A DNA stretch of 41,972 nucleotides from an uncultured Clostridia bacterium (GTDB taxonomy: Bacteria; Bacillota; Clostridia; TANB77; CAG-508). A model generated the notes under the pieces. That model was not told the DNA's origin. It did no database searches and saw nothing but the letters and a program-made list of their open reading frames with translations. The stretch covers positions 1-41,972 of the forward strand of contig CALXAV010000016.1 of NCBI GenBank assembly GCA_944386385.1. Reading direction: 5' to 3'. This document shows positions 1-41,972 of the stretch, in pieces. The position numbers were made by a program, and so were the translations under genes. Every line of letters begins with the position of its first letter. Position 1 is the stretch's first letter.

Positions 1-138
1 TTCTGGGGGTAAGGGGGAACTATGCCATTTTTCTATTATTTAGGTTTTATTTTTCTAACTTTTTCTTTCAAACTAAATTCCTCCTTTTCATTTCGAATTA
101 TATCATGCTTTTATTTTTTTGCATAGACATTTTAACAA

Positions 139-927
139 TTATCCTAAAGCTATATCTAATACCATCATTAAAGCAAATCCCAATGCTACTCCAATTGTAC
201 CTATATTTGAATGTTCACCTTCTTGTGACTCAGGTATTAATTCTTCGACAACAACATATATCATTGCACCTGCTGCAAATGATAATAGATATGGCAATAT
301 TGGTGTAACTAATCCTGTTAACAAGATTGTTATTATTGCTGCGATTGGCTCTACTGCTCCTGATAACATTCCATAAAGAAATGCTTTTCCTTTTGACTTT
401 CCTTCTGCTTCTAATGGCATTGAAATAATAGCTCCTTCTGGAAAGTTTTGAAGCGCTATTCCAATGGCTAATGTTATTGCTCCTGCCATTGTTAAGCCAA
501 CACTTCCACTTGCTGCACCTGCAAGTACAACACCAACTGCCATTCCTTCTGGAATATTGTGAAGTGTTACTGCTAAAACAAGCATTATCTCATTTTTCAA
601 TTTCGCTTTTATTCCTTCTGGTTTTTTACTATTCAAATGTAAATGTGGTATTATAGTATCCAAAAGTAATAAAAATCCTATTCCTAATAAAAAACCTATT
701 AAAGCTGGAAGCCATTCAATTTTCCCTTGTTCTGCAGCCATATCCATTGATGGTATTAACAAAGACCATACAGATGCTGCCATCATTACACCAGCTGCGA
801 ATCCTAAAAGTAGTTTTTGAACTGATGGCCTAATTTTATTTTTCATAAAAAATACCATACCAGAACCTAATGTGGTTCCTAGAAAAGGTATTATTAAACA
901 TATTATAATTGGTAATGTTTGTTCCAT
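139..927 (-). CDS. zupT: ZIP-family metal transporter (ZupT-like)
   Basis: A 262-residue membrane protein that should import divalent metals such as zinc, iron or manganese across the cytoplasmic membrane. About eight hydrophobic segments are visible. The ZIP metal-binding helices carry H123-N-I-P-E-G128 and N161-F-P-E-G165, the paired signatures of the family, and a later EELIPE motif lies near residue 227. Length is normal for ZupT/GufA-type proteins. The ATG has a GAAGGGAT ribosome site. It appears to be a single-gene unit; no obvious terminator is seen in the 138 bases to the window edge. Family assignment is firm, the metal is not. Confidence 0.9.
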   Translation of the reverse strand: MEQTLPIIICLIIPFLGTTLGSGMVFFMKNKIRPSVQKLLLGFAAGVMMAASVWSLLIPSMDMAAEQGKIEWLPALIGFLLGIGFLLLLDTIIPHLHLNSKKPEGIKAKLKNEIMLVLAVTLHNIPEGMAVGVVLAGAASGSVGLTMAGAITLAIGIALQNFPEGAIISMPLEAEGKSKGKAFLYGMLSGAVEPIAAIITILLTGLVTPILPYLLSFAAGAMIYVVVEELIPESQEGEHSNIGTIGVALGFALMMVLDIALG

Positions 928-1042
928 ATCTATATCCCTTCTTATTTTATTCTTAATTTTGTTATTTTATAATTTTTTTGTAATATTTCTTTATAGTTTT
1001 TCATATAATATTCTTAAGGGAGCACTTTTTTAACAAATACTA

Positions 1043-1071
1043 TTGACATTATCCTTCATTCGTAGTAAAAT
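1043..1071 (+). promoter_or_regulatory. Promoter of tRNA-fMet
   Basis: TTGACA at 1043-1048 and TAAAAT at 1066-1071 are separated by exactly 17 bases, with the tRNA starting 19 bases downstream. This is a near-consensus sigma-A promoter. Confidence 0.8.
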
Positions 1072-1089
1072 TAATAATGTACTAAACAT

Positions 1090-1165
1090 CGCGGGGTGGA
1101 GCAGTTGGCAGCTCGCAGGGCTCATAACCCTGAGGTCGGTGGTTCGAGTCCATCTCCCGCAACCA
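1090..1165 (+). tRNA. Initiator tRNA-Met (CAT)
   Basis: The 76-nt sequence folds as a full cloverleaf with anticodon CAT at 1123-1125 and an encoded CCA end. It has the initiator marks: an unpaired C1/A72 at the acceptor end, three G-C pairs (GGG/CCC) next to the anticodon loop, and A11-T24 in the D stem. It is therefore tRNA-fMet rather than elongator Met. Its 3' end is the attachment site of the mobile element that follows. Confidence 0.96.
1155..1165 (+). repeat. attL core, in tRNA 3' end
   Basis: TCCCGCAACCA, the acceptor arm and CCA tail of the tRNA, is identical to 12333-12343. Insertion here keeps the tRNA intact. Confidence 0.82.
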
Positions 1166-1170
1166 ATTCC

Positions 1171-1194
1171 AGAGGCATTTAGCCTCTTTTTTTA
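1171..1194 (+). terminator. Rho-independent terminator after tRNA
   Basis: AGAGGC/GCCTCT, a 6-bp stem with loop ATTTA, is followed by a T run. It sits inside the element, so it was brought in by the element and replaces the chromosomal terminator displaced to 12352. Confidence 0.75.
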
Positions 1195-1297
1195 TTTTAA
1201 AATATTTTATATTATTTTATGGAATTCCCTAATATCAAGCGTTTTATTTAAAAATAATTTAAATTAATTTATTTTATTTTTTATTATTTTTTACGTT

Positions 1298-1361
1298 TTG
1301 CTCCCAAGATTGCCCCCAAAAATTATATTTTTAAATTTTGGGGAGCAAGTGTTGCCCCCAA
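1298..1361. repeat. Candidate integrase arm-site repeats at left end
   Basis: TTGCCCCCAA occurs at 1310-1319 and 1352-1361. TTGCTCCC at 1298-1305 is mirrored by GGGAGCAA at 1341-1348. These GC blocks stand out in an AT-rich gap between the integrase stop and the att core, where arm-type binding sites are expected. The role is inferred. Confidence 0.45.
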
Positions 1362-1405
1362 TAGTAATTTCAATTATTACATCGATTTTCTTTATTGAAA
1401 ATCAA

Positions 1406-2656
1406 TTATCTTTCAAGTGAATTGTTATTTTTTTTATCTTCATTTTCGATTATAATAGTAGGTTCATCTAAAGTCAATATATTTGCATTTGAATTATCAA
1501 TCAAATTTTGCTCCATATAATATTCATTTACTTTTTCAAGTTCATTTTTCTTATATTTATCAAATACAGAAGTATAGGCATTTAATGTTACAGATACATC
1601 AGTATGTCCCATTAATTTCTGCAATACAACTGGACTCATTCCTGCCTCTATTGCTCGAGTAGCATATGTATGTCTTAAACTATGAGTAGAAAAATGTGGA
1701 ATGTCTAATTCTTTTAATATTTTATTTAACGACCAATTTAAAGTGCTTACTCTTGCATAATGCACAATAGGTGGTTTAAATAGTAAATGTTCATCATTAT
1801 TTGGCATATCTTTTGAAAGTTTTAATTGTTCTATAATAAATGGTTCTAATACTTTTGGAATAGGTAATATTCTATTTCCTGCCTTAGTTTTAGGCGAATC
1901 ACTCATAACTATTGCACCATCTGCCAGTTTTGTTAATGTTTTATTTACATTAATTAAATGATGAGCTAAGTCAATATCTCCAGAATTTAAAGCTAATACT
2001 TCTCCTATACGAAATCCCATAAGTAGTTGCATTAAAAAGGCATTTCTATAAGGAATATCTTTTACACTATGTTCTAATAAATAATTAATAAATTTTGATT
2101 CTTCATCAACTGTCATTGCTCTAACATCTTTATCTTTTTTTACACTTTTAGGTCTTATTACTTCTATCATAGGATTTTTACTAATATAACCTTTATTAAA
2201 AGCATATTTGAAAGCTTGTCCAAATTGTTCATTAAATTTTTTTATTGAAGAATTACTATATGTTTTAGCCATTTCATTTAAAAATGCCTGTATTTCTTCT
2301 GACTTAATATCCTCAATATTTTTAAAACAAAATGGTGCTTTTTTTATTACATTAAGACTTCTTTTAACTCTATCGTATTGTGCTTGAGAAATTAAATTAG
2401 CATTTTTCTTGTTATCTAAGTTTGTAAGCATTAAGTCAAACAATGGAATCCCATTATTTTTAATATAAAGTGGATTTTCTCTACGATAATTTAACTGTTT
2501 TAAGAATTGTTCTGCTTCTTCTTTTGTTGGACAACTCTTTCTTTTCTTTACATATCTATCTTTCATCACATCATATTCTGAATATTGAGCTACCCATTTT
2601 TTACGATCATTTCTAAAATATATTGAACCATTTCCATAATTTATATCATTACTCGT
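1406..2656 (-). CDS. int: Tyrosine-family integrase of the element
   Basis: Site-specific recombinase expected to join and cut the element at the tRNA. Counting from a GTG at 2569, the catalytic residues are R187 (FRIGE), H296-S-L-R299-H, G321-H322 and nucleophile Y332. A central SAM-like core domain precedes them. The frame stays open upstream of that GTG and encodes a typical arm-binding domain (YGNGSIYFRNDRKKWVAQ), so the GTG is too short a start. The only codon at proper distance (8 nt) from the AGGAGGG site is ACG at 2656, giving 416 residues; an ATG-to-ACG change is suspected. The frame is continuous with the excisionase-like gene except for its TAA stop. The family call is certain, the start is not. 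Confidence 0.9.
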   Translation of the reverse strand, partial: TSNDINYGNGSIYFRNDRKKWVAQYSEYDVMKDRYVKKRKSCPTKEEAEQFLKQLNYRRENPLYIKNNGIPLFDLMLTNLDNKKNANLISQAQYDRVKRSLNVIKKAPFCFKNIEDIKSEEIQAFLNEMAKTYSNSSIKKFNEQFGQAFKYAFNKGYISKNPMIEVIRPKSVKKDKDVRAMTVDEESKFINYLLEHSVKDIPYRNAFLMQLLMGFRIGEVLALNSGDIDLAHHLINVNKTLTKLADGAIVMSDSPKTKAGNRILPIPKVLEPFIIEQLKLSKDMPNNDEHLLFKPPIVHYARVSTLNWSLNKILKELDIPHFSTHSLRHTYATRAIEAGMSPVVLQKLMGHTDVSVTLNAYTSVFDKYKKNELEKVNEYYMEQNLIDNSNANILTLDEPTIIIENEDKKNNNSLER

Positions 2657-2659
2657 AGT

Positions 2660-2995
2660 TTACACCCTCCTTTCCATTTTCCAAAGTATATAAGATAACC
2701 AACAAATTTGTTTTGGCTTAGTAAAAGTTATTGCAGGGAAGTCCTTTCTTCTAAATAAATCATTTGCGTTGTTTTGATTCATTCCTAAATCTGCTGCTAC
2801 ATCTTTAACTTTCATATTAGTAAACGGATTTATATTAAATTTTTCAATTAATAAAACTATTAATTTATTCATATCAATTTCATTACTATTTTTGTTGATA
2901 GAATTATTTAATAAATTAATATTTTTAATTAGTTGCTCTTTGGAATTTTCTAAATTTTCATTTATTATTTTTTCTTTATCTTCTATCTTCATCAT
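2660..2995 (-). CDS. Excisionase-like helix-turn-helix protein
   Basis: A 111-residue protein with a lysine/asparagine-rich N-terminal half and a C-terminal winged-helix/HTH-like segment (KVKDVAADLGMNQNNANDLF) followed by RRKDFPAITFTKPKQICW. This layout and its place directly upstream of the integrase suggest a recombination directionality factor. Its final codons, ATG GAA AGG AGG GTG TAA, contain the ribosome site of the integrase. Its ATGATG start overlaps the end of the preceding gene by 20 bases, so the whole strand reads as one operon. Function is inferred from context and HTH pattern. Confidence 0.6.
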   Translation of the reverse strand: MMKIEDKEKIINENLENSKEQLIKNINLLNNSINKNSNEIDMNKLIVLLIEKFNINPFTNMKVKDVAADLGMNQNNANDLFRRKDFPAITFTKPKQICWLSYILWKMERRV

Positions 2996-3569
2996 CTCCC
3001 TTACTAAAATTATAGGTTTTACCTGTCTTTTCTAAAGCTTCATAAGGTATAACTTGTTCTTTTACTTTATCTATTTTTCTTTCTTGTTTTTCTTTAATTC
3101 TTTTTTCAACTACAATTCTATCTTCATCTTTTAACCTGTCTAAATGTTTTTCTTCCCAATTTTCTGCATAAATTTGTATTTCTTTATCTCCTAATTGTTC
3201 TTCTTCAGGTTGCCTTTTATTAATTTGTCTTAAATCATCAAGGATAGAATCTTCTCTCTTTTGGTCTGCATAATGCTTATATAGTCTATCTTTAATATCC
3301 CAACCCTGAATAATATAAGTTCCATTATCATAATTGTCTGTATCCATTTTTTCGTATCTACCAACACCTAGCGAAAGTGTTCCACCTAAGGTATTTCCTA
3401 TAACTTGGCAAAGTCTTGCCCAACCATATTCATCATCACTATCAGGACTTCTATATTGTTTTAAATCACAATATGCTAATACTGACTCTACAAATTCACG
3501 ATAACCATTCCAATGTAGATAAACTCCTAGATTTTTTGAATTATTACTAATTACAGCTCTATCTCCCAT
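2976..3569 (-). CDS. Hypothetical mobile-element protein
   Basis: I do not recognise a characterised family. The start MGDRAVIS at 3569 is chosen because GAGGTG stands 6 bases upstream; a longer frame to 3674 lacks such a site. The 197-residue product begins with a compact domain containing GVYLHWNGYREFVESVL and a G-rich TLGGTLSLGVGRYE stretch. After about residue 115 it becomes a highly charged helical tail (KEKQERKIDKVKEQ). No signal peptide or membrane segment is seen, so it is probably cytoplasmic. It overlaps both neighbours, a sign of translational coupling in the int-xis operon. Confidence 0.6.
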   Translation of the reverse strand: MGDRAVISNNSKNLGVYLHWNGYREFVESVLAYCDLKQYRSPDSDDEYGWARLCQVIGNTLGGTLSLGVGRYEKMDTDNYDNGTYIIQGWDIKDRLYKHYADQKREDSILDDLRQINKRQPEEEQLGDKEIQIYAENWEEKHLDRLKDEDRIVVEKRIKEKQERKIDKVKEQVIPYEALEKTGKTYNFSKGDDEDRR

Positions 3570-3738
3570 AGTTACACCTCTCTTTCTTTTGTTCTTGTAA
3601 TCTATATTCTTTTTCCATTTCTTCAAAATCTTTTTCTGAATATTCTTTGTGTAAACTTTTCTCCATTTCTTCAAAGAATTTATTTAATTCGTTTATTTCT
3701 TGTTGAGTGTTTTTATTTATATTTCTTGTTTTTTTCAT
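3559..3738 (-). CDS. Small coupled charged protein (59 aa)
   Basis: A 59-residue frame whose ATG (3738-3736) overlaps the stop of the RadC-like gene as ATGA, and whose stop overlaps the start of the next gene. GGAG lies about 12 bases before the ATG. The product is nearly all helix-forming charged residues (FFEEMEKSLHKEYSEKDFEE) with coiled-coil character. The tight double overlap and good codon flow argue that it is translated. Function is unknown. Confidence 0.5.
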   Translation of the reverse strand: MKKTRNINKNTQQEINELNKFFEEMEKSLHKEYSEKDFEEMEKEYRLQEQKKERCNYGR

Positions 3739-4721
3739 ATACTTAAATCTTCTCCTTCTTTATTTTCTAATTTTTTCTTATTGATACTAATATTCAATGA
3801 TTCAAAAATGTTTTGGTCTATACATTCTTTGTCTGCTCCTTCAATTATTTCTGACTTGTCTTTTGTAATCAAATATGCAATACAATCCGAAACATATCCC
3901 AACTTAACAAGGTCTTTAGCTCTTTCAAAAAAAGGTCTATCCATTGTAGCCAAAAAAGCTCTTATAGAACCAGTATTTATACATCTGTTCTTGATATATC
4001 CACCAATTTGTCTATAACTCATATTAATAAATGTGTTAGGTACTTCTTGAAATAACCTTATATTATTTGTTGCTGATGTTAATACTAAGCATGAATAATT
4101 ATTAGAATGTTTTACATCATACATTAATCTTGCTAGTTCATTTCTTGAGTTTATGGTTTTATGCAATAGTGGACTATCTTTAATTAATTCTTGTGAATTT
4201 AAGGTTGGCAAATAATCTATTAAAATATTATTCTCTGCATTTAATCTACCTGTTCTCCTGTCTTTTTCAATCCAAGCATAAGTTCCATGGTCTACTATAA
4301 TATGACCTTTAAATCCTTTAACATTTTTAGCTAATCTATCTGTAAGTATCATATCCTCTATACTTGCCTTTGCATTTCCTGATGGGTGATTATGCTGTAA
4401 ATAGTAACCATTAGCTCCAAGCCTATACATTCTTCTATTAATATCTTCAAATCCTTTAATATTTTTCAAATATGTATTTTTAGCTTTTACTCTAAATACA
4501 TCACAGGAATTAGGAAGTTTTGATGTAATAGATTCATAGTTTATTATGGTATTATCTCTCATATATATAATTCTAAATGTTTCAAACTTTGGATTTCTAA
4601 ATACTTGACAAGTCTTTAGCAAATCATCACGAGATTCAATTTTAATATTTCTCAAATCTACATATTTCTTCATAGTATTACTTTCATTAATGGCATTATA
4701 GATTGTCTTTATTTCTGCCAT
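3735..4721 (-). CDS. RadC-like JAB-domain protein
   Basis: A 328-residue protein from the ATG at 4721, which has TGAGGAGG 10 bases upstream. The JAB/MPN metal motif is clear: H110-N-H112-P-S-G, S120 and D123, followed by GHIIVDHGTYAWI as in RadC proteins. RadC-family JAB proteins are common on integrative elements, but their biochemical role is still unsettled. Residues 1-90 and the last 150 residues are not recognised; the C-terminal part (NSRNELARLMYDVK onward) may be a second domain specific to this element group. It overlaps the upstream gene by 26 bases and the downstream small gene by 4. Confidence 0.75.
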   Translation of the reverse strand: MAEIKTIYNAINESNTMKKYVDLRNIKIESRDDLLKTCQVFRNPKFETFRIIYMRDNTIINYESITSKLPNSCDVFRVKAKNTYLKNIKGFEDINRRMYRLGANGYYLQHNHPSGNAKASIEDMILTDRLAKNVKGFKGHIIVDHGTYAWIEKDRRTGRLNAENNILIDYLPTLNSQELIKDSPLLHKTINSRNELARLMYDVKHSNNYSCLVLTSATNNIRLFQEVPNTFINMSYRQIGGYIKNRCINTGSIRAFLATMDRPFFERAKDLVKLGYVSDCIAYLITKDKSEIIEGADKECIDQNIFESLNISINKKKLENKEGEDLSI

Positions 4722-5487
4722 TATTTTTAGCCTCCTCACATAATTTTTGATAAATATATTCAATTATCACATTGTCTATATATTCTATTTTTTCAATATT
4801 GGTAGCAATTTTCAAATCTTTATCTGGAAGTTTTAGATAATATTTAAGTACCAAAAATTGATATGAAACAAAAATATACTTTTTAAGATATTTTAAAATC
4901 ATCATTAGTTCTTTTTGATAAAATTCCATTTCTTGAATTTTATAATCTGTTGAAGTCAAAAATGTCTGTTTATCAATTACGGATTCCTCTAAAAAATCAT
5001 AATTTTCAAAATCGTTAAGGTTTAATTCTTGACTTTCAGGTTTAATTTTTCCATTTTTAATTTTTTGTTTACGATATTTGATTAATCTTCCTAAGTCCTT
5101 ATAATTTCTTAAATAAGCTCTTATTTTTTCTTTTGTAATAGTTATTGTCTGTTTTTTATACTCTGTAAACCACGGAATAGTTTTAGCAACATTTTTGTAA
5201 TTGCTACTATATGTGTTATCTTTATGTATGGTTTCTTGTAAATCATCTCTTTTGTTCATATTTGCTTGATTTTTAACTACATCTAAAATATTACCTTTTA
5301 TCATTTCATCAACAATTTCACTTTTGGGAATATCCTTTTCACTGTTATTAAGTAAATTGTCTAAAAGAATTTCATCTTCTGATAATTTTTTGTAGTTAAA
5401 ATTAAGGTTGTCTTTCTGATGTTTTTTGTCTTTTTTATTATCCAATTTTGTTTTTCCTTTCTTTGATATTGCAATACCAATTTTCAT
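4696..5487 (-). CDS. Hypothetical protein, possible regulator
   Basis: A 263-residue, strongly charged protein, first gene of the leftward operon that ends with the integrase. Residues 1-60 are lysine-rich and probably disordered. The last 70 residues (YQFLVLKYYLKLPDKDLKIA then YIDNVIIEYIYQKL) have a spacing like sigma region 4 or ArpU-type helices, but this is only a resemblance. No good ribosome site is visible before the ATG. I cannot name a family. Confidence 0.55.
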   Translation of the reverse strand: MKIGIAISKKGKTKLDNKKDKKHQKDNLNFNYKKLSEDEILLDNLLNNSEKDIPKSEIVDEMIKGNILDVVKNQANMNKRDDLQETIHKDNTYSSNYKNVAKTIPWFTEYKKQTITITKEKIRAYLRNYKDLGRLIKYRKQKIKNGKIKPESQELNLNDFENYDFLEESVIDKQTFLTSTDYKIQEMEFYQKELMMILKYLKKYIFVSYQFLVLKYYLKLPDKDLKIATNIEKIEYIDNVIIEYIYQKLCEEAKNNGRNKDNL

Positions 5488-5638
5488 ATTAGCTAGCTTG
5501 ACTATATGGTAGCATGGTAGAAAAGCATAAAATCGCCTTTTTCTAAAAGTTTCTAATTGTTTGATATACTTTCTAATTAAAACTAAAAATCACTAAAAAA
5601 TTAGTTTTATAAAATCCTTTGAATAATTGAATTAAACG

Positions 5639-5674
5639 CAAAAAAAGAACGTGTAGTTTAAATTTCACGTTCTT
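5639..5674 (-). terminator. Terminator of the XRE regulator gene
   Basis: AAGAACGTG/CACGTTCTT, a perfect 9-bp stem with a 12-nt loop, is followed on the minus strand by a run of T. It lies 55 bases past the regulator's stop and isolates it from the integrase operon. Confidence 0.8.
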
Positions 5675-5728
5675 AATTTTTAATCATAAAATATTTTCAA
5701 ATCATTATTGGGCATTTCTATATTTTAT

Positions 5729-6430
5729 TTAATTATTAAATATTTCTAAATATAGGGCATTTTCTTCTTTTAATGTATGATTTTCTTTTTCGGTTAATTT
5801 CAAATCTTCAAACATTTTGTCAGTAAATTCTACATCTTTTTTTGAAAAGTAACATTTTCTGATTGAAGGTCTATATTGTCTATCTGTTCCTAAATATGAG
5901 CCCATCATTAAATCATCTACACCATTACATACATTAATTATAATCTCTGCAACTTCTAATCTAGCATTATTAGGTTTATAATTTTCAAGTATGATAAAAC
6001 AAGCATTGTCATCAGATAACATATATCCAGAAGTATATATTTTATTATCTGCTAAATCAATCATATCTACTTGTATATAATTAGGATATTCTTTTATATC
6101 TAATCTATATTTACCTTTACCAAATTTTCCAGTTCTATAATTATAAGCATTAAAATACATGTATAGACAATTAGCTTTAAATGGATTTTTTATATCATCT
6201 TTATTTTTTATCTTATAGTCCATTTCAAATAATTCAGTAGAATAAACACCAAAAATTTGGCATAATTCTTTTATTATTTGAGCATTTGGTATCATTTCTC
6301 CACTTTCAAATCTCCCTATTGTTGTTCTACTTATATTCAATTTATTCGCAAGATTTTCTTGACTTAAACCTTTGATTTTTCTTAATTCTCTTAATTTATT
6401 TCCAAATTCTTTACTATTAAAATCGGACAT
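5729..6430 (-). CDS. XRE/Cro-CI family regulator
   Basis: A 233-residue regulator; start MSDFNSKEF at 6430 with GGGTGAT upstream. Residues 7-62 form an HTH_3 domain (LRELRKIKGLSQENLANKLN, then ISRTTIGRFESG). The C-terminal 150 residues (from FKANCLYMYFNAYNY) are an unrecognised sensor-like domain with no LexA-type Ser/Lys protease motif obvious. It is transcribed away from the structured-RNA promoter, with a palindrome between the two, so it may repress both. Likely the element's master repressor. Confidence 0.75.
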   Translation of the reverse strand: MSDFNSKEFGNKLRELRKIKGLSQENLANKLNISRTTIGRFESGEMIPNAQIIKELCQIFGVYSTELFEMDYKIKNKDDIKNPFKANCLYMYFNAYNYRTGKFGKGKYRLDIKEYPNYIQVDMIDLADNKIYTSGYMLSDDNACFIILENYKPNNARLEVAEIIINVCNGVDDLMMGSYLGTDRQYRPSIRKCYFSKKDVEFTDKMFEDLKLTEKENHTLKEENALYLEIFNN

Positions 6431-6455
6431 AAAATCACCCACTTTACATAATAAG

Positions 6456-6484
6456 ATTATAACATATTTTTCCATTTTTTTGAA
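6456..6484 (-). promoter_or_regulatory. Promoter of the XRE regulator
   Basis: On the minus strand TTCAAA (6484-6479) and TATAAT (6461-6456) are 17 bases apart, 26 bases before the regulator's ATG. Confidence 0.6.
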
Positions 6485-6505
6485 TGTTTGAAGTGGAGAT
6501 TTGCT

Positions 6506-6553
6506 TGATATATCAGCACTTTATTTGATTTGTATTAATAAAAGTAGTATAAT
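6506..6553 (+). promoter_or_regulatory. Divergent promoter and operator for the structured RNA
   Basis: TTGATT (6525-6530), 17 bases, then TATAAT (6548-6553) form a strong plus-strand promoter. A perfect palindrome, TGATATATCA, at 6506-6515 lies between it and the regulator's promoter and is a good operator candidate. Confidence 0.65.
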
Positions 6554-6559
6554 ATATGT

Positions 6560-6842
6560 ATACCTATTTGTAGGTTTATATGGTCTTATCTTTTTATATA
6601 AGAATCCAACCCAAGCTAAATGCTTGATGTTATTCAATATTTTTAGTAAACACTCCAAGCATTGTAGCTGCTTGGATTTTTGTATAGAATCCACCACCTA
6701 GGCTGGATTCCTAGAAATATTGATACATTGCAAATAGAGACTAAAAGAAAGGAAGCCAGCATTATGAAAGATTATGAGTACGGTGGGCGGAAGTCCTGGT
6801 TGCTAGATAAGGCGACTAGGGGAACTTAATTGTTCCCCACCT
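6560..6842 (+). ncRNA. Structured non-coding RNA (unassigned)
   Basis: The region is GC-richer than its surroundings and full of nested complementarity. From 5' to 3': CCTA/TAGG near 6563; CAAGC/GCTTG at 6612-6626; TCCAAGCA/TGCTTGGA at 6654-6676 followed by five T; GAATCCA/TGGATTC at 6688-6710. The 3' end is a clean three-way junction. GGTGG (6782-6786) pairs with CCACC (6837-6841) and encloses two abutting hairpins, CCTGGTTGC/GCGACTAGG (6795-6820) and GGAAC/GTTCC (6821-6836). A strong promoter precedes it. No credible protein is encoded. It could be a known mobile-element RNA class (raiA-type or other Rfam family) that I cannot confirm by eye. Confidence 0.6.
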
Positions 6843-6843
6843 A

Positions 6844-6872
6844 TTTAAAAATTTTTCTTTTTGTAGTATAAT
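6844..6872 (+). promoter_or_regulatory. Promoter of the hairpin RNA
   Basis: TTTAAA (6844-6849), 17 bases, TATAAT (6867-6872). The -35 is poor, the -10 is perfect. Confidence 0.45.
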
Positions 6873-6878
6873 ATATTT

Positions 6879-6989
6879 GATAATTATTTTAAACTTGCTA
6901 CAAAAGTTTAAATAATTATATAGTTTTAAGAGAAATCTTAAAACAAGAAAAGCATGGTCATTCGCTGGATTCCCCATGCTTTTTCTTTT
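6879..6989 (+). ncRNA. Small three-hairpin RNA
   Basis: Three consecutive hairpins follow the promoter: 6882-6917 (15 against 14 bases with one bulge); 6923-6944 (9 bp closed by a GAAA tetraloop); and 6948-6983 (AAAAGCATGG/CCATGCTTTT with a 16-nt loop), ending in a T-rich tract as an intrinsic terminator. The last loop contains GCTGGATTCC, which also occurs in the upstream RNA at 6702-6711 and is complementary to its two GAATCCA segments, so pairing between the two RNAs is possible. No protein is encoded. Confidence 0.5.
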
Positions 6990-7007
6990 ATGCATTTTAT
7001 TATAGGT

Positions 7008-7140
7008 ATGTGCAAAATTTGCACATTTTTTACTTTTTAGCTGTTTTTTTATAAAAGAACTTTTAAATTTATGTATTTTGCTTCTCCAACCTTTATAAAT
7101 GTTCATATCATGCACATTTATGCACTTATTTTGCACATTT
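7008..7140. promoter_or_regulatory. TGCAC-box operator cluster
   Basis: A 9-bp inverted repeat ATGTGCAAA/TTTGCACAT with one central base lies at 7008-7026. Three more TGCAC boxes at 7111, 7121 and 7132 are spaced 10 and 11 bases apart, one DNA turn each, and end just before the -35 of the Spo0A-like gene. Confidence 0.5.
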
Positions 7141-7147
7141 TATCTTT

Positions 7148-7176
7148 TTGAATTGTTTACATAATTTGAGTATAAT
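7148..7176 (+). promoter_or_regulatory. Promoter of the Spo0A-like gene
   Basis: TTGAAT (7148-7153) and TATAAT (7171-7176) are 17 bases apart, 35 bases before the ATG. Confidence 0.7.
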
Positions 7177-7210
7177 TAAATTAGTTTTAAAGGAAAGGTT
7201 GGAAAGAGTA

Positions 7211-7573
7211 ATGAGGACTGTTAATAGTAAACTTAGTCCAAGTGAAGTTTTACAAATTACAAATATACTTCGTTCTTTAGGCTTAAATACTTCATATATT
7301 GGAACTAAATTAATAAATAAGTCTATACAATATATTATTAAAAATGATATTGAGTTCATTACTCTTGAAAAGATTTATTCATATTTGCATTGTGAATATG
7401 GTTTTAATATTCATTCTATAAGAAATAATATTAATTATGCTTTATCTAATAGAAATAAGAATCTATCTATAAAAAATTTTGAAAAAGTTTTTGGATATGA
7501 ATATTATGAAAAAAATTTTGAGCCTAAACTTTTTATTGAAGAGGTTAGTAATTTAATAAAAAGAATTTCTTAA
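7211..7573 (+). CDS. Orphan Spo0A C-terminal DNA-binding domain protein
   Basis: A 120-residue protein from the ATG at 7211, which follows AAGGAAAGG/GGAAAGAG. It aligns along its whole length with the effector domain of the sporulation regulator Spo0A: ITNILRSLGLNTSYIGTKLI at the start, a helix-rich middle (YSYLHCEYGFNIHSIRNNIN), then FEKVFGYEY and FIEEVSNLI at the end. The phosphoacceptor receiver domain is absent, and 7211 is the first good start, so this is not a truncated frame. It therefore cannot be switched by the sporulation phosphorelay in the usual way. It may control the element or interfere with host sporulation genes; the latter is speculation. Confidence 0.8.
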   Translation: MRTVNSKLSPSEVLQITNILRSLGLNTSYIGTKLINKSIQYIIKNDIEFITLEKIYSYLHCEYGFNIHSIRNNINYALSNRNKNLSIKNFEKVFGYEYYEKNFEPKLFIEEVSNLIKRIS

Positions 7574-7591
7574 TTATAAAGTAAAAATACA

Positions 7592-7626
7592 GTCAAAGTT
7601 ATTTAAACAATAACTTTGACCGCATT
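7592..7626. terminator. Bidirectional terminator
   Basis: GTCAAAGTTATT/AATAACTTTGAC, a perfect 12-bp stem with loop TAAAC, has T runs on both strands. It serves the Spo0A-like gene and the convergent nuclease gene. Confidence 0.85.
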
Positions 7627-7668
7627 TTTACAATATTGCAATCTAACTTATTCAATTAAAAATAATTA

Positions 7669-9981
7669 TTATATGTCTCCAAGCAAATCAATATCTAGCA
7701 ACTTTTGTATCACCATAATTTTTGCAAGTTTATTATCTTCATTCGTTTCTTCGTTTATATAAGAATTTATAAATTCAATAATCTTTTCATCTTTTTCTTC
7801 TTCAGATGTAGCATTATTTATAATTTCGTTTGTTTTCTCTAAAACTTCAAGTTTGAAAATACCCATTCTAATACAGTTTGCGTATCCTTCCTTATTTTCT
7901 TCTAAATCCACATTAATGTTTCTTATATTTAATTTTCCATATTTAAAAAATGCATTAATAAATCTTTCAATTTTATTATTATCAGTATAATTTATGAAAT
8001 TTTCTTCTACTATATATGATGCTCCTATGCTCATAAAAATATCTTCTAACCAATCTTTATTGTTCTCAATGTCCACAATATTTTGAGTTTCTTCTACTCT
8101 TTTTAATATATTCTGAACATAAACAAATAATTCTGGTGGTTCATCTATTATTGCATTAGTAATTTCTTGCTTTAGTTCTTTAAGTTTATCACCATTAATT
8201 AATTCTACCCCATTAGCTTTCGCTAGTTCGATAGCAGAGGGTGTAAAATTATTATTAGTTACTACTATAGCTTGGTTAGCTCCATACATTTTTATTGAAG
8301 CCACAACTTCTTGAACAGCTTTATTTCCTACAGGTGAATTATAATATTTTGATTGAATAACATATTTTCTACCATCTTTATTTGCAATAACATCAGCTCC
8401 TTGATCTCCACTTTTCTTTGTAACTTCTTCAATTGTGTACCCCAACTTCTTATATAAGTTAGCAACATATTCTTCAAAATCATATCCATTTTGTATATTT
8501 TCAAAAGAATATTCTTCTTCTATCATTTTATCTTCTTTATCAAAATTTCCAGATAAATATCTATCTCTTTCTTTTTTCATTTTTTCCTTTTTTTCATTTT
8601 TTTTATTTATTTCAATAGCTTTATAATATTGTTCACAATGAAAAGAGTTATAAAAAAATTCTTTAGCCGTTAATTCACTCATCAAATCATATAGTAAATT
8701 ATTAACTATATAGAAATTGTTATCTTCTTTTTCTTCATTACTTTCCCCTGGTATAACATCAATAATATACATTTTAGATAATAATTCATAAATAGCTCTA
8801 CTTGTACTTTTTTCATTTTCAATAGCATTATATTTTTCTTTATATCTTTTATATTCTTTAACTGTTTCTTCTTTATTAGATGATATATTTGTTTTATTAT
8901 AATATTTGAACCATAAAACTATACCTAATTCTTCCTTTTTAAAAATAGTAGTGCTCATGTCCGTATATAAACTATCATACATTTCATAAATTTGATTAGT
9001 TATATATGTAATTTTTAATCTTTTTTTAATTAATTGATTATAAATAGTTTCAAGTTCTGGATGAATTTCAGAAACATGTTGACTTAAAGCTATTAAATAA
9101 CATAATATATAAGCTAAACAATATGGATATAGAATTTCTAACCAAAGATACATATAATTAGATATGACGCCCTCATCATCTGAAAGATTCATAATTTTGT
9201 TCCTAATATCTATGATTAAAAAATATTGCTCTTCGTTTATTTCATCTATTAATGTTAATGAATAAATATATTTTTCTATATTGTTATCATTACATAACTG
9301 TAAAAATTGTTGTATAATTCTTTTTAATTCATTTAAAGTATTAGGAGAATCTATACTCTTCCTCAATTCTTCTAAAAAGTCCTTTGAAAATTCATCATCA
9401 TCTATATTAAAAAGTTCATAATATACTTCATCATCAGGGCTCTTAACATATTTTTTAACAATATCATATAATATATTTTCATTTTCAAAAACTTTCTTTA
9501 CATCATCAATAGAAAAAGAAATACCGTTCGTGTTGCTTTCAAAGCATTTTAATTTTGACAAATATTGAAATATTATTTCAACAAGCAATGAATTATTAAT
9601 TTGTTGATATTTGTCTGTAAGTTCTAAATACTTTTCTACATATTTTTTACTATCTTGAGAAAATATAGTAAACAGAGTATACATAAATCTATTAGAAAGT
9701 TTATCTTTTAAAAATTCTAGTATAGAATTTCTTTTTTCTTCAATTTTTTGTTCTTCTATTTTCTTTTTCTTTTCCAATTCTAACTTCTCTTGAATTTTCT
9801 TCTTTCTTTCAAGTTCTCTTTTTTCTTCTTCTTCTTTTCTTTCTCTATTAAGTTCTTCAAATTTTTCTTTTTCCGCTTCTTCATGTAATTTTATTTTGTA
9901 ACATTCTTCGCAAATTCCATTATCATATTCTGTTTCTAAAAATTTAAATTTTCTTCCACATATTTTGCAATATCTTCCCAT
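7669..9981 (-). CDS. Zinc-ribbon / Mrr-family nuclease, probable defence protein
   Basis: A 770-residue protein with an AAAGGAG site. Residues 5-27 form a C-x2-C...C-x2-C zinc ribbon (C5, C8, C24, C27). Residues 30-90 are a charged coiled coil. A long alpha-helical region of unknown family follows (about 95-480). Residues 497-605 are an Mrr-type restriction endonuclease domain: FEEYVANLYKKLGY with E503, then GDQGADV with D530, then Q543-S-K545 as the D...QxK active site, then ELINGDKL. A further helical C-terminus of 160 residues ends the protein. Mrr-domain enzymes cut modified or foreign DNA, so an anti-phage role is the natural guess. It is a stand-alone gene with no methylase beside it. 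Confidence 0.8.
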   Translation of the reverse strand: MGRYCKICGRKFKFLETEYDNGICEECYKIKLHEEAEKEKFEELNRERKEEEEKRELERKKKIQEKLELEKKKKIEEQKIEEKRNSILEFLKDKLSNRFMYTLFTIFSQDSKKYVEKYLELTDKYQQINNSLLVEIIFQYLSKLKCFESNTNGISFSIDDVKKVFENENILYDIVKKYVKSPDDEVYYELFNIDDDEFSKDFLEELRKSIDSPNTLNELKRIIQQFLQLCNDNNIEKYIYSLTLIDEINEEQYFLIIDIRNKIMNLSDDEGVISNYMYLWLEILYPYCLAYILCYLIALSQHVSEIHPELETIYNQLIKKRLKITYITNQIYEMYDSLYTDMSTTIFKKEELGIVLWFKYYNKTNISSNKEETVKEYKRYKEKYNAIENEKSTSRAIYELLSKMYIIDVIPGESNEEKEDNNFYIVNNLLYDLMSELTAKEFFYNSFHCEQYYKAIEINKKNEKKEKMKKERDRYLSGNFDKEDKMIEEEYSFENIQNGYDFEEYVANLYKKLGYTIEEVTKKSGDQGADVIANKDGRKYVIQSKYYNSPVGNKAVQEVVASIKMYGANQAIVVTNNNFTPSAIELAKANGVELINGDKLKELKQEITNAIIDEPPELFVYVQNILKRVEETQNIVDIENNKDWLEDIFMSIGASYIVEENFINYTDNNKIERFINAFFKYGKLNIRNINVDLEENKEGYANCIRMGIFKLEVLEKTNEIINNATSEEEKDEKIIEFINSYINEETNEDNKLAKIMVIQKLLDIDLLGDI

Positions 9982-10129
9982 AACACACTCTCCTTTTACT
10001 ACATTTCAAAAATAGAACTAAATTATATTTTAATTTTGCAATAAATTTAATATTTTTACTCTTTCATAGGCATTTCGATTTAAATAAATTATTTATTTTA
10101 GTAATTATAACATCCTAATAGAATAAATT

Positions 10130-10483
10130 TCAAGTTATGTCTTCATTTATTAATTTTTCTAAATATTTTTTATTAAGTTCATCAAAAGTATTAGTTATTT
10201 GAAATAATTTTTTCAGTTCATTTTTTAAAGTTATGCCGTTTTCCAATGAAATTCTATTATTTACGACAGCTAGATTTATCATCAAACAAACATGATTATA
10301 TGTTTCACAATCTAATATATCACTTACAATATAATCAACTATTTCAAATTTAAAATATTTCTCTAATTTTCCTTTAAGTTTTTCAAATTCTGTTTTTCTT
10401 ATTTCTATTTTTTTAATTTTTTCTACAACTTCTGATACATCATTGATTGTATAATTTTTTAAAAATTTTTCCATATTAATCAT
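10130..10483 (-). CDS. Hypothetical protein divergent from an HTH gene
   Basis: About 117 residues from the ATG at 10483, or 114 from an ATG at 10474; AAAGGAG lies 2 or 11 bases away respectively, so the start is uncertain. The protein is mostly helical (EVVEKIKKIEIRKTEFEKLK) with two short hydrophobic patches but no membrane segment. No family is recognised. It is transcribed divergently from the small Cro/CI-type gene across a repeat-rich operator region, which suggests the two are co-regulated, perhaps as a regulatory or toxin-antitoxin-like pair; that is only a guess. Confidence 0.5.
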   Translation of the reverse strand: MINMEKFLKNYTINDVSEVVEKIKKIEIRKTEFEKLKGKLEKYFKFEIVDYIVSDILDCETYNHVCLMINLAVVNNRISLENGITLKNELKKLFQITNTFDELNKKYLEKLINEDIT

Positions 10484-10510
10484 AACTCCTTTTAATCTTA
10501 TAATAACATA

Positions 10511-10589
10511 TTCTCTCAATTTATTGAATTATTTTAGCAAATTTTCTCTCAATTTGTTGAGAGGTTTTGGGTTTGTAGTTTGCTAAAAT
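10511..10589. promoter_or_regulatory. Nested operator repeats
   Basis: TTCTCTCAATTT-A/G-TTGA occurs at 10511 and again at 10544, 33 bases apart. The second copy forms the palindrome CTCTCAA/TTGAGAG. An 11-bp inverted repeat ATTTTAGCAAA/TTTGCTAAAAT (10531-10541, 10579-10589) brackets it. Confidence 0.5.
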
Positions 10590-10619
10590 TAAAAAATAGG
10601 AAAGAAGGTGGAATTTAAT

Positions 10620-10880
10620 ATGGATTTTTCTGATTTGGTCGCCTTAAAAATAAAGGAATTAATGCAAGAACAAAATATTACTATTTATAAATTAGAAAAT
10701 CTTTCTGGTGTATATAGTTCTACTATTGCAATGTTTTTAACACGAAAAACAAAGACAATTAGATTAGAAAATTTGCTATATATTTGTGAAGGTTTAGGAA
10801 CTAATTTATCTGAATTTTTTGCAGATGAAAGATTTAAAGATGCTGAAGCTAAAGAATGGACAAAAAAGAAAAGTAATTGA
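10620..10880 (+). CDS. Small Cro/CI-type HTH regulator
   Basis: An 86-residue DNA-binding protein. The ATG at 10620 is preferred to a GTG at 10608 because AAGAAGGTGG lies properly before it. Residues 5-65 are an HTH_3-like domain (LKIKELMQEQNITIYKLENL, SGVYSSTIAMFL, LENLLYICEGLGTNLSEFF). The C-terminus is a short charged tail. It faces the repeat-rich region at 10511-10589, which it probably binds. Its stop codon lies inside the downstream terminator stem. Confidence 0.75.
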   Translation: MDFSDLVALKIKELMQEQNITIYKLENLSGVYSSTIAMFLTRKTKTIRLENLLYICEGLGTNLSEFFADERFKDAEAKEWTKKKSN

Positions 10881-10926
10881 TAATTAATTATATGGCTAGT
10901 ATTAATTTATCAATTACTTTTTTATT
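10869..10926. terminator. Bidirectional terminator
   Basis: Arms 10869-10883 and 10907-10921 are a perfect 15-bp match with A and T runs outside. It separates the HTH gene from the convergent relaxase gene. Confidence 0.8.
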
Positions 10927-10935
10927 ATTATATCC

Positions 10936-11994
10936 CTATTTATTTAGGTTATTTATATTATTATCTTTATCATTTATTATTTCAATACCTAATTTATCTT
11001 TTAGTAATTTTTCTATTTTTTTATTTTTATTAAGAAGCTCTTTTATTATTTTATAACAAGCATTTAATTCAATATTATTCATTCTTAATTTTTCTTCTAA
11101 TTCTTGATTTTCATTCATAAGATGACTATTTTCTATCTGTAAATCCGAATAGTATTTTTTTGCATTTTTAGTTTTAGATAATTCTAATAATAAATCATTA
11201 TTTTGTTTTACTAAACTATTATTATATTTTATTATTGGATAAATTAGTTTTCTATCTATATTTTCTTTCGTAAAATCTTCATATTTATAAAATTCTTGAA
11301 CATCTTCATAACCTATCATTTGTTCTTTTTGCTTGGTTAGATTTTCTTTTAATTGCTTTGTATTATAAAAATTAGTTAATTTTTTCATGTCATCAGTAGG
11401 TATATGTTCTCTATTTGTATTTTCTTTTCCTCTTTCCAAATCGAATCCTTTTTCAGTAATATATTTATAAAATTGATTTTGTAACTTTTTGTAACTATCC
11501 TTACCTTTCCAAAATTCACTTGCTGATATTTTTCGGATATTCTTTCCTTGTTTATCTTTTGCGTTTACTACTGGTATATATACTAAGTGCATATGTGGAG
11601 TTTCTTCATCTAAATGCACAACAGCAGTTAATATATTTTCTTTTCCAATTCCTTTGTATTCTGTCATAAATTTAAAACATTCTTGAAAATATCTTTTTGT
11701 TTCTTTTTTACCTATTCCATTAAAAAATGTATTGTCTGAAGTTAATATTACTTCACAGACATAAATACTATTTTTGTGTAGTTGTCCTTGAGATAAATTA
11801 TTTTCTTTTATTAATCTATTGTATTCCTTTAAATAAGTGTTTTCTTTTGGTAGTTTTAAATGATAATTTTGACTTGTTTTTGACAAGTCTATATTTTTGT
11901 TTGAATATTTCTTTTTAAATCTTTCATTATGAGGCGCTAGCTGAATCATCTCATCTTTTGTGTATTTTTCATTTCTTATAATTGCATAACTCAT
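10936..11994 (-). CDS. mobV: MobV-family relaxase (Mob/Pre)
   Basis: A 352-residue mobilization relaxase that should nick oriT and pilot the strand into a recipient using another element's secretion system. The family's N-terminal signature H22-N-E-R is followed by NKNIDLSKTSQNYHL. The metal-binding motif H127-L-D-E-E-T-P-H134-M-H136 is intact. The C-terminal 120 residues are a coiled coil, as usual in MobV proteins. Length is typical of small MobV members. AAGGAGGTAA precedes the ATG. The matching oriT lies 130-190 bases upstream of the start. Confidence 0.92.
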   Translation of the reverse strand: MSYAIIRNEKYTKDEMIQLAPHNERFKKKYSNKNIDLSKTSQNYHLKLPKENTYLKEYNRLIKENNLSQGQLHKNSIYVCEVILTSDNTFFNGIGKKETKRYFQECFKFMTEYKGIGKENILTAVVHLDEETPHMHLVYIPVVNAKDKQGKNIRKISASEFWKGKDSYKKLQNQFYKYITEKGFDLERGKENTNREHIPTDDMKKLTNFYNTKQLKENLTKQKEQMIGYEDVQEFYKYEDFTKENIDRKLIYPIIKYNNSLVKQNNDLLLELSKTKNAKKYYSDLQIENSHLMNENQELEEKLRMNNIELNACYKIIKELLNKNKKIEKLLKDKLGIEIINDKDNNINNLNK

Positions 11995-12120
11995 ATAAAA
12001 TTACCTCCTTCAATTATATTTCTTATCGAAGGCAACTTGCATTTTCTTTAAGAGAACAATGTTCGCAACCTTTTAATAAACAACATAAATGTTACTTATT
12101 AAAAACACTTTTGCTCACAT

Positions 12121-12182
12121 AAGTTCTCTAACACACTAGAGAACTTTGTACCAAAATTCTCCGTGTGCCAGGGCTTTGCCCT
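12121..12182 (-). other. MobV-type origin of transfer (oriT)
   Basis: On the minus strand AAGTTCTCTA/TAGAGAACTT (10 bp; 12146-12137 and 12130-12121) encloses GTGTGT. The loop region reads TAGTGTGTTA, the same core as around the nick of the streptococcal plasmid pMV158, whose relaxase founded the MobV family. The predicted nick is between 12132 and 12131. A second hairpin GGGC/GCCC with flanking TGGCACACGG sits just upstream. It lies directly before the relaxase gene, as in other MobV systems. Confidence 0.75.
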
Positions 12183-12194
12183 TGGAACCCATAA

Positions 12195-12229
12195 AAATAG
12201 ATGAATTTTTAAATAAAATCCATCTATTT
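12195..12229 (-). terminator. Hairpin between oriT and attR
   Basis: AAATAGATG/CATCTATTT continues inward through an A/T stem of about 15 bp with loop of five. On the minus strand it is followed by T. It may shield the relaxase/oriT region from chromosomal transcription. Confidence 0.5.
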
Positions 12230-12332
12230 AATATAAATTATTTTAAAATATTTCTAATTATTTTTTCTTATTTTACCATGATTGCCACCACTATGTGCTG
12301 AAATAGGCAATATACCAATCTTCTTGCACACT

Positions 12333-12343
12333 TCCCGCAACCA
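12333..12343 (+). repeat. attR core
   Basis: TCCCGCAACCA, identical to the tRNA end at 1155-1165. The bases before it do not pair as a tRNA, so this is the element boundary and not a second tRNA. Confidence 0.8.
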
Positions 12344-12351
12344 GATTTATT

Positions 12352-12400
12352 GATACTGTAAAGTTTTAAGAACTTATTACTTTACAGTATCTTTTTATTT
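12352..12400 (+). terminator. Displaced original terminator of tRNA-fMet
   Basis: GATACTGTAAAGT/ACTTTACAGTATC, a perfect 13-bp stem with a 14-nt loop, is followed by a T tract. It starts 9 bases after attR with no gene before it. Removing the element would put it right behind the tRNA. Confidence 0.8.
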
Positions 12401-12497
12401 TCTGACTTTTTCTTGGTTTAGTTTTTTACTTTTAATATTTTCATAAATAATTTTTGTACTTTCGCAAAATTCGACACATTTCTTATTTTTCTTATTG

Positions 12498-12503
12498 TAT
12501 AAT
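12498..12503 (+). promoter_or_regulatory. -10 box of the small gene
   Basis: TATAAT at 12498-12503 lies within the longer frame that starts at 12495, so that upstream start is unlikely to be used. A convincing -35 is not seen. Confidence 0.4.
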
Positions 12504-12536
12504 AGACGAATACTTAAGAAAAAAAGGGGTGATATT

Positions 12537-12695
12537 TTGAAGGAAACAAGTTCCAATGTAAGAAAATGTGGCACTGTCACTGTTTCTGTTTATAAAGATA
12601 CTTCTACTAACCGTCCTATATTTAAAATAAACTCAGACAATGATGAGGTTTTACCTGTTTCTTATGTAATTGAAGATACTTTATATCTTTATTAA
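12537..12695 (+). CDS. Small hypothetical protein (52 aa)
   Basis: Starts at TTG 12537, chosen because AAGGGGTGAT lies just upstream and the TATAAT at 12498 makes the earlier ATG improbable. The 52-residue product (KETSSNVRKCGTVTVSVYKD...) looks beta-rich with one cysteine, no membrane segment and no signal. It has its own -10 and its own terminator, so it is probably a real small gene. Family unknown. Confidence 0.55.
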   Translation: MKETSSNVRKCGTVTVSVYKDTSTNRPIFKINSDNDEVLPVSYVIEDTLYLY

Positions 12696-12701
12696 ATTTT
12701 T

Positions 12702-12726
12702 AGGCTAACTTTGGTTGGTCTTTTTT
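12702..12726 (+). terminator. Terminator of the small gene
   Basis: AGGCTAAC/GTTGGTCT, 8 pairs including two G-U, loop TTTG, then six T. It overlaps the end of the convergent fic gene. Confidence 0.7.
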
Positions 12727-13414
12727 ATCTTTCAATAATATCACTTAAAGAGCTTATTTTTTCATTTATTCCATGCTCTATTGCTCGCTTTATTAATGCT
12801 TCAAAATGTTCTGGTTCTGGATAGTCTTTTTCATCTAAAGCTGCTAATACTAGTTTATCTCTTAAACTATATCTAAGTATTCTTCCTGTTTCTTCATCTT
12901 CTACTCTTCCTAAATGATCTAATAATGTACTCATATCCATCTCAAATCCATGTTGTTTTGCAAAAATACTAGCAAATGTTAATGTGGCTCTAGTATTTCC
13001 ATCTCTGAATGGATGTATTCTCCACATCCTTGCAATAAAACCAGAAAAATTTTTAGTTATCTCGTCAATTCCTTTCGCTTCCCAATCAAATTCATTCATC
13101 TTTTCCATAATGTCTTCCAATTTAAATTCTATATCTTCTGGTTTAGCGTATTCTAAACTTAATCCAGGAATAACAACTTCTGTTTTATATAAAGGTACTG
13201 TTCTATATTCTCCTGCCCAATCAAATATATCCCCAAAAATATGCTTGTGGACTTTTCTTAATAATTCTGGATTACATTCTTGATGTATTTCTCTATTTGC
13301 ATTTATTAACTTTACATATCCAATATCTGTTTCTGCTTGTTGTAATTCTTCATAATCTGTGATACCTAATAAATTCTTTAATGTTCCATCTTCTAACACA
13401 TAAGGATCTTTCAT
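12725..13414 (-). CDS. fic: Fic/Doc-family AMP-transferase toxin
   Basis: A 229-residue Fic protein. The core motif is H134-P-F-R-D-G-N-T-R142, close to the consensus HPFx[D/E]GN[G/K]R but with Thr at the seventh position and no second arginine three residues on. The upstream DWAGEYRT (65-72) and IARMWRIHPF helix are typical. Such enzymes usually transfer AMP to target proteins. The VbhA-like gene ends 2 bases before its ATG and provides the ribosome site AGAAAGAGG. It is the last gene of the operon that starts with the DtxR-like regulator. Toxic activity is inferred, not proven. Confidence 0.87.
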   Translation of the reverse strand: MKDPYVLEDGTLKNLLGITDYEELQQAETDIGYVKLINANREIHQECNPELLRKVHKHIFGDIFDWAGEYRTVPLYKTEVVIPGLSLEYAKPEDIEFKLEDIMEKMNEFDWEAKGIDEITKNFSGFIARMWRIHPFRDGNTRATLTFASIFAKQHGFEMDMSTLLDHLGRVEDEETGRILRYSLRDKLVLAALDEKDYPEPEHFEALIKRAIEHGINEKISSLSDIIER

Positions 13415-13416
13415 CT

Positions 13417-13608
13417 TTACCTCTTTCTATATTTTTCTATTACTTTTTTTTGAACATCTTCTAATTCCATATTTCCATCAATATATTGTTTTACAAGTTT
13501 AATTACCTCATTTGAAGGCATTTCATTACTTGCAATTGATATTCCAAATGCATTTTTTGCGATTTTCTTTCTTTCTTCTCTACTTGTATCTTTTATTAAA
13601 TAACTCAT
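13417..13608 (-). CDS. VbhA-like antitoxin of Fic
   Basis: A 63-residue protein preceding fic, with the antitoxin-VbhA architecture: a first helix (REERKKIAKNAFGI), then the region of the inhibitory motif, then VIKLVKQYIDGNMELEDVQK. Class I antitoxins block the Fic ATP site with [S/T]xxxE[G/N]. Here the aligned stretch reads S24-I-A-S-N28-E29-M-P, so the glutamate is one residue late and N occupies its place. GAGGTAAG serves as ribosome site; its ATG is 3 bases after the sufB stop. The assignment rests on position, size and overall pattern. Confidence 0.7.
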   Translation of the reverse strand: MSYLIKDTSREERKKIAKNAFGISIASNEMPSNEVIKLVKQYIDGNMELEDVQKKVIEKYRKR

Positions 13609-13611
13609 TTC

Positions 13612-14559
13612 TTACCTCAAAAATCCATTTATAATTTCTTGTTCTGCTTCTTCTTCAGAAAGTCCTAATGTCATTAATTTTGTTATTTGCTCACCTGCTA
13701 TTTTTCCTATTGCCGCTTCATGTATTAAATTCGCATCGACATTATTTGCTGTAACTTCTGGTGTTGCCGTAACAACAGCGTTATCTTGAATTATTGCGTC
13801 ACATTCACTATGTGAGAAACATTTGGCATTTCCATATACTTTAGAAATAAAATATTGTTTTGAATTATCTGCTGCAACTGATCTTGATGTAAGATGTGTA
13901 CTAGAATCATCTCCATTTAATTCTACATCAAATATTGTTTTTGCAAATTGTTCACCATGTGTCATTATCTTTTCTGTTACTACAAAGTTAGCACCTTCTT
14001 CTAGCACTCCTTTTGTCTCTCTTATGGTAGAATCTACTCCTTTTATTTGGACACTATCCATTTCTAAAGAACTTCCTTTTTTTAGATAAACTTCAGTTAC
14101 TGGATTTAGTATTCTTTTTCCTCTACCTTCTCCTTCTCCATAATGTTTTTCAACATATTTTACTTTAGCTCCTTCTTCTAGGAAAAATCTATGAATTCCA
14201 TCATGCTGTGAATCTTTGTGATGGTCATTATGAATTCCACAACCAGCTACTATAAATACGTTCGCATTTTTACCAATATAAAAATCATTATATACAACAT
14301 CTTTTAATCCACTTTCAGTAATTATTACTGGTATATGAACTAATTCAAATTTAGTATTTTCTTTAACATATATATTAATACCTGGTTTATCTGTTTTAGT
14401 TACAATATTTACATTTTCAGTTACTTTTCTTTCTATTCCTTGTCCGTTTTTTCTGATGTTATAAGCTCCTTCTTTTATTTTATCAAGTTTTGTTATCTCT
14501 CCTAAAACTCCTTCATCTACATTGTTTAATAACTCATCATTCAATTTTGTATCTGCCAT
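13612..14559 (-). CDS. sufB: SufB/SufD-family iron-sulfur scaffold
   Basis: A 315-residue member of the SufBD family, the short form found with a lone SufC in minimal Suf systems. The Fe-S assembly complex it forms with SufC works in the cytoplasm. Recognisable parts are VAGCGIHNDHHKDSQHDGIH (cysteine and histidines near residue 105), a beta-helix body, CFSHSECDAII, and the conserved end DANLIHEAAIGKIAGEQ. ATG 14559 is chosen over a GTG at 14571 because GAAGGTGG stands before it; it begins 1 base after the sufC stop. About 315 residues against about 495 for E. coli SufB. Confidence 0.88.
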   Translation of the reverse strand: MADTKLNDELLNNVDEGVLGEITKLDKIKEGAYNIRKNGQGIERKVTENVNIVTKTDKPGINIYVKENTKFELVHIPVIITESGLKDVVYNDFYIGKNANVFIVAGCGIHNDHHKDSQHDGIHRFFLEEGAKVKYVEKHYGEGEGRGKRILNPVTEVYLKKGSSLEMDSVQIKGVDSTIRETKGVLEEGANFVVTEKIMTHGEQFAKTIFDVELNGDDSSTHLTSRSVAADNSKQYFISKVYGNAKCFSHSECDAIIQDNAVVTATPEVTANNVDANLIHEAAIGKIAGEQITKLMTLGLSEEEAEQEIINGFLR

Positions 14560-14560
14560 A

Positions 14561-15280
14561 TTATTTTCCACCTTCTTTCTTTACCTTACAGCACTTAACA
14601 GTAGGTTTTATAGTTTTTTCTAATATTTCTTTACTACTTCCTATTTCTTCTATTTTTCCTCTCTTCATTAAGATTACTTCATCCGCAATATTTAAAATTC
14701 TTTCTTGATGTGAAATTATTAATGTAGTTCCTTTTACTAATTCTCTCATATTTTCAAAAACTTCAATTAAATTATTAAAGCTCCACAAATCAATTCCTGC
14801 TTCTGGTTCATCAAATATTGTAAGTTTTGAATTTCTAAGTACTACAGTTGCTATTTCTATTCTTTTTAATTCTCCACCAGATAAAGAACCATTTACTTCC
14901 CTATCCACATATTCTTTAGCACAAAGTCCTACTTGTGATAAAACATCACAAGCTTCTTTTTTTGTTATATATCTTTTAGAAGCTATTTTTAACAAGTCAT
15001 AAACTGTAATTCCCTTGAATTTTACTGGTTGTTGAAATGCAAAACTAATTCCCAACTTTGCTCTTTCATTTATTTCTAAATTAGTTATATCTTTTCCATC
15101 AAATATAATTTCTCCTGAATCTGGCTTTTCTATTCCCATTATCATTTTAACTAATGTTGATTTTCCTGAACCATTTGGTCCTGTTATTGCTACAAATTTA
15201 TCTGTACCTATTTTTAGATTTATATTATTTAATATTTTTTTGTTATCTCTTGTAAAGCAAACATCTTTTAATTCTAACAT
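14561..15280 (-). CDS. sufC: SufC ATPase
   Basis: A 239-residue soluble ABC ATPase that powers Fe-S cluster assembly on SufB. Walker A is G34-P-N-G-S-G-K40-S-T42, the Q loop is SFAFQQP, the signature is LSGGE (133-137), and Walker B is LTIFDEPEAGID (153-164), with ISHQER as the H loop. FDEPEAGID and the LWSFNN following are in line with SufC rather than transporter ATPases. An unusual tail contains a CC pair (VKCCKVKK). It lies between the DtxR-like regulator (14-base gap) and sufB. Confidence 0.93.
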   Translation of the reverse strand: MLELKDVCFTRDNKKILNNINLKIGTDKFVAITGPNGSGKSTLVKMIMGIEKPDSGEIIFDGKDITNLEINERAKLGISFAFQQPVKFKGITVYDLLKIASKRYITKKEACDVLSQVGLCAKEYVDREVNGSLSGGELKRIEIATVVLRNSKLTIFDEPEAGIDLWSFNNLIEVFENMRELVKGTTLIISHQERILNIADEVILMKRGKIEEIGSSKEILEKTIKPTVKCCKVKKEGGK

Positions 15281-15294
15281 ATATATCCTCCTTC

Positions 15295-15768
15295 TTAACT
15301 ATTTTGATTTTTCTTTAATCTATTTTTTGCAGTTACTTTTACACATTTTCTACATTTTTCACTATTTGCGTCATAACCACAATCCAAGTCTCCTAAGTTT
15401 AAAACTTCTGTAATGTATTTATCAAGCTTTAAAGCAGTACTTTCAGACATTACATGCTTCATTGCCTCTGCTTCTTCTATTGCTTGTTTTTTATCTATTT
15501 CTAAGACTTCGACTAAAAACATTTCTAATATATCTTGTCTTTTTATTGCTGCAATTGCTAAATTTTCTCCTTCTTCTGTTAAAGAGATATTACCATATGC
15601 TTTGTAATTTGCTAAACCCAGTTCTTTTAATGTATTAATACCTTTATTTACACTTGGTTTAGTTATTTTTAATTTATTTGCAATATCTGTTACTCTTACT
15701 TTTTCATTATTTTTTTCTAAAAGATATATTGTTTTTAGATATTCTTCTTGAGAACCAGTTAATTTCAT
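15295..15768 (-). CDS. DtxR/MntR-type metal- or Fe-S-responsive regulator
   Basis: A 157-residue regulator that starts the suf operon. Residues 8-60 are a winged HTH (VRVTDIANKLKITKPSVNKG), followed by a dimerization domain with SLTEEGENLA and EAEAMKHVMSES as in DtxR/MntR. The C-terminus carries C130, C139 and C142 (CRKC), which is not part of the classical metal sites and could bind zinc or a cluster, so the protein may sense iron-sulfur status. It is probably autoregulated: a perfect palindrome lies between its promoter and start. AAAGGAGGAAG is the ribosome site. Confidence 0.85.
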   Translation of the reverse strand: MKLTGSQEEYLKTIYLLEKNNEKVRVTDIANKLKITKPSVNKGINTLKELGLANYKAYGNISLTEEGENLAIAAIKRQDILEMFLVEVLEIDKKQAIEEAEAMKHVMSESTALKLDKYITEVLNLGDLDCGYDANSEKCRKCVKVTAKNRLKKNQNS

Positions 15769-15782
15769 AGCTTCCTCCTTTT

Positions 15783-15828
15783 TGTTAGCTTACGCTAACA
15801 TTCTACTATCTATTCTCTTTTTTGTCAA
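15783..15828 (-). promoter_or_regulatory. suf operon promoter with palindromic operator
   Basis: On the minus strand TTGACA (15828-15823), 17 bases, TAGAAT (15805-15800). Immediately downstream is the perfect inverted repeat TGTTAGC-gtaa-GCTAACA (15800-15783), similar to DtxR/IdeR-type boxes. It overlaps the expected transcription start. Confidence 0.8.
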
Positions 15829-15885
15829 GAGGAAAAGGAATAACTATGTAATTTTTTTACCTTTTTAATAGAAAAGTATATAAAT

Positions 15886-15914
15886 GACACAAAAAAGGCC
15901 CGTCCCTCTTTGTC
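15886..15914 (-). repeat. GACGGG-loop hairpin repeat, copy 1
   Basis: Directly after the comEA stop, ACAAA...AGG pairs with CCT...TTTGT around a GACGGG loop, followed by T. The same element is at 26159-26187, also abutting a stop codon. It probably acts as a terminator. Confidence 0.7.
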
Positions 15915-16601
15915 TCAAATCTCTATTAAATCTTTTATTTGTTCAAATTTACTATCTCCTATTCCACTTACTTCTTTTATTTCTTCAATAGACTTAAATT
16001 TACCATTTTCTTCTCTATAACTTATTATTTTATTTGCTGTTGATTCTCCTATTCCTGGAAGAGTATCTAATTCTTCTTTACTTGCTGTGTTTATATTCAC
16101 TTTCTTATTTTTACTACTTGTACTTGTTTTATCTTGCATATTACTTTTTGATTGTGAACTTACACTACTACCACTAGTAATATAACTAGCACTTTCTCCT
16201 TGTTCTGCTTTTTCTTTTTCTACATCTTCTTTAGTTGGTATATATACTTTCATACCATCCTCTAACGGTTCTGCCAAATTAACTTCTTTCATGTAAGCAT
16301 TTTCTGCAACTCCTCCTGCCGCTTCTATCGCATCAGCTACTCTTGCTTTTTCTTCTAATTCTACAATTCCTTCATTTTTTACTGCACCTGATACATGTAC
16401 AATTATCTTAGATTTTTCTTCTTTAGCTTCGTTATTTTCTTCTGCATTTTCTTCTGTAGTATTCTCTATTTCTAGACTTTGTTTTTCGACATTAAATTCA
16501 TCATTTGTTTTCATTATGTACGCATAATAAACAACTCCTAAAGTTATAATAGAAATTATTATAATTAATACTATTTTTTGTTTTTTATTAATATATTTCA
16601 T
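15915..16601 (-). CDS. comEA: ComEA-type competence DNA-binding protein
   Basis: A 228-residue membrane-anchored protein that binds incoming DNA outside the cell during transformation. Near the N-terminus is one membrane helix (IVLIIIISIITLGVVYYAYI). A glutamate-rich linker follows, then an SLBB domain (IIVHVSGAVKNEGIVELEEK onward), a serine-rich linker, and a C-terminal helix-hairpin-helix pair (VNINTASKEELDTLPGIGES). GGGTGAT precedes ATG 16601, so the frame's earlier ATG at 16613 is not used. No comEB/comEC is next to it. The GACGGG-loop hairpin follows the stop. Confidence 0.9.
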   Translation of the reverse strand: MKYINKKQKIVLIIIISIITLGVVYYAYIMKTNDEFNVEKQSLEIENTTEENAEENNEAKEEKSKIIVHVSGAVKNEGIVELEEKARVADAIEAAGGVAENAYMKEVNLAEPLEDGMKVYIPTKEDVEKEKAEQGESASYITSGSSVSSQSKSNMQDKTSTSSKNKKVNINTASKEELDTLPGIGESTANKIISYREENGKFKSIEEIKEVSGIGDSKFEQIKDLIEI

Positions 16602-16676
16602 AATATCACCCATTTCTTTTTTATAATTTTAATAGTTTATTTTAGTTTATTTTGGCTTAATTTCATTTGTTTTCTA

Positions 16677-16705
16677 TTGAAAATTTTGTCGAAATATTGT
16701 ATAGT
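16677..16705 (+). promoter_or_regulatory. Promoter of the carboxypeptidase gene
   Basis: TTGAAA (16677-16682), 17 bases, TATAGT (16700-16705), 30 bases before the ATG. Confidence 0.6.
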
Positions 16706-16734
16706 ATTTAAGTAAAATATGAGGAGAGTAGAAT

Positions 16735-17952
16735 ATGAAAATTAAAAAGCTTTTTTTGAGTTTAACTTTTATATTTTTTATAATTTTTTCAAATACATAT
16801 ATAAATATAAGTAATGCAGCAGAAGCTCCTTCTATTGATACAGGTAGCATATACTTAATGGATAGCAGAACAACAAAACCTCTTTATACTAAAGCTGAGA
16901 ATACTAGGATGTATCCTGCAAGTACGACTAAAATCATGACTGCAATACTTACTCTTGAGAATTGTAATTTAGATGAAGTAGTAACAGCAAATTATAGTGC
17001 CCTATCAAACATACCAGAAGGATATACTACAGCTGATATCCAAGTAGGTGAACAATTAACTGTTGAACAATTATTAGAACTTTTACTTGTACATTCAGCA
17101 AATGATGCAGCAAATGTTTTAGCCGAATATGTTGGTGGTTCTATTGATAGTTTTGTTAGCATGATGAATACGAAGTTAAACGAGTTAGGTTTAGCCAATA
17201 CTCATTTTACTAATGCTTATGGTTTACATGATGATAATCATTATACAACTGCTCATGACTTAGCTTTTCTTATGAAATACTGTTTAGAAAATGAGAATTT
17301 TAGAAAAATAAGTGGGCAAGCTTCATGTGCAATACCTGCAACTAATATGTGGGGACCAAGAAAATATGATTCTACAAATCAACTTTTGATTGCAGGAGAT
17401 CAATATTATTACCAATATGTATTTTCAGGGAAAACAGGATTTACATCCCAGGCAAAACATTGCTTAGTTACAGCTGCTTATAATAATGATTTAGAGCTAA
17501 TTTGCGTTGTTCTTGGGAATGATGATAGATTTAATGTTACACGTTCACTTTATGAATATGCTTTTTCTAATTATGAACTTAAGAACGTTATCAACAAAAA
17601 TGATGTTGTAACTAACATAACTGTTAATGGTGCTTCAAATGATACAAAAAATTTGGATATATTAATTTCTGAAACAATACCTGCATTAGTAGAAACAAAT
17701 GTCAATACAGAATTAACACCTATAATTGATTTAAACAATAATATTTCTGCCCCAATATCACAAGGTGATGTTTTAGGGAAAGTTACTTATACTATAAATG
17801 GTGTAAATTATACAAGTGATTTAATTGCATCTCATGATGTTAAGAAATCGAATGTTACACTTTATCTTTCTTTTGGACTTGTAATTATAATATTTATATT
17901 TATAATTTGGGGAATTGTTAAGTACGAAAATAAGAAAAAAACAAATATGTAA
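16735..17952 (+). CDS. dacA: D-alanyl-D-alanine carboxypeptidase (DacA/PBP5 type)
   Basis: A 405-residue penicillin-binding protein that trims the terminal D-Ala from peptidoglycan stem peptides. It has a signal peptide (residues 1-29, cut near SNAA-EA). The three active-site motifs are S63-T-T-K66, S121-A-N123 and K233-T-G235. A C-terminal beta domain follows, then a membrane helix (LSFGLVIIIFIFIIWGIV) with a lysine-rich tail instead of the usual amphipathic anchor. GAGGAGAG is the ribosome site. It is a single-gene unit with its own promoter and a strong terminator. Confidence 0.93.
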   Translation: MKIKKLFLSLTFIFFIIFSNTYINISNAAEAPSIDTGSIYLMDSRTTKPLYTKAENTRMYPASTTKIMTAILTLENCNLDEVVTANYSALSNIPEGYTTADIQVGEQLTVEQLLELLLVHSANDAANVLAEYVGGSIDSFVSMMNTKLNELGLANTHFTNAYGLHDDNHYTTAHDLAFLMKYCLENENFRKISGQASCAIPATNMWGPRKYDSTNQLLIAGDQYYYQYVFSGKTGFTSQAKHCLVTAAYNNDLELICVVLGNDDRFNVTRSLYEYAFSNYELKNVINKNDVVTNITVNGASNDTKNLDILISETIPALVETNVNTELTPIIDLNNNISAPISQGDVLGKVTYTINGVNYTSDLIASHDVKKSNVTLYLSFGLVIIIFIFIIWGIVKYENKKKTNM

Positions 17953-17991
17953 AATTTTGAAAAATAATATTTTATGAAATAAAATTTTTAT

Positions 17992-18030
17992 AAAGATAAG
18001 TTATCTAAAACAAGATAACTTATCTTTATT
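17992..18030. terminator. Bidirectional terminator
   Basis: AAAGATAAGTTATCT/AGATAACTTATCTTT, a perfect 15-bp stem with a 6-nt loop. It lies between the convergent carboxypeptidase and LCP genes. Confidence 0.85.
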
Positions 18031-18034
18031 TATA

Positions 18035-19432
18035 TTAATTATAATCTCTTCCTAAAATGATTGTTACATCAACTTTACTAGAACTTGATTCACTATCTTG
18101 AACTGTTCCCGCATTAAGTGTTTGTTCAATACCTTCTAATACAGCATCTCCTATATTCTTTTTATTCATTATAACTGTTTTTGTAGTTGTATTTGTAGTT
18201 CCTGTTCTTGTTACATTATACCCTGCCTCTTTTAATGCATCTACTGCTTCTTGTAAATTACCACTTGTTCCTGTTCCATTTATTACTTCTACTTTTATTT
18301 CTGATTTACTCTTTGTTGAAACTGTACTTGATGTTGTATTGCTTGTAGTATTTCCTGTAGTGTTTTCTTCTGTTTGACCTTCTTGTTCTTCTTTATCTCT
18401 ATCATAGAATAGTTCTTGTATTAGTGCCGCTGTTTCTTCTTCATCATGGATATATACCCATGTTCCTGCTGCATTTTTGTTTGTACTTACTCCTGGTAAT
18501 GTTGCTGTTAATAAATTGTCTGTATTAAATTCTACTGCATATGGTATATAGTCTTTTATTGCATTAAAGTCAATATTAGTTGTTACGTTTTCTTCAGCCA
18601 CATCTAAAATTTGACCAATTTTAAATATGTTCTCCACTTTAGCTGTTTGTTTTATTACTGCCATTATGAACTCTCTTTGTGTTCTCATTCTTCCTAAGTC
18701 GTTGTCTCCATATTCTTCCGGATATGATGTTCCATCATTGTTATGTCTAAAACGTACTAATTGTTCCGCTTTATCTCCGTCTAACATTTGTTCACCTGCT
18801 TTTAAGTGAATATGTAAATCCTGTGATGTATCATCATAATCCATGTCTATTGGAACATTAAATGTAACTCCTCCAATTGCATCAACTAATTTTATAAATC
18901 CCTCTGTTTTTACTATTACATAGTATTGTAAGTTTAATCCTGTTATTTCATTTACTTCATCCAAAACATCTTGTGGATCTTCATTTCTACTATATATTGA
19001 ATTAATTTTTTCATATGCCGTTGCTCTTGACGGATTTTTCCCTGTGTATGTATCTCTTGGTATAGATAACATTGTAGCTTTTTGTGTATTTGGATTATAT
19101 GAGGCAACTATTATTGTATCAGTAAGAAGTGCTCCTTCTTCATCAGTACTTATTCCTAAAACCAAGCATTTGAACTCTCCTAATTCCTTTTTTGTATTTT
19201 CATTGTGTCCAACTGCTGTTGCTAGGATTCCTGTTAAGCCTCCTCCGTTTTTGTGTACCTTATACGCAAGTACTCCTCCTACTACTGCTAATAATAATAT
19301 TATTATTAATAAGACCTTTTTCCATTTCTTTTTCTTCTTTTTTATATTTGGTTTTTGTTTTGTTTTTATATTAGATGTTTTCTTTGAATTTCCCTTTTTA
19401 TTTTCTCTTTTGTTTTTATTATTTTCTTTCAA
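18035..19432 (-). CDS. LytR-CpsA-Psr family cell-wall polymer ligase
   Basis: A 465-residue LCP protein that should attach teichoic-acid-like or capsular polymers to peptidoglycan at the outer face of the membrane. A lysine-rich cytoplasmic tail (1-40) is followed by one membrane helix (VLLIIILLLAVVGGVLAY). The LCP domain shows TDTIIVAS, SIPRDTY, AEQLVRFRHN and LGRMRTQREF, including the conserved arginines. A serine/threonine-rich linker leads to a LytR_C domain (IKVEVINGTGTSGNLQEAVD). TTG 19432 is preferred to TTG 19441 because GGAG lies 9 bases before it. Promoter TTGCAT-17-TATACT precedes it. Confidence 0.9.
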   Translation of the reverse strand: MKENNKNKRENKKGNSKKTSNIKTKQKPNIKKKKKKWKKVLLIIILLLAVVGGVLAYKVHKNGGGLTGILATAVGHNENTKKELGEFKCLVLGISTDEEGALLTDTIIVASYNPNTQKATMLSIPRDTYTGKNPSRATAYEKINSIYSRNEDPQDVLDEVNEITGLNLQYYVIVKTEGFIKLVDAIGGVTFNVPIDMDYDDTSQDLHIHLKAGEQMLDGDKAEQLVRFRHNNDGTSYPEEYGDNDLGRMRTQREFIMAVIKQTAKVENIFKIGQILDVAEENVTTNIDFNAIKDYIPYAVEFNTDNLLTATLPGVSTNKNAAGTWVYIHDEEETAALIQELFYDRDKEEQEGQTEENTTGNTTSNTTSSTVSTKSKSEIKVEVINGTGTSGNLQEAVDALKEAGYNVTRTGTTNTTTKTVIMNKKNIGDAVLEGIEQTLNAGTVQDSESSSSKVDVTIILGRDYN

Positions 19433-19463
19433 AATACTCAACTCCTAAAATTCCAATGATAAA

Positions 19464-19492
19464 AGTATAGCAAAATTTATTACATAATGCAA
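19464..19492 (-). promoter_or_regulatory. Promoter of the LCP gene
   Basis: Minus strand TTGCAT (19492-19487), 17 bases, TATACT (19469-19464). Confidence 0.65.
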
Positions 19493-19509
19493 CAAATATA
19501 GACATTTTT

Positions 19510-20118
19510 TTAGAAAAATACATTAAGTATATTGTATTCCATCATAGTTTTTGCTAGGTATGTTTGGTTCATATATTCATTTAAACTTCCTTGTGGATTA
19601 AGTGTTATTACTAGACTAATTATTAATAATATAACATATGTTATTAATACTCCTCTTAATAATCCATAAATTATTCCACCAGCTTTATTTACTTGTTTTA
19701 AAATAGGTAATTCTGCAACCCAGTTTGCTATTGCACTTATAAATACTAAAGCTATTCTTAATATTATGAACAATACTATAATTGTTACTCCATATATTAT
19801 ATTCATAGACAAGCTCTTTGATGTTTCAGCTATTGCTCCATTTTGTATATCTCCTATTAAACTAGTTGTTGTAACATTACCATCTTCACTTCCTACTATT
19901 TCTTCTAACTTTGTCTCTATTGTTCCTTGCAAACTTTCATCTATTTCAGTCGTATTCATTATTAAACTTCCTATCGGTCTATATAATATAAATGCTATTA
20001 CTAAGGCAACAATGAATGCTACTAAATGTATTCCTAAAGATACTAAACCTTTTCTATATCCTAAAAATACTGACAATAATATAAATAGAACAATTACACC
20101 ATCAATTATAATTCCCAT
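19510..20118 (-). CDS. CvpA-family membrane protein
   Basis: A 202-residue integral membrane protein with a CvpA/colicin-V-production-type fold: N-terminal helices with DGVIVLFILLSVFLGYRKGL, a central soluble loop (about 55-100), and two to three C-terminal helices including GGIIYGLLRGVLITYVILL. The family's role is unsettled and relates to envelope integrity and secretion. It begins 11 bases after the DUF5711 gene and is probably co-transcribed with it. Confidence 0.82.
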   Translation of the reverse strand: MGIIIDGVIVLFILLSVFLGYRKGLVSLGIHLVAFIVALVIAFILYRPIGSLIMNTTEIDESLQGTIETKLEEIVGSEDGNVTTTSLIGDIQNGAIAETSKSLSMNIIYGVTIIVLFIILRIALVFISAIANWVAELPILKQVNKAGGIIYGLLRGVLITYVILLIISLVITLNPQGSLNEYMNQTYLAKTMMEYNILNVFF

Positions 20119-20129
20119 AAATTTTTCTC

Positions 20130-21320
20130 CTATAAATTAATAATTTCTATTTTGTCTCTATAAATAATTCCCGCGATAGAGTCTGAAACAACAATACTTG
20201 TTATTTCTTGATTTGCTATATATCTTTTAACAAGCCAACCACCTGTATTTATAAATTCTATTTCTGTTCCTAAGTTTAATGCAATTATACTTCCATTTGT
20301 ATAAATTTCTTTTGCTACATAATTTACAGTATATTGTTTTGTTTCTTTACTATCAGTATTTACTATATTTACTACAGAGTCTGCAGTAAATAATCCTGAT
20401 GATTTTTCTTCAACATAGCACATATTATTTTCTAATTCTACTGATTGAAATGTTATTTTCTTATCACTACTATCTACTAATGTATTTTCCTGTTCGTTTT
20501 CTATTTCTGTTATAGAATCTGTATACATACAAACAAGTTTACCTCTATCTTGATATTTTACATTAGTTATTAGTTTTCCTGTCTCACTTGAATATGTTTT
20601 TTCTAGGGAATCTTCTGTTTGTCCTTTTTCTGCCTTATCTATTGACATTATTCTTATTGATGATTGTATCATTGTTCCTGATGTATCGACTTCTGCAATT
20701 GCTAAATATTTATTATCATTTGATATGCTTACATCAACTGCTCTTGTAGATGCTAAAAATGTTGTAAACATTTCTTTTCCATCTGGGTTATACATTTTTA
20801 TTACTGTTTTATAACTAGTTCCTGTAATTAACACTGCTACATAGCCATTTTTATTAACATATATTTGAGAAATATTTCCGTCAACTTGTGCTTCCCATGA
20901 AATATTTTTATCTTCTAACAAATAAAATTTTTGTCCCTCATTTTCTGCTATCGCTAAAAATCTATTTGCTGAACTAAATATTGGACTTGATATTTGTACA
21001 TCCAAACTTGCTTCTTCATTTCCAGTGTTTCCATAGATAGTAAATTTGGTTTGGTTTAATATTCCAATATATCTATTAAATGCATATATATTACTACTTT
21101 GTTCTTCATTTAAATCTATTGTTGCAACTGTATCTTGTTCTACTTCTTTTCTAAATATATTTTTATCTATCCATTCACGAGCTTGTCTATTAGACAAATA
21201 TAATCCAACTACTACTATTATAGCTACTACAATTATTGAAACAACTATTGTTATAGCAATTTTTTTCTTATTTACTTTCTTTACCCCTTCTACAGTTTCT
21301 TCTTTCCATATATCTTTCAT
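20130..21320 (-). CDS. DUF5711-type membrane-anchored beta-propeller protein
   Basis: A 396-residue protein with a short cytoplasmic start, one membrane helix (residues 21-43, IAITIVVSIIVVAIIVVVGL) and a large outer domain made of repeated four-strand units such as NRYIGILNQTKFTIYG, NRFLAIAENEGQKFYL and NKYLAIAEVDTSG, as in WD-like propellers. It resembles the clostridial DUF5711 family, usually found beside CvpA as here. Function unknown; a surface or divisome-linked scaffold role is a guess. AAGGAGAA precedes the ATG. Confidence 0.75.
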   Translation of the reverse strand: MKDIWKEETVEGVKKVNKKKIAITIVVSIIVVAIIVVVGLYLSNRQAREWIDKNIFRKEVEQDTVATIDLNEEQSSNIYAFNRYIGILNQTKFTIYGNTGNEEASLDVQISSPIFSSANRFLAIAENEGQKFYLLEDKNISWEAQVDGNISQIYVNKNGYVAVLITGTSYKTVIKMYNPDGKEMFTTFLASTRAVDVSISNDNKYLAIAEVDTSGTMIQSSIRIMSIDKAEKGQTEDSLEKTYSSETGKLITNVKYQDRGKLVCMYTDSITEIENEQENTLVDSSDKKITFQSVELENNMCYVEEKSSGLFTADSVVNIVNTDSKETKQYTVNYVAKEIYTNGSIIALNLGTEIEFINTGGWLVKRYIANQEITSIVVSDSIAGIIYRDKIEIINL

Positions 21321-21348
21321 AAAATTTCTCCTTAGTTTTGGTGTTTAT

Positions 21349-21392
21349 ATTTTACTATAAAACACAATAAAAAGCAAGAAATTTCTTGCTTT
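21349..21392 (-). promoter_or_regulatory. Promoter overlapping a terminator palindrome
   Basis: The palindrome AAAGCAAGAA/TTCTTGCTTT (21371-21392) ends in T on the minus strand and can stop transcription from the decayed ATPase upstream. Its right arm contains TTGCTT (21377-21372), which with TAAAAT (21354-21349) 17 bases on makes the DUF5711 promoter. Confidence 0.5.
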
Positions 21393-21435
21393 CTACTATT
21401 ACAAAATTCTTAATTTTTTATTTATAAAATTGTAT

Positions 21436-22551
21436 TTACAAAAGTTCTACAGGTATATAATTATTATTTTTATCGATTGGGAAAATATCTGATTTCATAC
21501 ATATAACTCCTCCATTTCCCACTTTCATTCCAAATTTTTCTGCTACTTCGAAGTTTTTTATGGCTTCTGTTTTTGGACTAGCACTTTTCTTTATTTCTAT
21601 GGGGTGAATTATATTATTACGCAAAATTAACAAATCTATCTCTTTTCCATTATTATCTCTATAATAATATAAGTGTTTTCTAGCATCTTCTCCATTATTA
21701 GAAAACGACTTTAATATTTCTGTAACAACATAAGTTTCAAATATAGCACCATTATACGCACTTTTTTCTAAAGTTAAACTATCTAAGTATCCTGACAAAT
21801 AACAGCTAAGCCCTGTATCTGTGAAATAGATTTTAAGTCTTTTTACGACTCTCGCCACTGTATTATTTGAGTAAGGTTGTAGTAAAAAAACTAATCCAGT
21901 ATTTACTAATATTGATAACCATTTTCCCCTGTAGTATTTGTTATACCTATATCTTTGCAAATATCTGTCATATTTAGTTCTTGTACTGTTCTCGCTGCTA
22001 CATTTCCTATAAATTTGTAAAACTTAATCTCATCTTGCTGTTAGCATTTTGCTTTTTGCTCTCTTTTTTAATAATTTTAAATCTGGTAAAAAAAGCTCTC
22101 CTTCCAAATTATTTATTTCTCTATTACTTAAAGTATATAAAGCTAGTATTCCGACTCTTCCAGCTAAAGATTCTGATGTTTTCTCCATTATTTCGAAAGC
22201 TTGAGAAGCTGTTAAATAGAACAGTCCATTTACTTTTACATCTTCATCTTTTACTCTTTCTTGTCTTCTTTCATCAACTATCATTTTTATATATGATAAT
22301 ATATCTGGTGCATATTGAAATTCATCGATAATTAGTGGTGTTTCATAGGTTCTTAAAAACAATTCTGGATCTTCTTTGGCTAACATTCTATCTTTAAAAT
22401 TTCCTAGTGATACATAATTTATTTTTCTACCCAATACATTTTTTAACAGACTTTTCTTTCCCACTCCTCTAGGTCCTATAACCATCACAACAGGAAACAT
22501 TTTTTTCTCATCGCAAAATAATTTTTCTATATTTCTTTCTACATATTGCAC
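21436..22551 (-). pseudogene. Decayed AAA_14/DUF4143 ATPase
   Basis: The two frames 22551-22030 and 21960-21436 are the ends of one gene. The first part has an AAA N-terminus with a degraded Walker A (GPRGVGKK, no Ser/Thr after the lysine) and Walker B LIIDEFQYAPD. The second part has the DUF4143 end with DNNGKEIDLLIL and IHPIEIKKS. Between them a third frame encodes DEIKFYKFIGNVAARTVQEL, the conserved middle, but about 45 codons of the family are missing before it. At least two frame changes are required. GTG 22551 with AGAGGTGAT is the original start. Confidence 0.85.
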
Positions 22552-22738
22552 TTTATCACCTCTATTTAATTAAACTACAAATTAAAAAAAGTTACAACAT
22601 TATTATAAATTATTTATACATTTTTAATTTTAGAGTTTAAATTCGTATATACTTTCTAATTTTAACTTAGAAATATGCTACTCTACTTTATTCTGTTGAA
22701 GGTAATCGGTATTTAATCTTACTAGCGTAATTAAATAA

Positions 22739-22764
22739 AAGATGAAAAATTAATTTTCTCCATC
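22739..22764 (-). terminator. Terminator after the LamG gene
   Basis: On the minus strand, directly after the stop, GATG...CATC with an AT-rich inner stem is followed by TTTTATTT. Confidence 0.6.
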
Positions 22765-23989
22765 TTAATTTTTGCTTTGAACTAAGACGTTATGATATGC
22801 AACTGTTTTATCATAATTTGCTTTTACTTCATCTGATGTTAATACTTTATTATACAATCTACAGGCATATATGTTCATATTCGCATAGTACTCTGTATAT
22901 GTTGTTCCCCCTGTTTGGAAACCTATTGTAAATGGAATAAAATTGTCTGTTAATCCTCCTCCTATCATCCAATCATGGCTACAAACAGTTTCTCCAACAA
23001 ACTCACCATCTTTGTATAATGCGATTTTAGATTTTTCCAAATCTATTGTCATTGTTAAATATCCACCGTTTTCTGAACTCATTGTTCCAATATTTCCCTT
23101 TGCTATCCAATGTGGTCTATCCCATCCGAATTGCCCAATCAGATAAAGAATCTCTACTAGACATACAACATTCAACTTGTCCCTTCCACCATCTTACTCT
23201 AAACTTATTGCTATAACTAGTTGTATTACCTTTTATTGTCTTACCTAACATAGGTGAATAATTATTTTCATTTGCAATTTTCCCATAAAATTCAAATGTT
23301 AAACCATTCTCCATATTTACATCTGCTTGAGGATATACTTCTATGTAATCATCTACTCCATCTAATTTGAATTCCGTTTCATTCCAACCATATCCATCTC
23401 CTTCTGTTATTCCATATACAGTTACTCCTTCTCCCCAAGAAGTATTATCTCCCATATTTATTGGGTCTGCATTTAAAATTATATTGTCTGTTACTGCTAA
23501 ATTCTCTCCATAAGCAAGTTTTACAAAACCTTCTTCTGGTAATTCTATTACTTCTCCTGTGTTATAATTTATTGCCCATTCATGTTTTGTTTCTCCGTAA
23601 TTTTCTAGACTCACACCCGTACCTACATAATACCAATCTGTTCCATATATTTGTTTTGTATCATTTACTGAAACTATTTTCCAATTATCTCCATTAGCTA
23701 AAGTCCTATCTCTTAACTCTTCTCCTATATTATATTTTTCATCACCTGTCATTTCTCTATTTATCATTGTTAACTGAATAGCTTCCTTTTCTGAAGCTAT
23801 CTCTGTTTCTTCTTTTGCATTCTGTGCTTGTGTAAGAATTCCGTTTTGTCCTGTTAACATCGAAACCGAAACACCAGCAAGTATTAGTAAAACAATGATA
23901 GTAATAACAAGTGCAATTAAAGTGATACCTTTGTTACTTTTGGTTTTGTAATTTTTAACTGTAATTTTGTTTTCCTTTTTGTTTCTCAT
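22765..23989 (-). pseudogene. Frameshifted pilin-like LamG surface protein
   Basis: The first frame (23989-23117) starts with a lysine-rich leader and a prepilin-type segment, G-ITLIALVITIIVLLILAGVS, followed by MLTGQNGILTQAQNAK, a common start of clostridial pilin-like proteins; the usual Glu at mature position 5 is Ala. From about residue 165 it has a LamG/ConA-like domain (FKLDGVDDYIEV). This continues in the next frame up to 22765 (LEKSKIALYKDGEFVGETVC, YACRLYNKVLTSDEVKANYD). The total length is 3n+1, so a single extra base near 23130-23170 breaks an otherwise intact gene of about 407 codons. Real mutation or sequence error cannot be told apart here. Confidence 0.8.
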
Positions 23990-24065
23990 TCTTTTTCTCT
24001 CCTTTTTTCCTTAGTTTTTCCGTTTTATTTTTGCTTATACATTAAATTGGAAGATTCGTTTTTTG

Positions 24066-24171
24066 CATACTATGTGTATACATACTATGTTATTGTGATT
24101 TTATATTTAATAGATTTATTTGTCAATATCATTTTATTGCTACGTTTATCCATATGTTTAACCATAGTATG
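24066..24171. promoter_or_regulatory. CATACTATG operator repeats
   Basis: CATACTATG occurs at 24066-24074 and 24081-24089, and its reverse complement CATAGTATG at 24163-24171. All lie between the divergent LamG and HTH genes, so they are probable sites for the HTH protein. Confidence 0.55.
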
Positions 24172-24229
24172 TTTTTACTTAGTTGTTATAGACCTTTTTT
24201 CATGTTAAGATTTTTTTAGAGGTGAACGT

Positions 24230-24460
24230 ATGGAAGACTGGGGAGAAGTAAATTTAGAATTAGATGAATTTTTAAAGTCACACAATATTAGTCGTTCTAG
24301 TTTGTCTAGAAATGCTCAAATACATTATGGTCAATTGTTAAAATACTGTAGAAATGATATGCAAAAAGTTGATTTAAACATACTTGCAAGAATATGTAAA
24401 ACGATTAATTGTGAAATTGGAGATATAATAAAATATACTCCACCAAAAGAAGACAATTAA
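24230..24460 (+). CDS. Small Cro/CI-type HTH regulator
   Basis: A 76-residue DNA-binding protein with AGAGGTGA before its ATG. Residues 8-66 form an HTH_3-like domain (LDEFLKSHNISRSSLSRNAQ, then IHYGQLLKYC and LNILARICKTINCEIGDIIK). It faces the pilin-like LamG gene across a 240-base region with three CATACTATG-type repeats, which suggests control of both genes. Followed by a good terminator. Not part of an obvious phage. Confidence 0.8.
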   Translation: MEDWGEVNLELDEFLKSHNISRSSLSRNAQIHYGQLLKYCRNDMQKVDLNILARICKTINCEIGDIIKYTPPKEDN

Positions 24461-24512
24461 TCGTTTTATTTTACTTCAAATTAACTTTTTACTTTAAAGT
24501 TTTCATAAATAT

Positions 24513-24538
24513 AGAGGATATCAAGTATATCCTCTTTT
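24513..24538. terminator. Bidirectional terminator
   Basis: AGAGGATAT/ATATCCTCT, a perfect 9-bp stem with loop CAAGT then T, between the HTH gene and the convergent ATPase gene. Confidence 0.75.
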
Positions 24539-24555
24539 AAAATATAATAATTAAA

Positions 24556-25908
24556 CTACAAAAAATACGCCATATAAATAGGTAAATATGTTATACCATT
24601 TTCTTCCTTAAAATCTCCTGTATGAATAACATATGGTATATATAATTGTTCTTTATATTTGGTCATAAATTTTTTTAAAGAAGTTAAAGTATAATTTTTA
24701 CTAGACTTAACCTCTATTGGAGAAATATTATGTCTATTACTTATTTTAGATTTAGCAATTAGAAAATCTATTTCCATTCTACTAGCATTATCCTCTCTTG
24801 AAGGATTTGAGTAAAAATATAATTTATGACCAGATGATGTTAAAATTTGTGCAACCATATTTTCTATTATCATACCTTCATTAAATTCCAGTTTATCAAA
24901 TAATATTTTTTTATAAATTTCTTCTGTAACAATACCTTTTTCATCAAAAGAATGTGATATTAAAAGACCTGTATCTGCCATATAACATTTTAATGTAGTA
25001 TTATCTGAATTCAATTTTAATCCAATATTTGGTTCTGTAGTATTAAAACAGGGATTTATAATCATAGCATCTTTTAGCCAAAAAAGTGCATCTTCATATT
25101 CTCTATATCTTGCTTCTTTACTAATAGATGATAGTTTAAATTTCTTTTCATGTTTTTGTAATTGTGAAGGTATTTCATCAAAAATAGCCTCAACTTTCAA
25201 GTTATATCCTTTGGCATGTTTTCCAACATCTTCTCTATATAAATCTAAAATATCCCTTTTTACTTCATCTACTTTATTAAAATTTTTAGTATTAACATAT
25301 TCTTGTACTGCTTGTGGCATCCCACCAACTATCATATATTGCCTAAAATAATCCATAACTTTTCTATGCATAGCTTGGCCTAAAGGTTTCTTTTCTTCAT
25401 AACATTTTTTTATTAAATTCATTATATTATCATTGCCTAAAGCCCATAAAAACTCTTCAAAATCCATTGGGTGCATATCAATATGCCTTTCTTCTGATGG
25501 GATTAATATATCTTTTACATTTTCCTTAATAGACATTAAAGAGCCTGTTTCTATATAATCATATCTTCCATCTTCAACTAGACATTTTATAGCAGACCTT
25601 GCTCTAGGATATAATTGTACTTCATCAAATATAATTAAGCTTTCATGTTCATATAAATCCACATTATAATAATTGGTTAAATACATGAATAATGTGTCTA
25701 AATCATCTAAATAATAGTTAAATAAATTTTTTATTTCATCTGGAGCTTTATTAAAATCAATAAATATATAGCTCTTATAATTTTCTTTAGCAAATTCTTC
25801 TACTATATAACTTTTTCCAACACGTCTTGCACCATCTATTAATAATGCTGTTTTTCCTTTATTATTTAATTTCCAATCTAATAATTTTTCATATATTTTT
25901 CTTTTCAT
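24556..25908 (-). CDS. AAA_14 / DUF4143 ATP-binding protein
   Basis: A complete 450-residue member of the family. Walker A is GARRVGKS (residues 26-33), Walker B is LIIFDEVQLYPRA, and ETGS is a sensor-like motif. The DUF4143 C-terminal half ends in a PD-(D/E)xK-like fold with MEIDFLIA...SPIEVKSS. The biological role of the family is unclear; it is widespread and often multicopy in gut bacteria. AAGGTGG precedes the ATG. Three 33-bp-spaced repeats cover its upstream region. The decayed gene at 21436-22551 is a distant paralogue. Confidence 0.85.
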   Translation of the reverse strand: MKRKIYEKLLDWKLNNKGKTALLIDGARRVGKSYIVEEFAKENYKSYIFIDFNKAPDEIKNLFNYYLDDLDTLFMYLTNYYNVDLYEHESLIIFDEVQLYPRARSAIKCLVEDGRYDYIETGSLMSIKENVKDILIPSEERHIDMHPMDFEEFLWALGNDNIMNLIKKCYEEKKPLGQAMHRKVMDYFRQYMIVGGMPQAVQEYVNTKNFNKVDEVKRDILDLYREDVGKHAKGYNLKVEAIFDEIPSQLQKHEKKFKLSSISKEARYREYEDALFWLKDAMIINPCFNTTEPNIGLKLNSDNTTLKCYMADTGLLISHSFDEKGIVTEEIYKKILFDKLEFNEGMIIENMVAQILTSSGHKLYFYSNPSREDNASRMEIDFLIAKSKISNRHNISPIEVKSSKNYTLTSLKKFMTKYKEQLYIPYVIHTGDFKEENGITYLPIYMAYFL

Positions 25909-25921
25909 ATATCCACCTTCT

Positions 25922-26021
25922 TCACGAAATCAAGATTTTTATTTCTATATTTTATCACGCAATCAAACATTCTATATGTTTATTTTATCACGAAATCAAG
26001 ATTTTTTCAATAATTTTATAA
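25922..26021. repeat. 33-bp tandem repeats upstream of the ATPase
   Basis: TCACGAAATCAAGATTTTT (25922), TCACGCAATCAA (25955) and TCACGAAATCAAGATTTTT (25988) follow each other with an exact 33-base period. Each repeat on the minus strand carries TTGATT and GTGATAAAAT-like boxes. The copy nearest the gene touches its ribosome site. Confidence 0.65.
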
Positions 26022-26096
26022 GAAATTAATCTTATTTTTAAAATTCAACTATACTATTATATGGTTTTTTTCATATTTTATTTTATATTTTTTTGT

Positions 26097-26135
26097 AAAA
26101 AAAAGTTAGAAAATAATTAATATCTTCTAACTTTT
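26097..26135 (-). terminator. Terminator of the ABC cluster
   Basis: On the minus strand AAAAGTTAGAA/TTCTAACTTTT, 11 bp, is followed by a run of T. It stands about 25 bases beyond the GACGGG-loop repeat. Confidence 0.75.
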
Positions 26136-26158
26136 ATTTCTTATATCATTTTACAATT

Positions 26159-26187
26159 GAAACAAATTAGGCCCGTCCCTATTTGTA
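26159..26187 (-). repeat. GACGGG-loop hairpin repeat, copy 2
   Basis: ACAAATAGG/CCTAATTTGT around GACGGG, directly after the GldG-like stop. It matches 15886-15914 at the loop and stem, with paired differences that keep the stem. Confidence 0.7.
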
Positions 26188-27738
26188 TCATTTCTTTCTT
26201 CTTCTTACTTGCCATACAATGATTCCAACTAAAATTATTACAAGTGGTACTGCAAATATAATAATTCTAATTATCAAATCTTGTTGTTCTGTAGCTGTAT
26301 AAGTTACTGTTCCTGTGCTCTTTCTTGCTGTAATATCTTCTGGTCTATCAACTAAATACGCAATTGAATTTAATACTAAATCTCTATTATATCCAAGTTG
26401 TATTGCTGAATATTGTGAATTTTGAGCTACTTGGTAATCTGAAATGAAGTCATTCTCACCATAAATAACAAGTTTAGAAGTAACAGCTTGTTCTCCTGTT
26501 TCCTCATTAGCTTCTGTTATGGTTTTATCAAGTTCTGCTCCAACAACGAAGCTTCCTGTTTCTTCATCTGATGCATCTGTTTGTCCTGTTAAATCTGATT
26601 GGAAATAAGATCCATCACTAGTTACTGCTAAATCAACTTTATTTACCTTTAATGTTTCTAGGTTATCTTCATTAACATTAATCTTTGTTGCATTTATGAA
26701 TATTACTCCAGTAGTATTATATAAATCTTTTGTTACATCTGTATACTCTAATTCTGGAATAATTACATATGGTGAATTTAATGCCATTTTACTTGTATCT
26801 GTTTCTACAATTCTTCCAACTTCAAATGGTTCTACTCCATATAATGCAAGTATTGAATTAACATTTGGGAAGTTTTGTGCTTGTGCTACTGCTGCATTTA
26901 ACCATAAAATATTTCCACCTCTATTTATATAATCAGTAATAGCTTTAGTTGCAACATCGTCAAAATCTTTTGATGGTGTTGTAATTACTAATGTATCACA
27001 ATCATCTGGAATACTTCCTGTTGTTAATACATTTAATGTATCAACTTCATTAATTTCATTTGATAAATACATACCTAAATAATACATATTTTCTGATAAA
27101 GAATAATCACTATATCCTTCTAAGAAATACACTTTTGGTACATCATCTGTTGTAACTGACATAATTGCACTTGTTAATTTTTCTTCTGCAATACTTATTT
27201 GTTCATATGTTGTAGTATCATAAGTATATAAATCTGAAGCAGTTAATACTTGTGAATTATCTCCAGATTCTACTATAATTCCTTGTGAACCACTCTCAAT
27301 TCCATATTTTTCTACTAGGTCTGGTCTACTATTTTTGTCTACCGCTTCTGCTGTAATTTTTTCATTAGCATTATGGTATTGTTTTGCTAAATCCAAATTA
27401 GAATCTTCATCAGTATAACCTACAAAATAGATATTAACATCTTTATCTATATCTTTTACTTTTTCTTTACTCTCATCTGTCAATGTATATAATTGTTCTT
27501 GGCTAAAATCAAGTGGTGCTAGGTCTAAGTTATGCATAAATAAATTTAATGCTACAAATATCATTACTAAAACTAAGACTAAAATAAAAGTTTTAGTTCC
27601 ATTAATTAGCCATTTTTTCTTAATTACTTGTATAAACTTATTAGGTTTCTTATCCTTTTTCTCTTTTTTCTTTTTCTCAACTTTTACTGGCTTATTAGTC
27701 TTATTCTCTTTTTTATCTTCTTTATTTTTTTCAGCCAC
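26188..27738 (-). CDS. GldG-type ABC transport auxiliary protein
   Basis: A 516-residue membrane protein of the GldG/ABC_transp_aux family that works with the permease and ATPase encoded just upstream. A lysine-rich cytoplasmic head is followed by one membrane helix (TFILVLVLVMIFVALNLFMH). The large outer domain contains DVNIYFVGYTDEDS and LVITTPSKDFDD...INRGGNILWL, typical of the family. A second helix (IIRIIIFAVPLVIILVGIIVW) and a basic tail end the protein. In Bacteroidetes the homologues serve gliding; in Firmicutes the substrate is unknown. It is the third gene of the cluster, 16 bases after the permease. Confidence 0.82.
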   Translation of the reverse strand: MAEKNKEDKKENKTNKPVKVEKKKKEKKDKKPNKFIQVIKKKWLINGTKTFILVLVLVMIFVALNLFMHNLDLAPLDFSQEQLYTLTDESKEKVKDIDKDVNIYFVGYTDEDSNLDLAKQYHNANEKITAEAVDKNSRPDLVEKYGIESGSQGIIVESGDNSQVLTASDLYTYDTTTYEQISIAEEKLTSAIMSVTTDDVPKVYFLEGYSDYSLSENMYYLGMYLSNEINEVDTLNVLTTGSIPDDCDTLVITTPSKDFDDVATKAITDYINRGGNILWLNAAVAQAQNFPNVNSILALYGVEPFEVGRIVETDTSKMALNSPYVIIPELEYTDVTKDLYNTTGVIFINATKINVNEDNLETLKVNKVDLAVTSDGSYFQSDLTGQTDASDEETGSFVVGAELDKTITEANEETGEQAVTSKLVIYGENDFISDYQVAQNSQYSAIQLGYNRDLVLNSIAYLVDRPEDITARKSTGTVTYTATEQQDLIIRIIIFAVPLVIILVGIIVWQVRRRKK

Positions 27739-27754
27739 TTCTTCTTCCCTCCTT

Positions 27755-28435
27755 CTACCTTACACTTTTTCTTCTTTGCATAAATATAACTGTAAGAAGT
27801 AAGCATAAAATTGTAAATGTTATATAAGTTACAGTATCTGCAATATCAATTTGTCCTGTTGGAAATTTAGAAAACATATTTATTAATGAGAAATTAGTAA
27901 ATATGCTACTAAAGTTTGGTAAAAACCATGTTAGTATAAAGAATCCTATTGTAATAACACCTGCAATTATTTGATTTTCTGTAATACTAGATGCAAGAAT
28001 ACCAAATGAAATATAACTAATTGCAAGTAATAAAAATCCAAGTAATGTAACTAATGCAGTAGTAATATGTGGTGTTCCAAAGAAACTTAAAATTCCAAAA
28101 TATAAAAATGTACAAAGTTCAGTAATTACTACTATTATTGTAGCTGCAATAAATTTTCCAAGAACTACTTTTGTTATACTAAGTGGTGATGTTAAAAGTA
28201 ATTGTTCTGTTCCACTTTTTCTTTCCTCTGCAATTGTTCTCATTGTTAATATCGGAGTAATAAATGTAAGAATAGTTGCTCCTGAATAGAATATATATTC
28301 AAAGTTTGTACTTGAATATTGGAATACATCAACATAGAAGAATATACTAAACATTATTAAGAATAATCCAATAAATACATATCCAACTGGTGAGCAAAAA
28401 TATGTCTTTAACTCTTTTTTTATAACTGCAAACAT
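27755..28435 (-). CDS. ABC-2 type permease (GldF-like)
   Basis: A 226-residue integral membrane protein with six predicted helices (for example GYVFIGLFLIMFSIFFYVDV and GFLLLAISYISFGILASS) and the cytoplasmic motif RTIAEERKSGTEQLLLTSPL that marks ABC-2 permeases of the GldF/NosY type. It forms the channel for the ATPase encoded just upstream, whose stop it overlaps by one base. Length is normal for the family. Confidence 0.88.
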   Translation of the reverse strand: MFAVIKKELKTYFCSPVGYVFIGLFLIMFSIFFYVDVFQYSSTNFEYIFYSGATILTFITPILTMRTIAEERKSGTEQLLLTSPLSITKVVLGKFIAATIIVVITELCTFLYFGILSFFGTPHITTALVTLLGFLLLAISYISFGILASSITENQIIAGVITIGFFILTWFLPNFSSIFTNFSLINMFSKFPTGQIDIADTVTYITFTILCLLLTVIFMQRRKSVR

Positions 28436-29377
28436 TATTTATTACCTCCTTCTATTATTTTCATGAAAGCGTCTTCTAGTGTACTATCTGCTTTTTTCAT
28501 TTCAAATATAGTTATATTTTCTTTTGCAAGTTCTGTAAACAATACTTTTCTTAAATCTACGCCTTCTTTTGACTCTATCATATATTGTTTTGTTCCGTCT
28601 TCATTCTTTTCTACTAATTCTATTTTTTGAATATCTTGTATTTTATCTTTAATACTATCCATCTTATTATCTAAATCTTCTACTGTTAAATAAATACAAT
28701 TCTTATTAGAAACTCTATTTTCTAGATTTTCTGGTGTATCTATTGCAACTAATTTTCCTTTATTTATGATAATAACTTTATTACATATTTGACTTACTTC
28801 TGATAATATATGTGAACTTAATATAACTGTATGTGTTTTTCCAAGTTCTTTAATTAAATTCCTTATTTCTGTTATTTGCTTAGGATCTAACCCAACTGTT
28901 GGTTCATCAAGTATTAATATTTTAGGTTCTCCAACTAATGCTCCCGCCATTCCTACTCTTTGTTTGTAACCTCTAGATAAGTTCTTTATTAATTTCTTTT
29001 GAACATCTTTTAATCCTGTTTGTTCAATTATTTTTTGAACTTTTTCTTTTCTTTCTTTTTTGTCTACTTTTTTAATTTCTGCCATATAAGTTACAAACTC
29101 TTTTACTGTTAAGTCGGTATAAAGAGGCACTCCTTCTGGCATATAGCCTATTTCTTTTTTTGCTTTTTTAGGCTTTTTTAACATATTGTAACCATCAATA
29201 ACAATTTCACCCTCTGTTTGCTCAATAAAACCAGTTAGCATGTTCATTGTTGTACTTTTACCAGCACCATTTGGTCCGAAGAAGACCTACTATTTCGCCT
29301 TCATCAATTGTGAAACTGATATTATCTACAGCTACAAACTTTCCATACTTTTTTGTAACATTCTTAACCTCTATCAC
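28435..29377 (-). pseudogene. ABC transporter ATPase, frameshifted in Walker A
   Basis: The gene starts at GTG 29377 after GGAGGAA and encodes IEVKNVTKKYGKFVAVDNI... up to GEIVGLL. There one extra base (29278) shifts the frame; the rest, GPNGAGKSTT then MNMLTGF onward, continues in the next frame to 28435. Removing that base gives a normal 313-residue ATPase with Walker A, LSRGYKQR signature, ILDEPTVGLD Walker B and SSHILSE. As written, the longest product lacks the P-loop and would be inactive. The partner genes are intact, so a recent mutation or sequence error is likely. The family is certain. Confidence 0.87.
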
Positions 29378-29418
29378 AAAAAATTCCTCCTTTTCTCTTC
29401 TACGTATTAATCGATATA

Positions 29419-29447
29419 ATATTATCATTATATTTTTTTAAAGTAAA
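29419..29447 (-). promoter_or_regulatory. Promoter of the ABC cluster
   Basis: Minus strand TTTACT (29447-29442), 17 bases, TAATAT (29424-29419). Confidence 0.45.
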
Positions 29448-29551
29448 GCAATTCACAAAAATTTCACATTACGGAAACTAAGTATCCGTAAAAGTTTAGC
29501 GTCTATTGTGAACAAAAAATGCATATGTTTGACTAAGAGGTGTTTTTATTT

Positions 29552-30157
29552 ATGGAAGTTATTTATACATTTTTTGTTAGTTTTTTTCTTGTATTTCTAT
29601 CTGAACTTGGAGATAAGACCCAACTTTTAGTTCTATCTTTTTCCACAAAAGATAGAGCTAAAAACATTTTACTAGGTGTCGCTATAGGTACTTTTTTTAG
29701 TCATGGTTTGGCCATCATTTTTGGAAGCAAACTTGGCTCTTTAGGAGATGATAATTTCAGGTTTTATTTAGAAATTTTTACATATATATCTTTTCTTTTA
29801 TTTGGAATATTTGGTTTTATTCCTGAGAAAGAAACAACTAATAATTCAAAATCTTCTTTTTTACAAAAAGTAACTAATATAAAATTAAACTACATTTTCA
29901 TAATCGCAATTAGTATTGTTATTGGTGAACTTGGAGATAAGACATTCCTTGCTTCACTTGGTCTTGGCGTTAAATATCCTGCCTATAAAATTTCTTTAAT
30001 TATGGGCTCAATTATGGGTATGGTTCTTAGTAATTCTTTTGCTCTTTTCTTTGGAAGATTTTTAGGTAATAAATTTAATCCTAAGTTTGTAAAAGTATTA
30101 TCAAATATATTATTCTTGCTTTTTGGAAGTATTGGATTGATTAATTTAATATTTTAA
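29552..30157 (+). CDS. GDT1/TMEM165-family manganese exporter
   Basis: A 201-residue membrane protein of the UPF0016 family, which exports Mn2+ (or Ca2+) in exchange for protons. Six membrane helices are visible in two homologous halves, each with the signature E-x-G-D-K-T: E18-L-G-D-K-T23 and E126-L-G-D-K-T131. ATG 29552 is chosen; AAGAGGTG lies upstream and covers the alternative GTG at 29540. A 6-bp hairpin TACGGA/TCCGTA lies at about 29473-29493, but I see no yybP-ykoY riboswitch sequence in the leader. Confidence 0.88.
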   Translation: MEVIYTFFVSFFLVFLSELGDKTQLLVLSFSTKDRAKNILLGVAIGTFFSHGLAIIFGSKLGSLGDDNFRFYLEIFTYISFLLFGIFGFIPEKETTNNSKSSFLQKVTNIKLNYIFIIAISIVIGELGDKTFLASLGLGVKYPAYKISLIMGSIMGMVLSNSFALFFGRFLGNKFNPKFVKVLSNILFLLFGSIGLINLIF

Positions 30158-30267
30158 AACAATTTAAAATTTTCCTCTTTTTACATGTCTATTTCCTTAG
30201 GTTTTTGCGATTTGTTACAAAAATATTTCATAATCGTTACAAATGTGTTACATTTTTTTTAGAATCG

Positions 30268-30296
30268 TTTACATGCAATATCTACTATGATAAAAT
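30268..30296 (+). promoter_or_regulatory. Promoter of the LPFAG surface protein
   Basis: TTTACA (30268-30273), 17 bases, TAAAAT (30291-30296). AATCGTT repeats at 30232, 30263 and 30300 surround it. Confidence 0.7.
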
Positions 30297-30328
30297 TAAA
30301 ATCGTTAAAATAGGGGAGGGAAATACAT

Positions 30329-31300
30329 ATAAAAAACAAGAAAATATTTTTAATCTTAACATTTATTTTTAGTTTTATTATACTAATGGTAAGTTGTACA
30401 AGCGTACACGCAGCAGCAAATCAAATACAGGTAGCAGCTATTGTTATACCAAGTGACAATCCTGAAAACACAGTAAAACCTGGTGATCAAATTACTATAG
30501 CATTAACATTTCAAAATAATTTAACTAATATAGAATCTGTTTCAACTTTACAAATAAAGATTGGTGCAAATGGTGAAACAAAAACATTAACAAATAAATC
30601 AATTGAAGCAATTTCTACTAATACTATAGAATTTGTTTATACAATATCTGAAAATGATAGTGGTATTATAGATGTTGTTTCAGAAAACATAACTATCGAC
30701 GACCAAGAATATCCTATCCCAGAATTATCTAATGTAGTTACAGTTGATAACGTTGCTCCAGAAGTAGTGCAATATTCAATGGATAATACAGAACCAGGTG
30801 AATATAAAGAAGGAGAAAAAATTAACATATCTATATTGTTTAACGAAAATGTTGTAATAGAAAATACTCCAACTTTATCTATAAAATTTGGTGACGGAAA
30901 TTCAAAATCTGTAACAAAGGTAAGTTCTTCTTCAAGAAACAGTATAACATATGAATATATTATTACATCAGGCGATAATGGAGAACTACAAGTACTAGGA
31001 TTAACAGGTGGAAACATATCTGACGAAGTAGGAAATATAACTTCATTAGATGTAGAATTTGAACAAACATCTACTTCTATTACTGCTAATACATCTACAT
31101 CTACTTCAGGAAGCACTAATAATGTAGGAAATAATAATACTACTAATGTAAATGGAAACTCTATTGGAAATGGTACAACAAGTAATAAAATTCTACCTTT
31201 TGCAGGAAATAGCTATTTCATAATAATTGCTATTATCTTAGTTTCTATAGTAGCTTCAATTTCATACATTAATTACAAAAAATATATCGGAATAAAATAA
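30329..31300 (+). CDS. Sortase-tailed surface protein with Ig-like domains
   Basis: About 323 residues. The signal peptide is in frame upstream of the first ATG (30386): KNKKIFLILTFIFSFII ending VHAAA. A GGGGAGGG site stands 8 bases before an ATA at 30329, exactly where ATG is expected; starting at 30386 would remove most of the signal. Two bacterial Ig-like domains follow (DNPENTVKPGDQITIALTFQ; MDNTEPGEYKEGEKINISIL), then a Ser/Thr/Asn-rich stalk. The end has LPFAG, a membrane helix (YFIIIAIILVSIVASISYI) and KK: a sortase-type anchor with Ala in place of Thr. Expected to be cell-wall linked. Confidence 0.75.
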   Translation: MKNKKIFLILTFIFSFIILMVSCTSVHAAANQIQVAAIVIPSDNPENTVKPGDQITIALTFQNNLTNIESVSTLQIKIGANGETKTLTNKSIEAISTNTIEFVYTISENDSGIIDVVSENITIDDQEYPIPELSNVVTVDNVAPEVVQYSMDNTEPGEYKEGEKINISILFNENVVIENTPTLSIKFGDGNSKSVTKVSSSSRNSITYEYIITSGDNGELQVLGLTGGNISDEVGNITSLDVEFEQTSTSITANTSTSTSGSTNNVGNNNTTNVNGNSIGNGTTSNKILPFAGNSYFIIIAIILVSIVASISYINYKKYIGIK

Positions 31301-31316
31301 TTTTAAATAATATATC

Positions 31317-31347
31317 AGACTAAGAGAAAACTCTCTTAGTCTTTTTT
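31317..31347 (+). terminator. Terminator of the surface protein gene
   Basis: AGACTAAGAGA/TCTCTTAGTCT, 11 bp with loop AAAC, then six T. Confidence 0.88.
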
Positions 31348-31412
31348 GTTTATATATTATAATAAATTGAAAAAAGATTAATTCAAAAAAGTGATTTTTT
31401 ACTTTAAAGTTA

Positions 31413-31441
31413 TTGACACATGCGTTTTTTTGTGCTATTAT
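31413..31441 (+). promoter_or_regulatory. Promoter of tRNA-Arg
   Basis: TTGACA (31413-31418), 17 bases, TATTAT (31436-31441), 19 bases before the tRNA. Confidence 0.8.
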
Positions 31442-31460
31442 ATAAATTGTCATCTGAAAT

Positions 31461-31537
<77 letters not shown>

Positions 31538-31570
31538 TTTGAAAAAACTCTAACAAAATCTAACAAGATT

Positions 31571-32548
31571 TTACGAGATATTTGATTTAGTTTTAAGAGC
31601 ATTTATATTCCCAGTATAAATGTTCTTTTTTTTGACTAAATATCTTTTTTCATTTGTATTTTTTTCATTTTCAGTAATATTATCTGTTTTTTCAAATATC
31701 TGTAGAACTGTTCCACCTGTTTCAACTTGTTTCTTATAATCAGTTCTAGTATATCTGTTTGTAGAAGTCACGTTTTCGTGACCTAGCCAATCTTGCAAAT
31801 CTCTAATATCAACACCTTTTAAATGTAATAATGTTGCAATACTATGTCTTAATCCGTGTGGAGTTATTTTTCTCAACTCATTTCTTTCTATTAACTTACT
31901 AAATCTTTTTGTAAAATAACCAGGTTGTATTAAATTTCCGTTATCGTGTACACATATATATTTGTCATATTCGTAATTATATGAATCACCAAATATTTTC
32001 TTATTTTCTTCTATTCTTTTTAACTTTTTTAATACTGCTTTTTTAATTATTGGGAATAACGGCAAAACTCTACATCCTTTTTTTGATTTTGTTCTATCAC
32101 TAAAGTATACTTTTTCTTTATTTTCTTTTCCGTCATTTTGTATTGCTACATGATTTATAATAAAATTGTCATTTTCAAAATCAAATACTTCCTTTCTTAA
32201 TCCAATTATTTCACTTCTTCTTAGTCCATAATATCCAGCAAACAAAGTAGGTAATTCAATAATATCTCCATCCAAAATTTCAAATAACTTATTTAATTCT
32301 TTCTCCGTATATGTAGGTACTTCAGTCACTTCGACGACAATAGGATTTATCAAATCTGTTGGATTATATCTTACTAATTTCTTTCTCAATAATACTTTAA
32401 AAGCCCCACTGATGTTATCGTTATAATGATCTATAGAAGCATTAGATAACCCCTTTTCCCTTAAATAGTCATAAAAATCATCCAAGTCATCCGCTGTTAA
32501 TTCTTTTACTTTCCTCCTGTTTTCTTTTTTAGTAAAATATTCTTTCAT
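31571..32548 (-). pseudogene. N-terminally truncated tyrosine integrase
   Basis: A 325-residue phage-type integrase lacking the arm-binding domain. It starts within the core-binding SAM-like domain (VKELTADDLDDFYDYLREKG). The catalytic set is complete: R110 (GLRRSE), H231-G-L-R234, G256-H257, Y266. The family is usually about 380-400 residues. Upstream the frame is closed by TGA after a few codons, and the ribosome site AAGGAG serves a five-codon frame (MKDCY) instead. It points away from tRNA-Arg, 33 bases past its CCA end, as expected of an integrase once located beside its attachment site. Could still be expressed at low level. Confidence 0.75.
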
Positions 32549-33127
32549 TTTTTTAGTAACAATCTTTCATAATAACTAAATCTCCTTCCTATATTTTTGT
32601 GTAAAAGATTTTTTTGATAAATCCTCCTTTCCTTTAATTTTGGGCAAAAAAAGAGAAAGCAATATCTAAAAGTGGGGGGATGAGTGAAAAACTTTCAGAT
32701 TTATTACTTTCTTTTTTATATAAGCATCACAAATAATCTATATATTTGATGAGCTAAATACCCATTTTATGCTACATAAAATATGTAGAAAAACTACTAC
32801 TAACTAACATTTTAGTAGTTATGCTATAAAGATTAGATCCTTATAGGTAGTTATAGTTATATTAAATAACTACAACATAATCTTATTACACACTTATATT
32901 TTACAGGATTTTTTTACATATTTCAATAAACACAAAATTAAAAAATTTTTTATTGATATTTCAATATTTTCAAGTGATTTTTATAGGGCTTTTTAAAATT
33001 TTTTTTACAAAATATCTTTTTTATTCTTACAGTATCAAGTAATATAAGCTATAAAAATTTTCATTACTTCAGCATTCCAATATAAGAAATGATTTTATAA
33101 AATTATTACAGAAAGGAAGTGACGAAT
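32549..33127. other. Non-coding stretch with three related hairpins
   Basis: No gene is seen. Three successive inverted repeats lie at 32772-32788 (CTACATA/TATGTAG), 32792-32820 (AACTACTA/TAGTAGTT) and 32847-32873 (GTAGTTAT/ATAACTAC). They share TAGT-type motifs. A replication or transfer origin of the lost element is possible but unproven. The rest is AT-rich without clear signals. Confidence 0.4.
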
Positions 33128-33463
33128 ATGAGTGATTACCAAAAAGAAATTTATAACCTTTTATATGCCTTATATGATAAAAAGGAATATGATGGTTTGC
33201 TAAATTTTGATGATAAAGAAATAACTAAAATAAAACACCAGATAAGTTCTGTAGAAAAAGAAATTAATTCTTTTATGGAAAAAAGAGTACATCCTCGTAC
33301 TAAAGAAAAACTAATGGAATTATTGGAAAAACAAAAAGACCTTTTATATACATACTTTTACAAAGAAAATAAACTGGTCTATGAAGATGGGGTCGTAGAC
33401 GGAATTGATATAATAGTTTCTAATTTTACACTTAAAAAGAAGAACAAACAAATAACTGACTAA
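33128..33463 (+). CDS. Small mobile-element protein, unknown function
   Basis: A 111-residue protein from ATG 33128, with AAAGGAAGTGA upstream. It is helical and charged (FDDKEITKIKHQISSVEKEI), with a C-terminal LVYEDGVVDGIDIIVSNF that resembles the end of small clostridial accessory proteins of the DUF6809 type, where a similar 'F-x-D-G' helix closes the protein. The match is weak. It sits between two recombinase genes and is read in the same direction as the intact one, so it likely belongs to that element. Confidence 0.55.
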   Translation: MSDYQKEIYNLLYALYDKKEYDGLLNFDDKEITKIKHQISSVEKEINSFMEKRVHPRTKEKLMELLEKQKDLLYTYFYKENKLVYEDGVVDGIDIIVSNFTLKKKNKQITD

Positions 33464-33514
33464 TATTAAAGCTCTATATGTCATATATAGAGCAAAAAAT
33501 TACAAATATTTTTT

Positions 33515-33623
33515 TGTAACATAATGATACTTATGTTACATATAACTTAAAATAATAATAGAAATAAAGAAATATATGTAACATAATTGACTAAAAACCT
33601 AATATTTATATGTAACATAATTG
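33515..33623. repeat. TGTAACATAA repeat cluster before the recombinase
   Basis: TGTAACATAA/TTATGTTACA is a 10-bp inverted repeat with a 6-nt spacer at 33515-33540. TATATGTAACATAATTG is a 17-bp exact direct repeat at 33573-33589 and 33607-33623 (34-base period). The last copy runs to within a few bases of the recombinase ribosome site. Confidence 0.65.
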
Positions 33624-33638
33624 CTAGGAGGTGTAAAT

Positions 33639-34520
33639 ATGTCAGAAGATTTTATGTTAGAAGATTTTAAAAAATATATGATAGGAAATAAATTAAGTGA
33701 TAACACTTACAATTCTTATTTATCAGATGTAAAACAATATATAAACTATTATAAAGATAGTTATGGTGAAGATCTAGTAAAATTAACAGGTTCGGATATA
33801 CAAAGTTATAAATCTTATTTACAATATAATGAAAATCGAAAACCAACTTCAATAAATAGAAAATTAAATGCTTTAAAAAAATTCAACGAATATCTAGTAG
33901 ATAAAGGAATACAAAGTGATATAGTAATAGATAAAAGAGATTATATAAAAATAGCCCCTATATTTGTAAAAGACGATGTACCTGATGAAAAAGAAATTAA
34001 AAAGCTAATACATAAAACGGTAGAAAATAAAAGAGATAATTGTATTTTAACAATTGCAACTTATGGTGGCCTTCGTGCAAGTGAAATTGTAAATATTAAA
34101 CTTGATGATATTCATCTTGAAAAAAGATTTATTGCTATTATAGGAAAAGGAGAAAAATATCGTGAAGTAACAGTAAATGATAAAATGTATAGAGCAATTA
34201 AAGATTATTTAGAAGAAAGAGAGAAAATTAATCAAGACAACCCATATCTATTTGTAGGTAAGAAAAGTAAATATTATAAGGATAAACCATTATCAAGAAA
34301 TGTTATAAATAGAATATTAACCAAATATAATGAAGATGTAAAAATAAAAGATTTACACCCACACTTACTTAGACATTTTTATAGTTCTCTTGCATATTAT
34401 AAAGCTGGATATAGTGAAATACAAATTGCCTCTCAATTAGGGCATGCTAGTACTAAGATGACTAGAAGGTACATAGATAATCATAATAAAGATATTTTGG
34501 AATTATCAAATCGTTTATAA
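33639..34520 (+). CDS. XerC/D-like tyrosine recombinase
   Basis: A 293-residue site-specific recombinase; ATG 33639 follows AGGAGGTG. The N-terminal core-binding domain contains NTYNSYLSDVKQYINYY and PTSINRKLNALKKFNEYL. The catalytic residues are R146 (GGLRASE), H242-L-L-R245, G268-H269 and Y278. The size and layout are those of XerC/D-like integrases without an arm domain. The direct and inverted repeats just upstream are candidate recombination or operator sites. It is not next to dif-like DNA that I can recognise, so a mobile-element role is more likely than chromosome resolution. Confidence 0.85.
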   Translation: MSEDFMLEDFKKYMIGNKLSDNTYNSYLSDVKQYINYYKDSYGEDLVKLTGSDIQSYKSYLQYNENRKPTSINRKLNALKKFNEYLVDKGIQSDIVIDKRDYIKIAPIFVKDDVPDEKEIKKLIHKTVENKRDNCILTIATYGGLRASEIVNIKLDDIHLEKRFIAIIGKGEKYREVTVNDKMYRAIKDYLEEREKINQDNPYLFVGKKSKYYKDKPLSRNVINRILTKYNEDVKIKDLHPHLLRHFYSSLAYYKAGYSEIQIASQLGHASTKMTRRYIDNHNKDILELSNRL

Positions 34521-34747
34521 TTTATATATATATTTTTTTTGATAATTTTTACACAAAAAATTTATATTTATCATTATATAATACAACAAATAATTATAAT
34601 ACCAAAAAATATAAAAGCCCAATTAATTGATTTATCAATGTGATTATGCTATATTTGTTGTGATAAATGAATTAATGTTTTTTTCTAAAAAGAATTCAGT
34701 TTTATCTTTAATGGTAGCTTACTTAATGATGTTAGAATAAAAAAATA

Positions 34748-34774
34748 GGTATAGAATAATTTAAACTCTATACC
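34748..34774. terminator. Terminator-like hairpin
   Basis: GGTATAGA/TCTATACC, 8 bp with an 11-nt loop, with T-rich DNA on the plus side. It stands between the recombinase and the sortase remnant. Confidence 0.55.
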
Positions 34775-34798
34775 CATTTTATTATTTTCTACTAATTC

Positions 34799-34955
34799 TT
34801 AATTTGACGCTCTACATTTTACTACTAGTCTTTTGGTATTGTCATTATCACAAGTAATCAAAGTTAATTCGATTGCCCATTTGTTTCTTGATTTGTACAT
34901 CTCATATCTGTTGCATCTATCACATACTTATCATATACTTTGTACGTCTTTTAAC
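34799..34955 (-). pseudogene. Sortase C-terminal remnant
   Basis: One minus frame encodes KTYKVYDKYVIDATDM, then CTNQETNGQ. After a one-base loss near 34877 another frame gives ELTLITCDNDNTKRLVVK and ends at TAA 34799. LTLITC with the catalytic cysteine, followed by the KR(L)VV arginine, is the sortase active-site signature, and the preceding strand matches the region before it in clostridial sortases. Only about 50 codons remain, so the gene is dead. Confidence 0.65.
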
Positions 34956-35049
34956 TTCCTTTACTTGATATTTGTAATATAAATGTAACATTTGTAAATA
35001 AAAAATAAAAAGGCTACTTACTATTTCTATTTGTTTTCTAATATTATAA

Positions 35050-35079
35050 ATGAGAGTAATTATTAATAACTACTCTCAT
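35050..35079 (-). terminator. Hairpin after the DUF6591-like gene
   Basis: ATGAGAGTA/TACTCTCAT, 9 bp plus an inner AT stem, about 40 bases past the stop. The T run is weak. Confidence 0.5.
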
Positions 35080-35120
35080 AAAAATTATAGAATATAATAT
35101 AAGATTTTTTCTTATTCAAA

Positions 35121-36260
35121 TTAATATATATAAAAATATGTAATATTATTTCCATTTTTTGCATCCACTCTACCTTCTGCGACCTCATCTATTTCAGCAC
35201 CAAATGCATTATTTTCAGTAATATTTACTTTAAAAAACCATATTCCATCTCCTTCATATGTCTTGGCAAGCCATCCAGTTATTGTATGAATTTTTACACC
35301 ATATGGGCAACTATCCCTTACTTCTGCTAAAAAAGTATCTTCCGCATCGTCTCTGTAAATATCGGCTGAATAGTCATCAGTATTTGTTTCTACTGTTGTA
35401 TTCTCTGTTGAAGGATTTACTGTTTCTGCATTATTTTCTGTTGAAGAATTTACTGTTTCTGTGTTATTTTCTGCAATATTATCAGTTGAATTCGATACAT
35501 TTTCTTCAGGAGTTTCAGCATTTTCCGTTTGTGAAGTTGTATTTGTAGACTCTTGTCCTTCTGGTGCATCGATAGAAATTGAAATTCTATTTCCACCTAT
35601 ATATGATACACTCAAGTCATAACCTTCAGAATTTTTAGCAATAAAAGTTTTTTCACCTTTACTATAATCATCTATATATCCATTATTTTGACATTCTTTA
35701 ACATATTCATTAAATTCTTCAATAGTTGTATTACCAATATGAACTAAAAATGTATCACTATTATCCCATAAAATACTTCCATAATTTGATTTTGGTTTAG
35801 GTAGCATACTTCCTAATCCAGTTGTTGGCCATTCAAGTTCTTCCATTTTCTCTGGGCTTTTAAGTGTAATATCCATAGATTTTCTTGAATATCTAACTTC
35901 AATATTATAACCTTCTTCATCAAAAGCCTTAAAATACGAATCCCCATTATATCCGTTATCAATGTCCAAATTATAACCTTCATTAATACACTTATTTGTA
36001 TAATCTTTAAATTCTTGTTGCGTAATTTTAGGAATTTTAATACTTAACATATCTTCTCTATCAACATCAATCTTACCATAATTTTTTTCTGGTTTTGGTA
36101 AATATTCACCTAATACGAGATTATTCCAATCTATTTCCCCATAATTTCGATTAATAATTATCCTAGTGATAATAACCATAAATGCAATAAGCATAATAAC
36201 TGCTATTATTGATATAGCAATAATAAATTTTTTGTTGTGAAATAATTTTTTATTTTCCAT
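35121..36260 (-). CDS. Membrane-anchored protein with two DUF6591-like repeats
   Basis: A 379-residue protein with an N-terminal membrane helix (residues 12-34) and an outer part. Two repeats of about 85 residues each begin with a shared motif: GEYLPKPEKNYGKI (near 51) and GSMLPKPKSNYGSI (near 149), each followed by TQQEF/TIEEF-type helices and an E-GY strand pair. This resembles the DUF6591 family. A Thr/Asn/Glu linker with near-repeats (NTETVNSSTEN, NAETVNPSTEN) leads to a C-terminal domain with one cysteine (DSCPYGVKIHTITGWLAKTY). Function unknown. Confidence 0.65.
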   Translation of the reverse strand: MENKKLFHNKKFIIAISIIAVIMLIAFMVIITRIIINRNYGEIDWNNLVLGEYLPKPEKNYGKIDVDREDMLSIKIPKITQQEFKDYTNKCINEGYNLDIDNGYNGDSYFKAFDEEGYNIEVRYSRKSMDITLKSPEKMEELEWPTTGLGSMLPKPKSNYGSILWDNSDTFLVHIGNTTIEEFNEYVKECQNNGYIDDYSKGEKTFIAKNSEGYDLSVSYIGGNRISISIDAPEGQESTNTTSQTENAETPEENVSNSTDNIAENNTETVNSSTENNAETVNPSTENTTVETNTDDYSADIYRDDAEDTFLAEVRDSCPYGVKIHTITGWLAKTYEGDGIWFFKVNITENNAFGAEIDEVAEGRVDAKNGNNITYFYIY

Positions 36261-36429
36261 TTTTTATCCTCCTTTATTGTGTTATAAAATAATCAATATT
36301 TAAAATCTTTTATGTATTTACTCTACAGAATTTTCATCATAAAATCCAATTTTTTGTAAATTATTATTAATGTAAACATTATTATATTTTTTTCACTTAT
36401 TATAAATCATTATAAAATATCAAATTTTA

Positions 36430-37251
36430 TTAAAAATTATCAGGTAGAGGAGTACCCCAACCATAAGATGAATCATTATATATATAACTTACTCCCATAG
36501 GATTAGTTTTCCAGTATCCTATTTTATTTAAGTCATTTATATCTTTAACCCAAACACAACACCAATTATAAGTTGAACTCTCACTTGTTGAACTTTTTGT
36601 AAAATTTATTCCAACAATGTATCTGCCATAATTATCTTTGTCATATATAGTAAATTTATTTAATATTGCATTAGGATAATATTCTTTTATTATTCCTTGC
36701 CAAGCCACATTAAACAACCTCAAAGTTGCTCCATCAATATTCGTATCATTAGCATTATACCAAGTTTGTAATTTTATATTTTCTAAATTTAGGTTTTCAT
36801 TTTTTTTGTTATTATTAGATGTATTTGTAGATGATGAAGAATTTTTATATGTTGAATTTGATTTTGCTTGTTCTATCGCTGTATCAAGTTTATTGTTATT
36901 AATAACTATTACTATTCCCATTATAACTATGAACACTACTAGGAATATCAAACCTGACTTATTCTTAAAGTTAAATTTTTTCAAATTATTAGCGTGAGTT
37001 ATCTTATTTCCACATTTACCACAAAATTGTTCTCCCTCTTTTATTTGATTACCACAATTACTACATTTTATTATTTTTGTTTCTTTATTTGATTTTATGT
37101 TATCTTTAAGTTCACTAATTTTTGAGGTGATATTTGTTTTTTCTCCATTATTATTTAAGATTTTCTTTTTTTCTATTTCAAATTCCTCATCATTTAAAAC
37201 TCCTTGCTCTTTTAGTTTTTGTAGCCTTTCTAAATCATCTACATTACTCAT
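36430..37251 (-). CDS. SHOCT + zinc-ribbon membrane protein 1
   Basis: A 273-residue member of the array. Start MSNVDDLERL at 37251 with GGGGATG upstream. SHOCT domain (2-32: LERLQKLKEQGVLNDEEFEI). Zinc ribbon CSNCGNQI...CGKCGNKI (about 62-83). One membrane helix (LIFLVVFIVIMGIVIVI). The Ser/Asn linker is followed by an outer domain with two adjacent cysteines (WCCVWVKD) and many aromatic residues. A terminator upstream at 37368-37395 sets it apart as its own transcript. Outer domain family unknown. Confidence 0.7.
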   Translation of the reverse strand: MSNVDDLERLQKLKEQGVLNDEEFEIEKKKILNNNGEKTNITSKISELKDNIKSNKETKIIKCSNCGNQIKEGEQFCGKCGNKITHANNLKKFNFKNKSGLIFLVVFIVIMGIVIVINNNKLDTAIEQAKSNSTYKNSSSSTNTSNNNKKNENLNLENIKLQTWYNANDTNIDGATLRLFNVAWQGIIKEYYPNAILNKFTIYDKDNYGRYIVGINFTKSSTSESSTYNWCCVWVKDINDLNKIGYWKTNPMGVSYIYNDSSYGWGTPLPDNF

Positions 37252-37367
37252 TTTTTCATCCCCAATCATTTTTTGCATTTTCTGACAAAAATAAATATTT
37301 CTACTTCAATATAACATTAAATTATATTTTTTACAAGTTAAATTAATATTAAATTAATATTGAAAAA

Positions 37368-37395
37368 AGTTCACTAATTTTTATTTTAGTGAACT
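37368..37395 (-). terminator. Terminator of the zinc-ribbon protein gene
   Basis: AGTTCACTAA/TTAGTGAACT, 10 bp with an 8-nt loop, followed by six T on the minus strand. Confidence 0.85.
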
Positions 37396-37405
37396 CTTAT
37401 TTTTA

Positions 37406-38797
37406 TTAAAATATCTCATCGTATGTTAATGTGTCAGTTCCAATAGTAAATGTAACTGTTTTATTTTGTGTAGCATCTTTCTTCGTTACTGTTTTATTTG
37501 TTACATTTATTTTGTAATTTCCTTTACTTTCTATATAATTATTAGATATTAATTCATCTTTTATATTATCTACAATTTTAATTGATTTTGAATCTGTTTG
37601 ATTATATACTGCATATCCTAAAGCTGCCTCAACTTCTTTTGAACACTGTAGTATTTCATTTGCTTCCCATTCTTTTGGCTTTGCCGTTATTTTTATTTCT
37701 TTTAACATATTATCTTTTGTAATAGTTATAGCTAGAGTAATTGGGAATCCGTAATTAACACTCCTTGTCTTAGTCGTAGTTATTGAGTAAGTTACATTAT
37801 TTCCTTCTTCTGTTTTAGTAAAATCATCTAGTGTTAAATCTTCATCATAATAAAAGTAATCTGTTCTATATCCATCTCCAGGATAATCTCCATTATTTAC
37901 TGTACTTGTAGAACCATAACTTAGCTCCTTTACAAATCTATTTATATCTATCTTTGTTTCACTTGAACTTCCCGTATTAGTGTTATTAACATCAATATTA
38001 CATTGGGCTAATGCTTCTTCAAAACTATTTAAATCTGTAAAATATACTTTATCTCCAGATTCATCTAATAGCCAATAATCTGTGCCATCTGTACATATTA
38101 TTCCTTCTGTGCCTTCTAAACTTGGATATTTTGCATATATTTGTTCTAATAAATCTCCAGTTGATGTTTCTGTTGCCGATGTACTTGTATCTGATAAAGT
38201 TACATTCTTATCAAATATATAAGTAGCTCCATCTGAACTTGTATATTTTAATGTTCCATCTTCTAATATATTTATTGTTTCTGTATATGGCTCAAATGTT
38301 TCTGGATCTTCTGCCATATCATAATATGTTACCGTTAAAGTGATTGTATTTCCGTCTATTTTATATGTACCATTATATGTTACGCTCTCTGACATATCGT
38401 ATGTCATATTCATTACATAACTAGTTTCTGTATTAAAATTGATATATCCTTTAACACCATAAGTGACACAATTATAATTTGTTCCTATTTCTATTTTTGA
38501 TGTGTCTTGTTGTTGTTCTTCTACTACTTCATTTGTATTAGTTTCTCCATTGTTTTTATTTTTCAAAATTATCACAACTACAATACATATAATTATTAAA
38601 ACAACAACTATTATTGGTATAATTATTTTTAATTTATTAGATTTCTTTTTGGTATCATTTTGTACTTTAATATCATTTTCATTTTTTTTACTTTTAACTT
38701 TTCCTTTATTATTGTCTTCTCCATTCACAGGAGTTCCACAATATGTACAAAAACTATCACCATCTTTTATTTCTTTACCACATTTTTTACAAATCAT
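37406..38797 (-). CDS. Zinc-ribbon membrane protein with large outer domain
   Basis: A 463-residue protein without SHOCT. It begins directly with a zinc ribbon (C3-K-K-C6...C17-x2-C20). A basic linker and a membrane helix (IIIPIIVVVLIIICIVVVII) follow. The outer part has a lipocalin-like or beta-rich segment (GTNYNCVTYGVKGYINFNTE, YNGTYKIDGNTITLTVTYYD), then a domain with TDYFYYDEDLTLDDFTKTEE and a C-terminal beta domain. GGAGGTAA is the ribosome site. Looks like a surface sensor or envelope-stress protein; function not known. Confidence 0.68.
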   Translation of the reverse strand: MICKKCGKEIKDGDSFCTYCGTPVNGEDNNKGKVKSKKNENDIKVQNDTKKKSNKLKIIIPIIVVVLIIICIVVVIILKNKNNGETNTNEVVEEQQQDTSKIEIGTNYNCVTYGVKGYINFNTETSYVMNMTYDMSESVTYNGTYKIDGNTITLTVTYYDMAEDPETFEPYTETINILEDGTLKYTSSDGATYIFDKNVTLSDTSTSATETSTGDLLEQIYAKYPSLEGTEGIICTDGTDYWLLDESGDKVYFTDLNSFEEALAQCNIDVNNTNTGSSSETKIDINRFVKELSYGSTSTVNNGDYPGDGYRTDYFYYDEDLTLDDFTKTEEGNNVTYSITTTKTRSVNYGFPITLAITITKDNMLKEIKITAKPKEWEANEILQCSKEVEAALGYAVYNQTDSKSIKIVDNIKDELISNNYIESKGNYKINVTNKTVTKKDATQNKTVTFTIGTDTLTYDEIF

Positions 38798-38844
38798 TTT
38801 ATTCTTTTACCTCCACATTAATTTTATTATATTTTTAAGAAAGA

Positions 38845-39855
38845 TTAAAGTGAATTAATATCAATATTATATATTTCTTTTGCTTTTTCTTTTGTTACAG
38901 CTGTTACTGAAAGTCTTATGTAATTATAACCATTTTGGTCATAATCTTCTAATTGATATAAAAGGCCATTTTTATAAATAAATGGTAATTCATTATTAGA
39001 TGTCTTTGAAAAGATATCTTTTATTATTGCCATTGCTTCTTCATCAGAAATACTGCTATCAATAGAAGTAATTACATTTTTACAATTATCAATCGAATTT
39101 TGTTTTTGAGTTTCATTTAGTTTATTGTAATCAACTATAACACCCATAATTCTAATAATTTCACCGTCCCCATCCTCAACCGTTGTAAGTATAAAATAAG
39201 GCTTTTTATTATAATTATTATAAAAATAATACATTGAAAGACCATATAGGCTAGTGTTGCTCTCTATATCTGGACCTATATAATTAAATGATGTATCCAT
39301 TAAGCCAAGTGTTGTTTGCATATCATAATCATAGTTTGAACAAAACCTATTTTTTAAATCTTGTCTACTAAATTTAAAACACATTCCTGTTAATGTATCT
39401 GAGTATTCCGTAGAAGCATTTATCATTATCTTATTATTTTCTTTTGATGTGTTATTACTTGTATTTGACTCAGATGTACTTAATGTTGTACTTGGTGTTG
39501 TTGTATTATTACTCACATCTTTATTACAATATATTATTATACCTACACATATCATACAAATTACTATAATTCCTATTATATATTTTACTTTATTGTTTCT
39601 AATTTTTGTTCCACACTTACCACAAAACTTTTCTCCTTCTTTTATTTCTTTTCCACACTTTTTACATTTTATTATTTTTGAGTTTTTACTTGCTTTCATA
39701 TTATCTTTAAGTTTATTGATTTTCAAGTTAATATTTGTCTTTCCATCAGAATCATTGTTTAAGATTTTCTTTTTTTCCGTTTCAAATTCTGCATCCGTTA
39801 ATACTCCTTGCTCCTTTAGTTTCTGTAGTTTTTCTAAATCATCTATATTACTCAT
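38845..39855 (-). CDS. SHOCT + zinc-ribbon membrane protein 2
   Basis: A 336-residue protein. SHOCT at 3-32 (LEKLQKLKEQGVLTDAEFET), zinc ribbon CKKCGKEI...CGKCGTKI (about 64-84), membrane helix (IIGIIVICMICVGIIIYC), Ser/Thr linker, then an outer alpha/beta domain (YSDTLTGMCFKFSRQDLKNR...). The first 85 residues are very close to proteins 1 and 3 of this array, while the outer domain differs, pointing to duplication with exchange of the tail. 47 bases upstream of the zinc-ribbon protein gene. Confidence 0.7.
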   Translation of the reverse strand: MSNIDDLEKLQKLKEQGVLTDAEFETEKKKILNNDSDGKTNINLKINKLKDNMKASKNSKIIKCKKCGKEIKEGEKFCGKCGTKIRNNKVKYIIGIIVICMICVGIIIYCNKDVSNNTTTPSTTLSTSESNTSNNTSKENNKIMINASTEYSDTLTGMCFKFSRQDLKNRFCSNYDYDMQTTLGLMDTSFNYIGPDIESNTSLYGLSMYYFYNNYNKKPYFILTTVEDGDGEIIRIMGVIVDYNKLNETQKQNSIDNCKNVITSIDSSISDEEAMAIIKDIFSKTSNNELPFIYKNGLLYQLEDYDQNGYNYIRLSVTAVTKEKAKEIYNIDINSL

Positions 39856-39897
39856 TTTTCATTTCCCTTATAATCTTTTACTTTTTTACAAATTATT

Positions 39898-40161
39898 TTA
39901 AAATATCCCTATTTTTATTACTCCCTGCTTAATTAATAAGAAAATCATAAAAAATATGACAAAAGCACTTATTAAAACTATACAAATTTTTTCTTTATTA
40001 CTATATTTATCCTTTTGACTTTCGGTTGCTTGATTATTTATTTTCTTATCTATATCTTTATCCTCTATAACTTTCATTCCACAATTTGTACAAAAATTAT
40101 TACCTTCTTTTATTTCTGTTCCACAGTTTTTACAAATTGTTTTATTTTGACTTTCTCCCAT
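39898..40161 (-). CDS. Short zinc-ribbon membrane protein
   Basis: An 87-residue protein consisting only of a zinc ribbon (CKNCGTEI...CTNCGMKV) and one C-terminal membrane helix (ICIVLISAFVIFFMIFLLI). ATG 40161 is chosen because GGAGG lies 12 bases upstream; the earlier ATG at 40182 lies before that site and would overlap the preceding gene. It has no outer domain, so it is either a stub left by tail loss or a regulator of its neighbours. Confidence 0.6.
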   Translation of the reverse strand: MGESQNKTICKNCGTEIKEGNNFCTNCGMKVIEDKDIDKKINNQATESQKDKYSNKEKICIVLISAFVIFFMIFLLIKQGVIKIGIF

Positions 40162-40168
40162 ATCTATT

Positions 40169-41284
40169 TTATTCCTCCACATCTAAATCATTTTCTGCTT
40201 CCTCTAAAGTATCGTAAGTTCCTACTTTTTCCATATCTTCTGTTTCCATAGAATATACATTATATTTTTTTGTAGGTACATATGCTGGTCCATATTGTCT
40301 TGTAAAAAAATCTAATGTATCATCGTCAATTGATCTTTTACTATGATATTTATACGTGGATTCATTTATTGGCCATTTACTATTAAATTCTAACGTTTGT
40401 TCATAAACAGCTATGTACTTAATAATTGCTGTATTTTTTTCAAACAATACTGTATATTCTAAATCGCTATTATTTATGTTTCGTGCCAATCTTGTCTTTA
40501 TATATTGTCTACTTTTATCTATGCCATCTATTCTAGTAATTGCATTAAACCAATTTTTATAATCTTCTGAATTTGCATATTCAAAGAAGTCTATTCCTTT
40601 ATTTGTAATATAATCGCCTGTTACTTCTAATACTTTTGGTACATTAGTTGAAACATTACTATTAGATACTCCATTTAACAAATATAGAGCTTCCATACTA
40701 GTACCAATATATTTAAAATCATTTTCTTTCTTATTTGCTAAAATAATAGCTGTTGTTGTTTTTTGACTATTTCCATCATTTGCGCTTAAATTTGCTAATA
40801 CTAATTTATTATAATTATTATATTGTATATTTGAAGTTCCTATAATTTCTACATTTGAATTTGCTAAATTGTCTGCCCCTGTAAAATTATCTTTAAAATA
40901 TTGTGTTATATCTTTATTAGTTATTACTGTTATATTATAATATATTCCTCCTATAATACTTCCTATCACCAATAAAACTACTACACTTATAGCAATTACA
41001 ATTTGATATTTTTTGATTTTAAATCTTTTTATTTCAGCTCCACAATTACCACAAAACTTTTCTCCTTCTTTTATTTCATTTCCACATTTTCTACACTTTT
41101 TTACTTTTTTATTTTTCTTTTCTTTTACTTTCTTTTTAATTTCTTCAAATTTCGAATTAACATTTACCTTTTCTTTAGTATTATTACTTAGGATTTTTTT
41201 CTTTGCTGTTTCAAATTCTTCGTCAATTAAAGCTCCTTCTTCTCTTAGTTTTTGTAATTTTTCTAATTCATCTATATTGCTCAT
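40169..41284 (-). CDS. SHOCT + zinc-ribbon membrane protein 3
   Basis: A 371-residue protein. SHOCT (LEKLQKLREEGALIDEEFET), a lysine-rich linker, zinc ribbon CRKCGNEI...CGNCGAEI, a membrane helix (IVIAISVVVLLVIGSIIGGI), and an outer domain of 250 residues with ITQYFKDNFTGADNLANSNV and ALYLLNGVSNSNVSTNVPKV. The C-terminus is acidic (EEAENDLDVEE). GGGGGTAAAAA precedes the ATG. The N-terminal module is closely related to proteins 1 and 2. Function unknown. Confidence 0.7.
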   Translation of the reverse strand: MSNIDELEKLQKLREEGALIDEEFETAKKKILSNNTKEKVNVNSKFEEIKKKVKEKKNKKVKKCRKCGNEIKEGEKFCGNCGAEIKRFKIKKYQIVIAISVVVLLVIGSIIGGIYYNITVITNKDITQYFKDNFTGADNLANSNVEIIGTSNIQYNNYNKLVLANLSANDGNSQKTTTAIILANKKENDFKYIGTSMEALYLLNGVSNSNVSTNVPKVLEVTGDYITNKGIDFFEYANSEDYKNWFNAITRIDGIDKSRQYIKTRLARNINNSDLEYTVLFEKNTAIIKYIAVYEQTLEFNSKWPINESTYKYHSKRSIDDDTLDFFTRQYGPAYVPTKKYNVYSMETEDMEKVGTYDTLEEAENDLDVEE

Positions 41285-41304
41285 TTTTTACCCCCTTTTA
41301 TTTA

Positions 41305-41436
41305 TTATTTTATATCTAGTCCGAAGGTCATTATATTATCTATCATTTTATTAGAAGTATCATCATATTCATCTTTAATTTTTTTAAAATCTTCATTTGC
41401 TCTAATTATTTTTGATTTTTTAATTTTAATCAACAA
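41305..41436 (-). CDS. Candidate small gene (43 aa)
   Basis: A TTG-started frame 2 bases after the stop of the upstream SHOCT gene. AAGGAAG stands 7 bases before it. The product (LIKIKKSKIIRANEDFKKIK...) is basic and helical and could be a tail fragment of a larger family or a true microprotein. The 20-base gap to the next gene and good spacing support it, but the evidence is thin. Confidence 0.35.
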   Translation of the reverse strand: MLIKIKKSKIIRANEDFKKIKDEYDDTSNKMIDNIMTFGLDIK

Positions 41437-41438
41437 TT

Positions 41439-41888
41439 TTAATTCTTCCTTTTTTCTTTAATTTTTAATACTACTCCTGTAGCCAAAAATATTATTGCAA
41501 CTCCTCCTACTACAAACATACCATATCCAAAAAAATCTAAAGTATTTGCCACATTATTATATTCTTTTTCGATTTCTTTAAATTCTGTTCTACTTATTAA
41601 ATTATCGTCATAATTCAGTCTTGCTAAATTATAACCATAATATCCATTTTTTCCCCAATAAGCATCTTGCTCGACACTAGACCAATGGAAAAATAAGCAT
41701 ACAAAAACAATTGTTGCTAATACACAAATTCCTGTTAAAATAAAAAATATTGTAGACTTATTTTTATTTATTTTTGTTTTTGAATCATTGTTTAATATTT
41801 TTTGCTTTTCACTTTCAAATTCTGCTTCCGTAATTGCTCCATTATCTTTTAGCTTTTTTAATCTTTCTAAATCATCTACTACATTCAT
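41439..41888 (-). CDS. SHOCT protein with two membrane helices
   Basis: A 149-residue protein: SHOCT at residues 5-33 (LERLKKLKDNGAITEAEFES), a membrane helix (IFFILTGICVLATIVFVCLF), a loop of about 50 residues rich in Tyr and Asn, and a second helix (YGMFVVGGVAIIFLATGVVL) with a basic tail. It lacks the zinc ribbon and outer domain of its neighbours. First gene of the array on this strand within the window; GGGGGT is the ribosome site. Confidence 0.7.
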   Translation of the reverse strand: MNVVDDLERLKKLKDNGAITEAEFESEKQKILNNDSKTKINKNKSTIFFILTGICVLATIVFVCLFFHWSSVEQDAYWGKNGYYGYNLARLNYDDNLISRTEFKEIEKEYNNVANTLDFFGYGMFVVGGVAIIFLATGVVLKIKEKRKN

Positions 41889-41972
41889 TTTTATACCCCC
41901 TATCTCTATAAATGAATTAATTATCTCTCGATATCTTCATTTATCTTAGTTTTTTATTTTATTTTAATAAAT

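What the first reader, a model, noticed from the sequence alone, without database searches (positions are those of the whole stretch)
6560..6842. Structured RNA with a tight three-way junction
Seen: GGTGG/CCACC closes two hairpins (6795-6820 and 6821-6836) that abut each other and the closing stem without a spare base between them. A TTGATT-17-TATAAT promoter precedes the region and its base composition is higher in GC than the surroundings. Inference: a real folded RNA, possibly a known Rfam class (raiA and other large RNAs of mobile elements are candidates) or a new one.
Basis: partly seen in the sequence, partly recalled or inferred. Interest (0 to 1): 0.8.

Follow-up and report, generated by a model that had tools for sequence, protein, structure and literature searches.

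The report
Antisense RNA pair controlling mobile element
The folded RNA is the target half of a new two-RNA switch in a mobile DNA element of gut bacteria: a second small RNA just downstream matches it at two co-evolving contact points, probably to keep a tiny gene carrying a nearly untranslatable codon silent.

Summary
Window 6560-6842 ("RNA1") folds far better than chance and lies between the divergent repressor and a Spo0A_C-like gene of an ~11.2-kb integrative mobilizable element. It then has a sequestered ribosome-binding site and a mini-ORF. Directly downstream is a second RNA ("RNA2", ~6879-6990) with its own promoter. RNA2's first loop is complementary to RNA1's terminator loop: 12 distinct loop pairs, 11 fully Watson-Crick and one with a single G-U. 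RNA2's terminator loop is complementary to the mini-ORF's ribosome-binding site and also co-diverges, though weakly in the window's own copy. Most likely RNA2 is an antisense repressor acting by attenuation and translation block. The mini-ORF keeps an in-frame CGG, among the rarest sense codons in the window's genes (1 of 11,159), in 22 of 23 loci, which suggests a CreT-like rare-codon RNA. That output is inferred. No transcript has been measured.

The parts
1090..1165 (+). tRNA-Met; its 3' end (1155-1165, TCCCGCAACCA) is repeated at 12333-12343, likely the two att sites of an ~11.2-kb element
   Evidence: ARAGORN; exact repeat found
1406..2569 (-). tyrosine integrase of the element
   Evidence: Pfam Phage_integrase 6.8e-21; PHROG integrase 1.1e-66
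5729..6475 (-). HTH repressor (REP), divergent from RNA1
   Evidence: Pfam HTH_3 8.7e-14; found beside RNA1 in most relatives examined
6525..6553 (+). RNA1 promoter TTGATT-17-TATAAT
   Evidence: TATAAT 17 nt after a TTGnnn box at the equivalent place in 20 of 21 loci scored; in L078 another match, TTGACA-18-TTTAAT, scored higher
6560..6842 (+). RNA1, the target RNA; a terminated short form would end near 6681. Ends are inferred
   Evidence: fold z -6.1; 10 close copies, one of them decayed, and diverged ones
6612..6626 (+). segments 1 and 2 of the attenuator (CAAGC/GCTTG hairpin; AATGCTTG can instead pair with the terminator's 5' arm)
   Evidence: both-sided C-G to U-A change in one of 10 close homologues; antiterminator pairs kept in 9-13 of 13 diverged loci
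6654..6681 (+). intrinsic terminator inside RNA1; loop TTGTAGC at 6662-6668 is the contact with RNA2
6702..6711 (+). anti-Shine-Dalgarno in the 5' UTR (GCTGGATTCC) that can hide the RBS around 6751-6760
   Evidence: MFE fold; the equivalent helix has 3 of 8 pairs with both-sided changes in diverged loci
6748..6753 (+). Shine-Dalgarno AAAGGA of the mini-ORF
6819..6838 (+). 3' hairpin GGGGAAC/GTTCCCC; by eye a G/C hairpin stands at this place in most relatives
6844..6872 (+). RNA2 promoter (TTTAAA-17-TATAAT)
   Evidence: TATAAT 6 of 6 in 21 of 21 loci, spacer 17 (16 in one), 19-24 nt before the contact loop
6879..6990 (+). RNA2, antisense small RNA of about 110 nt; ends are inferred
6880..6919 (+). 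RNA2 hairpin 1; loop GCTACAA 6897-6903 is complementary to 6662-6668
   Evidence: loop unpaired probability 0.99-1.0
6952..6985 (+). RNA2 terminator hairpin; its loop 6958-6973 holds the anti-RBS (GCTGGATTCC, one mismatch to the window's RBS)
   Evidence: strong in most diverged relatives; weak in the window
7148..7573 (+). Spo0A_C-like DNA-binding protein; probable start ATG 7211; own promoter-like site TTGAAT-17-TATAAT 7148-7176
   Evidence: Pfam Spo0A_C 5.4e-6; conserved beside RNA2
10936..11994 (-). Mob/Pre relaxase of the element
   Evidence: Pfam Mob_Pre 7.1e-46

Best explanation
The locus is a two-RNA antisense switch in the control region of an integrative mobilizable element. RNA1 is transcribed divergently from the repressor. 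Early in RNA1 the polymerase meets an attenuator: either segment 2 pairs with segment 3 (antiterminator, read-through) or segment 3 pairs with segment 4 (terminator). RNA2, made from its own promoter just downstream on the same strand, touches the terminator loop with its first hairpin loop. This blocks the antiterminator, which uses four of the same seven loop bases in the diverged loci, and so favours termination. On RNA1 molecules that escape, RNA2's terminator loop pairs with the Shine-Dalgarno and start codon of the mini-ORF, which is already hidden by RNA1's own anti-SD. Shown by sequence: the two promoters, both folds, the two complementary contacts and their co-evolution. Inferred: that the contacts form, that they terminate and silence, and what the mini-ORF does. 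The likeliest output, moderately held, is a rare-codon mini-ORF. In-frame CGG at codon 8-11, for which I found no cognate tRNA in three of these genomes, would trap ribosomes or tRNA as CreT does. Unsilenced RNA1 would then harm a cell that lost the element or received a competitor.
For: Contact loop: 12 distinct RNA1/RNA2 loop pairs, 11 fully Watson-Crick and one with a single G-U. Of 110 non-matching 7x7 combinations 1 is fully Watson-Crick and 13 are free of mismatch; six of seven positions covary (loops). In a decayed copy whose repressor and RNA1 5' part are deleted, the RNA2 loop has mutated (L040). Anti-RBS contact: cognate score mean 33.3 against 20.0 (non-cognate maximum 42.8); cognate ranks first in 12 of 20 loci, second in 4. 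RNA2 promoter in 21 of 21 loci. RNA1 helices: 97.5% of 359 cells paired, 6 of 30 pairs with both-sided changes, slid controls 28-49%. Terminator pairs hold in 13 of 13 diverged loci and antiterminator pairs in 9-13. At nascent length the best fold pairs the terminator's 5' arm upstream (antiterminator) in 14 of 15 loci but beats the forced terminator by only 0.6-7.2 kcal/mol. Mini-ORF: in-frame CGG in 22 of 23 loci. In those 22 the third positions of four core codons are G or C in every case while first positions of codons 2-4 vary. CGG is 1 of 11,159 codons. Arg tRNAs found in three genomes: TCT and CCT in each, ACG in two, CCG in none.
Against: No expression data. In the window's own copy the anti-RBS match is imperfect (GGAAGCCAGC against GCTGGATTCC, one mismatch); it ranks 5th of 20, and in W, L032, L033 and L037 the best-scoring match was the A-rich SD stretch with RNA2's U-run, not the anti-RBS. 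L083 lost the in-frame CGG and L089 has a stop right after it. The tRNA sets come from incomplete draft genomes. Four loci (L081, L082, L085, L086) have RNA1 but no RNA2 match, though L085 is a fragment. RNA1's 3' hairpin lacks an immediate U-run, so RNA1 may run on into RNA2. The structure counted was derived from the same alignment, which favours it.
Confidence: 0.66

Rival explanations
1. Type I toxin-antitoxin: RNA1 is the mRNA of a toxic or signalling peptide and RNA2 its antisense antitoxin. The silencing is as above, but the peptide rather than the codons is the effector.
For: Strong SD, hidden RBS, kissing contact plus RBS contact and 5'-3' closing helix, as in par_pAD1. The sequence G/D-G-R recurs before the variable part.
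Against: The peptides are 10-43 residues (55 in L099), not hydrophobic by eye, and vary in length and sequence after the Arg. First codon positions vary while thirds are fixed as G/C, the reverse of what peptide selection gives.
Confidence: 0.17
2. Element-level immunity or copy control: RNA2 attenuates an early transcript from the RNA1 promoter that matters for downstream genes such as the Spo0A_C-like regulator; the mini-ORF is only a leader.
For: The pair sits between repressor and regulator in most relatives with both genes; L081, L082 and L103 lack both RNA2 and a detectable regulator in the DNA held. Two genomes carry two such elements with different loops. L108 carries an extra RNA2-regulator copy whose loop fits another element type.
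Against: RNA2's own terminator and a separate promoter-like site lie between RNA1 and the regulator gene. Double silencing of the mini-ORF RBS would then be unexplained.
Confidence: 0.2
3. RNA1 and RNA2 are one long structured RNA of about 430 nt; the loop-loop match is an internal tertiary contact.
For: Same strand, adjacent, RNA1 lacks a clear end terminator. Covariation alone cannot tell cis from trans.
Against: RNA2 has a TATAAT box with a 16-17-nt spacer in 21 of 21 loci at a nearly fixed distance from its first hairpin. L108 has a free-standing RNA2 with a TATAAT box and no RNA1 match next to it.
Confidence: 0.1
4. One reading: a stand-alone folded RNA whose core is the three-way junction at 6782-6842.
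For: Good folding energy.
Against: No both-sided change in 20 pairs and broken pairs in close homologues; the CCACC arm is absent from 17 of 17 diverged loci.
Confidence: 0.02

Closest known systems
pT181/pIP501 antisense-controlled attenuators (PMC5703833, passages read)
   Same: An antisense RNA makes a terminator form in the target leader; in pT181, without it a pre-emptor sequence pairs with the terminator's 5' arm and gives read-through.
   Different: There the antisense RNA of pT181 is counter-transcribed and complementary to the leader, and the target is a replication gene. Here RNA2 is on the same strand, downstream, matching at two short contacts, and the target is a mini-ORF.
par_pAD1 (RNA I/Fst and RNA II), type I toxin-antitoxin (PMC7472228, passages read)
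   Same: Loop-loop first contact, second contact at SD and start codon, SD hidden by an internal stem-loop, helix sealing the 5' end.
   Different: There promoters are convergent with a shared bidirectional terminator, and the toxin is a peptide with a hydrophobic domain. Here genes are in tandem, there is an internal attenuator, and no hydrophobic peptide.
CreT RNA toxins (PMC8501985, passages read)
   Same: Strong SD (in H. hispanica CreT), AUG, rare codons in a mini-ORF, downstream stable stem-loop.
   Different: The two CreT groups described have two consecutive rare codons and are silenced by CRISPR-guided CreA. Here one conserved CGG (two in L074, L076 and L081) and an antisense RNA; no CRISPR search was made.
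Gifsy-1 IsrK (PMC4825925, abstract and passages read)
   Same: Prophage locus with a leaky terminator giving a short RNA and an inactive read-through mRNA, acted on in trans by a small RNA.
   Different: IsrK's own short form activates translation; here a separate RNA is expected to repress.

Membership tests
Any Rfam 15 family (raiA included) | score at or above the family's gathering threshold | tested here: not met
   window, gathering; 6400-7020, E<=10; 14 diverged relatives, E<=0.05
Antisense-controlled transcription attenuator (pT181 kind) | mutually exclusive terminator and antiterminator in the target leader | tested here: met
   (by conservation and folding energy only)
Antisense-controlled transcription attenuator (pT181 kind) | antisense RNA counter-transcribed across the leader | tested here: not met
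   RNA2 is on the same strand, downstream
Antisense-controlled transcription attenuator (pT181 kind) | antisense RNA raises termination | not testable with these tools
   needs in vitro transcription
Type I toxin-antitoxin (par_pAD1 kind) | separate antisense RNA gene complementary to the target mRNA at loop and RBS | tested here: met
   the RBS part is weak in the window's own copy
Type I toxin-antitoxin (par_pAD1 kind) | convergent genes sharing a bidirectional terminator | tested here: not met
   tandem arrangement
Type I toxin-antitoxin (par_pAD1 kind) | small hydrophobic toxic peptide | tested here: not met
   translations, judged by eye; no hydropathy program was run and toxicity is not testable here
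CreT-like RNA toxin | strong SD, AUG and rare codon early in a mini-ORF | tested here: met
   (22 of 23 loci; exception L083)
CreT-like RNA toxin | two consecutive rare codons | tested here: inconclusive
   one CGG, followed by other G/C-ending codons, of which CCC and TCC are rare
CreT-like RNA toxin | repression by a CRISPR-guided CreA | not tested
   no CRISPR search was made
CreT-like RNA toxin | toxicity relieved by the cognate tRNA | not testable with these tools
   needs a growth experiment

The most novel reading that the evidence does not exclude
A mobile element carries an RNA that acts through a codon its host probably cannot read. The mini-ORF loads ribosomes at a strong RBS and stops them at an in-frame CGG for which the AT-rich host seems to lack a tRNA. 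An antisense RNA silences this ribosome trap at two levels, with element-specific contact loops that let related elements coexist while killing cells that lose one. It would be a CRISPR-independent counterpart of CreT and, to my knowledge (only looked for such systems, listing only), the first system built on a vacant codon.
Probability: 0.27. Interest if true: 0.88.

Novelty: new variant of a known kind. Interest (0 to 1): 0.74.

Why it matters
The locus gives a natural series of antisense RNA pairs whose two contacts have co-diverged, so specificity and orthogonality of RNA-RNA recognition can be read from sequence and tested directly. It shows that a family of mobilizable elements in uncultured gut Clostridia keeps an RNA switch in its repressor region. 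If the mini-ORF works through its CGG codon, it would link the vacant-codon stage that is discussed for AT-rich Firmicutes (PMC8629427, passages read) to a selfish use of that codon, which can be tested in a laboratory strain.

Tried and rejected
Rfam assignment, raiA included: no match in the window or in 14 relatives. The weak rliE and Spy490380c scores are far below their thresholds and were rejected as AT-rich chance.

The three-way junction as the conserved core: rejected on pair counts (one search was the same test with my own misplaced columns and is void) and on diverged relatives. RNAalifold did place a junction of this kind on the 10 close homologues, which are too alike to test it.

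Phage or plasmid relatives: none by blastn for the window or for L084. None by tblastn in plasmids for the peptide or for the Spo0A_C-like protein. For the repressor only its HTH part matched, in 19 records. The viral pattern scan found nothing; the six hits carry neither RNA by the models.

The GGNC/GNCC hairpin around CGG as an RNA structure: the third pair is standard in only about half of the loci by eye, so I do not rely on it. A CsrA-type site was considered and dropped because GGA is not kept.

In one search the CGG frame table used a pattern that also hit out-of-frame CGG; one search replaces it. In one search the 'no terminator' energies are void because the constraint was too strong; only the unconstrained and forced-terminator energies are used. 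Hits L041-L055 were at first treated as noise; L041 proved to be a true relative, the other 14 had no RNA2-model match. Of 36 loci and 6, 21 had an RNA1 match; the rest were dropped. L081, L082, L085 and L086 have no RNA2 and are not in the loop table. Several entries are the same DNA seen through two collections.

Range: class and phylum samples gave only the window's own genus: 3 of 391 and 1 of 398 genomes, the window's genome counted in both. The filters used there lose weak matches, and the model R3 was built on one subgroup.

Full report
Observation. Region 6560-6845 folds at -88.7 kcal/mol against -62.5 for shuffles (z -6.1), and the junction piece has z -3.7. The promoter is at 6525-6553 and GC peaks at 0.41. 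Rfam has no match.

Surroundings. The window holds an integrase (1406-2569), a divergent HTH repressor (5729-6475), a Spo0A_C-like protein (7148-7573), an Mrr-type nuclease protein and a Mob/Pre relaxase. The 3' end of tRNA-Met (1155-1165) recurs at 12333-12343, so the element spans about 11.2 kb. Genes beyond 12,700 look like host genes, apart from a Fic gene of unclear origin.

Close relatives. Of 94 genomes in the first search (own included) one other, of the same genus, had a full copy. In a sample of 385 genomes of the order, 25 had a match at E<=1e-5, of which 10 (own genome included) covered 250 bases or more. The alignment showed that conservation runs past 6842 to about 6990. The second stretch, RNA2, forms three hairpins, one of which has a both-sided A-U to G-C change in three of 10 sequences.

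The contact loop. In the close relatives L036-L039 a U to C change in RNA1's terminator loop goes with an A to G change in RNA2's first loop. A covariance model of RNA1's 5' part found matches in 23 of 390 genomes of the family, many diverged. Of 18 diverged loci, 14 have an RNA2-model match, placed downstream of RNA1. A DNA pattern scan of named genomes gave 36 contigs and of viral contigs 6; 21 of these 42 carry an RNA1 match, 19 titled Clostridia or Clostridium, one Bacilli, one Tenericutes. Hairpins were first picked without reference to each other, then the reverse complement of each RNA1 loop was sought. It was found once, 200-700 bases downstream of the RNA1 start, in 27 of 30 entries. 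The three misses are L099 (one G-U) and L085 and L086 (no RNA2). For L033-L035, L039, L083, L084, L041, L109 and L110 the independent hairpin pick chose another hairpin; their loops rest and, where shown, on alignments. L135 and L136 were read by eye. In all there are 12 distinct pairs, 11 fully Watson-Crick and one with a single G-U. Of 110 non-matching combinations, 1 is fully Watson-Crick and 13 have no mismatch when G-U is allowed. Six of seven positions vary, in step apart from that one G-U. Many entries are related copies, some the same DNA seen twice, so these counts are not independent events; but the 12 distinct pairs need repeated double changes.

The RBS contact. RNA2's terminator loop is complementary to the SD and start codon of RNA1's mini-ORF: 15-21 bases in a row, G-U allowed, in 13 of 17 diverged loci and 11-13 in the other four. 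Among 20 representatives the cognate RNA2 ranks first in 12 (one with ties), second in 4 and fourth to ninth in 4. The last group is W, L032, L033 and L037; there the best match was the A-rich SD stretch with RNA2's U-run. In the window one mismatch breaks a 10-base anti-RBS match. Cognate scores average 33.3 against 20.0 (non-cognate maximum 42.8).

RNA1's own switch. In 13 diverged loci both a terminator fold and an antiterminator fold are kept. Each has pairs in which both sides changed (for example G-C to A-U in the terminator, and C-G to U-A and G-C to U-A in the antiterminator). The antiterminator uses four of the seven contact-loop bases. At nascent length the best fold pairs the terminator's 5' arm upstream in 14 of 15 loci; in L101 it is the terminator. 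The margin over the forced terminator is only 0.6-7.2 kcal/mol. A loop-loop complex could plausibly tip that balance (inference). Whole-RNA1 folds of 16 loci show a closing 5'-3' helix in 11 by eye, and the SD paired to an anti-SD in the 5' UTR in most. On alignment A5 (12 distinct rows), 97.5% of 359 cells pair and 6 of 30 pairs have both-sided changes; 0 to 16 of 500 shuffles reach the observed value, by measure. Sliding the partners drops pairing to 28-49%. The structure was derived from this alignment, which favours it.

Two transcripts. RNA2 has TATAAT 6 of 6 with a -35-like box (4-5 of 6) 17 nt upstream (16 in one) in 21 of 21 loci, 19-24 nt before its contact loop; 0 to 3.5% of shuffles of each region score as well. 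L108 holds a second RNA2 plus Spo0A_C-like gene without an RNA1 match beside it. This favours a separate RNA over an internal contact, but no transcript has been measured.

Context across relatives. Repressor and Spo0A_C-like protein flank the pair in most relatives, at 35-59% identity to the window in the diverged ones (73% over 37 residues in L041). L081, L082 (1.5 kb held downstream) and L103, the record that holds L086, lack both RNA2 and a detectable Spo0A_C-like gene. In L040 the repressor and RNA1 5' part are deleted and the RNA2 loop has mutated, as expected when its partner is gone (one case). Two genomes carry two elements each with RNA2, and the loops differ: L034/L136 in G101 and L076/L090 in G536.

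The output. The mini-ORF starts after an SD-like GGA/AGG stretch in every locus listed. Among 23 loci, 22 have an in-frame CGG at codon 8-11 counting ATG as 1; L083 does not, and L089 stops right after it. In the 22, ATG-to-CGG spacing is 21, 24, 27 or 30 (in-frame by the way it was counted), and third positions of four core codons are G or C without exception. First positions of codons 2-4 vary freely. In the window's genes CGG is 1 of 11,159 codons (CGC has none, CTC also one), CCC 4, TCC 8, and GC3 is 13.5%. tRNA searches of G000, G101 and G222 gave 31, 30 and 28 matches, all of which were typed. Arg anticodons TCT and CCT were found in each, ACG in G000 and G222, CCG in none. These drafts miss some standard tRNAs, so the absence is suggestive only. 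Such a stage is described for the group that includes C. difficile in PMC8629427 (passages). CreT toxins of H. hispanica need a strong SD, AUG, rare codons and a stable stem-loop (PMC8501985, passages), all present here in kind. Hence the reading that RNA1 acts through its codons; this is a hypothesis.

Comparison. The attenuator logic is that of pT181 and pIP501 (PMC5703833, passages). The loop-then-RBS contact and hidden SD are those of par_pAD1 (PMC7472228, passages). Hydrophobic type I toxins of C. difficile prophages (PMC7699646, passages) differ from these peptides. Phage P4 CI RNA immunity, hok/sok and ColE1 kissing loops come to mind but are recalled, not tested. No family is met in all defining features, so the pair is filed as a new variant of antisense-controlled units.

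Verdict. A conserved, undescribed antisense RNA pair with strong comparative support for both contacts; mechanism likely, output uncertain.

Noticed in passing
window 7003-7140: TGTGCAAAATTTGCACA palindrome followed by repeated TGCACA/TGCACT words upstream of the Spo0A_C-like gene; other relatives have different palindromes there. Probably operators of the repressor or of the Spo0A_C-like protein.
   Followed up: no
L108 5457-5574 (minus strand): A second RNA2 plus Spo0A_C-like gene without RNA1; its loop GTCGTAA fits the RNA1 loop TTACGAC of another element type (L087). A remnant or an immunity gene against a competitor.
   Followed up: partly
L040 (G254 C112) 819: Decayed element: repressor and RNA1 5' part deleted (window 5349-6748), and the RNA2 contact loop mutated GCTACAA to GCTAAAA.
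   Followed up: yes
window 7669-9981: 770-aa protein with Mrr_cat domain and partial similarity to ZorD and type IV restriction models; possible defence cargo of the element.
   Followed up: no
window 12725-13414: Fic/DOC protein just beyond the right att repeat; origin unclear.
   Followed up: no
window 10608-10880: 90-aa Cro/C1-type HTH_26 ORF on the plus strand between the 129-aa ORF and the mob gene.
   Followed up: no
G000, G101, G222: No tRNA reading CGG was found in three genomes, though the tRNA sets are incomplete; CGG may be unassigned in this family.
   Followed up: partly
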